A stretch of DNA of 41,378 bases, from positions 199,739 through 241,116 of the forward strand of contig CAIMDG010000002.1 in assembly GCA_903839725.1 (NCBI GenBank), read 5' to 3'. The position numbers and the translations under genes are program-made. Below the pieces are notes generated by a model. It did not search any database, was not told the origin of the DNA, and was given only the letters and a program-made list of their open reading frames with translations. Positions 1 through 41,378 of the stretch are shown piece after piece. The DNA comes from an uncultured bacterium (lineage in GTDB: Bacteria; Patescibacteriota; Minisyncoccia; Phycocordibacterales; PALSA-1337). Positions within the stretch are counted from its first letter, which is position 1, and the number at the start of each line of letters is the position of its first letter.

Positions 1-706
1 CACTTTCACGACCGACGAGGAGACCATCAACCTTCCCTACTCGAATAATGTCACCGGCATTACGGAAATTGACTGAACCACCATAGAGTACTTTGACCTT
101 CATGGCTGATTCTTGAGAAAAAATATCAGAAAATACTTTCTTAACAAACAAAGACGTCTCATACACCTGTTCAGGAATCATTGCCTCTTGCGCCCCGATT
201 GCCCACACTGGCTCATATGCAATAACAACATTTTTTGCATACTTCGAAGGGACTCCAGCAAATGTATGTTTAATTTGATCTTTCAATATATCCAAATATG
301 CACCTTGCTCGTCACGAACTTTCTCGCCAACACATACGACAGCGATCATCCCTGCCTCAAGAGTAGCAATGATGCGCTTTGAAATTATTTCATCAGTTTC
401 ACCAGCTGCACGTTGTTCGGAATGACCGAGAATAACATACTGAACTCCCATATCATTCAACATTCCTGCCGAGACTTCTCCTGTATGTGCACCTCCTCCA
501 TGAATAGAAACCGCCTGAGAACCGATGGATACAATGTGTGATTTTTTGGATATACAACTAGAAATATATGTGTAAGGAGGACATGCGACCACATCAGTAT
601 GTTCGAGAATTGCAGCTACCGTGCGAGTCGAGCGAATAATACGCTTAGCCTCAGCTAATGTTGGAGGATTCATCTTCCAATTTCCTATAATAAGTCTTTT
701 ACTCAT
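1..706 (-). CDS. tpiA: Triosephosphate isomerase, C-terminus cut by window edge
   Basis: Glycolytic enzyme that interconverts dihydroxyacetone phosphate and glyceraldehyde 3-phosphate in the cytoplasm. I translated the minus strand from an ATG at 704-706; the frame stays open to base 2 (235 codons of a usual ~250). The TIM-barrel signatures are all present: GNWKMN with the substrate lysine at residue 11, ILGHSEQR with the catalytic histidine near residue 94, AYEPVWAIG with the catalytic glutamate near 164, and the phosphate-binding end YGGSVN followed by DGLLVG. It begins about 40 bases after the stop of the last pilin-like gene and lies on the same strand, so it is probably the distal gene of the pilus operon. 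Only the last residues are missing, beyond the window. Confidence 0.97.
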   Translation of the reverse strand, partial: MSKRLIIGNWKMNPPTLAEAKRIIRSTRTVAAILEHTDVVACPPYTYISSCISKKSHIVSIGSQAVSIHGGGAHTGEVSAGMLNDMGVQYVILGHSEQRAAGETDEIISKRIIATLEAGMIAVVCVGEKVRDEQGAYLDILKDQIKHTFAGVPSKYAKNVVIAYEPVWAIGAQEAMIPEQVYETSLFVKKVFSDIFSQESAMKVKVLYGGSVNFRNAGDIIRVGKVDGLLVGRES

Positions 707-747
707 AGCACCTAGTATACCAGAGGCTTGATAGTAAATGGTATCCC

Positions 748-2214
748 CTATATCTCTTGCCACGACAACGTAATGTATGTACTTGAAGTAGATGGGAATA
801 CTGGCGGTGGACCATACAAAAGGTTTGAATCATACCTAATATTTCGATTTATATAGCCGGTATTATTGGCATATGCAAAACCATATCGTTTATTCGTTGC
901 AATGATACCAAAGAGGTTCAATGTGGTTGGATGATACCCTGTACCACAACTTGAAGAGTAGTAATATCTGCCAACACGACCATTCTGTGCAATGAGCGCA
1001 GCATCGATATTCAATGTATCACTACTTTTAAGTCCAACATTCACATTTCCTTGAGCAATAAGGCCAATAGAATCTGTACCATCAAAATTGGTATACAAAA
1101 GATCACTATTAACTGTAATATTTGGCCATGAAGTTGAACCAGGATCTGGTAATATCCCCGCACCAATAGTGAGACGAGTTCCATTCACGGTTCCATCAAC
1201 CCATACATCACTTTCTGCATAGATAACTCCAGAAGTAGGAATTGATACTCCAGAATTGAGCAATGTTTCTGATTGAATACTCCATGTCCCCCATCGAGAT
1301 TGTCCACTGGCATTACTACAACCATCTGGTTCAGCAACTAAAGCAGTAACTTTGTACACATCGAACGTATCATTTGTATGAAGAACAAAATGATATCCAT
1401 ATCCAGTCGTGGAAGCGAAATATGAGCTGCTTGAAATTGCGGCGGTTTTCAAATTTGCGAGAGCATTATTCAAAGCAGTGAAATCAACTGAAGGAACTGC
1501 CAACTTTCTTCCTGCATAAAACATCGTTGTTCCTGTACCTCCAAAACTATGTCGTGTCAGATCAATAGCGGTTGGTGGTACAGGGTCAGGCAAAGTTGTG
1601 GTACTTGTATAGATTGCATACTTCAGACTATTCACATCTGGATCAGTATACTGAGTAAGCGCACTCGTCATAGGACCATATGAAATACCTTCAAAGTGAA
1701 TACCGTAATTGGAATGCACTGGTCCATAAATAATAGTTCCTGAACCAAAATTCATATTATCATTTGCAACAACAGCGTATTGGGCCCATGAAGCCATACC
1801 CATCGTAACTTTTATACTACGAGAAATTTGGGGATTCGAAACTACAGTTCCCTTTGAAACAATTGTCACCAATGTCGATCCGTTGAGAGGCGGAGTGATA
1901 GTAAGTTCATATGAACCAATTACATTTCCATCTTTATCAGTGAATTGATGAGTATATGGACCGTTGCTACATACAGTGGCACAGGTTCCATCCTTGTAAT
2001 CAATTGGCGAATGAGCCAAATGCCAACGATAATAATCAATACCAGCTTCAGCAATCTGTAATGCCTGTTCTTTGTCTGCAACCAAACGAACACTTTTAAG
2101 TAGAGTTGCTCCCCAATTGACCAAGGCGACTGTTATTGTCACTGCTATAGCAGCAAAAATAATAACACTCACCAATATATCTCCTTTTTGTTGCAAGGTG
2201 CGTTTCATGGTCAT
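748..2214 (-). CDS. PilX-like minor prepilin, 488 aa
   Basis: Putative pilus-associated surface protein. The N-terminus has a short basic leader ending in QQKG, then a ~25-residue hydrophobic helix (DILVSVIIFAAIAVTITVAL). This is the layout of a class III prepilin signal, but the usual Glu at +5 is Ser. The next segment, with KEQALQIAEAGIDYYRW, resembles PilX-type minor pilins (inference from pattern). The remaining ~400 residues are rich in Ser, Thr, Asn and Gly, as expected of a secreted domain, and contain a few cysteines that could form disulphides. The start overlaps the stop of the upstream prepilin gene by four bases (ATGA), showing translational coupling. It is the fifth gene of the pilB-pilC-pilin operon. 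The large C-terminal domain is not recognised and could be an adhesive module. Confidence 0.75.
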   Translation of the reverse strand: MTMKRTLQQKGDILVSVIIFAAIAVTITVALVNWGATLLKSVRLVADKEQALQIAEAGIDYYRWHLAHSPIDYKDGTCATVCSNGPYTHQFTDKDGNVIGSYELTITPPLNGSTLVTIVSKGTVVSNPQISRSIKVTMGMASWAQYAVVANDNMNFGSGTIIYGPVHSNYGIHFEGISYGPMTSALTQYTDPDVNSLKYAIYTSTTTLPDPVPPTAIDLTRHSFGGTGTTMFYAGRKLAVPSVDFTALNNALANLKTAAISSSSYFASTTGYGYHFVLHTNDTFDVYKVTALVAEPDGCSNASGQSRWGTWSIQSETLLNSGVSIPTSGVIYAESDVWVDGTVNGTRLTIGAGILPDPGSTSWPNITVNSDLLYTNFDGTDSIGLIAQGNVNVGLKSSDTLNIDAALIAQNGRVGRYYYSSSCGTGYHPTTLNLFGIIATNKRYGFAYANNTGYINRNIRYDSNLLYGPPPVFPSTSSTYITLSWQEI

Positions 2215-2828
2215 AGATTATCTTTAAGATTTCTGAACATAACTTCTGTTGTATATGTTTTGAAGGAAGGCATTGTCGGAGTACCTGAGCTAAGGATTAT
2301 ACTTATCTTTACCAAACGTATTGTTGTAGGAATTACAGGTTGTGCAAGTGCTGACTGGCTACCATCATACGAACTATCAAAATACTGAAACATATCTGTT
2401 GAAGTTCCATTTGCCACAGAACGCAATAATGTTGTGGTTGATTCCGTCACGCCAGCATATGAAAGTGGTGAGCCTGCAGGAATAGCTACAGCTCGATACA
2501 CTGTTGATGAGGCAAATGTATATCGTACTCTCTCTTTTTTGCCATCAGTATTGATATCATTAAAAAAAGTGATTGTACTGGTAGCGGCTTGCGCAATCGC
2601 AAATGAACCATCACTTGCTATTGAAGCTGAACGAAGTTCTTTCGCCATAGTCTTCAATATAATCTGTGCATTTTGAACAGCATCAAATGATCCTGATACA
2701 GAATCTTTATATCTAAAAATATTTACTTCAAAAGCACTGACCGCAACGATGACTACAACAGAAATACCAAGAGCAACAAGGACCTCAACCAAAGTCATTC
2801 CTTTTTGTGTTTGATACTGAGTGTTCAT
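2211..2828 (-). CDS. PilW/PulJ-type prepilin, 205 aa
   Basis: Type IV prepilin-like protein of the pseudopilin/minor pilin class. Residues 7-15 read TQKGMTLVE, a textbook prepilin peptidase site with Gly at -1 and Glu at +5, followed by a hydrophobic helix (VLVALGISVVVIVAVSAF). Downstream, the AQIILKTMAKELRSAS segment and the short beta-rich C-terminus resemble PilW/PulJ (family knowledge). It should be processed by a prepilin peptidase, which is not in this window, and join the pilus fibre as a minor subunit. It lies 29 bases downstream of the PilV-like gene and overlaps the following PilX-like gene by four bases. Assignment to the PilW class rather than another minor pilin is tentative. Confidence 0.8.
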   Translation of the reverse strand: MNTQYQTQKGMTLVEVLVALGISVVVIVAVSAFEVNIFRYKDSVSGSFDAVQNAQIILKTMAKELRSASIASDGSFAIAQAATSTITFFNDINTDGKKERVRYTFASSTVYRAVAIPAGSPLSYAGVTESTTTLLRSVANGTSTDMFQYFDSSYDGSQSALAQPVIPTTIRLVKISIILSSGTPTMPSFKTYTTEVMFRNLKDNL

Positions 2829-2857
2829 AGGATAATTATATAGTATTCACAATTCAA

Positions 2858-4213
2858 CTAGTGACTTACGAATACCTGCTGCTCTTGCCAACCACTCCCA
2901 ACCGTCACTGAAACCGGTGTAGGTGTCACATATCCAGCACTTGAAACATGAATACTGTACGATCCAGCCGACAAACCTTGGAATAGTACTTGGCCTTTTG
3001 GCAAACAAGCGGGTGCTGCTCCTCCGCCAGCTTCTTGGTCTGTAATCAAGGTCTTGTCATATCCACTTGGACCAATCAATTCGACGGTCGAATTCTGAAC
3101 CAAAGCTTTTGTAAGAGAATCTTTTACGGTAATAAGAAGACTATTACCATTCTTGGGCATAAGGACAATTTGTGCATTCTGACTTGCTCCTGGAGCTATA
3201 GAAATGGGGTTTGCTATATCAATACCTGCGATGTCATATGATGAATCAGAACTTGTTGCAGTATACGAATCCCATTCAAGAGATGAAATAGAAAGAGCAC
3301 CAGAACTCCCTGTTTGGAAAGTACTGAAATACTTTGGAAGTAATCCGGCAACATCAATTACCTTACTGCTTGTAAGTGAAAAATTAAAATTTGCTACAGG
3401 ATCACAGCTTGTTGCAACACTTGTAACAGCAAGTGATGCGAGTGTATCTATTGAAAAACTAACACTTGTTACTTGTTCTGCGGCGACGGTACTGTTTGGT
3501 TTCAATGGATCCGGATTGCCCGAACCACCCACTGGATATGTTTGATCTGTTGAATATCCAGTCTTACTTGCAGTAATCGTATACGCATTCGTACCAGTGG
3601 CAACACCGTATAACTCTAGATACCCATCATTATCTGTCGTATCAGTAAGATTGATACTTGGTGATGCGGAATAATTCACGACATGAACAGATGCATTCGC
3701 AAGACCGTGACCTTGAGCATTGATGACTTGAATATTAAGAGCCCCTGTATTCGTCGTTGCGGACTCCCCACTTTTTGGCGCTATCTGACCAGTAACTACA
3801 ACAGAGGAAAAATTCTGACATGTAGAACAAATAATTGTGAGTTGTACCAACTTATTATCAACAGGATTTGTATCCGTGCCGTGCAATGCAGTTCCATCGA
3901 ATGAAAGATCGATATTACGAACCAGAGTATCCACCTCAAAAGTGATGCCACTTCTAACTACACTTGTTGTTGCATACAATGTGCCCGCAGGAACGCCGCC
4001 AATGGTTCCAATATTGGTATATGGCATATTACGAATAACTTCGAATTGTTCATTCGCTAACTGAGTAGCAACTGAACGAGCCTGACTTAGATTTGCAATC
4101 TTAAACAATCCTGTATACGCCCCATAGACAGATACAGCAACAACCATGAATACGGCCGAGCCGACAATAACTTCAGCAAGACTAAATCCTTTCTGTCTGG
4201 AATAAAGATTCAT
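2858..4213 (-). CDS. PilV-like prepilin with carboxypeptidase-regulatory-like repeats, 451 aa
   Basis: Putative minor pilin or pilus adhesin. The N-terminus MNLYSRQKGFSLAEVIVG carries a canonical prepilin site (G^FSLAE) and hydrophobic helix, followed by a PilV-type stretch (ANEQFEVIRNMPYTNIG). From about residue 155 the protein changes character: at least two beta-sandwich segments, near 155-225 (GALNIQVINAQGHGLANAS, later TASKTGYSTDQ) and 350-450 (SLLITVKDSLTKALV, later SYSIHVSSAGY), look like carboxypeptidase regulatory-like (CarboxypepD_reg) surface modules. A lipid- or partner-binding adhesin role is inference from that fold. It follows pilC in the operon after a 56-base spacer containing a perfect 10-bp inverted repeat. 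Confidence 0.8.
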   Translation of the reverse strand: MNLYSRQKGFSLAEVIVGSAVFMVVAVSVYGAYTGLFKIANLSQARSVATQLANEQFEVIRNMPYTNIGTIGGVPAGTLYATTSVVRSGITFEVDTLVRNIDLSFDGTALHGTDTNPVDNKLVQLTIICSTCQNFSSVVVTGQIAPKSGESATTNTGALNIQVINAQGHGLANASVHVVNYSASPSINLTDTTDNDGYLELYGVATGTNAYTITASKTGYSTDQTYPVGGSGNPDPLKPNSTVAAEQVTSVSFSIDTLASLAVTSVATSCDPVANFNFSLTSSKVIDVAGLLPKYFSTFQTGSSGALSISSLEWDSYTATSSDSSYDIAGIDIANPISIAPGASQNAQIVLMPKNGNSLLITVKDSLTKALVQNSTVELIGPSGYDKTLITDQEAGGGAAPACLPKGQVLFQGLSAGSYSIHVSSAGYVTPTPVSVTVGSGWQEQQVFVSH

Positions 4214-4249
4214 GATTCAAGATTCAAGAACTACTCACTATCTTGAATC
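4214..4249. repeat. Inverted repeat in pilC/pilV-like spacer
   Basis: GATTCAAGAT at 4214-4223 pairs perfectly with ATCTTGAATC at 4240-4249. It sits between the pilC stop and the start of the PilV-like gene, starting one base upstream of that ATG on the minus strand. No T-run follows on the coding strand, so it is more likely an mRNA-processing or translation-tuning hairpin than a terminator (inference). Confidence 0.5.
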
Positions 4250-4269
4250 CTGCGTCTCGAATCTTTTAC

Positions 4270-5484
4270 TTAGATTGCATTGACCAAAGAATACATTGGC
4301 GAAATCATGGCGACTGCAAAGAAACCAACTCCAGCAGCAATACCGATCATAATAAATGGTTCGATGACCGTAGACATATCTTTGGTCTTTTGATCAACGT
4401 CGTCTTCATAATATCGAGCAACACCAAACAACATTTCTGATGTTTTTCCTGATTCTTCACCCACTGAGATCATTTCCACCAAGAATACTGGGTATAAATC
4501 AATATGTTCTGCAAATACTTTCGACATGAGTTCGCCTTTACCAACTGCCTCCGCTGCTTTGAGTAATACATTCTTGAAATGAACATTTTGCAAGACCCCT
4601 GCAGTAATATTCATCGACTCAACAACCTCAACTCCTGACTGAAGCAATGAAGAAAGCGTGCGGGATGTTCGAGCCGCATTCACTTCTCTTGACAATGGGC
4701 CGATAATAGGAATTTTTAAAATAAGACTATCGAGCGTGCTCTTTCCCGAAGGAGTGCGGATCCATTTGTACAAACCGAAACCGAGTGCAATCAATGCAAG
4801 AAATACCCAAATACCCTGATATTTTACGAGATTACTAATATCCAAAAGGATCTGCGTTGTCCATGGAAGTTGCACATTGAGTTCAGTAAATGTTTTGAGC
4901 AATGTTGGAATAACGAATATAAACATCAAGATAGCAATAACAATCATCAAACAAATAATTACCGCAGGATATATGAGTGCCCCTCTGATACGCTTGGTCA
5001 ATAAATTGGCATTTTCCATTTGTAGAGCAACAATTTTCAATGTATCTGACAGAGATCCTCCCTGTTCTCCAGCATGCACCATTGAGATGAGGAGATTTGG
5101 AAAAATCTTTGGATGCTTCGATAATGCATCAGCAAATGTCATACCTTTACTAATACTAAGTGATAGATCGGCAAGTATTGTCTTCAACAATGGAGTACGA
5201 GCCTGACGTTCGAGCACAGAAAGTGCGCGAGATAGGGCGAGTCCGGCTGCGAGCATTGAACTCAAATTTCGAGCAAAATTTATTTTGTCTGCAGCATTTA
5301 CGCGCTGGAAAAGATTGATTGAACCTAATGAAACATTTTTCTTTGCTGCATGCTCCTCAGCTGAAATAAGTTCATCACCATTGTTGCGTATGATCTGATA
5401 CAACTCATAGCGATCAGCCGCATCAAGCTGATTCTCATACACTTCACCTGCTGCAGTTTTTGCTCTGAAAATAAAATGTGACAT
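4270..5484 (-). CDS. pilC: Type IV pilus inner-membrane platform protein PilC (GspF family)
   Basis: Polytopic platform protein that links the assembly ATPase to the growing pilus. The 404-residue length is normal for the family. There are two tandem T2SSF domains, roughly residues 65-190 (FARNLSSMLAAGLALSRAL, with MVHAGEQGGSL) and 270-395 (SRTLSSLLQSGVEVVESM, with MISVGEESGKTSEML), each followed by membrane helices; hydrophobic segments are near 170, 220 and the C-terminus. The N-terminal FRAKTAAGEVYENQ segment is the typical soluble lead-in. It lies 68 bases downstream of pilB on the same strand and is followed by three prepilins, so the order is a standard compact CPR pilus operon. No PilT, PilM, PilN or PilO is seen in the window. 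Confidence 0.95.
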   Translation of the reverse strand: MSHFIFRAKTAAGEVYENQLDAADRYELYQIIRNNGDELISAEEHAAKKNVSLGSINLFQRVNAADKINFARNLSSMLAAGLALSRALSVLERQARTPLLKTILADLSLSISKGMTFADALSKHPKIFPNLLISMVHAGEQGGSLSDTLKIVALQMENANLLTKRIRGALIYPAVIICLMIVIAILMFIFVIPTLLKTFTELNVQLPWTTQILLDISNLVKYQGIWVFLALIALGFGLYKWIRTPSGKSTLDSLILKIPIIGPLSREVNAARTSRTLSSLLQSGVEVVESMNITAGVLQNVHFKNVLLKAAEAVGKGELMSKVFAEHIDLYPVFLVEMISVGEESGKTSEMLFGVARYYEDDVDQKTKDMSTVIEPFIMIGIAAGVGFFAVAMISPMYSLVNAI

Positions 5485-5552
5485 TAGTGTAAGTTTACAG
5501 TGAAAAATGAAAAGTTAAAAATGATCAGCCTCAAGATTCTCTACCGTATATA

Positions 5553-7322
5553 TTATTCAGATACCACACGAAGCACTTCCTCGATAGTGGTTAACCCTTG
5601 AACACATTTGAATATACCGTCTTCGAGCATACTAAGCATACCCTCTTTCTTTGCTTGAATATCAATATCACTTGATGTGGCATTCTTCATGATCAATTCT
5701 TTAATTGTTGGACTCATGACCAATACTTCATGAATTCCTACACGACCCTTGAAACCATCATCTTCTGAACTTGCATTCTTTTTATAAAATGGAATTTTTG
5801 CCCAGGTATCACCATCTTTCAAGATTTTTTCAGCTTTGAGAGCATCAAATACTTTATTCAAATTGACCGTCTTCTCGAGTTGGGCAAGTTCCGCTTTACT
5901 CAAAAAATATTGTTGCTTGGCATCAGTCAAACGGCGAACAAGTCTTTGCCCTATAACCACGTTGACTGTTGATGCAAGCAAGAATGGTTCAACTTTCATA
6001 TCGAGAAGACGTGGAATTGCTCCTGCAGCTGAGTTCGTGTGCAATGTTGAAAGAACGAGGTGACCAGTCAGTGCGGCATTCACTGCCAAAGCAGCTGTTT
6101 CATTGTCACGAATTTCCCCCACCATGATGATATTTGGGTCCTGACGAACGAGAGTACGTATTCCCTGTGCAAAACTAAAACCAATATCTGGACGAACCTG
6201 GGTCTGATTGATGCGCTTCATCTGATATTCAATAGGATCTTCAATAGTTGAAATGTTCACATCGGGAGTATTGAGCAAATCCAACATGGTATACAACGTT
6301 GTTGTTTTACCTGAACCGGTAGGACCTGTTGTCAAAATCATTCCGGTAGATTGTTTCAAAGATTTGTGAACATGCTCGAGAGCTTCTCCGTGAAAACAGA
6401 GATATTCAAGAGTAAATCCAGACACATTTTCTCTGAGCAAACGCATAACTAACTTTTCACCATAATATGTCGGCAAAATAGAGACGCGGAATGAAACTTT
6501 TTCATTGTCACCCGCTTGAACCTTGAAACGACCGTCTTGTGGCAAACGTTTTTCATCCAATTTGAGATCAGAGAGAACTTTGATACGCGCAGAGACTGAA
6601 GGACCTGCTTGTTTCGGAAGCACCATGGCATCATGCAACATTCCATCGATACGATAACGAACCAATACCTGATCTTCCATAGGTTCAATGTGAATATCTG
6701 AAGCATTTTGCAAAATGGCATGCTTGATAAGTGTATCAACGATACGAACAACTGGTAAATCTTCAGCAATCTTTTTGATATCAGCCGCAGAAACAGCTTC
6801 GCCATTTTCTTCAGCACTCAATTTCAAATTATCTGTTTCCTTTTGAATAAGATCACCGAATTCTGCTTTTAAACTCTTTTGGTATTGCACAAGAGTCTCT
6901 TTGATAGAGTCTGAATCTGTAAGACGTGGTTGAATCTTGAGATTTGCTTTCTTTTTTATGAAATCAATAGCAGACAAATCATTTACATCGAGCATTGCCA
7001 CCTCGAGCGTGTCAGCATCTTTCTTGAAGGCAACAATATTGTGTGTTCGAGCAATCGGTTCTGGAATAATAGAGAGTATTTCAAATGGAATCTTATTTCC
7101 TTTGAGATTCACAAATGGAATACCGAGCACATATGCCTGCATACGTCGCAAATTATCAGCGGTAATCTTGCCACTGGTAACCAATATATCTCCGAGGTTT
7201 TTTTCGGTACCTGTTTTTGTAGATATTTCTTGAGCTTCTTTCTTCGCAATTTCAAGATCCTCTTTTGAAACAAGGCCTGAATCGAGGATGAATTTATAGA
7301 GCTGTGTATCTTCGATGAGCAT
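5553..7322 (-). CDS. pilB: Type IV pilus assembly ATPase PilB (GspE family)
   Basis: Hexameric motor ATPase that drives pilus extension from the cytoplasmic face. The N-terminal ~150 residues form the T2SSE_N/MshEN-like domain (LGDILVTSGKITADNL, then GIPFVN). The catalytic core follows: an Asp-box region (SDIHIEPMEDQVLVRYRIDG), Walker A GPTGSGKTTTLY near residues 329-340, Walker B/His-box RQDPNIIMVGEIRDNETA, and TGHLVLSTLHTNSA. The usual tetracysteine zinc motif is not obvious in the 450-530 segment, which is common in short PilB variants. Length 589 is normal. The start at 7322 gives the full N-domain; an extended -10 (TGCTATAAT) lies about 40 bases upstream. It heads the pilB-pilC-pilin-tpiA transcription unit. 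Confidence 0.96.
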   Translation of the reverse strand: MLIEDTQLYKFILDSGLVSKEDLEIAKKEAQEISTKTGTEKNLGDILVTSGKITADNLRRMQAYVLGIPFVNLKGNKIPFEILSIIPEPIARTHNIVAFKKDADTLEVAMLDVNDLSAIDFIKKKANLKIQPRLTDSDSIKETLVQYQKSLKAEFGDLIQKETDNLKLSAEENGEAVSAADIKKIAEDLPVVRIVDTLIKHAILQNASDIHIEPMEDQVLVRYRIDGMLHDAMVLPKQAGPSVSARIKVLSDLKLDEKRLPQDGRFKVQAGDNEKVSFRVSILPTYYGEKLVMRLLRENVSGFTLEYLCFHGEALEHVHKSLKQSTGMILTTGPTGSGKTTTLYTMLDLLNTPDVNISTIEDPIEYQMKRINQTQVRPDIGFSFAQGIRTLVRQDPNIIMVGEIRDNETAALAVNAALTGHLVLSTLHTNSAAGAIPRLLDMKVEPFLLASTVNVVIGQRLVRRLTDAKQQYFLSKAELAQLEKTVNLNKVFDALKAEKILKDGDTWAKIPFYKKNASSEDDGFKGRVGIHEVLVMSPTIKELIMKNATSSDIDIQAKKEGMLSMLEDGIFKCVQGLTTIEEVLRVVSE

Positions 7323-7360
7323 GTAAATGGGTAAGGGGTTAAAGGACGAAATGTACCTAT

Positions 7361-7416
7361 ATTATAGCAGAAATATCATCTTAAATACCTCAATAAATGT
7401 GAACAAGAACATTTAT
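7361..7416 (-). promoter_or_regulatory. pilB promoter with upstream 24-bp inverted repeat
   Basis: On the minus strand an extended -10 TGCTATAAT (TATAAT core at 7361-7366) gives a start about 30 bases before the pilB ATG; the -35 is weak. Just upstream, ATAAATGT at 7393-7400 and ACATTTAT at 7409-7416 form a perfect 8-8-8 inverted repeat, a possible regulator site for the pilus operon. It could instead be a hairpin after the TrmB stop at 7431, though no T-run follows. Confidence 0.5.
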
Positions 7417-7430
7417 AAAGCTGATGCCCA

Positions 7431-8210
7431 TTATTGAACCTTGTATCTCGTCCAAATCATCTCGTGAATAGTCGACAAAGTTTGTGCAATTTGGACATTT
7501 TTGATTACTGCACCGAAAATAACATCTTCACCGGAAAGAATCACTGTACTATCTTCATTTATCGCTATAACAACTCTAAATGGAAAATTTTTTTCTGGAA
7601 CCAAGATAGTTTCGCGCAATTCTTCATAATCTTTTGACAATCGTTCACGTAAAAAAGGATACATCATGTTAAGAGTCATGATAACTTTCGCTTTTATACC
7701 CTTATTTACACGTCGATTGATGAAATCCTCTAACTGATAAAATTCCAAAGCGGGTTGATTGACTACAGAATTCTCAAACGTCCTCCACATTTTTGATTTG
7801 GTTGCCTTAAGAAAAGTCTCTGCCGCAGTATTTAGACCATTTTTCCCTGGATAAAATAAAACTTCAAATTGCTCATTTGTTTCTGGAACATGCTTGGATA
7901 ATTCTGTAATCAAAAAAGAAAGGTCTCTTTTTTTCCATTCAAAAACAGATTCAAGTTGATGTGGATCAAGTGCTTTATAGTGTTTACGTCCACCAGTTAA
8001 CACAGAAGATATGAGGCCTTTTGCTAAAAGAGATTTAATAGCAGGATACACTGCTGTTCTCGCTATACTTGAAGCTCGTGCTACTTGTGATATGTTAGCC
8101 TTTTCAAAGCTAGATAATGCCATAAATACTCGAGCCTCATAGGGACTCAAATTAAATATACCGGCTAATTTTTCTGATAGCATTTTCATAAGTGACGTCA
8201 AGAACGTCAT
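7431..8210 (-). CDS. TrmB-family transcriptional regulator 1
   Basis: Winged-helix regulator of the TrmB type. A helix-turn-helix at about residues 20-85 contains LSPYEARVFMALSSF, ISQVARASSIARTAVYPAIKSL and the wing LISSVLTGGRKHYKAL. A linker helix follows, then a C-terminal effector domain of about 150 residues related to the PLD-like fold of TrmB proteins (family knowledge; the ligand is unknown). It is divergent from the SBP gene at 8325, the classic arrangement for a regulator and its target. A perfect palindrome, TGACGT-N5-ACGTCA (8193-8209), lies over the first codons as given here. In-frame ATGs at 8189 and 8183 would place the palindrome in the 5' leader and may be the true start. It probably represses itself and senses a solute. 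Confidence 0.85.
   Translation of the reverse strand: MTFLTSLMKMLSEKLAGIFNLSPYEARVFMALSSFEKANISQVARASSIARTAVYPAIKSLLAKGLISSVLTGGRKHYKALDPHQLESVFEWKKRDLSFLITELSKHVPETNEQFEVLFYPGKNGLNTAAETFLKATKSKMWRTFENSVVNQPALEFYQLEDFINRRVNKGIKAKVIMTLNMMYPFLRERLSKDYEELRETILVPEKNFPFRVVIAINEDSTVILSGEDVIFGAVIKNVQIAQTLSTIHEMIWTRYKVQ
8193..8209. promoter_or_regulatory. Predicted operator of TrmB 1
   Basis: Perfect 6-5-6 inverted repeat TGACGT-CAAGA-ACGTCA. It overlaps the upstream-most ATG of the TrmB gene, or its leader if translation starts at 8189/8183. A lone ACGTCA half-site recurs at 8278-8283, inside the spacer of the divergent SBP promoter. Confidence 0.65.
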
Positions 8211-8267
8211 AATAATTGCATATTAAGTGATATTTTTCAAGGACATATAGTGTAATTTATGCATATG

Positions 8268-8296
8268 TTGTCCAAAAACGTCACTTTTACTATGGT
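8268..8296 (+). promoter_or_regulatory. Predicted promoter of SBP 1
   Basis: TTGTCC (8268-8273), 17-bp spacer, TATGGT (8291-8296), giving a short leader before the ATG at 8325. The spacer contains the half-site ACGTCA of the divergent regulator's palindrome, consistent with regulation by TrmB 1 (inference). Confidence 0.5.
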
Positions 8297-8324
8297 TAGC
8301 TATGTAACGCATAAAAACAAAACT

Positions 8325-9404
8325 ATGAAAAAAATTACCTCGTATGTATTGATACTCGTAGTAGTTGCAGGTGGACTGTACGTACTTACAAATCAAAACA
8401 AAGAAAAAACTAACGCCGTACAAGTTGGGGTGATTATTCCCCTTTCAGAGAATGTAGCGGAGCTTGGTGAAAATGTAAGACGTGGAATAGATATGGCCGC
8501 TAAAAACATTGGCGACACGCACATCACATTTATGTATGAAGATGGTGGTATCGAACCAAAAAAAGCATTGTCTGCGTACCAGAAACTGACAAGCGTTAAT
8601 GATGTTCACATATTTATTGGACCTTTTGGTCCAGATCAGATCATGTCTATTGCTCCAATACTAAAACAAAATGAAATTATGCTCGGTATTACGCTCTGTG
8701 ATGATAGATTCCAAAAATATCCACAAATATTTTGTACGTACCCAAGCATCCCTGACCAGACAATGAGTGGAGTTAAATCGATAATGAGTCTCAACATTAA
8801 AAAACTAGGATTTATCACACAAAGTGGTGAACTTGGGGATTTAATAGAAAAAAATCTTAAAGAAAATCAAAATCCTGGAGGATATTCGTTGATTGCAAGT
8901 GATCGAATGAAACAGGGTGATAGAGATTTCAGAACAATCATTACAAAAATGAAAGCGGCCGGAGTTGACGGTATATATACTGCCTCATTGCCAGACGAAG
9001 GTTACATTATATTGAAACAACTCCGAAGTTTGGGTTATAACGGACCAATCTTATCGGTTTTTGATGCCACAGAAGAAAAATTGAAGGAGCTTGGCACGGT
9101 TGCTGAAGGAATTTATCTCCCTGGACACATTTCACCAGAATTTCAATCTGATTTCACCAAAGTCTATAAAGAAAAATATAGCAAAGAGCCTGATATGTAT
9201 GCTGCACTCGGTTATTCAATAGCAACTAATCTTATCAACGGATTACAATCAAACAACATGAAGATTGACGGACTAAAAGAAAAACTTATTGGGACAAAAA
9301 CTAATACAGCTATTATTGATTTCAAATACAAACAAGATCAAACTGTTTCTATTCCCGTTGAATCCCTTATATTCAAAGATGGAAAGATACAAGAAATAAA
9401 ATAA
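8325..9404 (+). CDS. Leu/Ile/Val-type periplasmic-binding-fold protein (SBP 1), membrane-anchored
   Basis: Extracytoplasmic solute-binding protein of the Peripla_BP_6/LivJ family, 359 aa. I chose the ATG at 8325 because it directly precedes a basic-plus-hydrophobic leader (MKKITSYVLILVVVAGGLYV); an upstream in-frame ATG at 8259 would add a hydrophilic tail. There is no lipobox cysteine, so the leader is likely an uncleaved anchor. Family features: VGVIIPLSENVAELG at the mature start, RRGIDMAAKNIG, a first-lobe loop IGPFGPDQ, and GPILSVFDA in lobe two. It is divergent from TrmB 1. No permease or ATPase is near, so it may feed a distant transporter or act as a receptor; the ligand cannot be read from sequence. 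Confidence 0.88.
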   Translation: MKKITSYVLILVVVAGGLYVLTNQNKEKTNAVQVGVIIPLSENVAELGENVRRGIDMAAKNIGDTHITFMYEDGGIEPKKALSAYQKLTSVNDVHIFIGPFGPDQIMSIAPILKQNEIMLGITLCDDRFQKYPQIFCTYPSIPDQTMSGVKSIMSLNIKKLGFITQSGELGDLIEKNLKENQNPGGYSLIASDRMKQGDRDFRTIITKMKAAGVDGIYTASLPDEGYIILKQLRSLGYNGPILSVFDATEEKLKELGTVAEGIYLPGHISPEFQSDFTKVYKEKYSKEPDMYAALGYSIATNLINGLQSNNMKIDGLKEKLIGTKTNTAIIDFKYKQDQTVSIPVESLIFKDGKIQEIK

Positions 9405-9464
9405 TTTACTAATAACATTCAAATATAGAAACAATACGACCACGACAAATAATATGAACATCTA

Positions 9465-9563
9465 TTGCATATACCCTTATTTATGCTATATTATTCTCGT
9501 TAGTCACTGTTCGCCCACCGGCGGACATTTTGCTTAAAAGCGCCTCAAACAAAGCCTTTTAGC
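9465..9563 (+). promoter_or_regulatory. nusA promoter and leader hairpin
   Basis: TTGCAT (9465-9470), 16-bp spacer, TATATT (9487-9492). The leader of about 100 bases contains a compact CCACCGGCGG stretch and a hairpin in which GCTTAAAAG (9532-9540) pairs, with one bulge, with CTTTTAGC (9556-9563). No T-run follows the hairpin. A role in autogenous control of nusA is possible but not shown. Confidence 0.45.
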
Positions 9564-9600
9564 AAGAAAATTTAATAACAACAGAATAACAATAAAATAT

Positions 9601-10767
9601 ATGTTTGACCTCAAAGTAATCAACTCAGTCGTCGATCAGCTCGAAGAAGAGCGCGGTATCCCCCGCGAAAAGACTCTCGAGGCTATCGCTATGTCACTTG
9701 CGACTGCATACAAGAAAGAATATGGCAAAAAAGGCCAGATCGTTCGCGCCTCATTCGACCAGAACAGTGGTGGAGTCGAATTTTGGCAAGTAAAAATCGT
9801 GGTTGATCGCAATCAAGTCATCATGGAAGGAGATGAAGAGCCTGAGGAAAACCTCAAGGATACTCATGTTGATGATATTAAGATTCGTTTCAACAACGAA
9901 CAACATATGCTCCTCGAAGACGCCAAGAAGATAAAGCGTGATGCTCAGATTGGTGATGAACTCGTATTCCCACTCGAACCAAAGGCTGATTTCGGTCGTA
10001 TTGCAGCACAAACAGCAAAGCAAATCATCATTCAGAAGATCCGTGAAGCTGAAAAAGTTTCAGTCATGGGTGAATATGGTGCCAAAGAAGGAGAAATTGT
10101 CGCAGGAACTGTCGAACGCGTTGAACGCGGTGTTGTATACATAGACATGGGTCGTGCAGTTGGTGTTATCCCTTATGAAGAACAGATTCCGAGCGAACGT
10201 TGGAAGACTGGTGACCGTATTCGCGCATATCTCTTTGCAGTTGAAGAGTCACCAAAGGGTATTGTCTTGAAACTTTCACGCTCACATCCAAAATTCCTCG
10301 CAAAATTGTTCGAGACAGAAGCTCCGGAGATCGCTTCAGGCACTGTTGAGATCAAGGCCATTGCTCGTGAAGCTGGTTCACGTTCAAAGATCGCTGTTGT
10401 ATCTCACGATGCACACATTGATCCGATTGGTTCTCTCGTTGGTCAGCGTGGTGTACGTGTTTCGACAGTTACCAGTGAACTTTCTGGTGAAAAGATCGAC
10501 ATCATCGAATGGAATGAAGATCCTGCACTCTTTATTGAAGAGTCACTCTCTCCTGCAGAAGTTATCAGTCTTGAATTATCAGAGAAAGATCATCGCGCAG
10601 TTGTTACTGTTACTGAAGATGAACAATCACTCGCTATCGGTAAAGGTGGTCAGAATGTTCGTCTTGCAGCAAAACTTACTGGTTGGAAAATAGATATCAA
10701 GTCAGCCGGAGAAAGTGAAGATGAATCAGATGAAGATGAGGAAGAGAAAGTTGAAGAAGCAAAATAA
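9601..10767 (+). CDS. nusA: Transcription termination/antitermination factor NusA
   Basis: RNA polymerase-associated factor controlling pausing, termination and antitermination. The domains appear in order: NusA N-terminal domain (residues 1-~130, beginning MFDLKVINSVVDQLEEERGI), S1 domain (~163-229, GEIVAGTVERVERGVVYIDM), KH1 (~230-305, with GSLVGQRGVRV) and KH2 (~306-370, with IGKGGQNVRLAAKLTGW). It ends in an acidic tail (ESEDESDEDEEEKVEE). It lacks the C-terminal acidic repeats of enterobacterial NusA, which is normal outside Proteobacteria. It is monocistronic here: it has its own promoter and a new promoter follows for the pyrophosphatase gene. The rimP, infB and rbfA neighbours usual elsewhere are absent. 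Confidence 0.97.
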   Translation: MFDLKVINSVVDQLEEERGIPREKTLEAIAMSLATAYKKEYGKKGQIVRASFDQNSGGVEFWQVKIVVDRNQVIMEGDEEPEENLKDTHVDDIKIRFNNEQHMLLEDAKKIKRDAQIGDELVFPLEPKADFGRIAAQTAKQIIIQKIREAEKVSVMGEYGAKEGEIVAGTVERVERGVVYIDMGRAVGVIPYEEQIPSERWKTGDRIRAYLFAVEESPKGIVLKLSRSHPKFLAKLFETEAPEIASGTVEIKAIAREAGSRSKIAVVSHDAHIDPIGSLVGQRGVRVSTVTSELSGEKIDIIEWNEDPALFIEESLSPAEVISLELSEKDHRAVVTVTEDEQSLAIGKGGQNVRLAAKLTGWKIDIKSAGESEDESDEDEEEKVEEAK

Positions 10768-10779
10768 AGGCTATTTATC

Positions 10780-10808
10780 TTGCTAATTTACCTTTTTTCT
10801 ACTATATT
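10780..10808 (+). promoter_or_regulatory. Promoter of pyrophosphatase gene
   Basis: TTGCTA (10780-10785), 17-bp spacer, TATATT (10803-10808), giving a leader of about 40 bases before the ATG at 10858. There is no hairpin terminator between nusA and this promoter. Confidence 0.55.
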
Positions 10809-10857
10809 AGTGCCACTGTATTAACAATATTATCAATCAATAATAAAAGTATATTAT

Positions 10858-12858
10858 ATGAATTCGTACGTTATATTCGCCCTTATTTCATCAGTTATCG
10901 CTATTGCCTACGGTGCATTCTTGATCTCATGGATCATGAAGAAACCTACCGGTAATGACAAAATGCGTGAGATTGCTGCAGCTATCCAAGCTGGTGCCAA
11001 AGCTTATTTGAATCGCCAATACAGAACTATCGGCATGATTGCTGTTGTTCTTTTTGTCATCCTTGGTTTTGCCTTGAATTGGACAACTGCTATCGGTTTC
11101 CTTATCGGTGCACTCCTTTCAGCTCTTGCAGGATACATCGGCATGAACGTTTCTGTTCGCAGTAACATTCGTACAGCAGAAGCAGCTCGCACAGGTCTTG
11201 CCGCAGCACTTGCTGTTGCATTCAATGGTGGTGCAGTTACTGGACTCCTCGTCGTCGGTCTTGCACTTCTCGGTGTTACTGGTTTCTTCGCTATCACACA
11301 CGATGTTACCTCACTCATTGGTCTTGCCTTCGGTGCAAGTTTGATTTCAGTATTCGCTCGTCTTGGTGGAGGTATCTTTACCAAAGCAGCTGACGTAGGT
11401 ACTGACCTCGTTGGAAAAGTTGAAGCTGGTATTCCTGAAGATGATCCACGTAACCCAGGTGTTATCGCTGACAACGTTGGAGATAACGTTGGTGACTGTG
11501 CAGGTATGGCCGCTGACCTCTTCGAAACATATGCAGTGACAACTATTGCTGCCATGATGCTCGGAGCTACTATATTCAAGGGATTCGAAGGTGCTTTGAT
11601 CTACCCTCTCGCTCTTGGAGGTGTTGCTGTCATCGCTTCTATCATCGGTACATGGTTCGTTCGCATGGGTAAGTCACAGAACATCATGGGTTCTATGTAC
11701 AAGGGTCTCGTAGTTGCAGGAATCATTGCTGCAATCGTATTCGAACCGATCACAAAATTACTTATGAAAGACAACGGTACAACATATGACTATTTGTCAA
11801 TATTCTACTGTACATTAGTAGGATTGGTTGTAACCGCTCTCCTTGTGTGGATCACTGAATACTTCACATCTACAGATTACAAGCCAGTACGTTCTATCGC
11901 ACAGGCTTCAGTTTCTGGACATGGAACAAATATCATTCAAGGTCTCGCAATCTCAATGAAATCAACAGCGGGCCCATTGCTCACTATCGTTGTTGGTATC
12001 TTGGTTGCATATCATTTTGCAGGACTCTACGGTATCGCTATTGCAGCAATGAGTATGCTCTCTATGGCAGGTATCGTTGTTGCTATCGACGCATATGGCC
12101 CTATCACAGACAATGCTGGTGGTATCGCTGAAATGTCACACCTTCCAAAGGAAGTTCGTGATGTTACTGATCCATTGGATGCTGTTGGAAACACTACAAA
12201 GGCTGTTACCAAGGGTTACGCTATCGGTTCAGCAGGTCTCGCAGCACTCGTACTCTTTGCTTCATATACCGAAGCTACCGGTGGTCTTTCATTCAATTTG
12301 AGTGATCCAAAGGTTATCGTTGGTCTCTTCATCGGAGGTCTTCTCCCTTACTACTTTGCAGCTCTCTCTATGGAAGCTGTTGGTAAGGCTGCAGGAAAAG
12401 TTGTTGAAGAAGTTCGCCGCCAATTCAAGGAAATTCCAGGAATTATGGCAGGAACAGCAAAGCCTGATTACGCTCGCGCAGTCGACATTGTGACAAGTGC
12501 AGCAATCAAAGAAATGATTATCCCTGCTCTTATCCCTGTTCTTGCTCCTATTGTCGTTGGTCTCATACTCGGACCGATCGCTCTTGGTGGACTCCTCGTT
12601 GGTTCTATCATCACTGGTCTCTTCGTTGCAGTTTCTATGACTTCAGGTGGAGGTGCATGGGACAATGCAAAGAAATATATTGAGCTTGGTAATTTCGGTG
12701 GCAAAGGTTCTGATGCTCACAAGGCAGCAGTTACTGGTGACACTGTTGGTGATCCTTACAAGGACACAGCTGGTCCTGCTATCAACCCAATGATTAAGAT
12801 TTTGAACATTGTCGCATTGCTCATCGTCGGATTCGTCATGACACACCACCTCTGGTAA
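10858..12858 (+). CDS. hppA: Membrane-bound proton-translocating pyrophosphatase, K+-independent type
   Basis: Integral-membrane pump that couples pyrophosphate hydrolysis to ion export. At 666 residues with about 16 hydrophobic helices it is typical. The substrate-site signatures are present: [20 protein letters not shown] followed by [20 protein letters not shown], then [17 protein letters not shown], and near the C-terminus [12 protein letters not shown] and [18 protein letters not shown]. The potassium-determining segment reads [10 protein letters not shown], with Lys448 and Thr451. In this family Lys in place of Ala at that position marks K+-independent, H+-pumping enzymes, whereas K+-dependent forms read GNTTAA. 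It would allow PMF generation from biosynthetic pyrophosphate. It is flanked by its own promoter and a strong terminator. Confidence 0.97.
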
Positions 12859-12860
12859 TC

Positions 12861-12956
12861 GACAAGGCCTACCCTTGAACGAACCAAGTGAACAAAAAAT
12901 GGCTCAACGTGAGCCATTTTTTGTTTGGACTCATTCTGACAAGGTCTACCCTTGTC
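12861..12956. repeat. Two copies of a GACAAGG...CCTTGTC palindrome around a terminator
   Basis: GACAAGGCCTACCCTTGAA (12861-12879, degenerate) and GACAAGGTCTACCCTTGTC (12938-12956, perfect 7-5-7) lie on either side of the pyrophosphatase terminator. The second is followed by TTTTT. The same 19-mer forms the inner stem of the trigger factor terminator at 17510-17528. Confidence 0.6.
12893..12923. terminator. Bidirectional intrinsic terminator after hppA
   Basis: TGGCTCA-acg-TGAGCCA stem flanked by A6 on the left and T6 on the right (12893-12923), a perfect hairpin that can act on either strand. Confidence 0.85.
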
Positions 12957-13050
12957 TTTTTCTACACAAAGAGTAGTATCGTGAATGGCACTGCACCATC
13001 AAAATGCAGAAACAAAAGGGGTCTAACCCCACAGAAAGGTATGGAAGCAT

Positions 13051-13431
13051 ATGGCGAAAATCACAATAGATAGAGGGAGTGGCAAAGGCAAATTGAGTAA
13101 CGAGGTCGTCCGGTCAATTGACGACGGGATCACCGCGGTGCTTGAAAAGCTCGGCGACGATGAACAAATAGTCAAAGTCATTACTATTCAACAGTGGGCA
13201 TACAAGGGAAGTAAGGAGTATCTCAAAATCAAAATCGTCCTTACGGATCCAGCTCTTGGCCTCGGAAAACCAGTTGAATTCGAGGATGAGTTCTTTCTTG
13301 AAAAAGACACCACCACTTACGTCTTTGAGCAGATCATGCTCAAAATCACCCACATGGGAGGATTGCGCGAAGGTCAGTATCGTCGCCAGGCAGAATACTG
13401 GAATCGCGTTATGCAGGAATTCAAAAAATAA
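13051..13431 (+). CDS. Conserved-looking hypothetical protein, 126 aa
   Basis: Not recognised. A soluble mixed alpha/beta protein beginning MAKITIDRGSGKGKLSNEVV, with no signal or membrane segment, acidic in the middle (EFEDEFFLEKDTTTYVFE) and with a basic-aromatic C-terminal helix (EGQYRRQAEYWNRVMQEFKK). The ATG at 13051 has AGAAAGG about 12 bases upstream and is followed by an uninterrupted frame ending at a terminator. Codon use resembles the neighbouring housekeeping genes. A small perfect palindrome, GGGG-TCTAA-CCCC (13018-13030), lies in its leader. Cytoplasmic location is inferred; function is unknown. Confidence 0.75.
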   Translation: MAKITIDRGSGKGKLSNEVVRSIDDGITAVLEKLGDDEQIVKVITIQQWAYKGSKEYLKIKIVLTDPALGLGKPVEFEDEFFLEKDTTTYVFEQIMLKITHMGGLREGQYRRQAEYWNRVMQEFKK

Positions 13432-13452
13432 CAGTGTCTATAATCTTCACAA

Positions 13453-13475
13453 ACCCGCTCAACCGAGCGGGTTTT
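13453..13475 (+). terminator. Intrinsic terminator
   Basis: ACCCGCTC (13453-13460), loop AACC, GAGCGGGT (13465-13472), then TTT, directly after the 126-aa gene. Confidence 0.8.
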
Positions 13476-13504
13476 ACTCTACATTATTGAGCATGTATTC
13501 ATGG

Positions 13505-13534
13505 TATACTGCTTGTCTGACACGATACGTGTCA
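13505..13534 (+). promoter_or_regulatory. Extended -10 promoter with TrmB-type palindrome at the start site
   Basis: TGGTATACT provides an extended -10 (TATACT 13505-13510) with a weak -35. Immediately downstream, at the expected transcription start, lies the perfect 17-bp palindrome TGACACGATACGTGTCA (13518-13534). Read as TGACAC-N5-GTGTCA it has the same 6-5-6 geometry and TG...CA ends as the operators at the TrmB genes, so a TrmB-family protein may control this operon (inference). Confidence 0.55.
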
Positions 13535-13559
13535 TCACTTACGAAACTAATACATTACA

Positions 13560-14441
13560 ATGAAAAAACACTATATATACATAGCCTTAGCGCTCATTCT
13601 TGTACTTCCAGGTGCAATACATGCGCAAGAAAATGAGGCTTCATCGACTCAAACTGAACCTTCAACAGTGGGACAACCTCCAGTGGCACCAGTGGGTCAA
13701 GTATTACCACGAATGCTCCGTGAGAAACTTGGAGGAAATATTGGACAAAATGAAAATGTGAGAAATCAGCGATTGGAAAATCGTGGAGGAATAGGTTCGA
13801 GCACTCGACCATTTCCTGATATGAAAGATGCCTCAAATACTCCAGATGGCCGTGAATTTCGTGGACCAGGTGATGATAAAACTTTTAGAGATGAACGTGC
13901 TTCAAGTACCCGAAGTGATCGTCGTGAACAAATTCAAGATATTCGCCAACAAGGTCGTGAAGACATGAGAAATGCGTCTTCATCACAAGATCGCAAGGAT
14001 ATCAGAAAAGAAATTCGCAAGGATGAATTTGCTGTACGTAAGGAAGCTCTTTCAAAACAGCTCGACATTGCAATACAAAATCTCAAACAAATCCGTGAAC
14101 GTGTAAACTCTCGTATTACAAAATCAGAACAGGATGGACGTGATATGAATCAGGCAAAGAGCCTTCTTGTGGTTGCTGATACAAAGATAGCAACAGCCGA
14201 ACAAGCTCTCGCTACATTCAAGGCCTACACACCAACAGCTTCATCGACAGCGACTACAACTGTAGAAATGGTTCGACCTCGTGAAATAGCTGACGCTGCA
14301 ATCAAAGCAAATAAAGCCGCTCATGATGCCCTCGTAGATGTTGTTCGTGCGATCGCTCATGCAATGGGACTTGATTTCGGTGACAAAGAAACAGCAACGA
14401 GCACTTCGAGTACTTCTCCACAAGGAGCACAAAATCAATAA
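13560..14441 (+). CDS. Secreted, highly charged helical protein of unknown function, 293 aa
   Basis: A cleavable signal peptide (MKKHYIYIALALILVLPGAIHAQ, cleavage after AHA/Q likely at residue ~22) directs export. A low-complexity segment rich in Ser, Thr, Pro, Asn and Arg (~25-120) is followed by a strongly charged helical region (RREQIQDIRQQGREDMRN, KDIRKEIRKDEFAVRKEA) and a predicted coiled coil near 160-215 (LDIAIQNLKQIRERVNSRI). The C-terminus is rich in Ser/Thr. Proteins of this type are frequent in CPR genomes but have no assigned function that I recognise. It is followed 21 bases later by a small membrane protein, probably in one operon that ends at the terminator at 14742. The promoter carries a TrmB-like palindrome. 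Confidence 0.8.
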   Translation: MKKHYIYIALALILVLPGAIHAQENEASSTQTEPSTVGQPPVAPVGQVLPRMLREKLGGNIGQNENVRNQRLENRGGIGSSTRPFPDMKDASNTPDGREFRGPGDDKTFRDERASSTRSDRREQIQDIRQQGREDMRNASSSQDRKDIRKEIRKDEFAVRKEALSKQLDIAIQNLKQIRERVNSRITKSEQDGRDMNQAKSLLVVADTKIATAEQALATFKAYTPTASSTATTTVEMVRPREIADAAIKANKAAHDALVDVVRAIAHAMGLDFGDKETATSTSSTSPQGAQNQ

Positions 14442-14462
14442 TACTGTATAATATAAACACAC

Positions 14463-14723
14463 ATGGATACAACACAAACACAATCAGAGAATGGTCATAA
14501 GAAAGTAGGTCCCATCATTGCGACCCTTGTTATCGTACTCATCCTGATCATTGGTGCTTTGTATATATTTGCTTCACGTATGAATCAGCAAGTACTTCCA
14601 AGTGACACAACCACAGAAACAACAACTACAGTAAAGACCGTTACCAATACAGCTGATGATGTAAATTCATTGCAAAATGACCTCAACTCATCTTCAAATG
14701 GGTTGAATAGTCAGAGTTTCTAA
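14463..14723 (+). CDS. Single-pass membrane protein, 86 aa, unknown function
   Basis: A short hydrophilic N-terminus (MDTTQTQSENGHKKVG), one strongly hydrophobic helix (PIIATLVIVLILIIGALYIFA, residues ~17-37), then a Thr/Ser/Asn-rich tail (TETTTTVKTVTNTADDVNSL) likely outside the membrane. The topology is type II or N-in by the positive-inside rule (HKK before the helix). It is downstream of the secreted charged protein and shares its terminator. The function is unknown. Confidence 0.7.
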   Translation: MDTTQTQSENGHKKVGPIIATLVIVLILIIGALYIFASRMNQQVLPSDTTTETTTTVKTVTNTADDVNSLQNDLNSSSNGLNSQSF

Positions 14724-14741
14724 TAAATACTACGCAAAAAT

Positions 14742-14771
14742 AAAAAACACCGGAACACTCCGGTGTTTTTT
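14742..14771. terminator. Shared convergent terminator
   Basis: ACACCGGA (14747-14754), loop ACAC, TCCGGTGT (14759-14766), with A6 on the left and T5 on the right. It serves the plus-strand operon and the convergent orphan TrmB gene, whose stop codon overlaps the hairpin edge. Confidence 0.88.
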
Positions 14772-15519
14772 ATTTTTCGCAGAAGTTCCACAACATCTCA
14801 AATAAATTTTTCTGCAGACTTATTACTGATCGACTCTCTATTACTATCGTAACAGCCACATTATCAAGTTGATGCATAATAATTTTATTTTTCGTAATAA
14901 TTACATTTGAATCAATAATGTAATTCTTCGGTAAGATCCTTACTTTTTCTTTAAAATTATCTTGAAACCTCAAGTAATCCTCCGCTGTCTGTGAGTTGCT
15001 CAATAATAGTCTTACTTCAAGATCAATTTTTAAGCGCTTCTTGATAAAGCCTTTGAAATAATCCTTTGCATGCAAATCCCATCTTTCCGGATCACCTATG
15101 ACTAAATATTCATCATGATTTCTCAGTTCAGTAAGCAATTCATCATAAACTGATTTCATTGCATCGACTCCTTCATAGGTCTTTATGAGAATATCCTTAC
15201 CTTCAAGACTATACATCGACTTCAATGCCGGCAATATACTCAATAAATCTTCTTGTTTTCTATTTATAATAGTAGCAAGTCGAGTTGGATTTTCGGCAAC
15301 GTACACTTTTTTAAATCCTTTATTTTTTATTGTTACCAAGCCCAGATTTCGAAGATTTTCTATTATCGGATATATTGTTGATCTTTTAACTCCTGATGCA
15401 TGAGATATTTTCATAACCGTCGTTTCACCCAATGAAAGCATAGCTAAATATACACTAGTCTCTATCTTACTGAGACCTATTTCCATTAGCTTATTAGTTA
15501 GTTCTATATTTTGAGCCAT
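14770..15519 (-). CDS. TrmB-family transcriptional regulator, orphan (no adjacent SBP)
   Basis: Winged helix-turn-helix protein of 249 residues. The N-terminal DNA-binding domain (~8-75) contains LSKIETSVYLAMLSL, VMKISHASGVKRSTIYPIIENL and the wing NKGFKKVYVA. The rest is the TrmB C-terminal domain (VYDELLTELRNHDEYLVIGDP, LKIDLEVRLLLSN, DSNVIITKNKIIMHQL), which in the family binds small effectors. It is the only one of the five TrmB paralogues here without an adjacent divergent SBP. A perfect TGTCTA-N5-TAGACA palindrome lies eight bases upstream of its ATG, suggesting autorepression. Possible other targets are the operon at 13560 (palindrome in its promoter) or the small gene at 15677. Confidence 0.87.
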   Translation of the reverse strand: MAQNIELTNKLMEIGLSKIETSVYLAMLSLGETTVMKISHASGVKRSTIYPIIENLRNLGLVTIKNKGFKKVYVAENPTRLATIINRKQEDLLSILPALKSMYSLEGKDILIKTYEGVDAMKSVYDELLTELRNHDEYLVIGDPERWDLHAKDYFKGFIKKRLKIDLEVRLLLSNSQTAEDYLRFQDNFKEKVRILPKNYIIDSNVIITKNKIIMHQLDNVAVTIVIESRSVISLQKNLFEMLWNFCEK

Positions 15520-15526
15520 ATAATTG

Positions 15527-15608
15527 TGTCTATTTTTTAGACAAGACTAATACATATATATTAAGACTTATTTTACAAAAAATCAATATATGTCTAACAA
15601 ATGTGACA
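15527..15608 (-). promoter_or_regulatory. Orphan TrmB promoter with two palindromic sites
   Basis: On the minus strand, -35 TTGATT (15581-15586), 17-bp spacer, -10 TAATAT (15558-15563). Downstream of the start lies the perfect 6-5-6 palindrome TGTCTA-TTTTT-TAGACA (15527-15543). Upstream of the -35 lies a related imperfect site, TGTCTAACAAATGTGACA (15591-15608). Sites on both sides of a promoter suggest autorepression, possibly with looping. Confidence 0.6.
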
Positions 15609-15676
15609 GATATTGATATTCGAGTCATTATTTGAAGCGAACCATTAGCAACTTAACAAACAAATAAAAAATACTT

Positions 15677-15937
15677 ATGGCGAAAATACCTCGTTGGACA
15701 AACGTATTACATGTAAGAGTTCGAACAGCAGAGAGTCTTGAGATCGAAAAAAGGCGTAAACTCATTGTCAAAGCAAGACAAAAGCGGGCAATTAAGAAAT
15801 TGTGCGAAGAGTTTGAGATTGAACCAGTGAGTCTAAAGGGAATTAAAGATGACATTGCCTTCAAACGGGAACGCTACTACGCCTCAAACGCAGGAAGAGT
15901 AGAGGGTAGGGCTTATGAACTTGGTATATTTAAGTGA
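15677..15937 (+). CDS. Small basic protein, 86 aa, unknown function
   Basis: Not recognised. Very basic and helical (RTAESLEIEKRRKLIVKA, RQKRAIKKLCEEFEI), with a C-terminal segment ending GRVEGRAYELGIFK. No signal or membrane segment. A basic charge pattern of this kind suggests nucleic acid binding (inference only). The ATG at 15677 has no strong ribosome site. It is followed by a second small charged gene on the same strand about 100 bases later, and the two may form a unit ending at the terminator at 16323. It is divergent from the orphan TrmB gene and separated from it by the two palindromes, so it could be under that regulator. Confidence 0.6.
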   Translation: MAKIPRWTNVLHVRVRTAESLEIEKRRKLIVKARQKRAIKKLCEEFEIEPVSLKGIKDDIAFKRERYYASNAGRVEGRAYELGIFK

Positions 15938-16040
15938 CTCTATCAGAATTCACGGAAATATGTCCTGAAAAGTAAACTGATATAGTAGAACCCCGAGCTA
16001 GTAACCTAAAAACCAATATATTTGCAAATAAGGAAAAAAT

Positions 16041-16319
16041 ATGCGTACAAAATCGAGAAAAACTACCAAAACTGTAACTGTCCTTGGTATAAAATTAGTA
16101 AGTGCAGAAGAATTAAAGAGGAGGGTCAAAAGGAATAAGCTTAAGCAAAAATTAAGGCAAGCAGAAGCAAAGAGACGTCAAGAAAACGAAGAGGAATGGA
16201 AAAGGGAGAGGGATGCCTGGCATGAACGACAACTAGATGCCTACCATAGATATGGACACCTTCGCCCTGAAGATCGTCCATCGTGGTTTCGGGAATATGA
16301 CGTCACTCGAATGTATTAA
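16041..16319 (+). CDS. Small charged helical protein, 92 aa, unknown function
   Basis: Not recognised. It begins MRTKSRKTTKTVTVLGIKLV, then a long Lys/Arg/Glu/Gln-rich helix (residues ~27-62, ELKRRVKRNKLKQKLRQAEA and following EEWKRERDAWHERQ), ending in an aromatic, proline-containing tail (HLRPEDRPSWFREYD). AAGGA lies about eight bases before the ATG, a reasonable ribosome site. A strong terminator follows the stop within a few bases, which supports a real transcription unit. The lone long helix could be a coiled coil or RNA-binding arm; nothing more can be said. Confidence 0.62.
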   Translation: MRTKSRKTTKTVTVLGIKLVSAEELKRRVKRNKLKQKLRQAEAKRRQENEEEWKRERDAWHERQLDAYHRYGHLRPEDRPSWFREYDVTRMY

Positions 16320-16322
16320 CAC

Positions 16323-16359
16323 AAGGGCTTACGTTTCAAAATACGTAAGCCCTTTTTTT
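16323..16359 (+). terminator. Strong intrinsic terminator
   Basis: AAGGGCTTACGT (16323-16334), loop TTCAAAAT, ACGTAAGCCCTT (16343-16354), followed by a T-run: a perfect 12-bp stem. Confidence 0.9.
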
Positions 16360-16396
16360 CTTGCTCCATTTCCCCTCTTCATGTACACTCTCTTTC

Positions 16397-17485
16397 ATGA
16401 CAAAAACAACACAAACCTCAAAGTCGTATTCGACTGCAGATATTAAAAAGCTTGAAAAAGCTCAGGTAGAAATCAATGGCTCTATTTCAAGTGAGATATT
16501 AGAAACATTCCGTACCCAAGCCCTCAAAAATATCAACAATATGGTTAGTGTTGATGGTTTCCGCAAAGGTAATATTCCTGAGAATATTCTCGTCTCTAAG
16601 GTTGGTGATATGGCAATACTCGAAGAAATGGCTGAACTTGCACTTTCAAAGGCATATCTCGATATTATTATCGACAACAAGCTCGACGCCATCGGCAAAC
16701 CAACTATTGGTGTAACCAAACTCGCCAAAGGTAATCCTTTGGAATTCAAAATAACTACTGCTGTCATTCCTGAATTGAAATTACCTGACTACAAGAAGAT
16801 TGCACAAGCTGAAATCAAGAAGAACGATCCTTCTGAACTCAAGGTAACCGAGAAGGACATTGAAGATTCAATTCTTCGTATTCGTAAGTCTCATGCTTCA
16901 CATGAAGGTCATGATCATGAAAAAATGACACCTGAGGAGCACGAGAAAGCTGTTGAAGCCGCTATGCCAGAATTTACTGATGCATTCGTAAAGACACTTG
17001 GTGATTTTAGTGACATTCCTGATTTCAAGAATAAGCTTTCTGATATGATTGCCGAAAACAAGCGTGATCAAGCAAACGAAAAAACACGTATTCGTATCGC
17101 TGATGCAATTGCAGAAAAAACAGAGGTTGAATTGCCTGAAATCATGATTGAAAGTGAACTCAACAGAACTCAAGCACAATTTGATGCAGATGTTCAGCGC
17201 ATGGGAGTCAAAATGGATGATTATCTCAAGCACGCCAAGAAATCACTCGAAGACCTCCGTAAAGAGTGGAGACCTCACTCAGAAAAGAAAGCGAAGCTCC
17301 AGCTTGTCTTGAATGAAATCGCACGCGTAGAGAAAATTGCCCCTACAACTGAAGAGATCGAAGAGGAAGTAAATCATATTGTTGAACACTATAAGGACGC
17401 TGACCGTGAACAGGCTGGTACCTATGCAGAAACGGTACTTACGAATGAGAAAGTATTTCAGTTTTTGGAGTCTTCAGAAAAATAA
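16397..17485 (+). CDS. tig: Trigger factor-like ribosome-associated chaperone lacking the PPIase domain
   Basis: Chaperone that binds the ribosome exit tunnel and nascent chains. The N-terminal ribosome-binding signature is clear: VSVDGFRKGNIPENI, with GFRKG at residues ~54-58. After the N-domain (to ~130, ending KITTAVIPELKLPDYK) the sequence goes straight to the C-terminal helical arms (KVTEKDIEDSILRIRKSHAS through IAPTTEEIEEEVNHIVEHY), with no FKBP-type PPIase domain. The protein is 362 residues against ~430 for full-length forms. A His/Glu-rich loop (HASHEGHDHEK) lies in arm 1. I chose the ATG at 16397 (MTKTTQTSK) over an ORF start 36 bases upstream that adds an atypical hydrophobic leader. 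It is monocistronic with its own terminator. Confidence 0.9.
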   Translation: MTKTTQTSKSYSTADIKKLEKAQVEINGSISSEILETFRTQALKNINNMVSVDGFRKGNIPENILVSKVGDMAILEEMAELALSKAYLDIIIDNKLDAIGKPTIGVTKLAKGNPLEFKITTAVIPELKLPDYKKIAQAEIKKNDPSELKVTEKDIEDSILRIRKSHASHEGHDHEKMTPEEHEKAVEAAMPEFTDAFVKTLGDFSDIPDFKNKLSDMIAENKRDQANEKTRIRIADAIAEKTEVELPEIMIESELNRTQAQFDADVQRMGVKMDDYLKHAKKSLEDLRKEWRPHSEKKAKLQLVLNEIARVEKIAPTTEEIEEEVNHIVEHYKDADREQAGTYAETVLTNEKVFQFLESSEK

Positions 17486-17501
17486 TACGCATTCAAGTAA
17501 T

Positions 17502-17536
17502 AAAAAACCGACAAGGTCTACCCTTGTCGGTTTTTT
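17502..17536 (+). terminator. tig terminator containing the dispersed palindrome
   Basis: CCGACAAGG (17508-17516), loop TCTAC, CCTTGTCGG (17522-17530), with A6 before and T6 after. The core is the same 19-mer found at 12938-12956. Confidence 0.9.
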
Positions 17537-17613
17537 GATTGAATTTTCCAAGCTACTATTCACAAATATGATGTTGTATAATAAAAATAGGTTTATAAAA
17601 CTAACACTATACA

Positions 17614-18219
17614 ATGAAAGAATTTAGCTTACATGAGCGAGGTACTAGTCAGCAACACGAAAAGCCTGAAGACATCCTTGAGACAGACGCCAATCTTGAA
17701 GTAATCAGACGCGAACGAACATTCGAGGCCGAACACGGCTTTAGAGATATGCTTAGACTTAAAATAACCATCAAAGATATCTTGGATGATGAAAAAGGTA
17801 TAGTTTCAACAAACCGTGCAGGGATGCTCGACGAAATCATCAAAAATCCACACACATATGATGCATGGCTTGGTGTCGACTCTTTTCAAGGAGTCGTAAC
17901 TGATGAGGTACGCGAGAAATATCTTGCAGATTACATTGAAAAATCAAAAAAATCTTGTACCGAACAAATCGATCACACATTACAATTTATCAGAGACTAC
18001 AAAGTACGTTTTGATTCAGATGAATTTGTCTTTATTGCTTCTATGCTCGAAGATCTAAAAAGCTTAATCCCAACTGAAAAATGGACAGAGTATGGCAAAA
18101 AACAAGCTGCATGCATGGGATATCTCCGAGGAATGCGGGAAATTGCTGAATTAGCTTGTGGTAACGGAGCAGAGGGTGATACTGCTAGAAAACTGGTTGG
18201 TCTAGAAGTTATCAAGTAA
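17614..18219 (+). CDS. Hypothetical soluble helical protein, 201 aa
   Basis: Not recognised. It begins MKEFSLHERGTSQQHEKPED and is predicted to be mostly helical and acidic, with no signal or membrane segment. Segments such as DMLRLKITIKDILDDEKG, EKYLADYIEKSKKSCTEQID and the C-terminal YLRGMREIAELACGNGAEGD show no known motif. A -10 TATAAT lies at 17577-17582 with a poor -35, giving a leader of about 25 bases. A strong terminator follows the stop. It stands alone between tig and the convergent rsmE. Confidence 0.75.
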   Translation: MKEFSLHERGTSQQHEKPEDILETDANLEVIRRERTFEAEHGFRDMLRLKITIKDILDDEKGIVSTNRAGMLDEIIKNPHTYDAWLGVDSFQGVVTDEVREKYLADYIEKSKKSCTEQIDHTLQFIRDYKVRFDSDEFVFIASMLEDLKSLIPTEKWTEYGKKQAACMGYLRGMREIAELACGNGAEGDTARKLVGLEVIK

Positions 18220-18235
18220 CACATTTTATCTATAC

Positions 18236-18266
18236 AAAAACAGCGAGATCAATTCTCGCTGTTTTT
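18236..18266. terminator. Convergent bidirectional terminator
   Basis: AAAAACAGCGAGA (18236-18248), loop TCAAT, TCTCGCTGTTTTT (18254-18266): a perfect stem with A- and T-runs, serving the 201-aa gene and possibly rsmE. Confidence 0.85.
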
Positions 18267-18314
18267 GTATGAAACACATATTTAAGGTTTTACTCCAAAC
18301 AAGGTGAAACTCTA

Positions 18315-19094
18315 TTAATTACCCAATATCACAACCGAGAGAGCAGCGACCGCAGCAGTTTCAGCCCTCAAAACCTGATTGCCGAGGGATTTGGTAGGAA
18401 TTTCATGACTGTGAAACATGGTGATCTCATCTGCTGACCAGCCACCTTCTGGACCTATGAAAAGTCCCAGTGAAACATCTGACGTAATATCTGACTTAGA
18501 AAAAGCTGGTGCATCAGTGTGAAATGCAACGCATTGTAAATCGTCATTCCGGCGCAGGCCGGAATCCAGAGTCACCGACTCAGAATTATGTTCTTTCTCC
18601 TGGACCCCGTCCTTCGACGGGGTGACACAAAGAGCCTCCTTCAATGTAACAATTGGATAGATGATAGGCACACTACCTCTTCCAGACTGTTCACTTGCTT
18701 CAATGGCAATTTTTTTGAGTCGTTCCTCATTCAAGGACTTCTTTTCACTACGTTCAGCCATTACAGGAATAATGTGTGTGACACCGAGTTCTGTAGCTTT
18801 CTCGACTATCCATTCAAATGTATCTTTTTTCACGACCGCTGCGTACAAATACACATCACGAGTTGGCATATAATGACTTCTTCGTGCGGAAACGACATTC
18901 AAGGAAATAGTATCTTTACCGAAATCGACGATACTACATTCATAATCAGATCCTGAACCATCAAATACAATTACAAAATCCCCAGACTTCAAACGAAAAA
19001 CTCGACGGACCTGATTCACCAAGTCAGCCGAGCTAATCGTAAACTCTGTTTTATTTCCTATTACTTCAGTTGTGTAGAAACGGTGTATGCGCAT
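18315..19094 (-). CDS. rsmE: 16S rRNA m3U1498 methyltransferase RsmE with an in-frame palindromic insertion
   Basis: SPOUT methyltransferase acting on U1498 of 16S rRNA. The start at 19094 gives MRIHRFYTTEVIGN, the standard RsmE beginning; a longer frame adds 13 unrelated residues. An N-terminal PUA-like domain (RRVFRLKSGDFVIVFDGSG) is followed by the SPOUT domain with KKDTFEWIVEKATELGVTHI, RLKKIAIEASEQSGRG, the knot motif LGLFIGPEGGWSADEI and LGNQVLRAETAAVAAL. Residues ~156-184, between IYPIVTLKEAL and the strand before IGPEGG, are encoded by a pair of inverted palindromes and contain the low-complexity DSGLRRNDD. This insert is absent from the usual family pattern. It keeps the frame, so the enzyme may tolerate it as a surface loop. 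It is downstream of clpP on the same strand. Confidence 0.93.
   Translation of the reverse strand: MRIHRFYTTEVIGNKTEFTISSADLVNQVRRVFRLKSGDFVIVFDGSGSDYECSIVDFGKDTISLNVVSARRSHYMPTRDVYLYAAVVKKDTFEWIVEKATELGVTHIIPVMAERSEKKSLNEERLKKIAIEASEQSGRGSVPIIYPIVTLKEALCVTPSKDGVQEKEHNSESVTLDSGLRRNDDLQCVAFHTDAPAFSKSDITSDVSLGLFIGPEGGWSADEITMFHSHEIPTKSLGNQVLRAETAAVAALSVVILGN
18542..18627. repeat. Paired inverted palindromic element inside rsmE
   Basis: ATTCCGGC-gcag-GCCGGAAT (18546-18565), flanked by GTC and CCAG, is followed after about 35 bases by ACCCCGTC-cttc-GACGGGGT (18604-18623), flanked by CTGG and GAC. The flanks are mutually inverted (GTC...CCAG / CTGG...GAC), so the whole is a REP/BIME-like or RPE-like two-hairpin element. 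It lies in frame within the coding sequence. Confidence 0.75.
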
Positions 19095-19099
19095 AATAT

Positions 19100-19196
19100 C
19101 GATGCAAATTACGAATGGACGCGAATTACGCAAATAAAACCCTCGTATGCTTGTGACGTATTCGCGTCATTCGCATGCATTTGCGTATTGGCATCG
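19100..19196. repeat. Imperfect palindromic element between rsmE and clpP
   Basis: The 104-base spacer is one nested inverted repeat. CGAATGGACGCGAAT (19112-19126) pairs, with one bulge, with ATTCGCGTCATTCG (19160-19173). Outside it ACGCAAAT pairs with ATTTGCGT, and GATGC with GCATC near the two ends. It could be an mRNA hairpin protecting or separating clpP and rsmE, or a small mobile palindrome. Confidence 0.55.
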
Positions 19197-19198
19197 CC

Positions 19199-19780
19199 TT
19201 ATTTCTTTCCCCCTGCAACCTGGTCAATGATGCCGTACTTCTTTGCTTCTTCAGCATCCATGAAGAAATCACGATCAACGTCCTTTTCAATCTTTGCAAG
19301 AGTCTGTCCAGTATTTTTAGCGAGAATCTTATTCAAGTTCATGCGAGTCTTTAAAATATGTTTTGCACTGATCTCAATATCAGATGCCTGACCTTCTGCA
19401 CCTCCAAGCGGTTGATGAATCATGACTTCAGCATTTGGTAAAACCATACGCTTGCCTTTTGTTCCTGCCGAGAGAATGAGAGCTGCACCCGATGCGGCGA
19501 TTCCTACACAAACTGTCGAAACGTCATTCTTGATATGATTCATGGTATCAATAATGGCAAGAGTAGACGTGACAGAACCTCCTGGTGAATTGATATAAAG
19601 AGAAATTTCTTTCTTTGGGTCTTCAGATTGCAAGAATAAAAGCTGGGCGATAATAAGATTTGCAGTATGATCATCGATTGGTCCGCCCAAAAATATAATA
19701 CTGTCTTTCAAAAGACGTGAATAAATATCATACGCGCGCTCACCAAAACTAGATTTTTCAATAACGGTTGGAATTAACAT
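19199..19780 (-). CDS. clpP: ATP-dependent Clp protease proteolytic subunit ClpP
   Basis: Serine peptidase that forms the tetradecameric chamber used with ClpX or ClpA/C. At 193 residues it is standard. The catalytic triad is visible: Ser97 in [16 protein letters not shown], His122 in [10 protein letters not shown], and Asp167 in [10 protein letters not shown]. The oxyanion segment [14 protein letters not shown] and the start [20 protein letters not shown] are typical. After the catalytic serine the usual MGA is replaced by GAA, a mild variation. A -10-like TATAGT preceded by TG lies upstream on the minus strand. It is followed by rsmE on the same strand across the palindromic spacer. No clpX is in the window. 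Confidence 0.97.
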
Positions 19781-19900
19781 AATATTTAATTGAATTGATG
19801 AATATATAGAAACTATACCACACTGACTACTAATGAATTGTTGACATAATATACATTGAATGGTACGTTATTGCAAGTCAATTTGAAATAAGGAAACGAT

Positions 19901-20461
19901 ATGGTTATTACAAAAGAACTCCCCTGCGGTAAGCAGGTGCGTATCATTGTCGGAATAAAAACGGAACAAAAGTTCAAAGGAACATGCTTTCGTGGAAAAA
20001 ATCGTCGGTTTGCTGGCAATTTCAAGATATGGGACCGTGTCGAAAAACTTCTCGGTGATACATTCGTCTTGAAGACATTCATCACGTGCATTCAGCAGGC
20101 AATCGATGAAGAAGATTTCAGCAATCAGAGTTGCACGATTCGCTACTCTTACGAGGTTGGTTGGTCTCTCACTAATGATTTGAGCAAATACTTTGGTCGG
20201 GACTTGATAAGATTTAGACCAACCCCCAGAAGTCTTGCATATAAGGTGAAACCCGAGAGAAGGAATATGCCCGCGCCCCTCACCAACCAAATTACCCTCG
20301 TTTTTGATCTCAAGAATGAAAACGACCTCATGGTGGTTATCGTTCATGATATATATCCCGGCAAGGATGTTGGTGATCTCACTGGTGATATCTCTGCTCG
20401 CGAAAAATGTGCATTTTTTGACCGAAATCATCCCGGAGCTGCACCACACCAGCGCCAGTAA
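19901..20461 (+). CDS. Hypothetical protein, 186 aa
   Basis: Not recognised. I prefer this frame over an overlapping minus-strand frame of similar length because it has a good ribosome site (AAGGA seven bases before the ATG), a soluble charged composition, and a possible upstream TTGACA (19841-19846). It contains basic N-terminal strands (KQVRIIVGIKTEQKFKGTCF, RGKNRRFAGNF), a central helix-strand region, LVFDLKNENDLMVVIVHDIY, and a polar end FFDRNHPGAAPHQRQ. No signal peptide or membrane segment. A G.U-containing hairpin with a T-run follows the stop. It sits alone between clpP (divergent) and rny. Confidence 0.6.
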   Translation: MVITKELPCGKQVRIIVGIKTEQKFKGTCFRGKNRRFAGNFKIWDRVEKLLGDTFVLKTFITCIQQAIDEEDFSNQSCTIRYSYEVGWSLTNDLSKYFGRDLIRFRPTPRSLAYKVKPERRNMPAPLTNQITLVFDLKNENDLMVVIVHDIYPGKDVGDLTGDISAREKCAFFDRNHPGAAPHQRQ

Positions 20462-20479
20462 CATCACAATTCGTAGCAC

Positions 20480-20504
20480 GGCGGCCATATTGGTCGCCAT
20501 TTTT
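20480..20504 (+). terminator. Probable intrinsic terminator
   Basis: GGCGGCC (20480-20486), loop ATATT, GGTCGCC (20492-20498; one G.U pair), then ATTTTTA, about 20 bases after the stop of the 186-aa gene. Confidence 0.6.
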
Positions 20505-20561
20505 ATTACAAAATTACCAACACACACATATACATGCCCAATTTTACGGAAAAACTGAAAC

Positions 20562-20590
20562 TTGCGTAGTCATTAAATTAGTTATACTAT
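20562..20590 (+). promoter_or_regulatory. Probable rny promoter
   Basis: TTGCGT (20562-20567), 17-bp spacer, TACTAT (20585-20590). This gives a long leader of about 140 bases before the rny ATG at 20738. Long leaders are common for ribonuclease genes that control their own mRNA, but nothing specific is visible here. Confidence 0.45.
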
Positions 20591-20737
20591 ACGAGTGTTA
20601 CCAAATTTTAATTTTGATTCCGCTTTTTTAAGAATTTCGTGATATTCCAACTTATGACACATACCATCATTCAGTTACAGACAAAGACTCATACGTTACT
20701 TTCACCTTAGCCTCAAAAGAGCGGGTCCACACCGCAT

Positions 20738-22267
20738 ATGTCACTCAAAGAAGTTGCACTGTACCTCTCCATCGCGGGAGTTGTAGGCATTGCTCTTGGT
20801 TACTATCTGCGTTTGATCATTTCTTTAGGAAAAAAGGGTTCTATGGAACTTGAAATCAAGGAGATGCTCCTTGCCGCCAAGGAAGAATCCAAAAAGATCA
20901 CCGCTGACGCTGAGACAAAAGCTCACAAAATACTCGATGAAGCGAGGATAGAAGTAAAAGAAAAAGAAGACAAAATCCACCATACAGAGGATCGCCTCAT
21001 AAAAAAAGAGGATTTGCTTGATAAACGTCAAACTGATATCGACAAAGAAGTCGAACTTATCAAAACACGTGTCTCAGAAATCAAGACTATTCGTGAAAAA
21101 GCCGAGAAACTCGAATCGGATCGTTTACAGGCTCTCGAGAAAATATCTCAACTTTCAAAGGATGACGCGAAGAAAGAACTTATGACTATCGTCGAAAAGC
21201 AAAGTGAGGAAGATTTGCTCGTTCGCATGAATAAACTCGAGGCCCAAGGTGAAGAAACTCTCGAAGGAAAAGCGAGGGATATTCTTGCTGTTTCTATTCA
21301 GCGCCTCGCTTCATCAGTTGCTTCTGATGTTATGTCATCAATTGTTGAAATCCCTAGTGATGACGTTAAAGGCAAAATCATTGGTAAGGAAGGTCGTAAC
21401 ATCAAGGCTTTCGAACGTATTACTGGCGTTGAAGTCATGGTTGACGATACTCCTGGAGCAATCACTATCTCATCATTCGATCCAGTTCGTCGCCACACCG
21501 CTCGTATTGCCCTCCTCGAACTTATCAAGGATGGTCGTATTCAGCCTGCAAAAATAGAACAAGTTGTTGAAAAAGCAAAACAAGATATCAATAAAACAAT
21601 CAAGGAAAAAGGTGAAGCTGCTGCATACGAATGTGGTGTCATCGGCCTCGATCCACGTATACTCCTCATTCTCGGACGTCTCTACTTCCGTACCAGTTAT
21701 GGCCAGAATGTTTTGCAACACTCAGTAGAAATGGCACACATTGCAGGAATGATTGCTGAAGAAATTGGTGCGAATGTTCAAGTCGCAAAGGCTGGCGCCC
21801 TTCTTCATGACCTTGGAAAAGCACTCGACCATGAAGTTGCCGGTACTCACGTTGAGATCGGTCGTCGTATCTTGCAAAAGTTTGGTGCCCCTGAAGAAAT
21901 CATCAAAGCGATGCAGGCTCATCATGAAGAATATCCGTATGAAACAGTCGAATCACGTATCGTTCAGACTGCTGACGCTATCTCTGGTGCTCGTCCAGGA
22001 GCTCGTCGCGACAATGTCGAGAATTACCTCAAGCGTCTCGCTGATCTCGAAGCAACTGCCAATTCATTCCCTGGTATCGAAAAGTCATATGCCCTCCAAG
22101 CCGGCCGTGAAATCCGCATATTCGTGAAGCCAGAAGCAATGGGCGATCTCGAAGCAAAGACATTGGCGCGTGATATAGCACTCAAAATCGAAAAGGATCT
22201 CAAGTATCCTGGTGAAATCAAGGTTACTGTCATTCGTGAAACAAGAACGGTAGAGTTTGCGAGATAG
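20738..22267 (+). CDS. rny: Ribonuclease Y
   Basis: Membrane-tethered endoribonuclease that starts mRNA decay. The domain order is complete: an N-terminal membrane helix (residues ~6-30, LYLSIAGVVGIALGYYLRLI), a long coiled coil (~35-165), a KH domain (~205-265, DVKGKIIGKEGRNIKAFERI), an HD hydrolase domain with HSVEMAHIAGMIAEEI and the His-Asp pair 357-358 in LLHDLGKALDHE, and the conserved end [11 protein letters not shown]-like ([14 protein letters not shown]). Length 509 is usual. The last 49 coding bases plus the following 17 recur exactly at 22876-22941, and a diverged but synonymous copy is at 23896-23987. The 3' end therefore looks like the scar of repeated insertions, while the protein stays intact. 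Confidence 0.97.
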   Translation: MSLKEVALYLSIAGVVGIALGYYLRLIISLGKKGSMELEIKEMLLAAKEESKKITADAETKAHKILDEARIEVKEKEDKIHHTEDRLIKKEDLLDKRQTDIDKEVELIKTRVSEIKTIREKAEKLESDRLQALEKISQLSKDDAKKELMTIVEKQSEEDLLVRMNKLEAQGEETLEGKARDILAVSIQRLASSVASDVMSSIVEIPSDDVKGKIIGKEGRNIKAFERITGVEVMVDDTPGAITISSFDPVRRHTARIALLELIKDGRIQPAKIEQVVEKAKQDINKTIKEKGEAAAYECGVIGLDPRILLILGRLYFRTSYGQNVLQHSVEMAHIAGMIAEEIGANVQVAKAGALLHDLGKALDHEVAGTHVEIGRRILQKFGAPEEIIKAMQAHHEEYPYETVESRIVQTADAISGARPGARRDNVENYLKRLADLEATANSFPGIEKSYALQAGREIRIFVKPEAMGDLEAKTLARDIALKIEKDLKYPGEIKVTVIRETRTVEFAR

Positions 22268-22281
22268 GTGTGAAACTAATT
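22216..22281 (+). repeat. rny 3'-end repeat, copy A (in the intact gene)
   Basis: 66 bases, the last 49 sense bases of rny, its stop and 14 bases beyond, ending AAACTAATT. It is identical to copy B at 22876-22941, and after the shared AACTAATT the two flanks diverge. Possible left junction (attL-like) of an inserted cassette. Confidence 0.9.
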
Positions 22282-22286
22282 AGACA

Positions 22287-22318
22287 CAAAAAATCACCAA
22301 ATAGCTGGTGATTTTTTG
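22287..22318 (+). terminator. rny terminator (type 1)
   Basis: CAAAAAATCACCA (22287-22299), loop AATAGC, TGGTGATTTTTTG (22306-22318): a perfect 13-bp stem with a T-run. It differs from the terminator that follows repeat copies B and C. Confidence 0.9.
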
Positions 22319-22324
22319 TTTACA

Positions 22325-22363
22325 TTGACATACCCATCAGATAAGTATATGATAATATCATAT
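22325..22363 (+). promoter_or_regulatory. Toxin-antitoxin promoter with operator
   Basis: TTGACA (22325-22330), 17-bp spacer, TATGAT (22348-22353): near consensus. A perfect palindrome ATATGAT-AAT-ATCATAT (22347-22363) covers the -10, as expected for autorepression by a ribbon-helix-helix antitoxin. Confidence 0.75.
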
Positions 22364-22378
22364 TAAATCATCATACAT

Positions 22379-22585
22379 ATGACAACACTATCTATACCAA
22401 TCTCATCCGAACTTGCAGCCTTCATAGAAAGCCTCGTAAAGAGTGGTAGGGCTTCAAACAAAGCCGACGCGGTACGTCGCGCCCTCACCTACTTCGCTGA
22501 GGAACAAGCCGTCAATGCGGTACTTGAGGCTCAACGTGAACCAAATCTCAAAGGCAATCTCCGTGATCTCATGAAGAAGATTTAG
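22379..22585 (+). CDS. Ribbon-helix-helix antitoxin (ParD/CopG-like)
   Basis: A 68-residue protein with an N-terminal ribbon-helix-helix domain: a strand TTLSIPISSELAAFI, then helices with VKSGRASNKADAVRRALTYF. The C-terminal ~30 residues (EAQREPNLKGNLRDLMKKI) are the likely toxin-binding tail. It lies 20 bases upstream of a RelE-fold toxin gene, and the pair is flanked by duplicated rny 3' ends. The promoter carries a palindrome over the -10. The RHH fold is clear; the exact family (ParD, RelB-like or other) is not. Confidence 0.85.
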   Translation: MTTLSIPISSELAAFIESLVKSGRASNKADAVRRALTYFAEEQAVNAVLEAQREPNLKGNLRDLMKKI

Positions 22586-22605
22586 TTTGAATCAGCTCAA
22601 CATTC

Positions 22606-22866
22606 ATGCTAAATATCTACTACAAGCCACAATTTATTCGTCAAATCAAAAAACTGAGCCCTGCGGCCCAAGATGAAGTTATTGAAAAAATCGAACTCCT
22701 CAAACACGAAAAAAATCATGCTGCCTTAAAAATCCATAAACTCCACGGAAAACTCAAGGGTACACTCAGTTTTTCAGTTAACTACAAAGACCGAATTGTA
22801 TTTGAATATGTCTCAAAAGACGAGATTTCTCTTCTTGTTATTGGGAATCACGATGTGTACAACTAA
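22606..22866 (+). CDS. RelE/ParE-superfamily toxin
   Basis: 86 residues with the RelE/ParE pattern: MLNIYYKPQFIRQIKKLSPAAQ (strand plus helix), EVIEKIELLKHEKNHAAL, KIHKLHGKLKGTLSFSV, YKDRIVFEYVSKD, and the end LLVIGNHDVYN, matching the GxHDxVY-like C-terminal strand of YafQ/RelE mRNA interferases. The basic residues and the C-terminal His/Asp/Tyr suggest ribosome-dependent mRNA cleavage rather than gyrase poisoning (inference). It is co-transcribed with the upstream RHH antitoxin. The stop at 22866 is only nine bases before repeat copy B. Confidence 0.88.
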   Translation: MLNIYYKPQFIRQIKKLSPAAQDEVIEKIELLKHEKNHAALKIHKLHGKLKGTLSFSVNYKDRIVFEYVSKDEISLLVIGNHDVYN

Positions 22867-22875
22867 TCTGCACGC

Positions 22876-22941
22876 AATCAAGGTTACTGTCATTCGTGAA
22901 ACAAGAACGGTAGAGTTTGCGAGATAGGTGTGAAACTAATT
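22876..22941 (+). repeat. rny 3'-end repeat, copy B
   Basis: Identical over 66 bases to copy A at 22216-22281 (offset exactly 660). It is not attached to any upstream rny sequence; it begins in the toxin gene's 3' spacer. It is followed by the terminator that also follows copy C, so it is a mosaic of the A coding end and the C terminator. Confidence 0.92.
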
Positions 22942-22980
22942 CAAAACAAAAAACCGCAGAACAGCGATTTTTTTGTTTTG
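22942..22980 (+). terminator. Terminator after copy B (type 2, decayed)
   Basis: CAAAACAAAAAACCGC, loop AGAACA, GCGATTTTTTTG then TTTTG. It matches the terminator after copy C (23988-24025) except for one base in the stem and one extra T. Confidence 0.75.
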
Positions 22981-23000
22981 AACTTATTTAAGAAAGTAAT

Positions 23001-23026
23001 AAAAAACGCGCCCCGGTTGGAGCGCG
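23001..23026 (-). terminator. Terminator of the 243-aa membrane protein gene
   Basis: On the minus strand CGCGCTCC (23026-23019) pairs with GGGGCGCG (23014-23007; one T.G pair), followed by six T residues: a GC-rich stem located 18 bases after the stop at 23045. Confidence 0.82.
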
Positions 23027-23044
23027 CTTGGCTGAAAAGAAGAA

Positions 23045-23776
23045 TCACTCGCCAATATCGAAGGCGACGTAATCGAGATAGCAACCAATACCAGTCAATT
23101 GCGTGCCTATAGATTCCTTGACCATTGCTTTGAATCTGGCCTGCTGAGCATCATCAAGAGGATTATAGAGAGTTGCAAGATCTTTACTCTTCTTCTCATT
23201 GAACTCAAAGAGAAGAAAACGGATCTTGTTGGTTATTTTTGCTTTTTCATCACTGTTTGTAGTGGGATCTATGCCCATTGCATAGGTATATTTACCAACA
23301 ACCGACTCTAGTGCGATAAGAGCCTCTGGGCTTTCGTAGCTTTTAACACTGATACTGTATTTTAGAGACCTGACTTTCGGATTATCCGTGATGGGGTGTG
23401 CGCTCATCGCGACCCTAACATAGCGTTCCCGATAGTCCGTCAGCCGGCCTTGGCTAATAAGCTTATCCCATCTATTCTGCCAAATGATGGTATTCTTTGG
23501 AAAAGCTTGAACGACCGAACCATTTTCACTGATGATGATTCTGTGGTCTTTGACGAATTCGACAAACCATAATGGGAGAATCAGGAATAATACCGAAACT
23601 GTAAAGACAAGAGCGCGTTTAACACTTAATCCAGGTTGAGGAGACTTATGGAGGAAGCACACGAGGGCCGTGATCAATCCGATCAGACCGATGCAGGCAA
23701 GTATCCAACCAACGACAGTTCCAGCACCGAGCAAAAGTGCGATGCTTTTAAAGGCTACTTCATTCAACTCTTTCAT
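23045..23776 (-). CDS. Two-helix membrane protein of unknown function, 243 aa
   Basis: Not recognised. Two hydrophobic helices lie at residues ~10-40 (SIALLLGAGTVVGWILACIG and following) and ~52-73 (RALVFTVSVLFLILPLWFV), joined by a short basic loop (HKSPQPGLSVKR). A 170-residue soluble domain follows, with KYSISVKSYESPEALIALES and a C-terminal CYLDYVAFDIGE. By the positive-inside rule the loop is cytoplasmic, which places both the N-terminus and the large domain outside. It lies alone between rny 3'-end copies B and C, so it is the cargo of the second insert. It has its own terminator. No enzyme motif is visible. Confidence 0.75.
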   Translation of the reverse strand: MKELNEVAFKSIALLLGAGTVVGWILACIGLIGLITALVCFLHKSPQPGLSVKRALVFTVSVLFLILPLWFVEFVKDHRIIISENGSVVQAFPKNTIIWQNRWDKLISQGRLTDYRERYVRVAMSAHPITDNPKVRSLKYSISVKSYESPEALIALESVVGKYTYAMGIDPTTNSDEKAKITNKIRFLLFEFNEKKSKDLATLYNPLDDAQQARFKAMVKESIGTQLTGIGCYLDYVAFDIGE

Positions 23777-23895
23777 AATTTTTCTTTTTTGAGGGTTATT
23801 TATCCTTGTATGTCAATGTCCAGGTTACATAGCGAGACTTCAATGCAAAAAGTAACATAATTACTATACTACGTCAATAAATTATCCTTTTGCCT

Positions 23896-23987
23896 AAAAA
23901 GGATCTCAAATATCCCGGTGAAATCAAGGTTACTGTCATCCGTGAAACACGAACGGTAGAATTCGCACGTTAGGTGTGAAACTAATT
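23896..23987 (+). repeat. rny 3'-end repeat, copy C (synonymously diverged)
   Basis: Encodes the last 25 residues of RNase Y (with [15 protein letters not shown] and TRTVEFAR then a stop at 23971-23973). Compared with copy A all differences that I see from DLKYPG to the stop are synonymous (for example CCT/CCC, ATT/ATC, AGA/CGA, GAG/GAA, TTT/TTC, GCG/GCA, AGA/CGT). The 17 noncoding bases TAG to AACTAATT-end are identical. It is now disconnected from any rny gene body. Confidence 0.92.
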
Positions 23988-24025
23988 CAAAACAAAAAAC
24001 CGCAGAACAGCGGTTTTTTGTTTTG
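23988..24025 (+). terminator. Terminator after copy C (type 2, intact)
   Basis: CAAAACAAAAAACCGC (23988-24003), loop AGAACA, GCGGTTTTTTGTTTTG (24010-24025). The outer CAAAAC/GTTTTG also pair, giving a 16-bp stem. It can act on both strands and so also serves the convergent SBP 2 gene ending at 24047. Confidence 0.85.
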
Positions 24026-24046
24026 AATTAATTATAGGTAATAGAA

Positions 24047-25177
24047 TTATATTTTTTCAAATGAGCCATTCTTAACAACATATGCATTTAGTGGCACAGA
24101 ACCAAGGCCATTTTTATCAAACGTTATTAAACCAGTCTTTCCTTTATAGGTCTTTAGATTCGCTACATAATTTCTAATTTGATCGCCTGTTTTATTGCCA
24201 TTACTTATAGCAGCGATTAAAATCATCATTGCATCATAGTGTGAAGCTATGTAGTAGTTATTGTCTGTACTTCCATATTTTTTAAAAATCTTATCCTTGA
24301 ATTCCTGCACGATTGTATTATTGGAATCATTTACATCGAACGATGGAGCTGAAAATGTGAGTCCTTCTGCAGCGGGACCAGCAATTTCTAACACTTTAGG
24401 AGAATATGCAGTGGTATACGCATACACTTGAACATGCACACTGAGCTCATTCGATTGTTTCAAATACGTTGCAACTTCAGGACCATACGAAGCAACAAAA
24501 ACTCCATCTATACCTTTTATGTGCCCGATTTTAGTTGCATATGCTCTAAAATCAGTGGCGTACGGTACGTGTGAGTCTTCATAAACTATATGACCCCCAA
24601 GTTCGGTGAATCTTTTCTTGAAAACAGCATCAAAAGATACTCCTGAAGAATCATTTCTATACAAGATACCCATTGTGCGTTTACCTTGCTTATATGCAAG
24701 CTCAGCCAAGAAAGCGCCTTCGGTGTCAGCGTTCGGCAATATACTAAACATATAATCATCAGCATCTTCAATACTTGTACTTATTGCAGAACCATTGATC
24801 ATGGCAATGTGTTTTTCGTTACCTATTGGCTTGACTGCAAGTGTGACTCCACTTAGAGCAGGAATAACCGCTACAACATTATTTATGTTGACCATTTTCT
24901 GAAATGCAGCCACACCTTTAGCTGGGTCGCCCGCACTATCTTCCATTACCAAAGAAACATCACCATTTTTTATTAAACCTGCACCTATCGCATCATCCAG
25001 TGCCAACTCGGAACCTTGTTTCAAGTAAACACCGTACGACGCAGTCTGACCAGAAAGAGGAAATATACCTCCAATTACGACAGGAGTACCGCTAGAGTGC
25101 TTTGAAAACACTAAAAAACCTATACAAATGATACTTATAAGCAAAACTGAATATATAATTTTGTTTGTTTTTAACAT
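24047..25177 (-). CDS. Leu/Ile/Val-type solute-binding protein (SBP 2), membrane-anchored
   Basis: Peripla_BP_6/LivJ-type binding protein of 376 residues. I chose the ATG at 25177 because it starts a typical leader (MLKTNKIIYSVLLISIICIG); the longer frame to 25276 adds a 33-residue tail that runs through the promoter. No proper lipobox is seen, so the helix is likely a permanent anchor. Family features: VVIGGIFPLSGQTASYG, SELALDDAIGAG, the ligand-loop region VIPALSGVTLAV, GILYRNDSSGVSFDAVF in the hinge, and VYAYTTAYSPKVLEIAG in lobe two. It is divergent from TrmB 2 at 25302. The promoter is positioned so that transcription should start at or next to the ATG, giving a leaderless mRNA. The ligand is unknown. 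Confidence 0.88.
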   Translation of the reverse strand: MLKTNKIIYSVLLISIICIGFLVFSKHSSGTPVVIGGIFPLSGQTASYGVYLKQGSELALDDAIGAGLIKNGDVSLVMEDSAGDPAKGVAAFQKMVNINNVVAVIPALSGVTLAVKPIGNEKHIAMINGSAISTSIEDADDYMFSILPNADTEGAFLAELAYKQGKRTMGILYRNDSSGVSFDAVFKKRFTELGGHIVYEDSHVPYATDFRAYATKIGHIKGIDGVFVASYGPEVATYLKQSNELSVHVQVYAYTTAYSPKVLEIAGPAAEGLTFSAPSFDVNDSNNTIVQEFKDKIFKKYGSTDNNYYIASHYDAMMILIAAISNGNKTGDQIRNYVANLKTYKGKTGLITFDKNGLGSVPLNAYVVKNGSFEKI

Positions 25178-25183
25178 AATGCA

Positions 25184-25225
25184 AGTATATATTCCCAATT
25201 GATAAATGTAAATATATCTGTTACA
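25184..25225 (-). promoter_or_regulatory. SBP 2 promoter overlapped by an operator; leaderless start
   Basis: On the minus strand: -35 TTTACA (25212-25207), 17-bp spacer, -10 TATACT (25189-25184), then six bases to the ATG at 25177. The palindrome TGTAA-N9-TTACA (25207-25225) covers the -35. A repressor bound there should block RNA polymerase. Confidence 0.65.
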
Positions 25226-25227
25226 AT

Positions 25228-25310
25228 TTGATGTATTAGATGTTACAAAAATATGATATTTATAAATATAAGTCATATTTATAACGATAAAATGTAAATA
25301 TATGTTTACA
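25228..25310 (+). promoter_or_regulatory. TrmB 2 promoter and start-codon operator
   Basis: A possible promoter is TTGATG (25228-25233), 18-bp spacer, TATGAT (25252-25257), with a half-site TGTTACA (25241-25247) in the spacer. The 18-bp palindrome TGTAAATATATGTTTACA (25293-25310; one mismatched pair) spans the regulator's own ATG at 25302. It matches the SBP 2 operator at 25207-25225. Confidence 0.6.
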
Positions 25311-26108
25311 AAAGAACTCGAACAAAAGATAGACGCAGCACTTTCAACACTTGGAGTGTCAGTTCATGGGAAACGCATTGCACGTACACTATTAGAAAAC
25401 GGGCCCCTTCGCGCAAAAACAATCTCTGTATTATCAGGAGTGAGACGCGAGCTTACGTATCGTGCACTTGAGGAATTGGAGATAAAAACTCTTATAAAAA
25501 AGAATGATCCTCCAAATGGGGTATCGTATTTTGAGATGGTACATCCGGAGCTAATCATACGTAAACTTAAAGAGTCTGCTGCAGCTATCACTGACATCCA
25601 AGATTCACTTTCAACAAATATGACAACGTTGATAAGCACCTACAACAAAGGTGCCGGACTTCCCTATGTAGAATTCAAAGAGGGTGCCGAGGGTATCAAA
25701 TATCTTTACAAGGATGTAAATGATACTAGAGAAAATATAAGACTCATTCGTTCCCCTCTCGATATTAAACACCCTGAAATCAAAAAAATAGTATCAAATC
25801 AAATTGATCAGCAAGTTAAAATGGGTATACAAGTAAAACTCCTTACTTCATTTACTCATCCGTCTCTCGAAAAATCAATAGAACGTGATATTAAAAACTT
25901 GGTTGAAAGAAGGACTATACCTAAAAATCTCTTGGATATTCCAGCTCAAATAATTATATATGGAGAAAAAGTTGCCATAACTTCATTTGATGGGCCGATT
26001 ATTACTACGATCATAGAAAACAAGGCAATCATGGAAACTTTTAGTATACTTTTCTCAATTCTCTGGAATCAAGCAAAAACTACACAAGAAATGCTAAGAC
26101 TTTCTTAA
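25302..26108 (+). CDS. TrmB-family transcriptional regulator 2
   Basis: 268 residues. The N-terminal helix-turn-helix (~15-80) is more divergent than in the paralogues: HGKRIARTLLENG, AKTISVLSGVRRELTYRALEEL and the wing KTLIKKNDPPNGVSYFEM. The C-terminal region follows the TrmB effector-domain layout: VEFKEGAEGIKYLYKDVNDT, ENIRLIRSPLDIK, MGIQVKLLTSF, IPAQIIIYGEKVAITSFDGP. It is divergent from SBP 2 with three palindromic or half sites in the 124-base spacer, one spanning its own ATG. That gene order suggests it represses both itself and SBP 2. No ribosome site is seen before the ATG. Confidence 0.82.
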   Translation: MFTKELEQKIDAALSTLGVSVHGKRIARTLLENGPLRAKTISVLSGVRRELTYRALEELEIKTLIKKNDPPNGVSYFEMVHPELIIRKLKESAAAITDIQDSLSTNMTTLISTYNKGAGLPYVEFKEGAEGIKYLYKDVNDTRENIRLIRSPLDIKHPEIKKIVSNQIDQQVKMGIQVKLLTSFTHPSLEKSIERDIKNLVERRTIPKNLLDIPAQIIIYGEKVAITSFDGPIITTIIENKAIMETFSILFSILWNQAKTTQEMLRLS

Positions 26109-26173
26109 GCTACCTACATACATATTGACAATCTACCAAATAAGTGATATAGATAGGTCTGAAAGGACCTTAC

Positions 26174-27067
26174 ATGAACCAAAAACGTCTCAACAGAGAG
26201 CGTAAACGGCTTGATCGCCAATACGCTAAACAAGACCGTCAACTGCGCAGACTTGTTATCACCGTTCTCATTATCGTCATACCAGTGCTTGTATCCATAG
26301 CGCTTTCCCAAGTGATCAAGCATCACTTGCTTGTGGCCAAAGCGGAACAGGACCTCAAAGCCCTAGAAACACGCATCTTGTCACAGATGACGACGACTAA
26401 TGTTTCACCGAGTGAATACCCTGCAGCCATTTACCAGCACAATACGAAATCTGGTAAAAATTACTTCTGTGGCATGGGGACTGCACAATTCGATGAGAAC
26501 AAACATCGTTGGCAACTCATCACTGCGGAACACATCTTCCGAAATGACATCAATCGCAAGGTCATCCTTGCGGTAAAGATCTTTCGTGCGTCAAAGAATC
26601 CCCCCATCCTGTATGTGGACGGATTCATTAAGACGAGCAAAGAACTCAACAACAATGACATCGTCATCCTGAGTCTCGGAAATACCCCTATTGTTATCGG
26701 TTCGTTCTCAAATTTCACGGACGAACTTACTGTTACTAACTTCTGGGCAGAAGTCGTAATTAGGGACAAAAAAATCCCAACACTACGATCTGAACTGTCA
26801 GGAAAAACGGTTAAGACAGTGGGTTACTCACAACAAAAACTCAGCGATGGTAATTACGCTAATTTCATCATGGTGGATACCGAAGCTGTCCAAGGCGAAA
26901 GTGGCACAGGCTACATCGATGCTCAAAATGGTCTCTGGGTGCTGCACGGCGGCCCAGATGAAGGGTCTGCAAATGAAGAAATGGTTCGAGATTGCAAAAA
27001 ATACACCGGCCAAGATATTAGTCACTTGCAGATGCTTAGTGGCCCAATTGGTGGGAACTATGATTAG
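26174..27067 (+). CDS. Membrane-anchored trypsin-like serine protease, 297 aa
   Basis: A very basic cytoplasmic N-terminus (KRLNRERKRLDRQYAKQDRQ) precedes one membrane helix (residues ~27-46, LVITVLIIVIPVLVSIALSQ). The outer domain shows a chymotrypsin-fold triad: His120 in WQLITAEHIF (compare TAxH), Asp162 in NNNDIVILSL, and Ser243 in AVQGESGTGYID (compare GxSGxG). The GYSQQKL and GLWVLHGG strands around the serine also fit S1-type proteases. The domain is small and has no PDZ, so it is not a standard DegP. AAAGGA lies before the ATG at 26174. It follows TrmB 2 by 65 bases on the same strand and ends at a strong terminator. Targets are unknown; processing of envelope proteins is a guess. Confidence 0.8.
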   Translation: MNQKRLNRERKRLDRQYAKQDRQLRRLVITVLIIVIPVLVSIALSQVIKHHLLVAKAEQDLKALETRILSQMTTTNVSPSEYPAAIYQHNTKSGKNYFCGMGTAQFDENKHRWQLITAEHIFRNDINRKVILAVKIFRASKNPPILYVDGFIKTSKELNNNDIVILSLGNTPIVIGSFSNFTDELTVTNFWAEVVIRDKKIPTLRSELSGKTVKTVGYSQQKLSDGNYANFIMVDTEAVQGESGTGYIDAQNGLWVLHGGPDEGSANEEMVRDCKKYTGQDISHLQMLSGPIGGNYD

Positions 27068-27085
27068 AATGGACTTAAAAACGCG

Positions 27086-27116
27086 AAGTGCCAACCCCAG
27101 GTTGGCACTTTTTTTG
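27086..27116 (+). terminator. Terminator after the protease gene
   Basis: AAGTGCCAACC (27086-27096), loop CCA, GGTTGGCACTT (27100-27110), then a run of T. Confidence 0.9.
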
Positions 27117-27163
27117 TATTAAACAAGCAATTTTTATATGAAAATGTCAACTTTACAGACGTA

Positions 27164-27244
27164 TTGCTTAAAATACGGCTTACTATATAATTATAGCCAC
27201 GGTTCGACACTTGATTCGCCACAGCGATTCAGTTGAGGCGAATC
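27164..27244 (+). promoter_or_regulatory. hup promoter and 5' leader hairpin
   Basis: TTGCTT (27164-27169), 16-bp spacer, TATAAT (27186-27191). In the ~90-base leader GATTCGCC (27213-27220) pairs perfectly with GGCGAATC (27237-27244) around a 16-base loop. No T-run follows, so it is not a terminator; an mRNA-stability or autoregulatory element is possible. Confidence 0.6.
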
Positions 27245-27281
27245 GAGATTAACAATTATTAATACTAATTAATTCATACAT

Positions 27282-27554
27282 ATGAACAAAGCATCAATCG
27301 TAGAGGCAGTTCACGGCGTTCTCGGGGGTACAAAGGTACAAGCAGAACAAGCAGTTGAGACAGTCATCAACAGTATTATCGATTCACTCAAGAAGGGTGA
27401 TGAAGTATCTATCGCAGGCCTCGGTATCTTTTCAGTAAAGCAGCGTGCAGCTCGTGAAGCTCGTAATCCTCGCACAGGTGAGGCTATCAAGGTTCCAGCT
27501 ATGAAGGTTCCAAAGTTCCGCGCAGCAAAGGCACTTAAGGATGCCGTAAAATAA
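27282..27554 (+). CDS. hup: HU family DNA-binding protein
   Basis: Histone-like nucleoid protein of 90 residues, a normal HU length. Residues 1-45 give the helical dimer core (MNKASIVEAVHGVLGGTKVQ, VINSIIDSLKKGDEVSIAG). The G-x-G-x-F turn is GLGIFSVKQR, and the DNA-gripping arm is REARNPRTGEAIKVPAMKVP, including the Arg-Asn-Pro-x-Thr-Gly motif whose proline kinks DNA. The C-terminal helix is FRAAKALKDAVK. It has its own promoter, a long leader with a hairpin, and a strong terminator. It is a housekeeping gene inside the accessory-rich stretch and is the only HU in the window. Confidence 0.97.
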   Translation: MNKASIVEAVHGVLGGTKVQAEQAVETVINSIIDSLKKGDEVSIAGLGIFSVKQRAAREARNPRTGEAIKVPAMKVPKFRAAKALKDAVK

Positions 27555-27572
27555 TACTTTCAAAAGCATTTC

Positions 27573-27598
27573 AAAAAACCGCCACTCGGCGGTTTTTT
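27573..27598. terminator. hup terminator, shared with convergent methyltransferase gene
   Basis: AAAAAACCGCC (27573-27583), loop ACTC, GGCGGTTTTTT (27588-27598). The sequence through GTTGTA is repeated after TrmB 4 (32431-32462). Confidence 0.9.
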
Positions 27599-27606
27599 GT
27601 TGTATG

Positions 27607-28356
27607 TTACTTATCTCTTGTAGCTCGTATGATGACAAGCATATTTTGTTTTTCGATTTTTTTCCAATCTTGAAGCTTTTTGCCCTTTTCATGCATCCTT
27701 AATTCAACCCATGTAATATTGTTAAGGCTATATTTCCTAAACAATGACTCGTATGTCTTCTTACTCCAATGGTAATCAGTGATATTGCAGATTTGTTTTG
27801 AATCCTGTGACCACAAGAGTATTTCCAATGCAGAACCATCTTTGTATTCTTCACCCAACCATCTCGAACTATGACTCACATTTTTAGCAGGCAGAACTAT
27901 TGGGTGATCTGGACTCATATTTATAGACACAAATTCACCACTCACCTTAAGATTGAGAGAAATATTCTTGATGAAGCCCTCAAGTAGACTCGGAGTATCT
28001 GCGTAGTGTAATAGAAAAGCAGCAACAACTAAATCAAATGGTTTATCACCATATTTCACCGGGATGGAAGCGTCAGCAATCATGTAATTGATGCCTTGAG
28101 GATTTTTCTTCTCCTCCTCTAATGCTCGGTCTATCATTGATTCAGACATATCAACACCGGTAACAATTGCTCCGCGTTCAGCCAACATTCTGGAACTTAT
28201 TCCACTGCCACAAGCCAAATCGAGCACTCTTTTGCCTTTAATATCGCCAATCTCCTCTAACCAAGTCGAATAAGCCATGAATTGATGTGGGTGTTCAATT
28301 CGCTCTTTGGCATTATATTTTTCAGTAAACTCTTTTGTATATTGATTTGTGCTCAT
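27607..28356 (-). CDS. Class I SAM-dependent methyltransferase, 249 aa
   Basis: Rossmann-fold methyltransferase. Motif I is VLDLACGSG (residues 44-52), motif II region VTGVDMSESMIDRA with the acidic residue that binds the ribose, and the post-motif region NYMIADASIPVKYGDKPFDL followed by VVAAFLLHYA. The substrate is not evident. The start ATG at 28356 lies only nine bases after the SBP 3 stop on the same strand, so the two are probably co-transcribed and co-regulated. That would tie the enzyme to whatever ligand SBP 3 and TrmB 3 handle (inference). It converges on hup with a shared terminator. Confidence 0.88.
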   Translation of the reverse strand: MSTNQYTKEFTEKYNAKERIEHPHQFMAYSTWLEEIGDIKGKRVLDLACGSGISSRMLAERGAIVTGVDMSESMIDRALEEEKKNPQGINYMIADASIPVKYGDKPFDLVVAAFLLHYADTPSLLEGFIKNISLNLKVSGEFVSINMSPDHPIVLPAKNVSHSSRWLGEEYKDGSALEILLWSQDSKQICNITDYHWSKKTYESLFRKYSLNNITWVELRMHEKGKKLQDWKKIEKQNMLVIIRATRDK

Positions 28357-28365
28357 GTGTAATAA

Positions 28366-29466
28366 CTATAATACCTCAAATCTACCATCTCTGACTATTT
28401 TCAACATAATTTCTTTGTATGTACCAACACCTCTTTCATCAACAGATAAGCTACCGTTTGCACCCTTGTAATCTTTCAGATTGGATAGGTGCTGCTGTAC
28501 ACATTCAACATTATTGTAGCCGCAATTACCTATCGTAGTCTCAAGAATCTTGAAACTATCATATACGTTAGCTGAATATGGATTTGGACTAGAATTGAAT
28601 TCTTCCTTGAATGATTTTGCGAAAGTAGAAGCAGAATCAATTTCTTCCCTATCTCCAGGATATGGATATATCAAGCCATCAGCAAGTCCTTTGTCCTGTA
28701 GGATCACCGATGTTTCAGCAGCGTGAATACCATACTTAGGTAGTGTCAACATATTCTGAACTCGAATTTGCTTCAAAATAGTATTCAATTCACCAGTAAC
28801 AGCAATGAGCATAAAAGCGTCTGGTTTTGCTTGCTTGGCTTTCAAGATTGCATCCCTGAAATCAGTCGCACCTTTAACTTCAGCTTCATCAGCAACTATT
28901 TCACCTCCGAGCGCTCTAAAGTTTGAAACAAAATGTTTATAATTTTCATCCTCGAACGCTGATACCATATGAATAACTGCAACTTTCTTTACGCCATTTG
29001 AAATCATTTTCTTTGACACAGCTTTCATTAAGAATTCTATTTCTGGAGAAAAAGAAAAATGATATTTACCCATATTCGCTATTGCATTTGAAGGTAAACC
29101 AACCGTGAGAGAAATAACTTTACTGTCTTCAAACAATTTTTCTGTTGCAAGTGATGACTCATTACACAATGGGCCGATAATATACTTCACGTGATCAACC
29201 TGTATCAATTTTTGAACTACACTAACTGCGTTTTTTCCTGAACAACTATCATCTTCTTTGATAATCTCTACATGTAACTTTTGCTCTGGAGATAATTCAT
29301 TCGTCGCCAAATCGAGACCTTTCTGCATAAATTCGCCGAATGCAGCTGAATTACCAGTAAATGGCCCTACCAAGCCAATCCTTATCTTTTGATTATCCTT
29401 ATTACCGAAAACCAATAAAGCAATAACTATTAATACTCCCGCACTGACTGATATGTATTTTTTCAT
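28366..29466 (-). CDS. Leu/Ile/Val-type solute-binding protein (SBP 3), membrane-anchored
   Basis: 366-residue Peripla_BP_6-type protein. The ATG at 29466 opens a leader (MKKYISVSAGVLIVIALLVF) with no lipobox cysteine; an upstream ATG would add six residues that overlap the operator. Family features: IRIGLVGPFTGNSAAFGEF, KGLDLATNEL, the ligand-loop IIGPLCNESSLA, KKVAVIHMVSAFEDENYKHF in the hinge, and YGIHAAETSVIL in lobe two. The presence of CSGKN and CGYNNVEC cysteines suggests a disulphide in the outer domain. It is divergent from TrmB 3 and followed by the methyltransferase gene with a nine-base gap. The ligand is unknown. Confidence 0.88.
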   Translation of the reverse strand: MKKYISVSAGVLIVIALLVFGNKDNQKIRIGLVGPFTGNSAAFGEFMQKGLDLATNELSPEQKLHVEIIKEDDSCSGKNAVSVVQKLIQVDHVKYIIGPLCNESSLATEKLFEDSKVISLTVGLPSNAIANMGKYHFSFSPEIEFLMKAVSKKMISNGVKKVAVIHMVSAFEDENYKHFVSNFRALGGEIVADEAEVKGATDFRDAILKAKQAKPDAFMLIAVTGELNTILKQIRVQNMLTLPKYGIHAAETSVILQDKGLADGLIYPYPGDREEIDSASTFAKSFKEEFNSSPNPYSANVYDSFKILETTIGNCGYNNVECVQQHLSNLKDYKGANGSLSVDERGVGTYKEIMLKIVRDGRFEVL

Positions 29467-29467
29467 A

Positions 29468-29497
29468 TGACAATATAATCGCACATATTGTCAATAT
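29468..29497. promoter_or_regulatory. Predicted operator at the SBP 3 start
   Basis: TGACAATAT (29468-29476) and ATATTGTCA (29485-29493) form a perfect 9-8-9 inverted repeat beginning one base upstream of the SBP 3 ATG. A second, overlapping palindrome ATATTG-T-CAATAT spans 29485-29497. The position would block early transcription or ribosome access. Confidence 0.65.
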
Positions 29498-29509
29498 AGT
29501 CTTAATTAT

Positions 29510-29538
29510 TTACATACCTTATACAACATATCTATAAT
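29510..29538 (+). promoter_or_regulatory. Predicted promoter of TrmB 3
   Basis: TTACAT (29510-29515), 17-bp spacer, consensus TATAAT (29533-29538), giving a leader of about 50 bases before the ATG at 29596. A TTGACA-containing half-site (TGACACTAT) lies just before the ATG. Confidence 0.55.
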
Positions 29539-29595
29539 ATGTTACTATTAAGCCACATTAGAACATCTTAATGTAGTCCAAATTATTGACACTAT

Positions 29596-30348
29596 ATGAA
29601 TATACTTACAATTTTGAAGAATTATGGCTTCTCGGAGAATGAATCCGAAGTGTATCTATTCCTGCTCAAACAAGTCGATGTATCCGCATTTCAAATAGCA
29701 AAAAAGACGGGAATTGCGCGTACTTCGGTATATCACATATTAAATTCCCTAGAACACCAAGGCATCGTCTCTTCTTGGAAGAAAAACAACGTGGCATACT
29801 TCACGGCAGAAAGTCCAAAAAGACTCATAAAAATACTTGATGATAAAAAAGAGATGATCTCATCTATTCTTCCTGAAATGATGTCTTTGCGAGGTGTTGC
29901 CGACATCAATCCAACCGCAAGATTGTACATGGGTACCGAAGGCATGAAATTGGTATGGGATGATATTCTGGATACCCTTAGTCGAGAATCGATCCGGGAA
30001 ATACACGCCATATCACACCCAAAGATGTTTGAATTCTTACCACGATTCTTCCCTGCTTGGGTCAAAAGACGTGAAAAACTAAATATACGGTCATATATTA
30101 TGATGGAGGACTCTGAAGAAACTAGAAAGAGTAATATGAAAAGTGATGCGTACCGAGAAACACGATTACTTCCATCAGATTCTCCAATTCGAGGTACTAT
30201 AGATATCTATGCCAATAAAATTGCCTTTTTCTCGGTAAAAGAAGAAAAACTCTATGCGATTATTATAGAATCCCCAGAAATATCTGGGGTACTGAGACAA
30301 TTCTTTCTTTCAACATGGAAATTACTTGGTGAGAATAAAAAGTTCTAA
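29596..30348 (+). CDS. TrmB-family transcriptional regulator 3
   Basis: 250 residues. Helix-turn-helix at ~8-75: FSENESEVYLFLLKQ, AFQIAKKTGIARTSVYHILNSL and the wing IVSSWKKNNVAYFTAE. The C-terminal TrmB-type domain includes ARLYMGTEGMKLVWDDILDT, EIHAISHPKMFEFLPRFFPAW, RSYIMMEDSEE and TIDIYANKIAFFSVKEEK. It is divergent from SBP 3, separated by 129 bases with a 26-bp palindrome at the SBP end. Likely a local regulator of the SBP 3-methyltransferase unit and of itself. It is convergent with SBP 4, sharing a terminator. Confidence 0.87.
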   Translation: MNILTILKNYGFSENESEVYLFLLKQVDVSAFQIAKKTGIARTSVYHILNSLEHQGIVSSWKKNNVAYFTAESPKRLIKILDDKKEMISSILPEMMSLRGVADINPTARLYMGTEGMKLVWDDILDTLSRESIREIHAISHPKMFEFLPRFFPAWVKRREKLNIRSYIMMEDSEETRKSNMKSDAYRETRLLPSDSPIRGTIDIYANKIAFFSVKEEKLYAIIIESPEISGVLRQFFLSTWKLLGENKKF

Positions 30349-30349
30349 C

Positions 30350-30386
30350 AAAAAACCACCTCTCAGCATACTCAGGGTGGTTTTTT
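30350..30386. terminator. Convergent terminator between TrmB 3 and SBP 4
   Basis: AAAAAACCACC (30350-30360) and GGTGGTTTTTT (30376-30386) with a 15-base loop. The right flank GTTGTA matches the hup and TrmB 4 terminators. Confidence 0.82.
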
Positions 30387-30393
30387 GTTGTAC

Positions 30394-31515
30394 CTATTTA
30401 ATTATTTGAGCCTGCCCATTCACGATCTTGAACAATGAATACTCCGCAGCATTTCTATTTCCATCAGTACCGAAGCTTATCATTCCACTTACTCCATCAA
30501 ATGTTGTTGAAGCTAGATAACTCTTAACACCGCTAGCAGAATTACCATTTGTTTTGATTGCTTGAGCAAATAAATTGATAGCGTCGTATTCAGTTGCACA
30601 GATGTTTATTTGTGGGCAATCTTGGCCGTATTTAGCTTTATATTTTGCGAGCACAGCATTCAAGCGATCATTGCTTGCGATGGCATAATCACCACCGATA
30701 GCACCTTCGAGTGAAGGATGATTCTTAATCAACTGACTAGACTTGAGAATGTTGTCGTTAATGAGTAATGATACTGGTCTGAATTTGAGCTGATCCATTT
30801 GAGTCAAAACAATTTCTCCACTTGTGACAGTTTGTACACTTACGAACAATGCATCCGGCTTCAAAGCCTGAAGTTTTGTTAGTTGTGTCTTTACATCAGT
30901 AGCGCCAGAAGTAAAGGATTCCGATAAAATCTTTACATTTGTATCTTTCAAGTTTTCTTCCATCGATAATTTCAAGCCTTTGGCATAATCTGTATCTTCG
31001 TATATTACCGCGATGTTCTTGAATCCACTTTTGCGTACATAATCTGAAAGAAGTTTTGCTTCTTGTGCATCAGAAGCCCAGTTTCTAAAAAAGTTTGATG
31101 AAATTCCAGTCAATTTGTTTCCACTGGTGACAGTTCCGAGTAAAACAGCGTCTTTTGTTTGCAATTCTGGGACAATACTGACCACTGTTCCTGTACATGC
31201 AACCGAAGTGAAGACGTGAATACCATCGACACCATTAAGTTTTTGAAAATTTGAAACAGCAACTTTCGGATCACATTGGTGATCACTCACAACCAATTCA
31301 AGCTTCTTGCCATTGATACCACCAGAAGCATTGATATCATCAATTGCTATCTGTGCCACCTTCTGTGCTGGTTCACCGTATGAAGCGAGTCCACCAGTCA
31401 AAGGATACAATGCGCCAATCTTGATAGTGTCTGACGAAGATTGTTGACCTATCAAATATCCGCCCACTATCACGAGAATAACAATCGCGAACAATGTGTA
31501 TAATTTTTTATTCAT
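30394..31515 (-). CDS. Leu/Ile/Val-type solute-binding protein (SBP 4), membrane-anchored
   Basis: 373 residues and the most canonical LivJ-like member of the four. Leader MNKKLYTLFAIVILVIVGGY lacks a lipobox. Family features: IKIGALYPLTGGLASYGEPA, AIDDINASGGINGKKLEL, VVSDHQCDPKVAVSNFQKL, the ligand loop FTSVACTGTVVS, NIAVIYEDTDYAKGL in the hinge, and SLLINDNILKSSQLI in lobe two. It has the best promoter of the four SBPs (TTGACA-17-TATACT), with an 18-bp palindrome over the -35. It is divergent from TrmB 4. No permease or ATPase genes are adjacent. Amino-acid binding is the family default but is not established here. Confidence 0.9.
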   Translation of the reverse strand: MNKKLYTLFAIVILVIVGGYLIGQQSSSDTIKIGALYPLTGGLASYGEPAQKVAQIAIDDINASGGINGKKLELVVSDHQCDPKVAVSNFQKLNGVDGIHVFTSVACTGTVVSIVPELQTKDAVLLGTVTSGNKLTGISSNFFRNWASDAQEAKLLSDYVRKSGFKNIAVIYEDTDYAKGLKLSMEENLKDTNVKILSESFTSGATDVKTQLTKLQALKPDALFVSVQTVTSGEIVLTQMDQLKFRPVSLLINDNILKSSQLIKNHPSLEGAIGGDYAIASNDRLNAVLAKYKAKYGQDCPQINICATEYDAINLFAQAIKTNGNSASGVKSYLASTTFDGVSGMISFGTDGNRNAAEYSLFKIVNGQAQIIK

Positions 31516-31541
31516 AATTTTGTATTATTTAGCTAATCCAG

Positions 31542-31561
31542 CCCTAACAATATGATTAGGG
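31542..31561 (-). promoter_or_regulatory. Hairpin at the 5' end of the SBP 4 mRNA
   Basis: CCCTAA (31542-31547) and TTAGGG (31556-31561) form a 6-8-6 inverted repeat. It falls at the predicted transcription start of SBP 4 (about 31562), so it would cap the 5' end of the mRNA or serve as a second protein site. Confidence 0.45.
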
Positions 31562-31568
31562 TGCTACC

Positions 31569-31609
31569 AGTATATACTATTACAGTCTATTTGTCAAGAT
31601 AATTTGACA
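31569..31609 (-). promoter_or_regulatory. SBP 4 promoter overlapped by operator
   Basis: Minus strand: -35 TTGACA (31597-31592), 17-bp spacer, -10 TATACT (31574-31569), close to full consensus. The perfect palindrome TGTCAA-GATAAT-TTGACA (31592-31609) has its left arm exactly on the -35 box, which predicts repression by the divergent TrmB 4. Confidence 0.72.
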
Positions 31610-31615
31610 GTGATA

Positions 31616-31652
31616 TACCACAATTGACTTTATTGTAGTGGTAATATAGACT
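31616..31652 (+). promoter_or_regulatory. TrmB 4 promoter with second inverted repeat
   Basis: TTGACT (31624-31629), 17-bp spacer, TAGACT (31647-31652). TACCAC (31616-31621) and GTGGTA (31638-31643) form a wider inverted repeat around the -35 and spacer, unrelated in sequence to the TG...CA operators. Confidence 0.45.
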
Positions 31653-31683
31653 ATTTACACAGTTGTCGTAAAATAATAACAAC

Positions 31684-32430
31684 ATGATAAATACAGACAT
31701 ATCAAGTGTTCTCAAGGAATTTGGGCTATCACCCCAAGAAACAATGGTGTATACAAAGCTTCTTGAAATGGGCGGTGCTGATGCAACTTCTTTGGCTCAA
31801 AACGTGGGCCTCAAACGAACGACCGTATACCCAATACTCGAACGTTTGATCTCTCATGGTGTTGTTTCGTCATATGATCAAGGTAAGAAGAAATTGTTTA
31901 CCCCAATACGTCCGAATAGACTTCCTGCACTATATGAAAATAAGCTTCAATCTCTAATCAATATCATTCCCCTACTAGAAAAGTCCCAGGGTACACAAGG
32001 TAGTGAGTATGGCGTACGCCTTATCAAGTCCGAAAGAGAGTTGGAAAATCTTTACGCAGACATTTTAGAAGAATATAAGGGTCGAGAGTATTATATTATC
32101 GGAAGTGTCCCAAGTTTTCTAAATGTAGACCGAGAATTCTTCCTAAATTTTCGCAAGAAGAGAGCAGCTGCTGGTACCAAAGTAAAACTTCTCCTATCTA
32201 ATGATTCTAGAACTGAAGAAAGTCAAAAAGATACTAGTTTACTCCGTGAATTCAAATATCTTCCAGAAAAATATGTTTTTAAAAGTACAATTGATATTTA
32301 TGACAATAAAATAGTTATTGTTGGTTCCGAAGTGAAGGCTCTAGCAGTGGTAATTGCTATTCCACCGATGGTAGACGTGTTCAGATCTGTATTTGAAATA
32401 CTTTGGGAAACTTTACCAAAGAGTAATTAA
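31684..32430 (+). CDS. TrmB-family transcriptional regulator 4
   Basis: 248 residues. Helix-turn-helix at ~10-75: LSPQETMVYTKLLEM, ATSLAQNVGLKRTTVYPILERL and the wing VVSSYDQGKKKLFTPI. The C-terminal domain includes VRLIKSERELENLYADILEE, YYIIGSVPSFLNVDREFF, KVKLLLSNDSRTEE and STIDIYDNKIVIVGSEVKAL, matching the TrmB effector-domain pattern shared with the orphan regulator at 14770. It is divergent from SBP 4, whose promoter carries a perfect TGTCAA-N6-TTGACA palindrome. The recognition-helix start KRTT resembles the orphan's KRST, and both have TGTC-type half-sites. Confidence 0.88.
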   Translation: MINTDISSVLKEFGLSPQETMVYTKLLEMGGADATSLAQNVGLKRTTVYPILERLISHGVVSSYDQGKKKLFTPIRPNRLPALYENKLQSLINIIPLLEKSQGTQGSEYGVRLIKSERELENLYADILEEYKGREYYIIGSVPSFLNVDREFFLNFRKKRAAAGTKVKLLLSNDSRTEESQKDTSLLREFKYLPEKYVFKSTIDIYDNKIVIVGSEVKALAVVIAIPPMVDVFRSVFEILWETLPKSN

Positions 32431-32457
32431 CAAAAACCGCCACTCGGCGGTTTTTTG
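32431..32457 (+). terminator. TrmB 4 terminator
   Basis: CAAAAACCGCC (32431-32441), loop ACTC, GGCGGTTTTTTG (32446-32457). It is identical over about 31 bases to the hup terminator. Confidence 0.9.
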
Positions 32458-32475
32458 TTGTAACAAATCAAAACA

Positions 32476-33063
32476 CTAATTCACCTCCACCAACTTTCCT
32501 CCTTCAATCTTCACATACTTCGTCACACCTATTGAAGGTTGTGCCGACATTGGATCAGTATCTTTTCTGACTGCATAGTTCACAGCCACCTTTCCATTCA
32601 TAGCATCAATAGTTTGTGGAGCAATTCGATCACCAAGTAATAGTGCGTTTAGACCAATATACTTTCCTGACTCATTCACTGCGGCCACGACATAGAAAAA
32701 TGTGCCGCTGCCACCAAGTTCTTCATACAGAAAGAGGACAGCATCCTCAGCACCATCACCATTCAAGTCAGTATATGTAGGCTGACCAAAAACACTCACC
32801 GTAATTTTCATATTAGAAGTAGCACTCAGTGGTATATTTTTTTCAATTTTTCCATTCGTAAGTTTAATCTCCTTCCCTTCTATGAGATACGTAGCGTCGA
32901 GAGGACTTGAAGAAGTCGCAGCCACTTGCTGATCAGGATTTTGAGGAATAGCTGAATTCTTTGAAACATCTTTTTTAAAAATAAAAAATACTATGGTGAT
33001 GAGAAGCACACCACTTGCTACGAGTTTTATATATCGAGTCATCTTATTTGAATATGTAGTCAT
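32476..33063 (-). CDS. Membrane-anchored extracytoplasmic protein with Ca-binding-like loop, 195 aa
   Basis: Not assigned to a known pathway. An N-terminal membrane helix (residues ~10-30, YIKLVASGVLLITIVFFIF) is followed by a Ser/Ala/Pro linker and a soluble domain that contains YTDLNGDGAEDAVLFLYEEL. The DxNxDGxxD pattern is a typical calcium-binding loop of dockerin/FG-GAP-like repeats. The rest is beta-rich (LLLGDRIAPQTIDAMNGKVA). The first ATG (33063) or the in-frame ATG 21 bases downstream could be the start. It begins three bases after the stop of the hydrolase gene at 33067 on the same strand, so the two form an operon. Confidence 0.75.
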   Translation of the reverse strand: MTTYSNKMTRYIKLVASGVLLITIVFFIFKKDVSKNSAIPQNPDQQVAATSSSPLDATYLIEGKEIKLTNGKIEKNIPLSATSNMKITVSVFGQPTYTDLNGDGAEDAVLFLYEELGGSGTFFYVVAAVNESGKYIGLNALLLGDRIAPQTIDAMNGKVAVNYAVRKDTDPMSAQPSIGVTKYVKIEGGKLVEVN

Positions 33064-33066
33064 TAA

Positions 33067-33636
33067 TTACTTGAATGAATTCAACTCCTGAGTAACTACA
33101 TCGAGACTAGTTACACCATCCTCTTCTGAGAAATGACCTTTTCCCTGTTCAATAATAATTTTTGGATTCAGTGCTTTTTCAAAAGCACTCTTATTTATTT
33201 CGAGAGGAACAAATTTGTCATTGTCCGAGAATATTGTTGTGAACTTCCCTCCCATGGCGCGAATACTAGCGAAGTCTATTGGTCTATCAACCCACGGACG
33301 AGCAATGTCTTGTTCTTCTTGAGTGCCGAGACCTGTTACCTGCAACCATGGAGCGACAAAAATAGCGCCGCCGAGTTGTGAGCCTTTATTCATTTCTACA
33401 TATCGAAGAATTGCCTGACAGCCAATACTGTGACCAATGAAATATGTGTCTTGATCTACATAGTACACATTATCTTCGAGATGCTTTGTCCACGCATCAA
33501 TTGTGGGAACATTCGTATTTGGCATATCCAAAACAACAGTTTCAAATCCTGCTTCTACACCAACTTTTCCTAGCCATGCAATCAATGGTTCTTGTGATGA
33601 ACCTCCCCAACCGTGAACAATAAATAGTCTTTTCAT
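33067..33636 (-). CDS. RBBP9/YdeN-type alpha/beta serine hydrolase, 189 aa
   Basis: Small cytoplasmic alpha/beta hydrolase. MKRLFIVHGWGGSSQEPLIAW opens with the oxyanion-hole HGWGG; the nucleophile is Ser70 in FIGHSIGCQAIL; the acid is in FSDNDKFVP (Asp138 or Asp140); and His168 in GKGHFSEEDG completes the triad. Length and the VLDMPNTNVPTIDAW segment match the RBBP9/YdeN family, whose substrates are poorly known. It is first in a two-gene unit with the 195-aa anchored protein. It is downstream of tRNA-Gly on the same strand across a hairpin-rich spacer. Confidence 0.9.
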   Translation of the reverse strand: MKRLFIVHGWGGSSQEPLIAWLGKVGVEAGFETVVLDMPNTNVPTIDAWTKHLEDNVYYVDQDTYFIGHSIGCQAILRYVEMNKGSQLGGAIFVAPWLQVTGLGTQEEQDIARPWVDRPIDFASIRAMGGKFTTIFSDNDKFVPLEINKSAFEKALNPKIIIEQGKGHFSEEDGVTSLDVVTQELNSFK

Positions 33637-33680
33637 AGATAAGAATTATATTATATTAGTAAGACATTTAATAGGAGAAT

Positions 33681-33795
33681 GTAGGGAGAATCGAAGCTTA
33701 CAGCTTCGGTATAGGCTTCGTATGGTGCTCGCTTCACTCCGCGCCATATACTCAGCCTTTTCGATTCTCCATCGCAGGCCAAGCAGTTGGCCTGC
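33681..33795. repeat. Hairpin cluster with two inverted tRNA T-arm fragments
   Basis: GGAGAATCGAA (33685-33695) and TTCGATTCTCC (33760-33770) form a perfect 11-bp stem; both are tRNA T-arm sequences, and the left one (GTAGGGAGAATCGAA, 33681-33695) is identical to 15 bases of tRNA-Gly(GCC) at 35346-35360. Inside lies a second imperfect hairpin (GGCTtcgTATGG...CCATAtactcAGCC). Directly after comes a perfect hairpin GCAGGCCAA-gcag-TTGGCCTGC (33774-33795). It lies just downstream of tRNA-Gly(TCC). Confidence 0.65.
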
Positions 33796-33814
33796 TTAGT
33801 GGTTACTTATTGTT

Positions 33815-33888
33815 TGGTGCGGGACGGGAGAATCGAACTCCCGACCACAGTTTGGAAAACTGTTATTATACCATTTAACTAGTCCCGC
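33815..33888 (-). tRNA. tRNA-Gly (anticodon TCC)
   Basis: On the minus strand the cloverleaf folds with acceptor GCGGGAC/GTCCCGC, anticodon arm ACAGT-TTTCCAA-ACTGT (anticodon TCC), and T-arm CGGGA-GTTCGATT-CTCCCG-like. Discriminator A is followed by an encoded CCA (33815-33817). It is the only one of the four tRNAs here that encodes CCA. Confidence 0.93.
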
Positions 33889-33963
33889 ATTTATCCTTCG
33901 AGGCTTTAGCATAGAAGGATTGCCCTATCCTAGCAGATTATTTCTATTTTGAAAAACGAAATA

Positions 33964-34422
33964 CTATTTCTTTACTTCCCCACAATCTGTATGATGATGT
34001 GAAATGTGTTCATGCTCAACAATTTCTTTTATTTCATCAACCTCTTTCTTCATTTCCTTTATTGTTGAACGAATTTGTCCGAGTTCAATTTCTTCCTCGG
34101 CAACATCTTTCTCAGTTTTATCAGCCTGCTTCTTTTGTCCTTTCAAGCCACTCATAAGGATAGTATCTCCGATAAAATATGAGACGAACAATCCTGTCAT
34201 GAGCAATACAATGATAGTAAATATCAAATTAACTGGTTCATAGAAAAACCAACCAAGAACACCTCCCTGACTTTGGAGAATATCCGCAGTATGCCATACG
34301 CCACGCCAGAAAAGCACGATTGCAACACCTCCAATGATTGTATAGAGAATTGGGTAACGACTCAAATGAGCGCGTACATTATCTTCGAGTTTATCAAAAA
34401 ATGTAATTATTTTTCTGATCAT
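33964..34422 (-). CDS. Two-helix membrane protein with coiled coil and His-rich tail, 152 aa
   Basis: Not recognised. After a basic, amphipathic start (MIRKIITFFDKLEDNVRAHL) there are two membrane helices (~25-45, ILYTIIGGVAIVLFWRGV; ~62-88, PVNLIFTIIVLLMTGLFVSY). Then follows a charged coiled coil (~98-138, EEEIELGQIRSTIKEMKKEV) and a metal-binding-looking end HEHISHHHTDCGE. Both termini are predicted to be cytoplasmic. It lies between tRNA-Gly(TCC) and tRNA-Pro on the same strand. The His/Cys tail may bind a transition metal (inference). Confidence 0.72.
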   Translation of the reverse strand: MIRKIITFFDKLEDNVRAHLSRYPILYTIIGGVAIVLFWRGVWHTADILQSQGGVLGWFFYEPVNLIFTIIVLLMTGLFVSYFIGDTILMSGLKGQKKQADKTEKDVAEEEIELGQIRSTIKEMKKEVDEIKEIVEHEHISHHHTDCGEVKK

Positions 34423-34466
34423 ATGTATATGTGGATCACATCCGCATAAAGCTTCAGTGGATCTAG

Positions 34467-34539
34467 TCGGAGCGCCGGGATTCGAACCCGGAGTCTTCTG
34501 TTCCCAAAACAGAAATGTTAGCCGTTACACCACGCTCCG
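34467..34539 (-). tRNA. tRNA-Pro (anticodon TGG)
   Basis: Acceptor CGGAGCG/CGCTCCG, with the C1-G72 pair typical of tRNA-Pro. Anticodon arm TCTGT-TTTGGGA-ACAGA (anticodon TGG) and T-arm CCGGG-TTCGAAT-CCCGG. Discriminator A; CCA is not encoded. Confidence 0.93.
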
Positions 34540-34581
34540 TGATTGAACTATCCTAGCACACTATAGGATTTACACAAAAAA

Positions 34582-35010
34582 TTAGATTATTATATCTTCC
34601 AACCACTGTACCCTTCCCTTTCTGTTTACCGAATCGATGAAAACACAGAGTACATGAAATTTGAATACAGTATCTAATCCTCCACATTTCTCCTCAAGAT
34701 ATGTTTCAATAATCCTCCGTAAATGTTTGGCTTTGAGACCATGTACATTATCTTCTGGTTTATGGTCATTGAAGTTTGTCATAGAATCAAGAAAAACACT
34801 CTTAACCTCGAAAAAATGTACGATACCGTCTTTACGGGCAACGATGTCTAGTTCGCCCCACTTACGTAGATAATTACGATCAGTAACGAGAAATCCCTTA
34901 TTCGCAAGGAATCTCGTCGCAATACCCTCCCCAATGTCGCCCTTCGCTCTTTTATGCACCACATTACACGTGAAATGTTTCTTGTGAAACAAAATGCTGT
35001 TTTTAAACAT
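34582..35010 (-). CDS. UPF0102/YraN family endonuclease-like protein
   Basis: Restriction-endonuclease-like fold protein of the YraN family. The core KRAKGDIGEGIATRFLANKG, DRNYLRKWGELDIVARKDG and VHFFEVKSV contains the PD-(D/E)xK pattern: Glu in GEG, Asp in ELDIVA, and E-V-K. The family is widespread and linked to DNA processing, but its precise role is unsettled. I list the ATG at 35010 (MFKNSILFHKKHF); a longer frame reaches 35082, and both add residues before the family core, so the start is uncertain. A FNDHKPEDNV loop is inserted after the EVK strand, where the family often has extra residues. It lies between tRNA-Pro and tRNA-Gly(GCC). Confidence 0.85.
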   Translation of the reverse strand: MFKNSILFHKKHFTCNVVHKRAKGDIGEGIATRFLANKGFLVTDRNYLRKWGELDIVARKDGIVHFFEVKSVFLDSMTNFNDHKPEDNVHGLKAKHLRRIIETYLEEKCGGLDTVFKFHVLCVFIDSVNRKGRVQWLEDIII

Positions 35011-35082
35011 ATTTATGATGACTTTTAAATGACTTATTCTATTAAATGGCTCAAAATAAGGTTTTACACATAAAATAACCAT

Positions 35083-35341
35083 TAAAGACCCTCCGAATGA
35101 CGAAAGTTAGCCGTATAAGTCGTCTTTGATGAACACAATGCACAGAGTTATCCACAGTTATTAACACCCATCCACGATTTTAAGCCGTTTATTAAGGAAA
35201 TTATACAATAATGGAAAAGACATGTGTATATGTCTCTTTTTGAAGCTTTATGATCATACAAGCCCAAGAATATGGACTTATCAAAAAATATGACGTATTA
35301 ACCCTTCGTCAATTTGTCTTTAATTGTTTTCTGCAAACCTG
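35083..35341. other. Gene-free spacer with one DnaA-box-like site and a hairpin
   Basis: About 260 AT-rich bases upstream of the YraN gene. A perfect TTATCCACA lies at 35148-35156, followed by TTATTAACA and a CATCCACG. AGACAT/ATGTCT (35218-35235) with flanking A4 and T5 is a weak bidirectional terminator, probably for the tRNA-Gly(GCC) transcript. I see no gene here. A single DnaA box is not enough to call an origin. Confidence 0.5.
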
Positions 35342-35412
35342 TGCGGGTAGGGAGAATCGAACTCCCGACTCGTCCTTGGCAAGGACGCGTTTTACCACTA
35401 AACTACACCCGC
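35342..35412 (-). tRNA. tRNA-Gly (anticodon GCC)
   Basis: Acceptor GCGGGTG/(T)ACCCGC, anticodon arm CGTCC-TTGCCAA-GGACG (anticodon GCC), T-arm GGGAG-TTCGATT-CTCCC. Discriminator A; CCA is not encoded. Confidence 0.93.
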
Positions 35413-35506
35413 ATTAATTAAAAATGATGTACGGAGAAGAGTATAGCGTATTATTTTAATTTTTACAAAACTTTTTTCTTTTTTCTCTCTGCTTTCAACT
35501 GTAGTG

Positions 35507-35578
35507 TGCACCCGGAGGGATTCGAACCCCCAATATTAGTTCCGAAGACTAGTGTGATATCCATTTCACTACGGGTGC
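35507..35578 (-). tRNA. tRNA-Arg (anticodon TCG)
   Basis: Acceptor GCACCCG/CGGGTGC, anticodon loop CTTCGGA (anticodon TCG) on a stem with one C.A mismatch at its base, and T-arm GGGGG-TTCGAAT-CCCTC. Discriminator A; CCA is not encoded. It is divergent from the CCA-adding enzyme gene. Confidence 0.9.
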
Positions 35579-35638
35579 GTGTTGCTTATACTAGCGCAGT
35601 TAGTAAAAAAGCCCAAATTATACTACAATGGCTCACAT

Positions 35639-37132
35639 ATGGCCTCAAACGTAGTCAAACACAAAGCTATACCGCTAGAAGTACGCGAAATTGTAACAAC
35701 CATAGAAAAGGCAGGTTTTCAGGCCTATTTGGTGGGTGGTTGCGTTCGTGATTTTTTCCTTGGACGAATTCCAAAAGACTGGGACATAACAAGTAATGCA
35801 AAACCAGAAGATATCCAGGGGCTATTCATCAAAACCGTCTACGAGAACGTATACGGCACAGTGGCTATCATAAACGAAGTTACTGAAGATCCTACACTTA
35901 AGAATGTGGAGGTGACACCATATCGACTCGAATCTGCCTATTCAGATCGCCGTCACCCGGATAAAGTTACATTCAGCAATGATATCAAAGATGATTTACA
36001 GCGTCGTGATTTCACGATCAATGCAATTGCCATCAATCTCTCAGGTGAAGCTATAAAAGACATAATCGACTTATACGGCGGAATAGGGGACATAAAGGAC
36101 AAAATCCTTAAAACTGTTGGGAAACCTGATGATCGCTTCACTGAGGATGCATTGCGTATGATGCGAGCCATCAGATTGTCAGTTGAACTTGGTTTCACGA
36201 TAGAAAAGGAGACTTTAGCTTCAATACAGAAGCAAAGTGGACTTATCAAGGATATTTCAATGGAAAGAATACGTGATGAATTCACCAAAATACTGATGTC
36301 GCCACAGCCAAAGAGGGGAATTGAGCTTCTTCATGAAACAGGCTTACTGAAACATATAGTCCCTGAACTGGAAGTTGGTATAGGTGTTACACAGAATCAA
36401 GCCCATGCTTTTGATGTTTGGGAACACCTTTTGAGAAGTCTTCAGACTGCCGCGGACAAGAATTGGGGCCTAGATATAAGGCTTATAGCCCTATTCCATG
36501 ATATAGCAAAGCCTAAAACAAAGGGCTTTTCACATGAAACAAAGGTAATCACATTCTACGGTCACGAAGTGGTTGGTTCACGTGAAACACGTAAAATACT
36601 CGAAAGAATGAAGTTTTCACGTATAATCATTGAAAAGGTGGTTAAACTCGTACGTTGGCATATGTTCTTCTCTGACACTGAGCAAATAAGCCTCTCGGCG
36701 GTTCGTAGAATGATTGTTAATGTAGGCAAGGAAAACATATGGGATCTCATGAATGTACGCATATGCGACCGTATAGGAACCGGTAGACCCAAAGAAGATC
36801 CATATCGTCTACGAAAATATCACGCAATGATTGAGGAAGCAATCCGAGACCCAATATCCGTAGGAATGCTCAAGATTGATGGTAAAGATCTTATGGAAAT
36901 GATTCACGTGAAACCTGGACCACGAATAGGTAACATTCTTCACGCGCTATTCAATGAGGTCCTGGACAAACCAGAATTGAACACTACCGACTATCTACAA
37001 AAAAGGGCAATCGAGTTGAATGAGTTGGGTGATAATGAACTTCAAATACTCGGAGAAGCGGGCAAAGAAAAGAAAGAAGATGTTGAAGAAGAGAAGGTGA
37101 AAGAAATCAGAAAGAAACACAAAGTAGTTTAG
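35639..37132 (+). CDS. cca: CCA tRNA nucleotidyltransferase with HD domain
   Basis: Class II nucleotidyltransferase that adds or repairs the tRNA 3' CCA. The ATG at 35639 (MASNVVKHKAIPLEV) leads directly into the family start; a GTG 60 bases upstream abuts the tRNA-Arg gene and is unlikely. Head domain: AYLVGGCVRDFFLGRIPKDWDI, with the catalytic Asp pair at about residues 47 and 49, then RRDFTINAIAIN and the RNA-contact segment DDRFTEDALRMMRAIRLSVE. An HD domain follows (WEHLLRSLQ, LIALFHDIAKPKTKG, HEVVGSRETRKILERM). The C-terminus is a Lys/Glu-rich tail. It fits the context: three of the four neighbouring tRNAs lack an encoded CCA. Confidence 0.95.
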   Translation: MASNVVKHKAIPLEVREIVTTIEKAGFQAYLVGGCVRDFFLGRIPKDWDITSNAKPEDIQGLFIKTVYENVYGTVAIINEVTEDPTLKNVEVTPYRLESAYSDRRHPDKVTFSNDIKDDLQRRDFTINAIAINLSGEAIKDIIDLYGGIGDIKDKILKTVGKPDDRFTEDALRMMRAIRLSVELGFTIEKETLASIQKQSGLIKDISMERIRDEFTKILMSPQPKRGIELLHETGLLKHIVPELEVGIGVTQNQAHAFDVWEHLLRSLQTAADKNWGLDIRLIALFHDIAKPKTKGFSHETKVITFYGHEVVGSRETRKILERMKFSRIIIEKVVKLVRWHMFFSDTEQISLSAVRRMIVNVGKENIWDLMNVRICDRIGTGRPKEDPYRLRKYHAMIEEAIRDPISVGMLKIDGKDLMEMIHVKPGPRIGNILHALFNEVLDKPELNTTDYLQKRAIELNELGDNELQILGEAGKEKKEDVEEEKVKEIRKKHKVV

Positions 37133-37146
37133 TTACAATTAAGAAG

Positions 37147-37190
37147 CGTATGTAAAGAGGGAATATATCCTTTATCTACATACGTTTTTT
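37147..37190 (+). terminator. cca terminator
   Basis: CGTATGTA (37147-37154) pairs with TACATACG (37177-37184), with further inner pairing (AAAG..GGA/TCC..TTT), followed by T6. Confidence 0.82.
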
Positions 37191-37221
37191 AGTTTCTATG
37201 TAAATTATTAAAATGAATATT

Positions 37222-37258
37222 CGTAAAGGACATACTTATCCACAGTATGTCCTTTACG
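37222..37258. repeat. Perfect 15-bp hairpin with a DnaA-box sequence across its tip
   Basis: CGTAAAGGACATACT (37222-37236) pairs perfectly with AGTATGTCCTTTACG (37244-37258), loop TATCCAC. The loop plus adjoining stem bases read TTATCCACA (37236-37244), an exact DnaA-box match. Confidence 0.8.
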
Positions 37259-37310
37259 CAGAGATGTATAAGACATATAATTATCTCAGATTCAATTTGT
37301 TGTCCGAGGA

Positions 37311-37362
37311 GATCTTCAGAAATGTGTAACTACAAAATAGTGGTTATAGATTTCTGAAGATC
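37311..37362. repeat. 13-bp perfect inverted repeat
   Basis: GATCTTCAGAAAT (37311-37323) and ATTTCTGAAGATC (37350-37362) with a 26-base loop that itself has partial pairing. There is no T-run, so it is unlikely to be a terminator. Confidence 0.7.
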
Positions 37363-37891
37363 GAACAAATAATGTTCTTTCAAAAAATCTGGGTAGGCTT
37401 TCTAAGTCAGTCGTTCGTGAAATCAATAAGGAACATATTTTATGCAACCTTCGATTGCTTTCAATTGTTTAGCATCTTTCTTCAAAATACAATTATACGT
37501 CTCCCTACGGAGAACGAAACATTCATTAAGGAAAGTGCTGCGAAAACTCTGAGAGGAATCGTCTGGATAGCAATCGAGTACGCCATTTGTACTCGCACAC
37601 AGGTCTGTGGACCTTAGTTCTTTCGTTCCGAATCGATTTCAAAATCGCGTTATGCTGTTCCTTCTGGAATCGCCAATGATGCGATTTTTCTTTCCCTAGA
37701 AAAATCGGATCGAGCGTCCCAGTCTGACGTAAGTCAGACTGGGACCGAGACCAGATTTCATAGTGTATTGAATCGATGATCCGGAGTGATACACTTAAGA
37801 TAAACCCCATTACACCACACAAAAAATACCCTCATTTTAAGGATATAAATGCACATATTTTTATATAATAGATTTAAATAGAGCCGTATAA

Positions 37892-38689
37892 TTATCCAAT
37901 AACTACATCGATAGGACAATGGTCTGAGCCCATTATTTCATCAAGTATTCGTGTCTTTGTCACGAGGTCGAGAGCCCCTTTTGAAGCAAAAAAGTAGTCT
38001 ATTCTCCACCCCACATTACGCTCTCTGGCGAATGTTTTCATATCCCAATAGGTATACTTTCCGACCTCATTTTGGTGAAAAAATCTGAACACATCGGTAT
38101 ACCCAGCGTCAATAACTGTATCTATCCAGGCACGCTCAATAGGGAGGAACCCGGTATTCTCAGAATTCTCCTTAGGACGTGCCAAATCGATCTCTGTATG
38201 TGCGGTATTTATATCTCCTGTGAAGATAACCTCATACCCCTTCTTTCTTTGAGTATTGATGTATTTCAAGAACTGGTCATAAAAGCGCAATTTGAAGTCC
38301 AGACGTTCCGGACCACCAGCTCCATTGGGGATATAGGTGTTAATAACAACAAATTTTGTTTTTGGTTCCTTCTTGCTAATTCCCTTATCGAAGAAAAGAG
38401 CGATGAAACGACCTTCCTGGTCCAATTCAGGGACACCAAAACCAAAATCAGCCTTTTCTGGTTTAATTTTTGAATAGATAGCCACACCGCTGTAGCCCTT
38501 TCTGCCTTTTGAGTGATCAAAGTATGAAAAATAACCCTGAGGATTGCGGACACCTTCTTCGAGTTGTTCCGCTTCAGCTTTTACCTCTTGAATACAGTAA
38601 ATATCTGGGGATTCATTCAAGAACCAATCAAAAGCACCTTTTTTAACATTGGCGCGAAGTCCGTTCACATTCCATGAGATGATTCGCAT
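37892..38689 (-). CDS. xth: Exodeoxyribonuclease III (AP endonuclease)
   Basis: EEP-superfamily nuclease that cuts DNA at abasic sites and trims 3' ends in base excision repair. 265 residues. MRIISWNVNGLRANVKKG carries the metal/phosphate Asn7, YCIQEVKAE the metal ligand Glu35, VIFTGDINTAHTEIDLARP the catalytic Asp/Asn pair, RNVGWRIDYFFAS the conserved DNA-binding strand, and MGSDHCPIDVVI the terminal Asp-His. All active-site residues are present. The start is the first ATG of the frame and gives the standard N-terminus. It stands alone on the minus strand after the hairpin-rich region. Confidence 0.96.
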   Translation of the reverse strand: MRIISWNVNGLRANVKKGAFDWFLNESPDIYCIQEVKAEAEQLEEGVRNPQGYFSYFDHSKGRKGYSGVAIYSKIKPEKADFGFGVPELDQEGRFIALFFDKGISKKEPKTKFVVINTYIPNGAGGPERLDFKLRFYDQFLKYINTQRKKGYEVIFTGDINTAHTEIDLARPKENSENTGFLPIERAWIDTVIDAGYTDVFRFFHQNEVGKYTYWDMKTFARERNVGWRIDYFFASKGALDLVTKTRILDEIMGSDHCPIDVVIG

Positions 38690-38764
38690 GAGAAAAGTAT
38701 AGCAGAATGAGAGAATAAAGGTATAAAAGTATGAGGGTATGATGGTATAGAAACAAAATAATTA

Positions 38765-38829
38765 TATACAATGAATTTATCTCAGAGTATAATTGCCTGC
38801 ACACACAACGTGTACAAACCACGCTGTGT
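38765..38829 (+). promoter_or_regulatory. Promoter and leader hairpin of the 182-aa membrane protein gene
   Basis: Consensus TATAAT (38788-38793) with a weak TATACA (38765-38770) 17 bases upstream. The predicted start (~38800) is followed directly by ACACAACGTG (38803-38812) pairing with CACGCTGTGT (38820-38829), 9 of 10 bases, so the mRNA would begin with a hairpin. Confidence 0.5.
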
Positions 38830-38851
38830 GGATTATCAACTAATCCCGCAT

Positions 38852-39400
38852 ATGAAACACACACTCGTTCATTCACTAGTCGGCGTTCCAAAATATATCG
38901 CCGGTTTTCTATTCACGCTGGTATTTCGTCTCCTCTCGCCATTTCTTGGCTTGTGGAACGTATCGCCTCTCATGGCAACCGAATTGGCTGGTTCAAAAGC
39001 CTATGGACCTTGGGTTGGTGGTTTATACGGTGCACTCAGCATTGTATTGCTCGACATCATTGTCGGCAGAACCGGCTCGTGGACATTCATCACAGCCATC
39101 ACCTATGGCGTGGTAGGCGTTTGGGGATCGTATTTCCTCAAGAATCGCTCCGCATCAGCAATGAACTTTGTCGTGGCAAGTATAGTCGGGACATTGTTCT
39201 TTGATCTGGTAACCGGAGTATTGATGGGTCCACTTCTCTACCACCAACCGTGGATTGAGGCGATCGTCGGTCAAATTCCATTTACCTTGAGACACCTTGC
39301 GGGGAATACATTCTTCGCACTGGTTCTCGCCCCATGGTTCTACACAAAAATCATGGAAAATCCGAAGTGGGAACTTTCCCGCTTTTTCAAGACTGCATAG
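38852..39400 (+). CDS. Polytopic membrane protein, ECF-transporter S-component-like, 182 aa
   Basis: I chose the ATG at 38852 (MKHTLVHSLVGVPKYIAGF); a longer frame from 38771 would include the promoter hairpin. Five or six hydrophobic helices are predicted (GFLFTLVFRLLSPFLGLW; WVGGLYGALSIVLLDIIVG; FITAITYGVVGVWGSYF; FVVASIVGTLFFDLVTGVL; TFFALVLAPWFY). The N-terminal NVSPLMATELAGSKAYGP segment and the size resemble vitamin-uptake S-components and related small integral proteins, but I cannot assign a substrate. No EcfA or EcfT is nearby, and in CPR these are usually shared. It ends at a GC-rich terminator. Confidence 0.7.
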   Translation: MKHTLVHSLVGVPKYIAGFLFTLVFRLLSPFLGLWNVSPLMATELAGSKAYGPWVGGLYGALSIVLLDIIVGRTGSWTFITAITYGVVGVWGSYFLKNRSASAMNFVVASIVGTLFFDLVTGVLMGPLLYHQPWIEAIVGQIPFTLRHLAGNTFFALVLAPWFYTKIMENPKWELSRFFKTA

Positions 39401-39415
39401 GCAGCTAAAATATCG

Positions 39416-39446
39416 AAGCGCCCGGTCTCGTACTGGGCGCTTTTTT
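39416..39446 (+). terminator. Terminator after the membrane protein gene
   Basis: AAGCGCCC (39416-39423) pairs with GGGCGCTT (39435-39442), with extra inner pairing, followed by T-runs. It overlaps the stop of the convergent recombinase gene. Confidence 0.85.
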
Positions 39447-40368
39447 ATTTTCTCTTATTATGAAATTGTTTATGAATCCTTTTTAATTCACTATCCGTCA
39501 CGTGAGTATAAATTTGAGTCGTAGAAATGTTAGCGTGACCAAGAAGCATCTGTACTGAACGCAGATCAGCACCATTACCGAGAAGATCCGTAGCGAAACA
39601 GTGACGAATCACGTGTGGAGTTACTTTTTTTGAAATACCAGCTTTGATCGCATAGTATTTGACGATGCGCTCGATAGAGCGGCTGGTAAGTGCGGTCTCT
39701 TTGGTTTTATTTGATTCATTTTTTCCAACTTTCACGAACATTGCATCATCAACATCAACTCTTTTATCCAAATATCTCTTAACAATCTTTTTTGCTTCAT
39801 CAGATAAGAAAACGACACGAACTTTGTCTCCTTTACCACGAATAGAAAACTCATCCGATGAAAGATCAAGATCTCGAGGCAGGGAACAGAGCTCTGAGAC
39901 ACGTAAACCCGTAGAAAAGAGGAGTTCGAGAATAGCCTTATCACGTAATGACTTAACATCGTCACCGTCAGGAGCTTTGAGCAGGCGACCGAGTTCATCG
40001 GCAGAAATGACATCAATGTGTCGCTCACCAACTTTGGCAAGCTCAATATATTCAGGGGAGAGTGTCTTCACGCCGCGCTTCGCGAGATATTTCAGGAATG
40101 CACGCAATGCAATCAGGTAGTAGTTTTGGGTCTTCTTCTTCAAAGTAGCTCCTGTTGCCTTATTATTGCCGGTTGATTGGCGATTGAGCCATAAGCGGTA
40201 TTCGCGCATGGTTGATTCGCTGAGATCTTTCGGATCTTTTATCTTGGCAAATTCAATAAATCGAGTGAGATAATGATTGTAATTCTCAACAGTTTTAACC
40301 GAACGACCCTTTTCGATCTCTATATATTCAAGAAACTGTTGTTTGAGGTCATGAATATTGTGCGACAT
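39445..40368 (-). CDS. Tyrosine recombinase of the Xer family
   Basis: 307 residues. N-terminal SAM-like core-binding domain (FLEYIEIEKGRSVKTVENYN, LSESTMREYRLWLN) and catalytic domain with Arg in ELLFSTGLRVSELCSL, Lys in the beta-hairpin FSIRGKGDKVRVVFL, HVIRHCFATDLLGNGADL (H-x-x-R), LGHANISTTQIYTHV (His, nucleophile Tyr). This is the single-Xer type expected to resolve chromosome dimers at a dif site; XerC, XerD and XerA cannot be told apart by eye. It is a chromosomal housekeeping enzyme but could also act on elements that use Xer, which is relevant to the rny 3'-end repeats. Flanked by rpsO on the opposite strand. Confidence 0.93.
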   Translation of the reverse strand: MSHNIHDLKQQFLEYIEIEKGRSVKTVENYNHYLTRFIEFAKIKDPKDLSESTMREYRLWLNRQSTGNNKATGATLKKKTQNYYLIALRAFLKYLAKRGVKTLSPEYIELAKVGERHIDVISADELGRLLKAPDGDDVKSLRDKAILELLFSTGLRVSELCSLPRDLDLSSDEFSIRGKGDKVRVVFLSDEAKKIVKRYLDKRVDVDDAMFVKVGKNESNKTKETALTSRSIERIVKYYAIKAGISKKVTPHVIRHCFATDLLGNGADLRSVQMLLGHANISTTQIYTHVTDSELKRIHKQFHNKRK

Positions 40369-40417
40369 GTATATATTCTAGCATATGGGTCTAAAAGCGA
40401 GGTATTTGTAGGTAAAC

Positions 40418-40446
40418 TTGCAGGCTCGACTCATTCATGCTACTAT
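40418..40446 (+). promoter_or_regulatory. rpsO promoter
   Basis: TTGCAG (40418-40423), 17-bp spacer, TACTAT (40441-40446) with an upstream TGC extended -10. The start is very close to the ATG at 40456, so the leader is only a few bases long or absent. Confidence 0.6.
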
Positions 40447-40455
40447 GTTTCGACT

Positions 40456-40722
40456 ATGTTAACGACACGTCAAAAGACAAAGATCATCAAGGAAACAGGG
40501 ATTCACGACAAGGACACTGGTTCACCAGAAATCCAGGTCGCTCTTTTGAGTAAGAAAATCACTGAATTGACTGATCACCTCAAGAAACACAAGAAAGACA
40601 ACCACTCACGCCGTGGTCTCCTCGGTATGGTTGCTGATCGTCAGACACATCTCGGATATCTCAAGAAGAAATACCCAAAGCGTTACGCAACGATCATCAA
40701 GAAGCTGGATCTCAAGAAATAA
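40456..40722 (+). CDS. rpsO: 30S ribosomal protein S15
   Basis: Primary-binding protein of the 30S platform, contacting helices 20-22 of 16S rRNA. 88 residues, the normal size; I start at the ATG at 40456 (MLTTRQKTKIIKE), while a longer in-frame ORF upstream is antisense to the recombinase start and has no S15 similarity. Signatures: HDKDTGSPEIQVALLSKKI, TDHLKKHKKDNHSRRGLLGM and YLKKKYPKRYATIIKKLDLKK. The predicted promoter leaves almost no leader. This means that the classical S15 autoregulatory pseudoknot leader of E. coli is absent. A very long hairpin follows the stop. Confidence 0.97.
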   Translation: MLTTRQKTKIIKETGIHDKDTGSPEIQVALLSKKITELTDHLKKHKKDNHSRRGLLGMVADRQTHLGYLKKKYPKRYATIIKKLDLKK

Positions 40723-40729
40723 TCGAAAA

Positions 40730-40792
40730 AATGATCAATTATCAATAACACAATGCTCGATTGAACATTGTGTTATTGATAATTGAGTCATT
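40730..40792. repeat. Long near-perfect hairpin after rpsO
   Basis: A 21-bp perfect stem (40735-40755 with 40766-40786) continues after a single bulged G (40787) for five more pairs (40730-40734 with 40788-40792). The loop is CTCGATTGAA. No clean T-run follows, so it may be an mRNA 3'-end stabiliser or a small MITE-like insert rather than a plain terminator. Confidence 0.78.
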
Positions 40793-40868
40793 ATATTCTG
40801 TGCTATCATAGTAATAGTCTCTTTCACAATTTAAAAACTTTTTTAATACATTTAGCTAACTCATTTTT

Positions 40869-41378
40869 ATGTCAATAATCAAACACAAAGAACAACGCGT
40901 CGGTATCTATATCGATGCACAAAATCTCTATCATAGTGCGAAAAATCTCTATCACTCTAAAGTCAATTTCGGGGCCATTGTCAAAGATGTTCTCGATGGA
41001 CGCAAACTCATTCGTGCCGTGGCATATGTCATCGCCACAGAAGCAGGGGATGAAAATGCTTTCTTCGATGCCCTCACCAAAATGGGTATCGAAACCAAGG
41101 TCAAAGATCTCCAAATCTTCAGCTCTGGTGCAAAGAAAGCAGACTGGGATGTCGGTCTCGCTATCGATGCAGTCGTCATGGCTCCCAAGCTCGACGTCGT
41201 CATCATAGTTGCCGGTGACGGTGACTTCATCCCACTCGTGCAATATCTCCAAATGAGTCAGGGTTGCCAAGTCGAGGTTGTCTCCTTCGGCAAATCTACT
41301 TCTGGAAAACTTATCGAAGTCGCTGATCACTTTACTGATCTGGATGAAAATCCAAATAAGTATTTATTGAGATCAGGG
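40869..41378 (+). CDS. NYN-domain (PIN-like, LabA/DUF88) protein, C-terminus cut by window end
   Basis: Translated from the ATG at 40869; the frame is open for 170 codons to the window end. The NYN fold of PIN-like nucleases is clear: VGIYIDAQNLYHSA with Asp16, DWDVGLAIDAVVMAPKLDVV with acidic residues, VIIVAGDGDFIPLVQYL, and QVEVVSFGKSTSGKLIEVAD. The acidic cluster (Asp16, the DWDV Asp, and GDGD) matches the metal-binding site of LabA/YaeH-like RNases (family knowledge; activity not shown). It is downstream of rpsO and the long hairpin, with a possible extended -10 (TGCTATCAT) near 40800. The C-terminal part is outside the window. Confidence 0.9.
   Translation, partial: MSIIKHKEQRVGIYIDAQNLYHSAKNLYHSKVNFGAIVKDVLDGRKLIRAVAYVIATEAGDENAFFDALTKMGIETKVKDLQIFSSGAKKADWDVGLAIDAVVMAPKLDVVIIVAGDGDFIPLVQYLQMSQGCQVEVVSFGKSTSGKLIEVADHFTDLDENPNKYLLRSG

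Follow-up and report, generated by a model that had tools for sequence, protein, structure and literature searches.

The 86-nt stretch at positions 18542 to 18627 of the window (the whole 41,378-nt stretch of DNA that was analysed) is best read as a REP dimer of the CGTC-1 type that behaves, in a Patescibacteria genome of the Parcubacteria type, as a mobile but non-autonomous unit, and of which a stop-free 84-nt form would have inserted into a surface loop of the rsmE product and be translated there as a hydrophilic, unstructured peptide of 28 residues that the enzyme tolerates. We put the probability of this reading at roughly 0.93, based on dispersed homologous copies, absence at the rsmE site in relatives, maintenance of the reading frame, pairing kept by covariation and a disordered loop in the protein model.

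The host gene is found at 18315 to 19094 on the minus strand, and its identity as rsmE (16S rRNA m3U1498 methyltransferase, RsmE family) is firm from both family and structure matches: the 259-residue product scores above the TIGR00046 cut-off, matches Pfam PF04452, and has solved RsmE structures as its best matches in sequence and fold. The whole head-head dimer (18542 to 18627, not assigned to a strand, CGTC...GACA with the first tag base included at both ends) is made up of REP 1 at 18542 to 18569 on the plus strand (tag CGTC, stem ATTCCGGC/GCCGGAAT, loop GCAG, tail CCAG), a 30-nt spacer at 18570 to 18599 (minus strand), which is homologous but diverged among the rsmE, secA and parB copies, and the inverted REP 2 at 18600 to 18627 on the minus strand (tag TGTC, stem ACCCCGTC/GACGGGGT, loop GAAG, tail CCAG). 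The inverted pair of palindromes that the earlier note had located here inside rsmE is exact in both halves, with ATTCCGGC-GCAG-GCCGGAAT at 18546 to 18565 and ACCCCGTC-CTTC-GACGGGGT at 18604 to 18623, and both hairpins have perfect 8-bp stems and 4-nt loops. Each palindrome motif has a single occurrence in the window and was absent from all 100 shuffles, even when three mismatches were allowed. The 86-nt strand folds with a z-score of about -5 relative to dinucleotide shuffles. Apart from the hairpins, complementarity is limited to short stretches at the ends and at the tails.

The rsmE reading frame stays open across the element, the 84-nt core (GTC...GAC, 18543 to 18626, minus strand) being read as 28 codons which correspond to residues 157 to 184 (VTPSKDGVQEKEHNSESVTLDSGLRRND). 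The in-frame translation proposed in the earlier note holds, with its range of about 156 to 184 now refined, but the SGLRRNDD it had placed within the element extends one residue past it. The proposed position, after the first part of the SPOUT domain and ahead of the cofactor knot, is also right, the GPEGG motif of the knot being at residue 214. In the AlphaFold2 model (mean pLDDT 92, pTM 0.88), the 10-residue blocks within residues 161 to 180, between the helix 151-156 and the strand 186-191 and away from GPEGG in the sequence, average pLDDT values of 52 and 64. The model predicts the SPOUT fold to be intact and the loop next to it to be disordered, in keeping with the peptide loop that had been proposed, and a flexible loop at the surface is the best description of the insert. 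The best alignment with the Thermus RsmE (1v6z) sets 35 query residues against 7, which makes the query longer here by exactly 28.

By name, the relatives of the host RsmE are Parcubacteria, Nomurabacteria and Taylorbacteria MAGs, and it is on these names that the placement of the host is based. Neither the 28 residues nor the palindrome is present at the RsmE site in 28 related genomes, most of them from the same genus, and a search for relatives in which non-palindromic DNA encodes these residues, the sign of an old protein loop, found none. The closest RsmE (G015) has KEALDSKDGFELIAFH where the host genome has KEALC-(28 residues)-DLQCVAFH. There was no exact empty site, also not in G015, the nearest relative (~90% identical in SecA and ParB), and because the loops differ throughout even in this genome, the insertion boundaries and target duplication are not readable. 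In G029, a single CGTC hairpin (L033, 1468-1495) is located directly 5' of the rsmE start and is open in frame with rsmE.

The further copies that the earlier note had suggested searching for are present in the host genome (G000, 839 kb in 3 contigs): a DNA search gave two additional 84-nt copies of 88-89% identity, plus weaker ones, and secA and parB, two conserved genes, each contain one of the full copies in frame, with the same strand and frame as in rsmE and a shared peptide VTPSKDGVQ...SVTLDSGLRRND. The insert is absent from SecA of 28 same-genus species (the 29th, G017, has a dimer of its own) and from ParB of 27. A hairpin covariance model identified 14 hairpins in the host genome, which form seven dimers, all head-head with the tags outward; the CGTC family is low-copy in this genome, with the stem sequences ATTCCGGC, ACCCCGTC, ATACCGGC and ATGCCGTC coexisting. 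The stems in 21 hairpins are paired in 120/120 cells and covary at four positions, with compensatory change in 19 stem cells versus a shuffled mean of 3.8 (0/500 shuffles as high). A comparison of the rsmE, secA and parB copies gives 0-1 differences over the 54 hairpin positions and 7-10 over the 30 of the spacer, as would be expected if the spreading process needs the hairpins. Copies would arise when the dimer as a whole transposes by way of its hairpins, selection would remove insertions that are out of frame, contain stops or read as hydrophobic, and the peptide itself would probably have no function of its own.

Hairpin matches were found in 15/34 genomes of the same genus, with copy numbers ranging from zero to a hundred and no obvious transposase. 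The richest genome, G017, has about 101 matches; many of its copies (loci L162-L196) are intergenic with cores of 179-193 nt, dimers are in frame in hisS, pheT, leuS, uvrA, uvrB, rseP, secA and an rRNA-methyltransferase-like gene, and typA contains a degenerate dimer. Other same-genus genomes have in-frame dimers in valS (G029), polA (G003) and smc (G011), while single hairpins are located in comEC (G017), secA (G013) and valS (G020), the latter two gene names being assigned by eye from the alignment rather than by family search. The fetched stretches of the genus genomes contained 49 head-head dimers, 14 in verified genes and 35 others. Compared with these others, the genic dimers are shorter, with a median of 85 vs 158 nt (p 0.003), and leave more frames free of stops (mean 2.7 vs 0.8, p 2e-5), although this contrast is partly built in, as a genic copy needs at least one open frame. 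More telling is the choice of frame, since 13 of the 14 genic dimers use their most hydrophilic open frame where 6.3 are expected (P 8e-5, which assumes that open frames are equally likely and is approximate because copies share ancestry).

We expanded the hairpin search beyond the family to the order, where 52/397 genomes and 28/179 genera had matches, with the per-genome counts being lower bounds, whereas a search for the 28-aa peptide across the order returned the host genome only; hence the spacer and peptide are lineage-specific, but the hairpin is not. The order also includes a 64-nt dimer within a probable uvrC, where it is translated in another frame (CHPGEGRDP...WIPAFAGMT; L309 in G319), and a single hairpin within a probable polA (L316 in G435).

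Some loops carry insertions in more than one species. The SecA dimers of the host and G017 occupy one and the same loop, whose length is highly variable within the genus. A SecA tree from which this loop was left out calls for two separate gains, which its well-supported branches make unavoidable, and sister G015 lacks the insert; on this tree, the SecA loop gained dimers twice independently. From the alignment, the dimer in ValS of G029 and the single REP in that of G020 are at the same site. In other species, the same loops (SecA of G033, L232; ParB of G004, L279; RsmE of G004, L013) contain residues such as PPFSKGD/FEKGGG, with several GGTCCGACC-type hairpins at L013, and are possibly further in-frame palindromic families. 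Whether the CGTC dimer of Patescibacteria has been shaped for genic life, as a short, stop-free, hydrophilic form which is a recurrent loop donor to essential proteins and hits the same SecA and ValS loops repeatedly, is in our view doubtful.

With regard to what moves the element, the host genome contains one RAYT-like Y1_Tnp gene (C2:109212-109436), and RAYTs are the presumed movers of GTAG REPs (PMC3733652). Mobilisation of the CGTC dimer by the RAYT transposase of the host itself is nevertheless unlikely and not supported: the Y1_Tnp locus carries another palindrome, ACAAGGYCTACCCTTGT, with a GTAG core; there is no CGTC REP near Y1_Tnp in the genus (0/27 loci); G017 lacks Y1_Tnp despite its richness in hairpins; and the presence of Y1_Tnp is not associated with CGTC hairpins across the genus (10/15 vs 11/19, p 0.73). 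The ACAAGGYCTACCCTTGT family, with 18 genome-wide matches of which five are at or near the Y1_Tnp gene, resembles a GTAG REP system equipped with a transposase of its own, and is also represented in the window at 12862-12878, 12939-12955 and 17511-17527, as well as at L039. For the CGTC dimer no mobilising enzyme was found within the Y1_Tnp family, and the absence of a link to this family is in line with the study of Di Nocera et al. 2013 (PMC3733652), in which no transposase dedicated to CGTC REPs was found. A phage-borne element was rejected, as there was no match in the phage collection, and the plasmid collection gave three records only, all with hairpin-length matches, two of which are labelled Neisseria gonorrhoeae; the CGTC-1 repeat dRS3 is known in Neisseria (PMC3733652). 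Separately, the window contains a 127-nt direct repeat in three copies (22191-22317, 22851-22977 and 23897-24023). Two of these copies have a terminator-like CCGC...GCGGTTTTTT hairpin as their end, and hairpins of a similar kind occur at 27572 and 32430.

We consider it very unlikely that the insert is kept for a function, be it a useful peptide or a hairpin in the rsmE mRNA acting on translation or stability. Perfect hairpins next to a diverging spacer could be taken that way, as could the use of the same site in different species for SecA and ValS (one ValS having only a single REP), but the intergenic copies keep the same hairpins, and conservation is therefore better explained by the element's own spread; furthermore, related species do without the insert in rsmE, secA and parB, and a known structured RNA was rejected with no match to any Rfam family. 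An old lineage-specific RsmE loop which is encoded by palindromic DNA by chance could draw on the natural length variation, within the genus, of the loop that joins helix 151-156 to strand 186-191, but is rejected as extremely improbable, since the same DNA is present in secA, parB and intergenic sites, the insert is missing in relatives, and the stems are perfect and covarying.

Palindromic elements inserted in frame became known from Rickettsia first and from some other bacteria later. We found no reports of CGTC-type in-frame elements in Patescibacteria in a literature search of limited extent, and CGTC-1 elements are apparently new for this group. The presence of the same element type in essential genes of streamlined Patescibacteria shows that this route by which conserved proteins gain peptide is not confined to a single lineage. 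The genus offers many gains at known loci, at which tolerance, frame choice and site choice are measurable, while a relative with about 100 copies and no RAYT-type (Y1_Tnp) gene isolates the question of what moves CGTC REPs.

Compared with known systems, the element resembles the REPINs and GTAG REPs mobilised by RAYTs in having two inverted hairpins that spread as a unit, but its tag is GTC rather than GTAG and none of the copies examined has a RAYT beside it. With RPE-1, which in the account of Ogata 2000 given in PMC2229807 is one long stem-loop of 105-146 bp with terminal inverted repeats, it shares the ability to insert in frame into conserved genes and do little damage, but it consists of two separate 8-bp hairpins; the same review includes one RPE-bearing enzyme shown to be translated and active.

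The element fits a CGTC-1 REP dimer in every feature tested. As described by Di Nocera et al. 2013 (PMC3733652), CGTC-1 REPs consist of a tag, an 8-bp stem, a 4-nt loop and a CCA tail, with CGTC, often TGTC or CCTC, as terminal tag and A-T pairs in the first and second stem position, and are mostly head-head dimers with a conserved 20-100 bp spacer which do not flank transposase genes. Here, GTC is present in 21/21 hairpins with T or C as first base in 20/21, the first pair is A-T in all 15 distinct stem sequences (with T-A as second pair in 12 and C-G in 3), and 21/21 have the 4-nt loop and CCA tail; all 14 hairpins in the seven dimers are head-head, the 30-nt spacer is homologous in three genic copies, and for Y1_Tnp the 27 loci are free of flanking CGTC REPs. 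Genic CGTC-1 copies add 20-30 residues (PMC3733652), with uvrA, uvrB, DNA polymerase I and tRNA synthetases represented in both data sets, and both are without a dedicated transposase. Unlike the CGTC-1 REPs of that study, for which Proteobacteria, Chlorobi, Bacteroidetes, Spirochaetes and Thermotogae were given as phyla, the present ones are hosted by Patescibacteria, have very few copies in the host genome, and have several stem sequences side by side.

Finally, the likeness to Rickettsia palindromic elements raised by the earlier note is closer than analogy, given the CGTC-1 anatomy and the equation of R. conorii RPE-6 with CGTC-1 and RPE-4 with CGTC-4 in PMC3733652, a link that rests on this equation. 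The likeness applies to the RPE-4/6 type, but not to the RPE-1 type nor to a host in Rickettsia or Wolbachia, as the relatives are Parcubacteria-type MAGs. In R. japonica, RPE-4, RPE-6 and RPE-7 are at the same, solvent-exposed sites of orthologues (PMC3767692), and the copies described here are likewise in frame at solvent-exposed places of conserved, otherwise normal genes, with ATGAC ends and recurrent orthologue sites, and with phenylalanyl-tRNA synthetase beta carrying one in both groups; they differ in belonging to another phylum, and in that a tree supports independent gains within one SecA loop.
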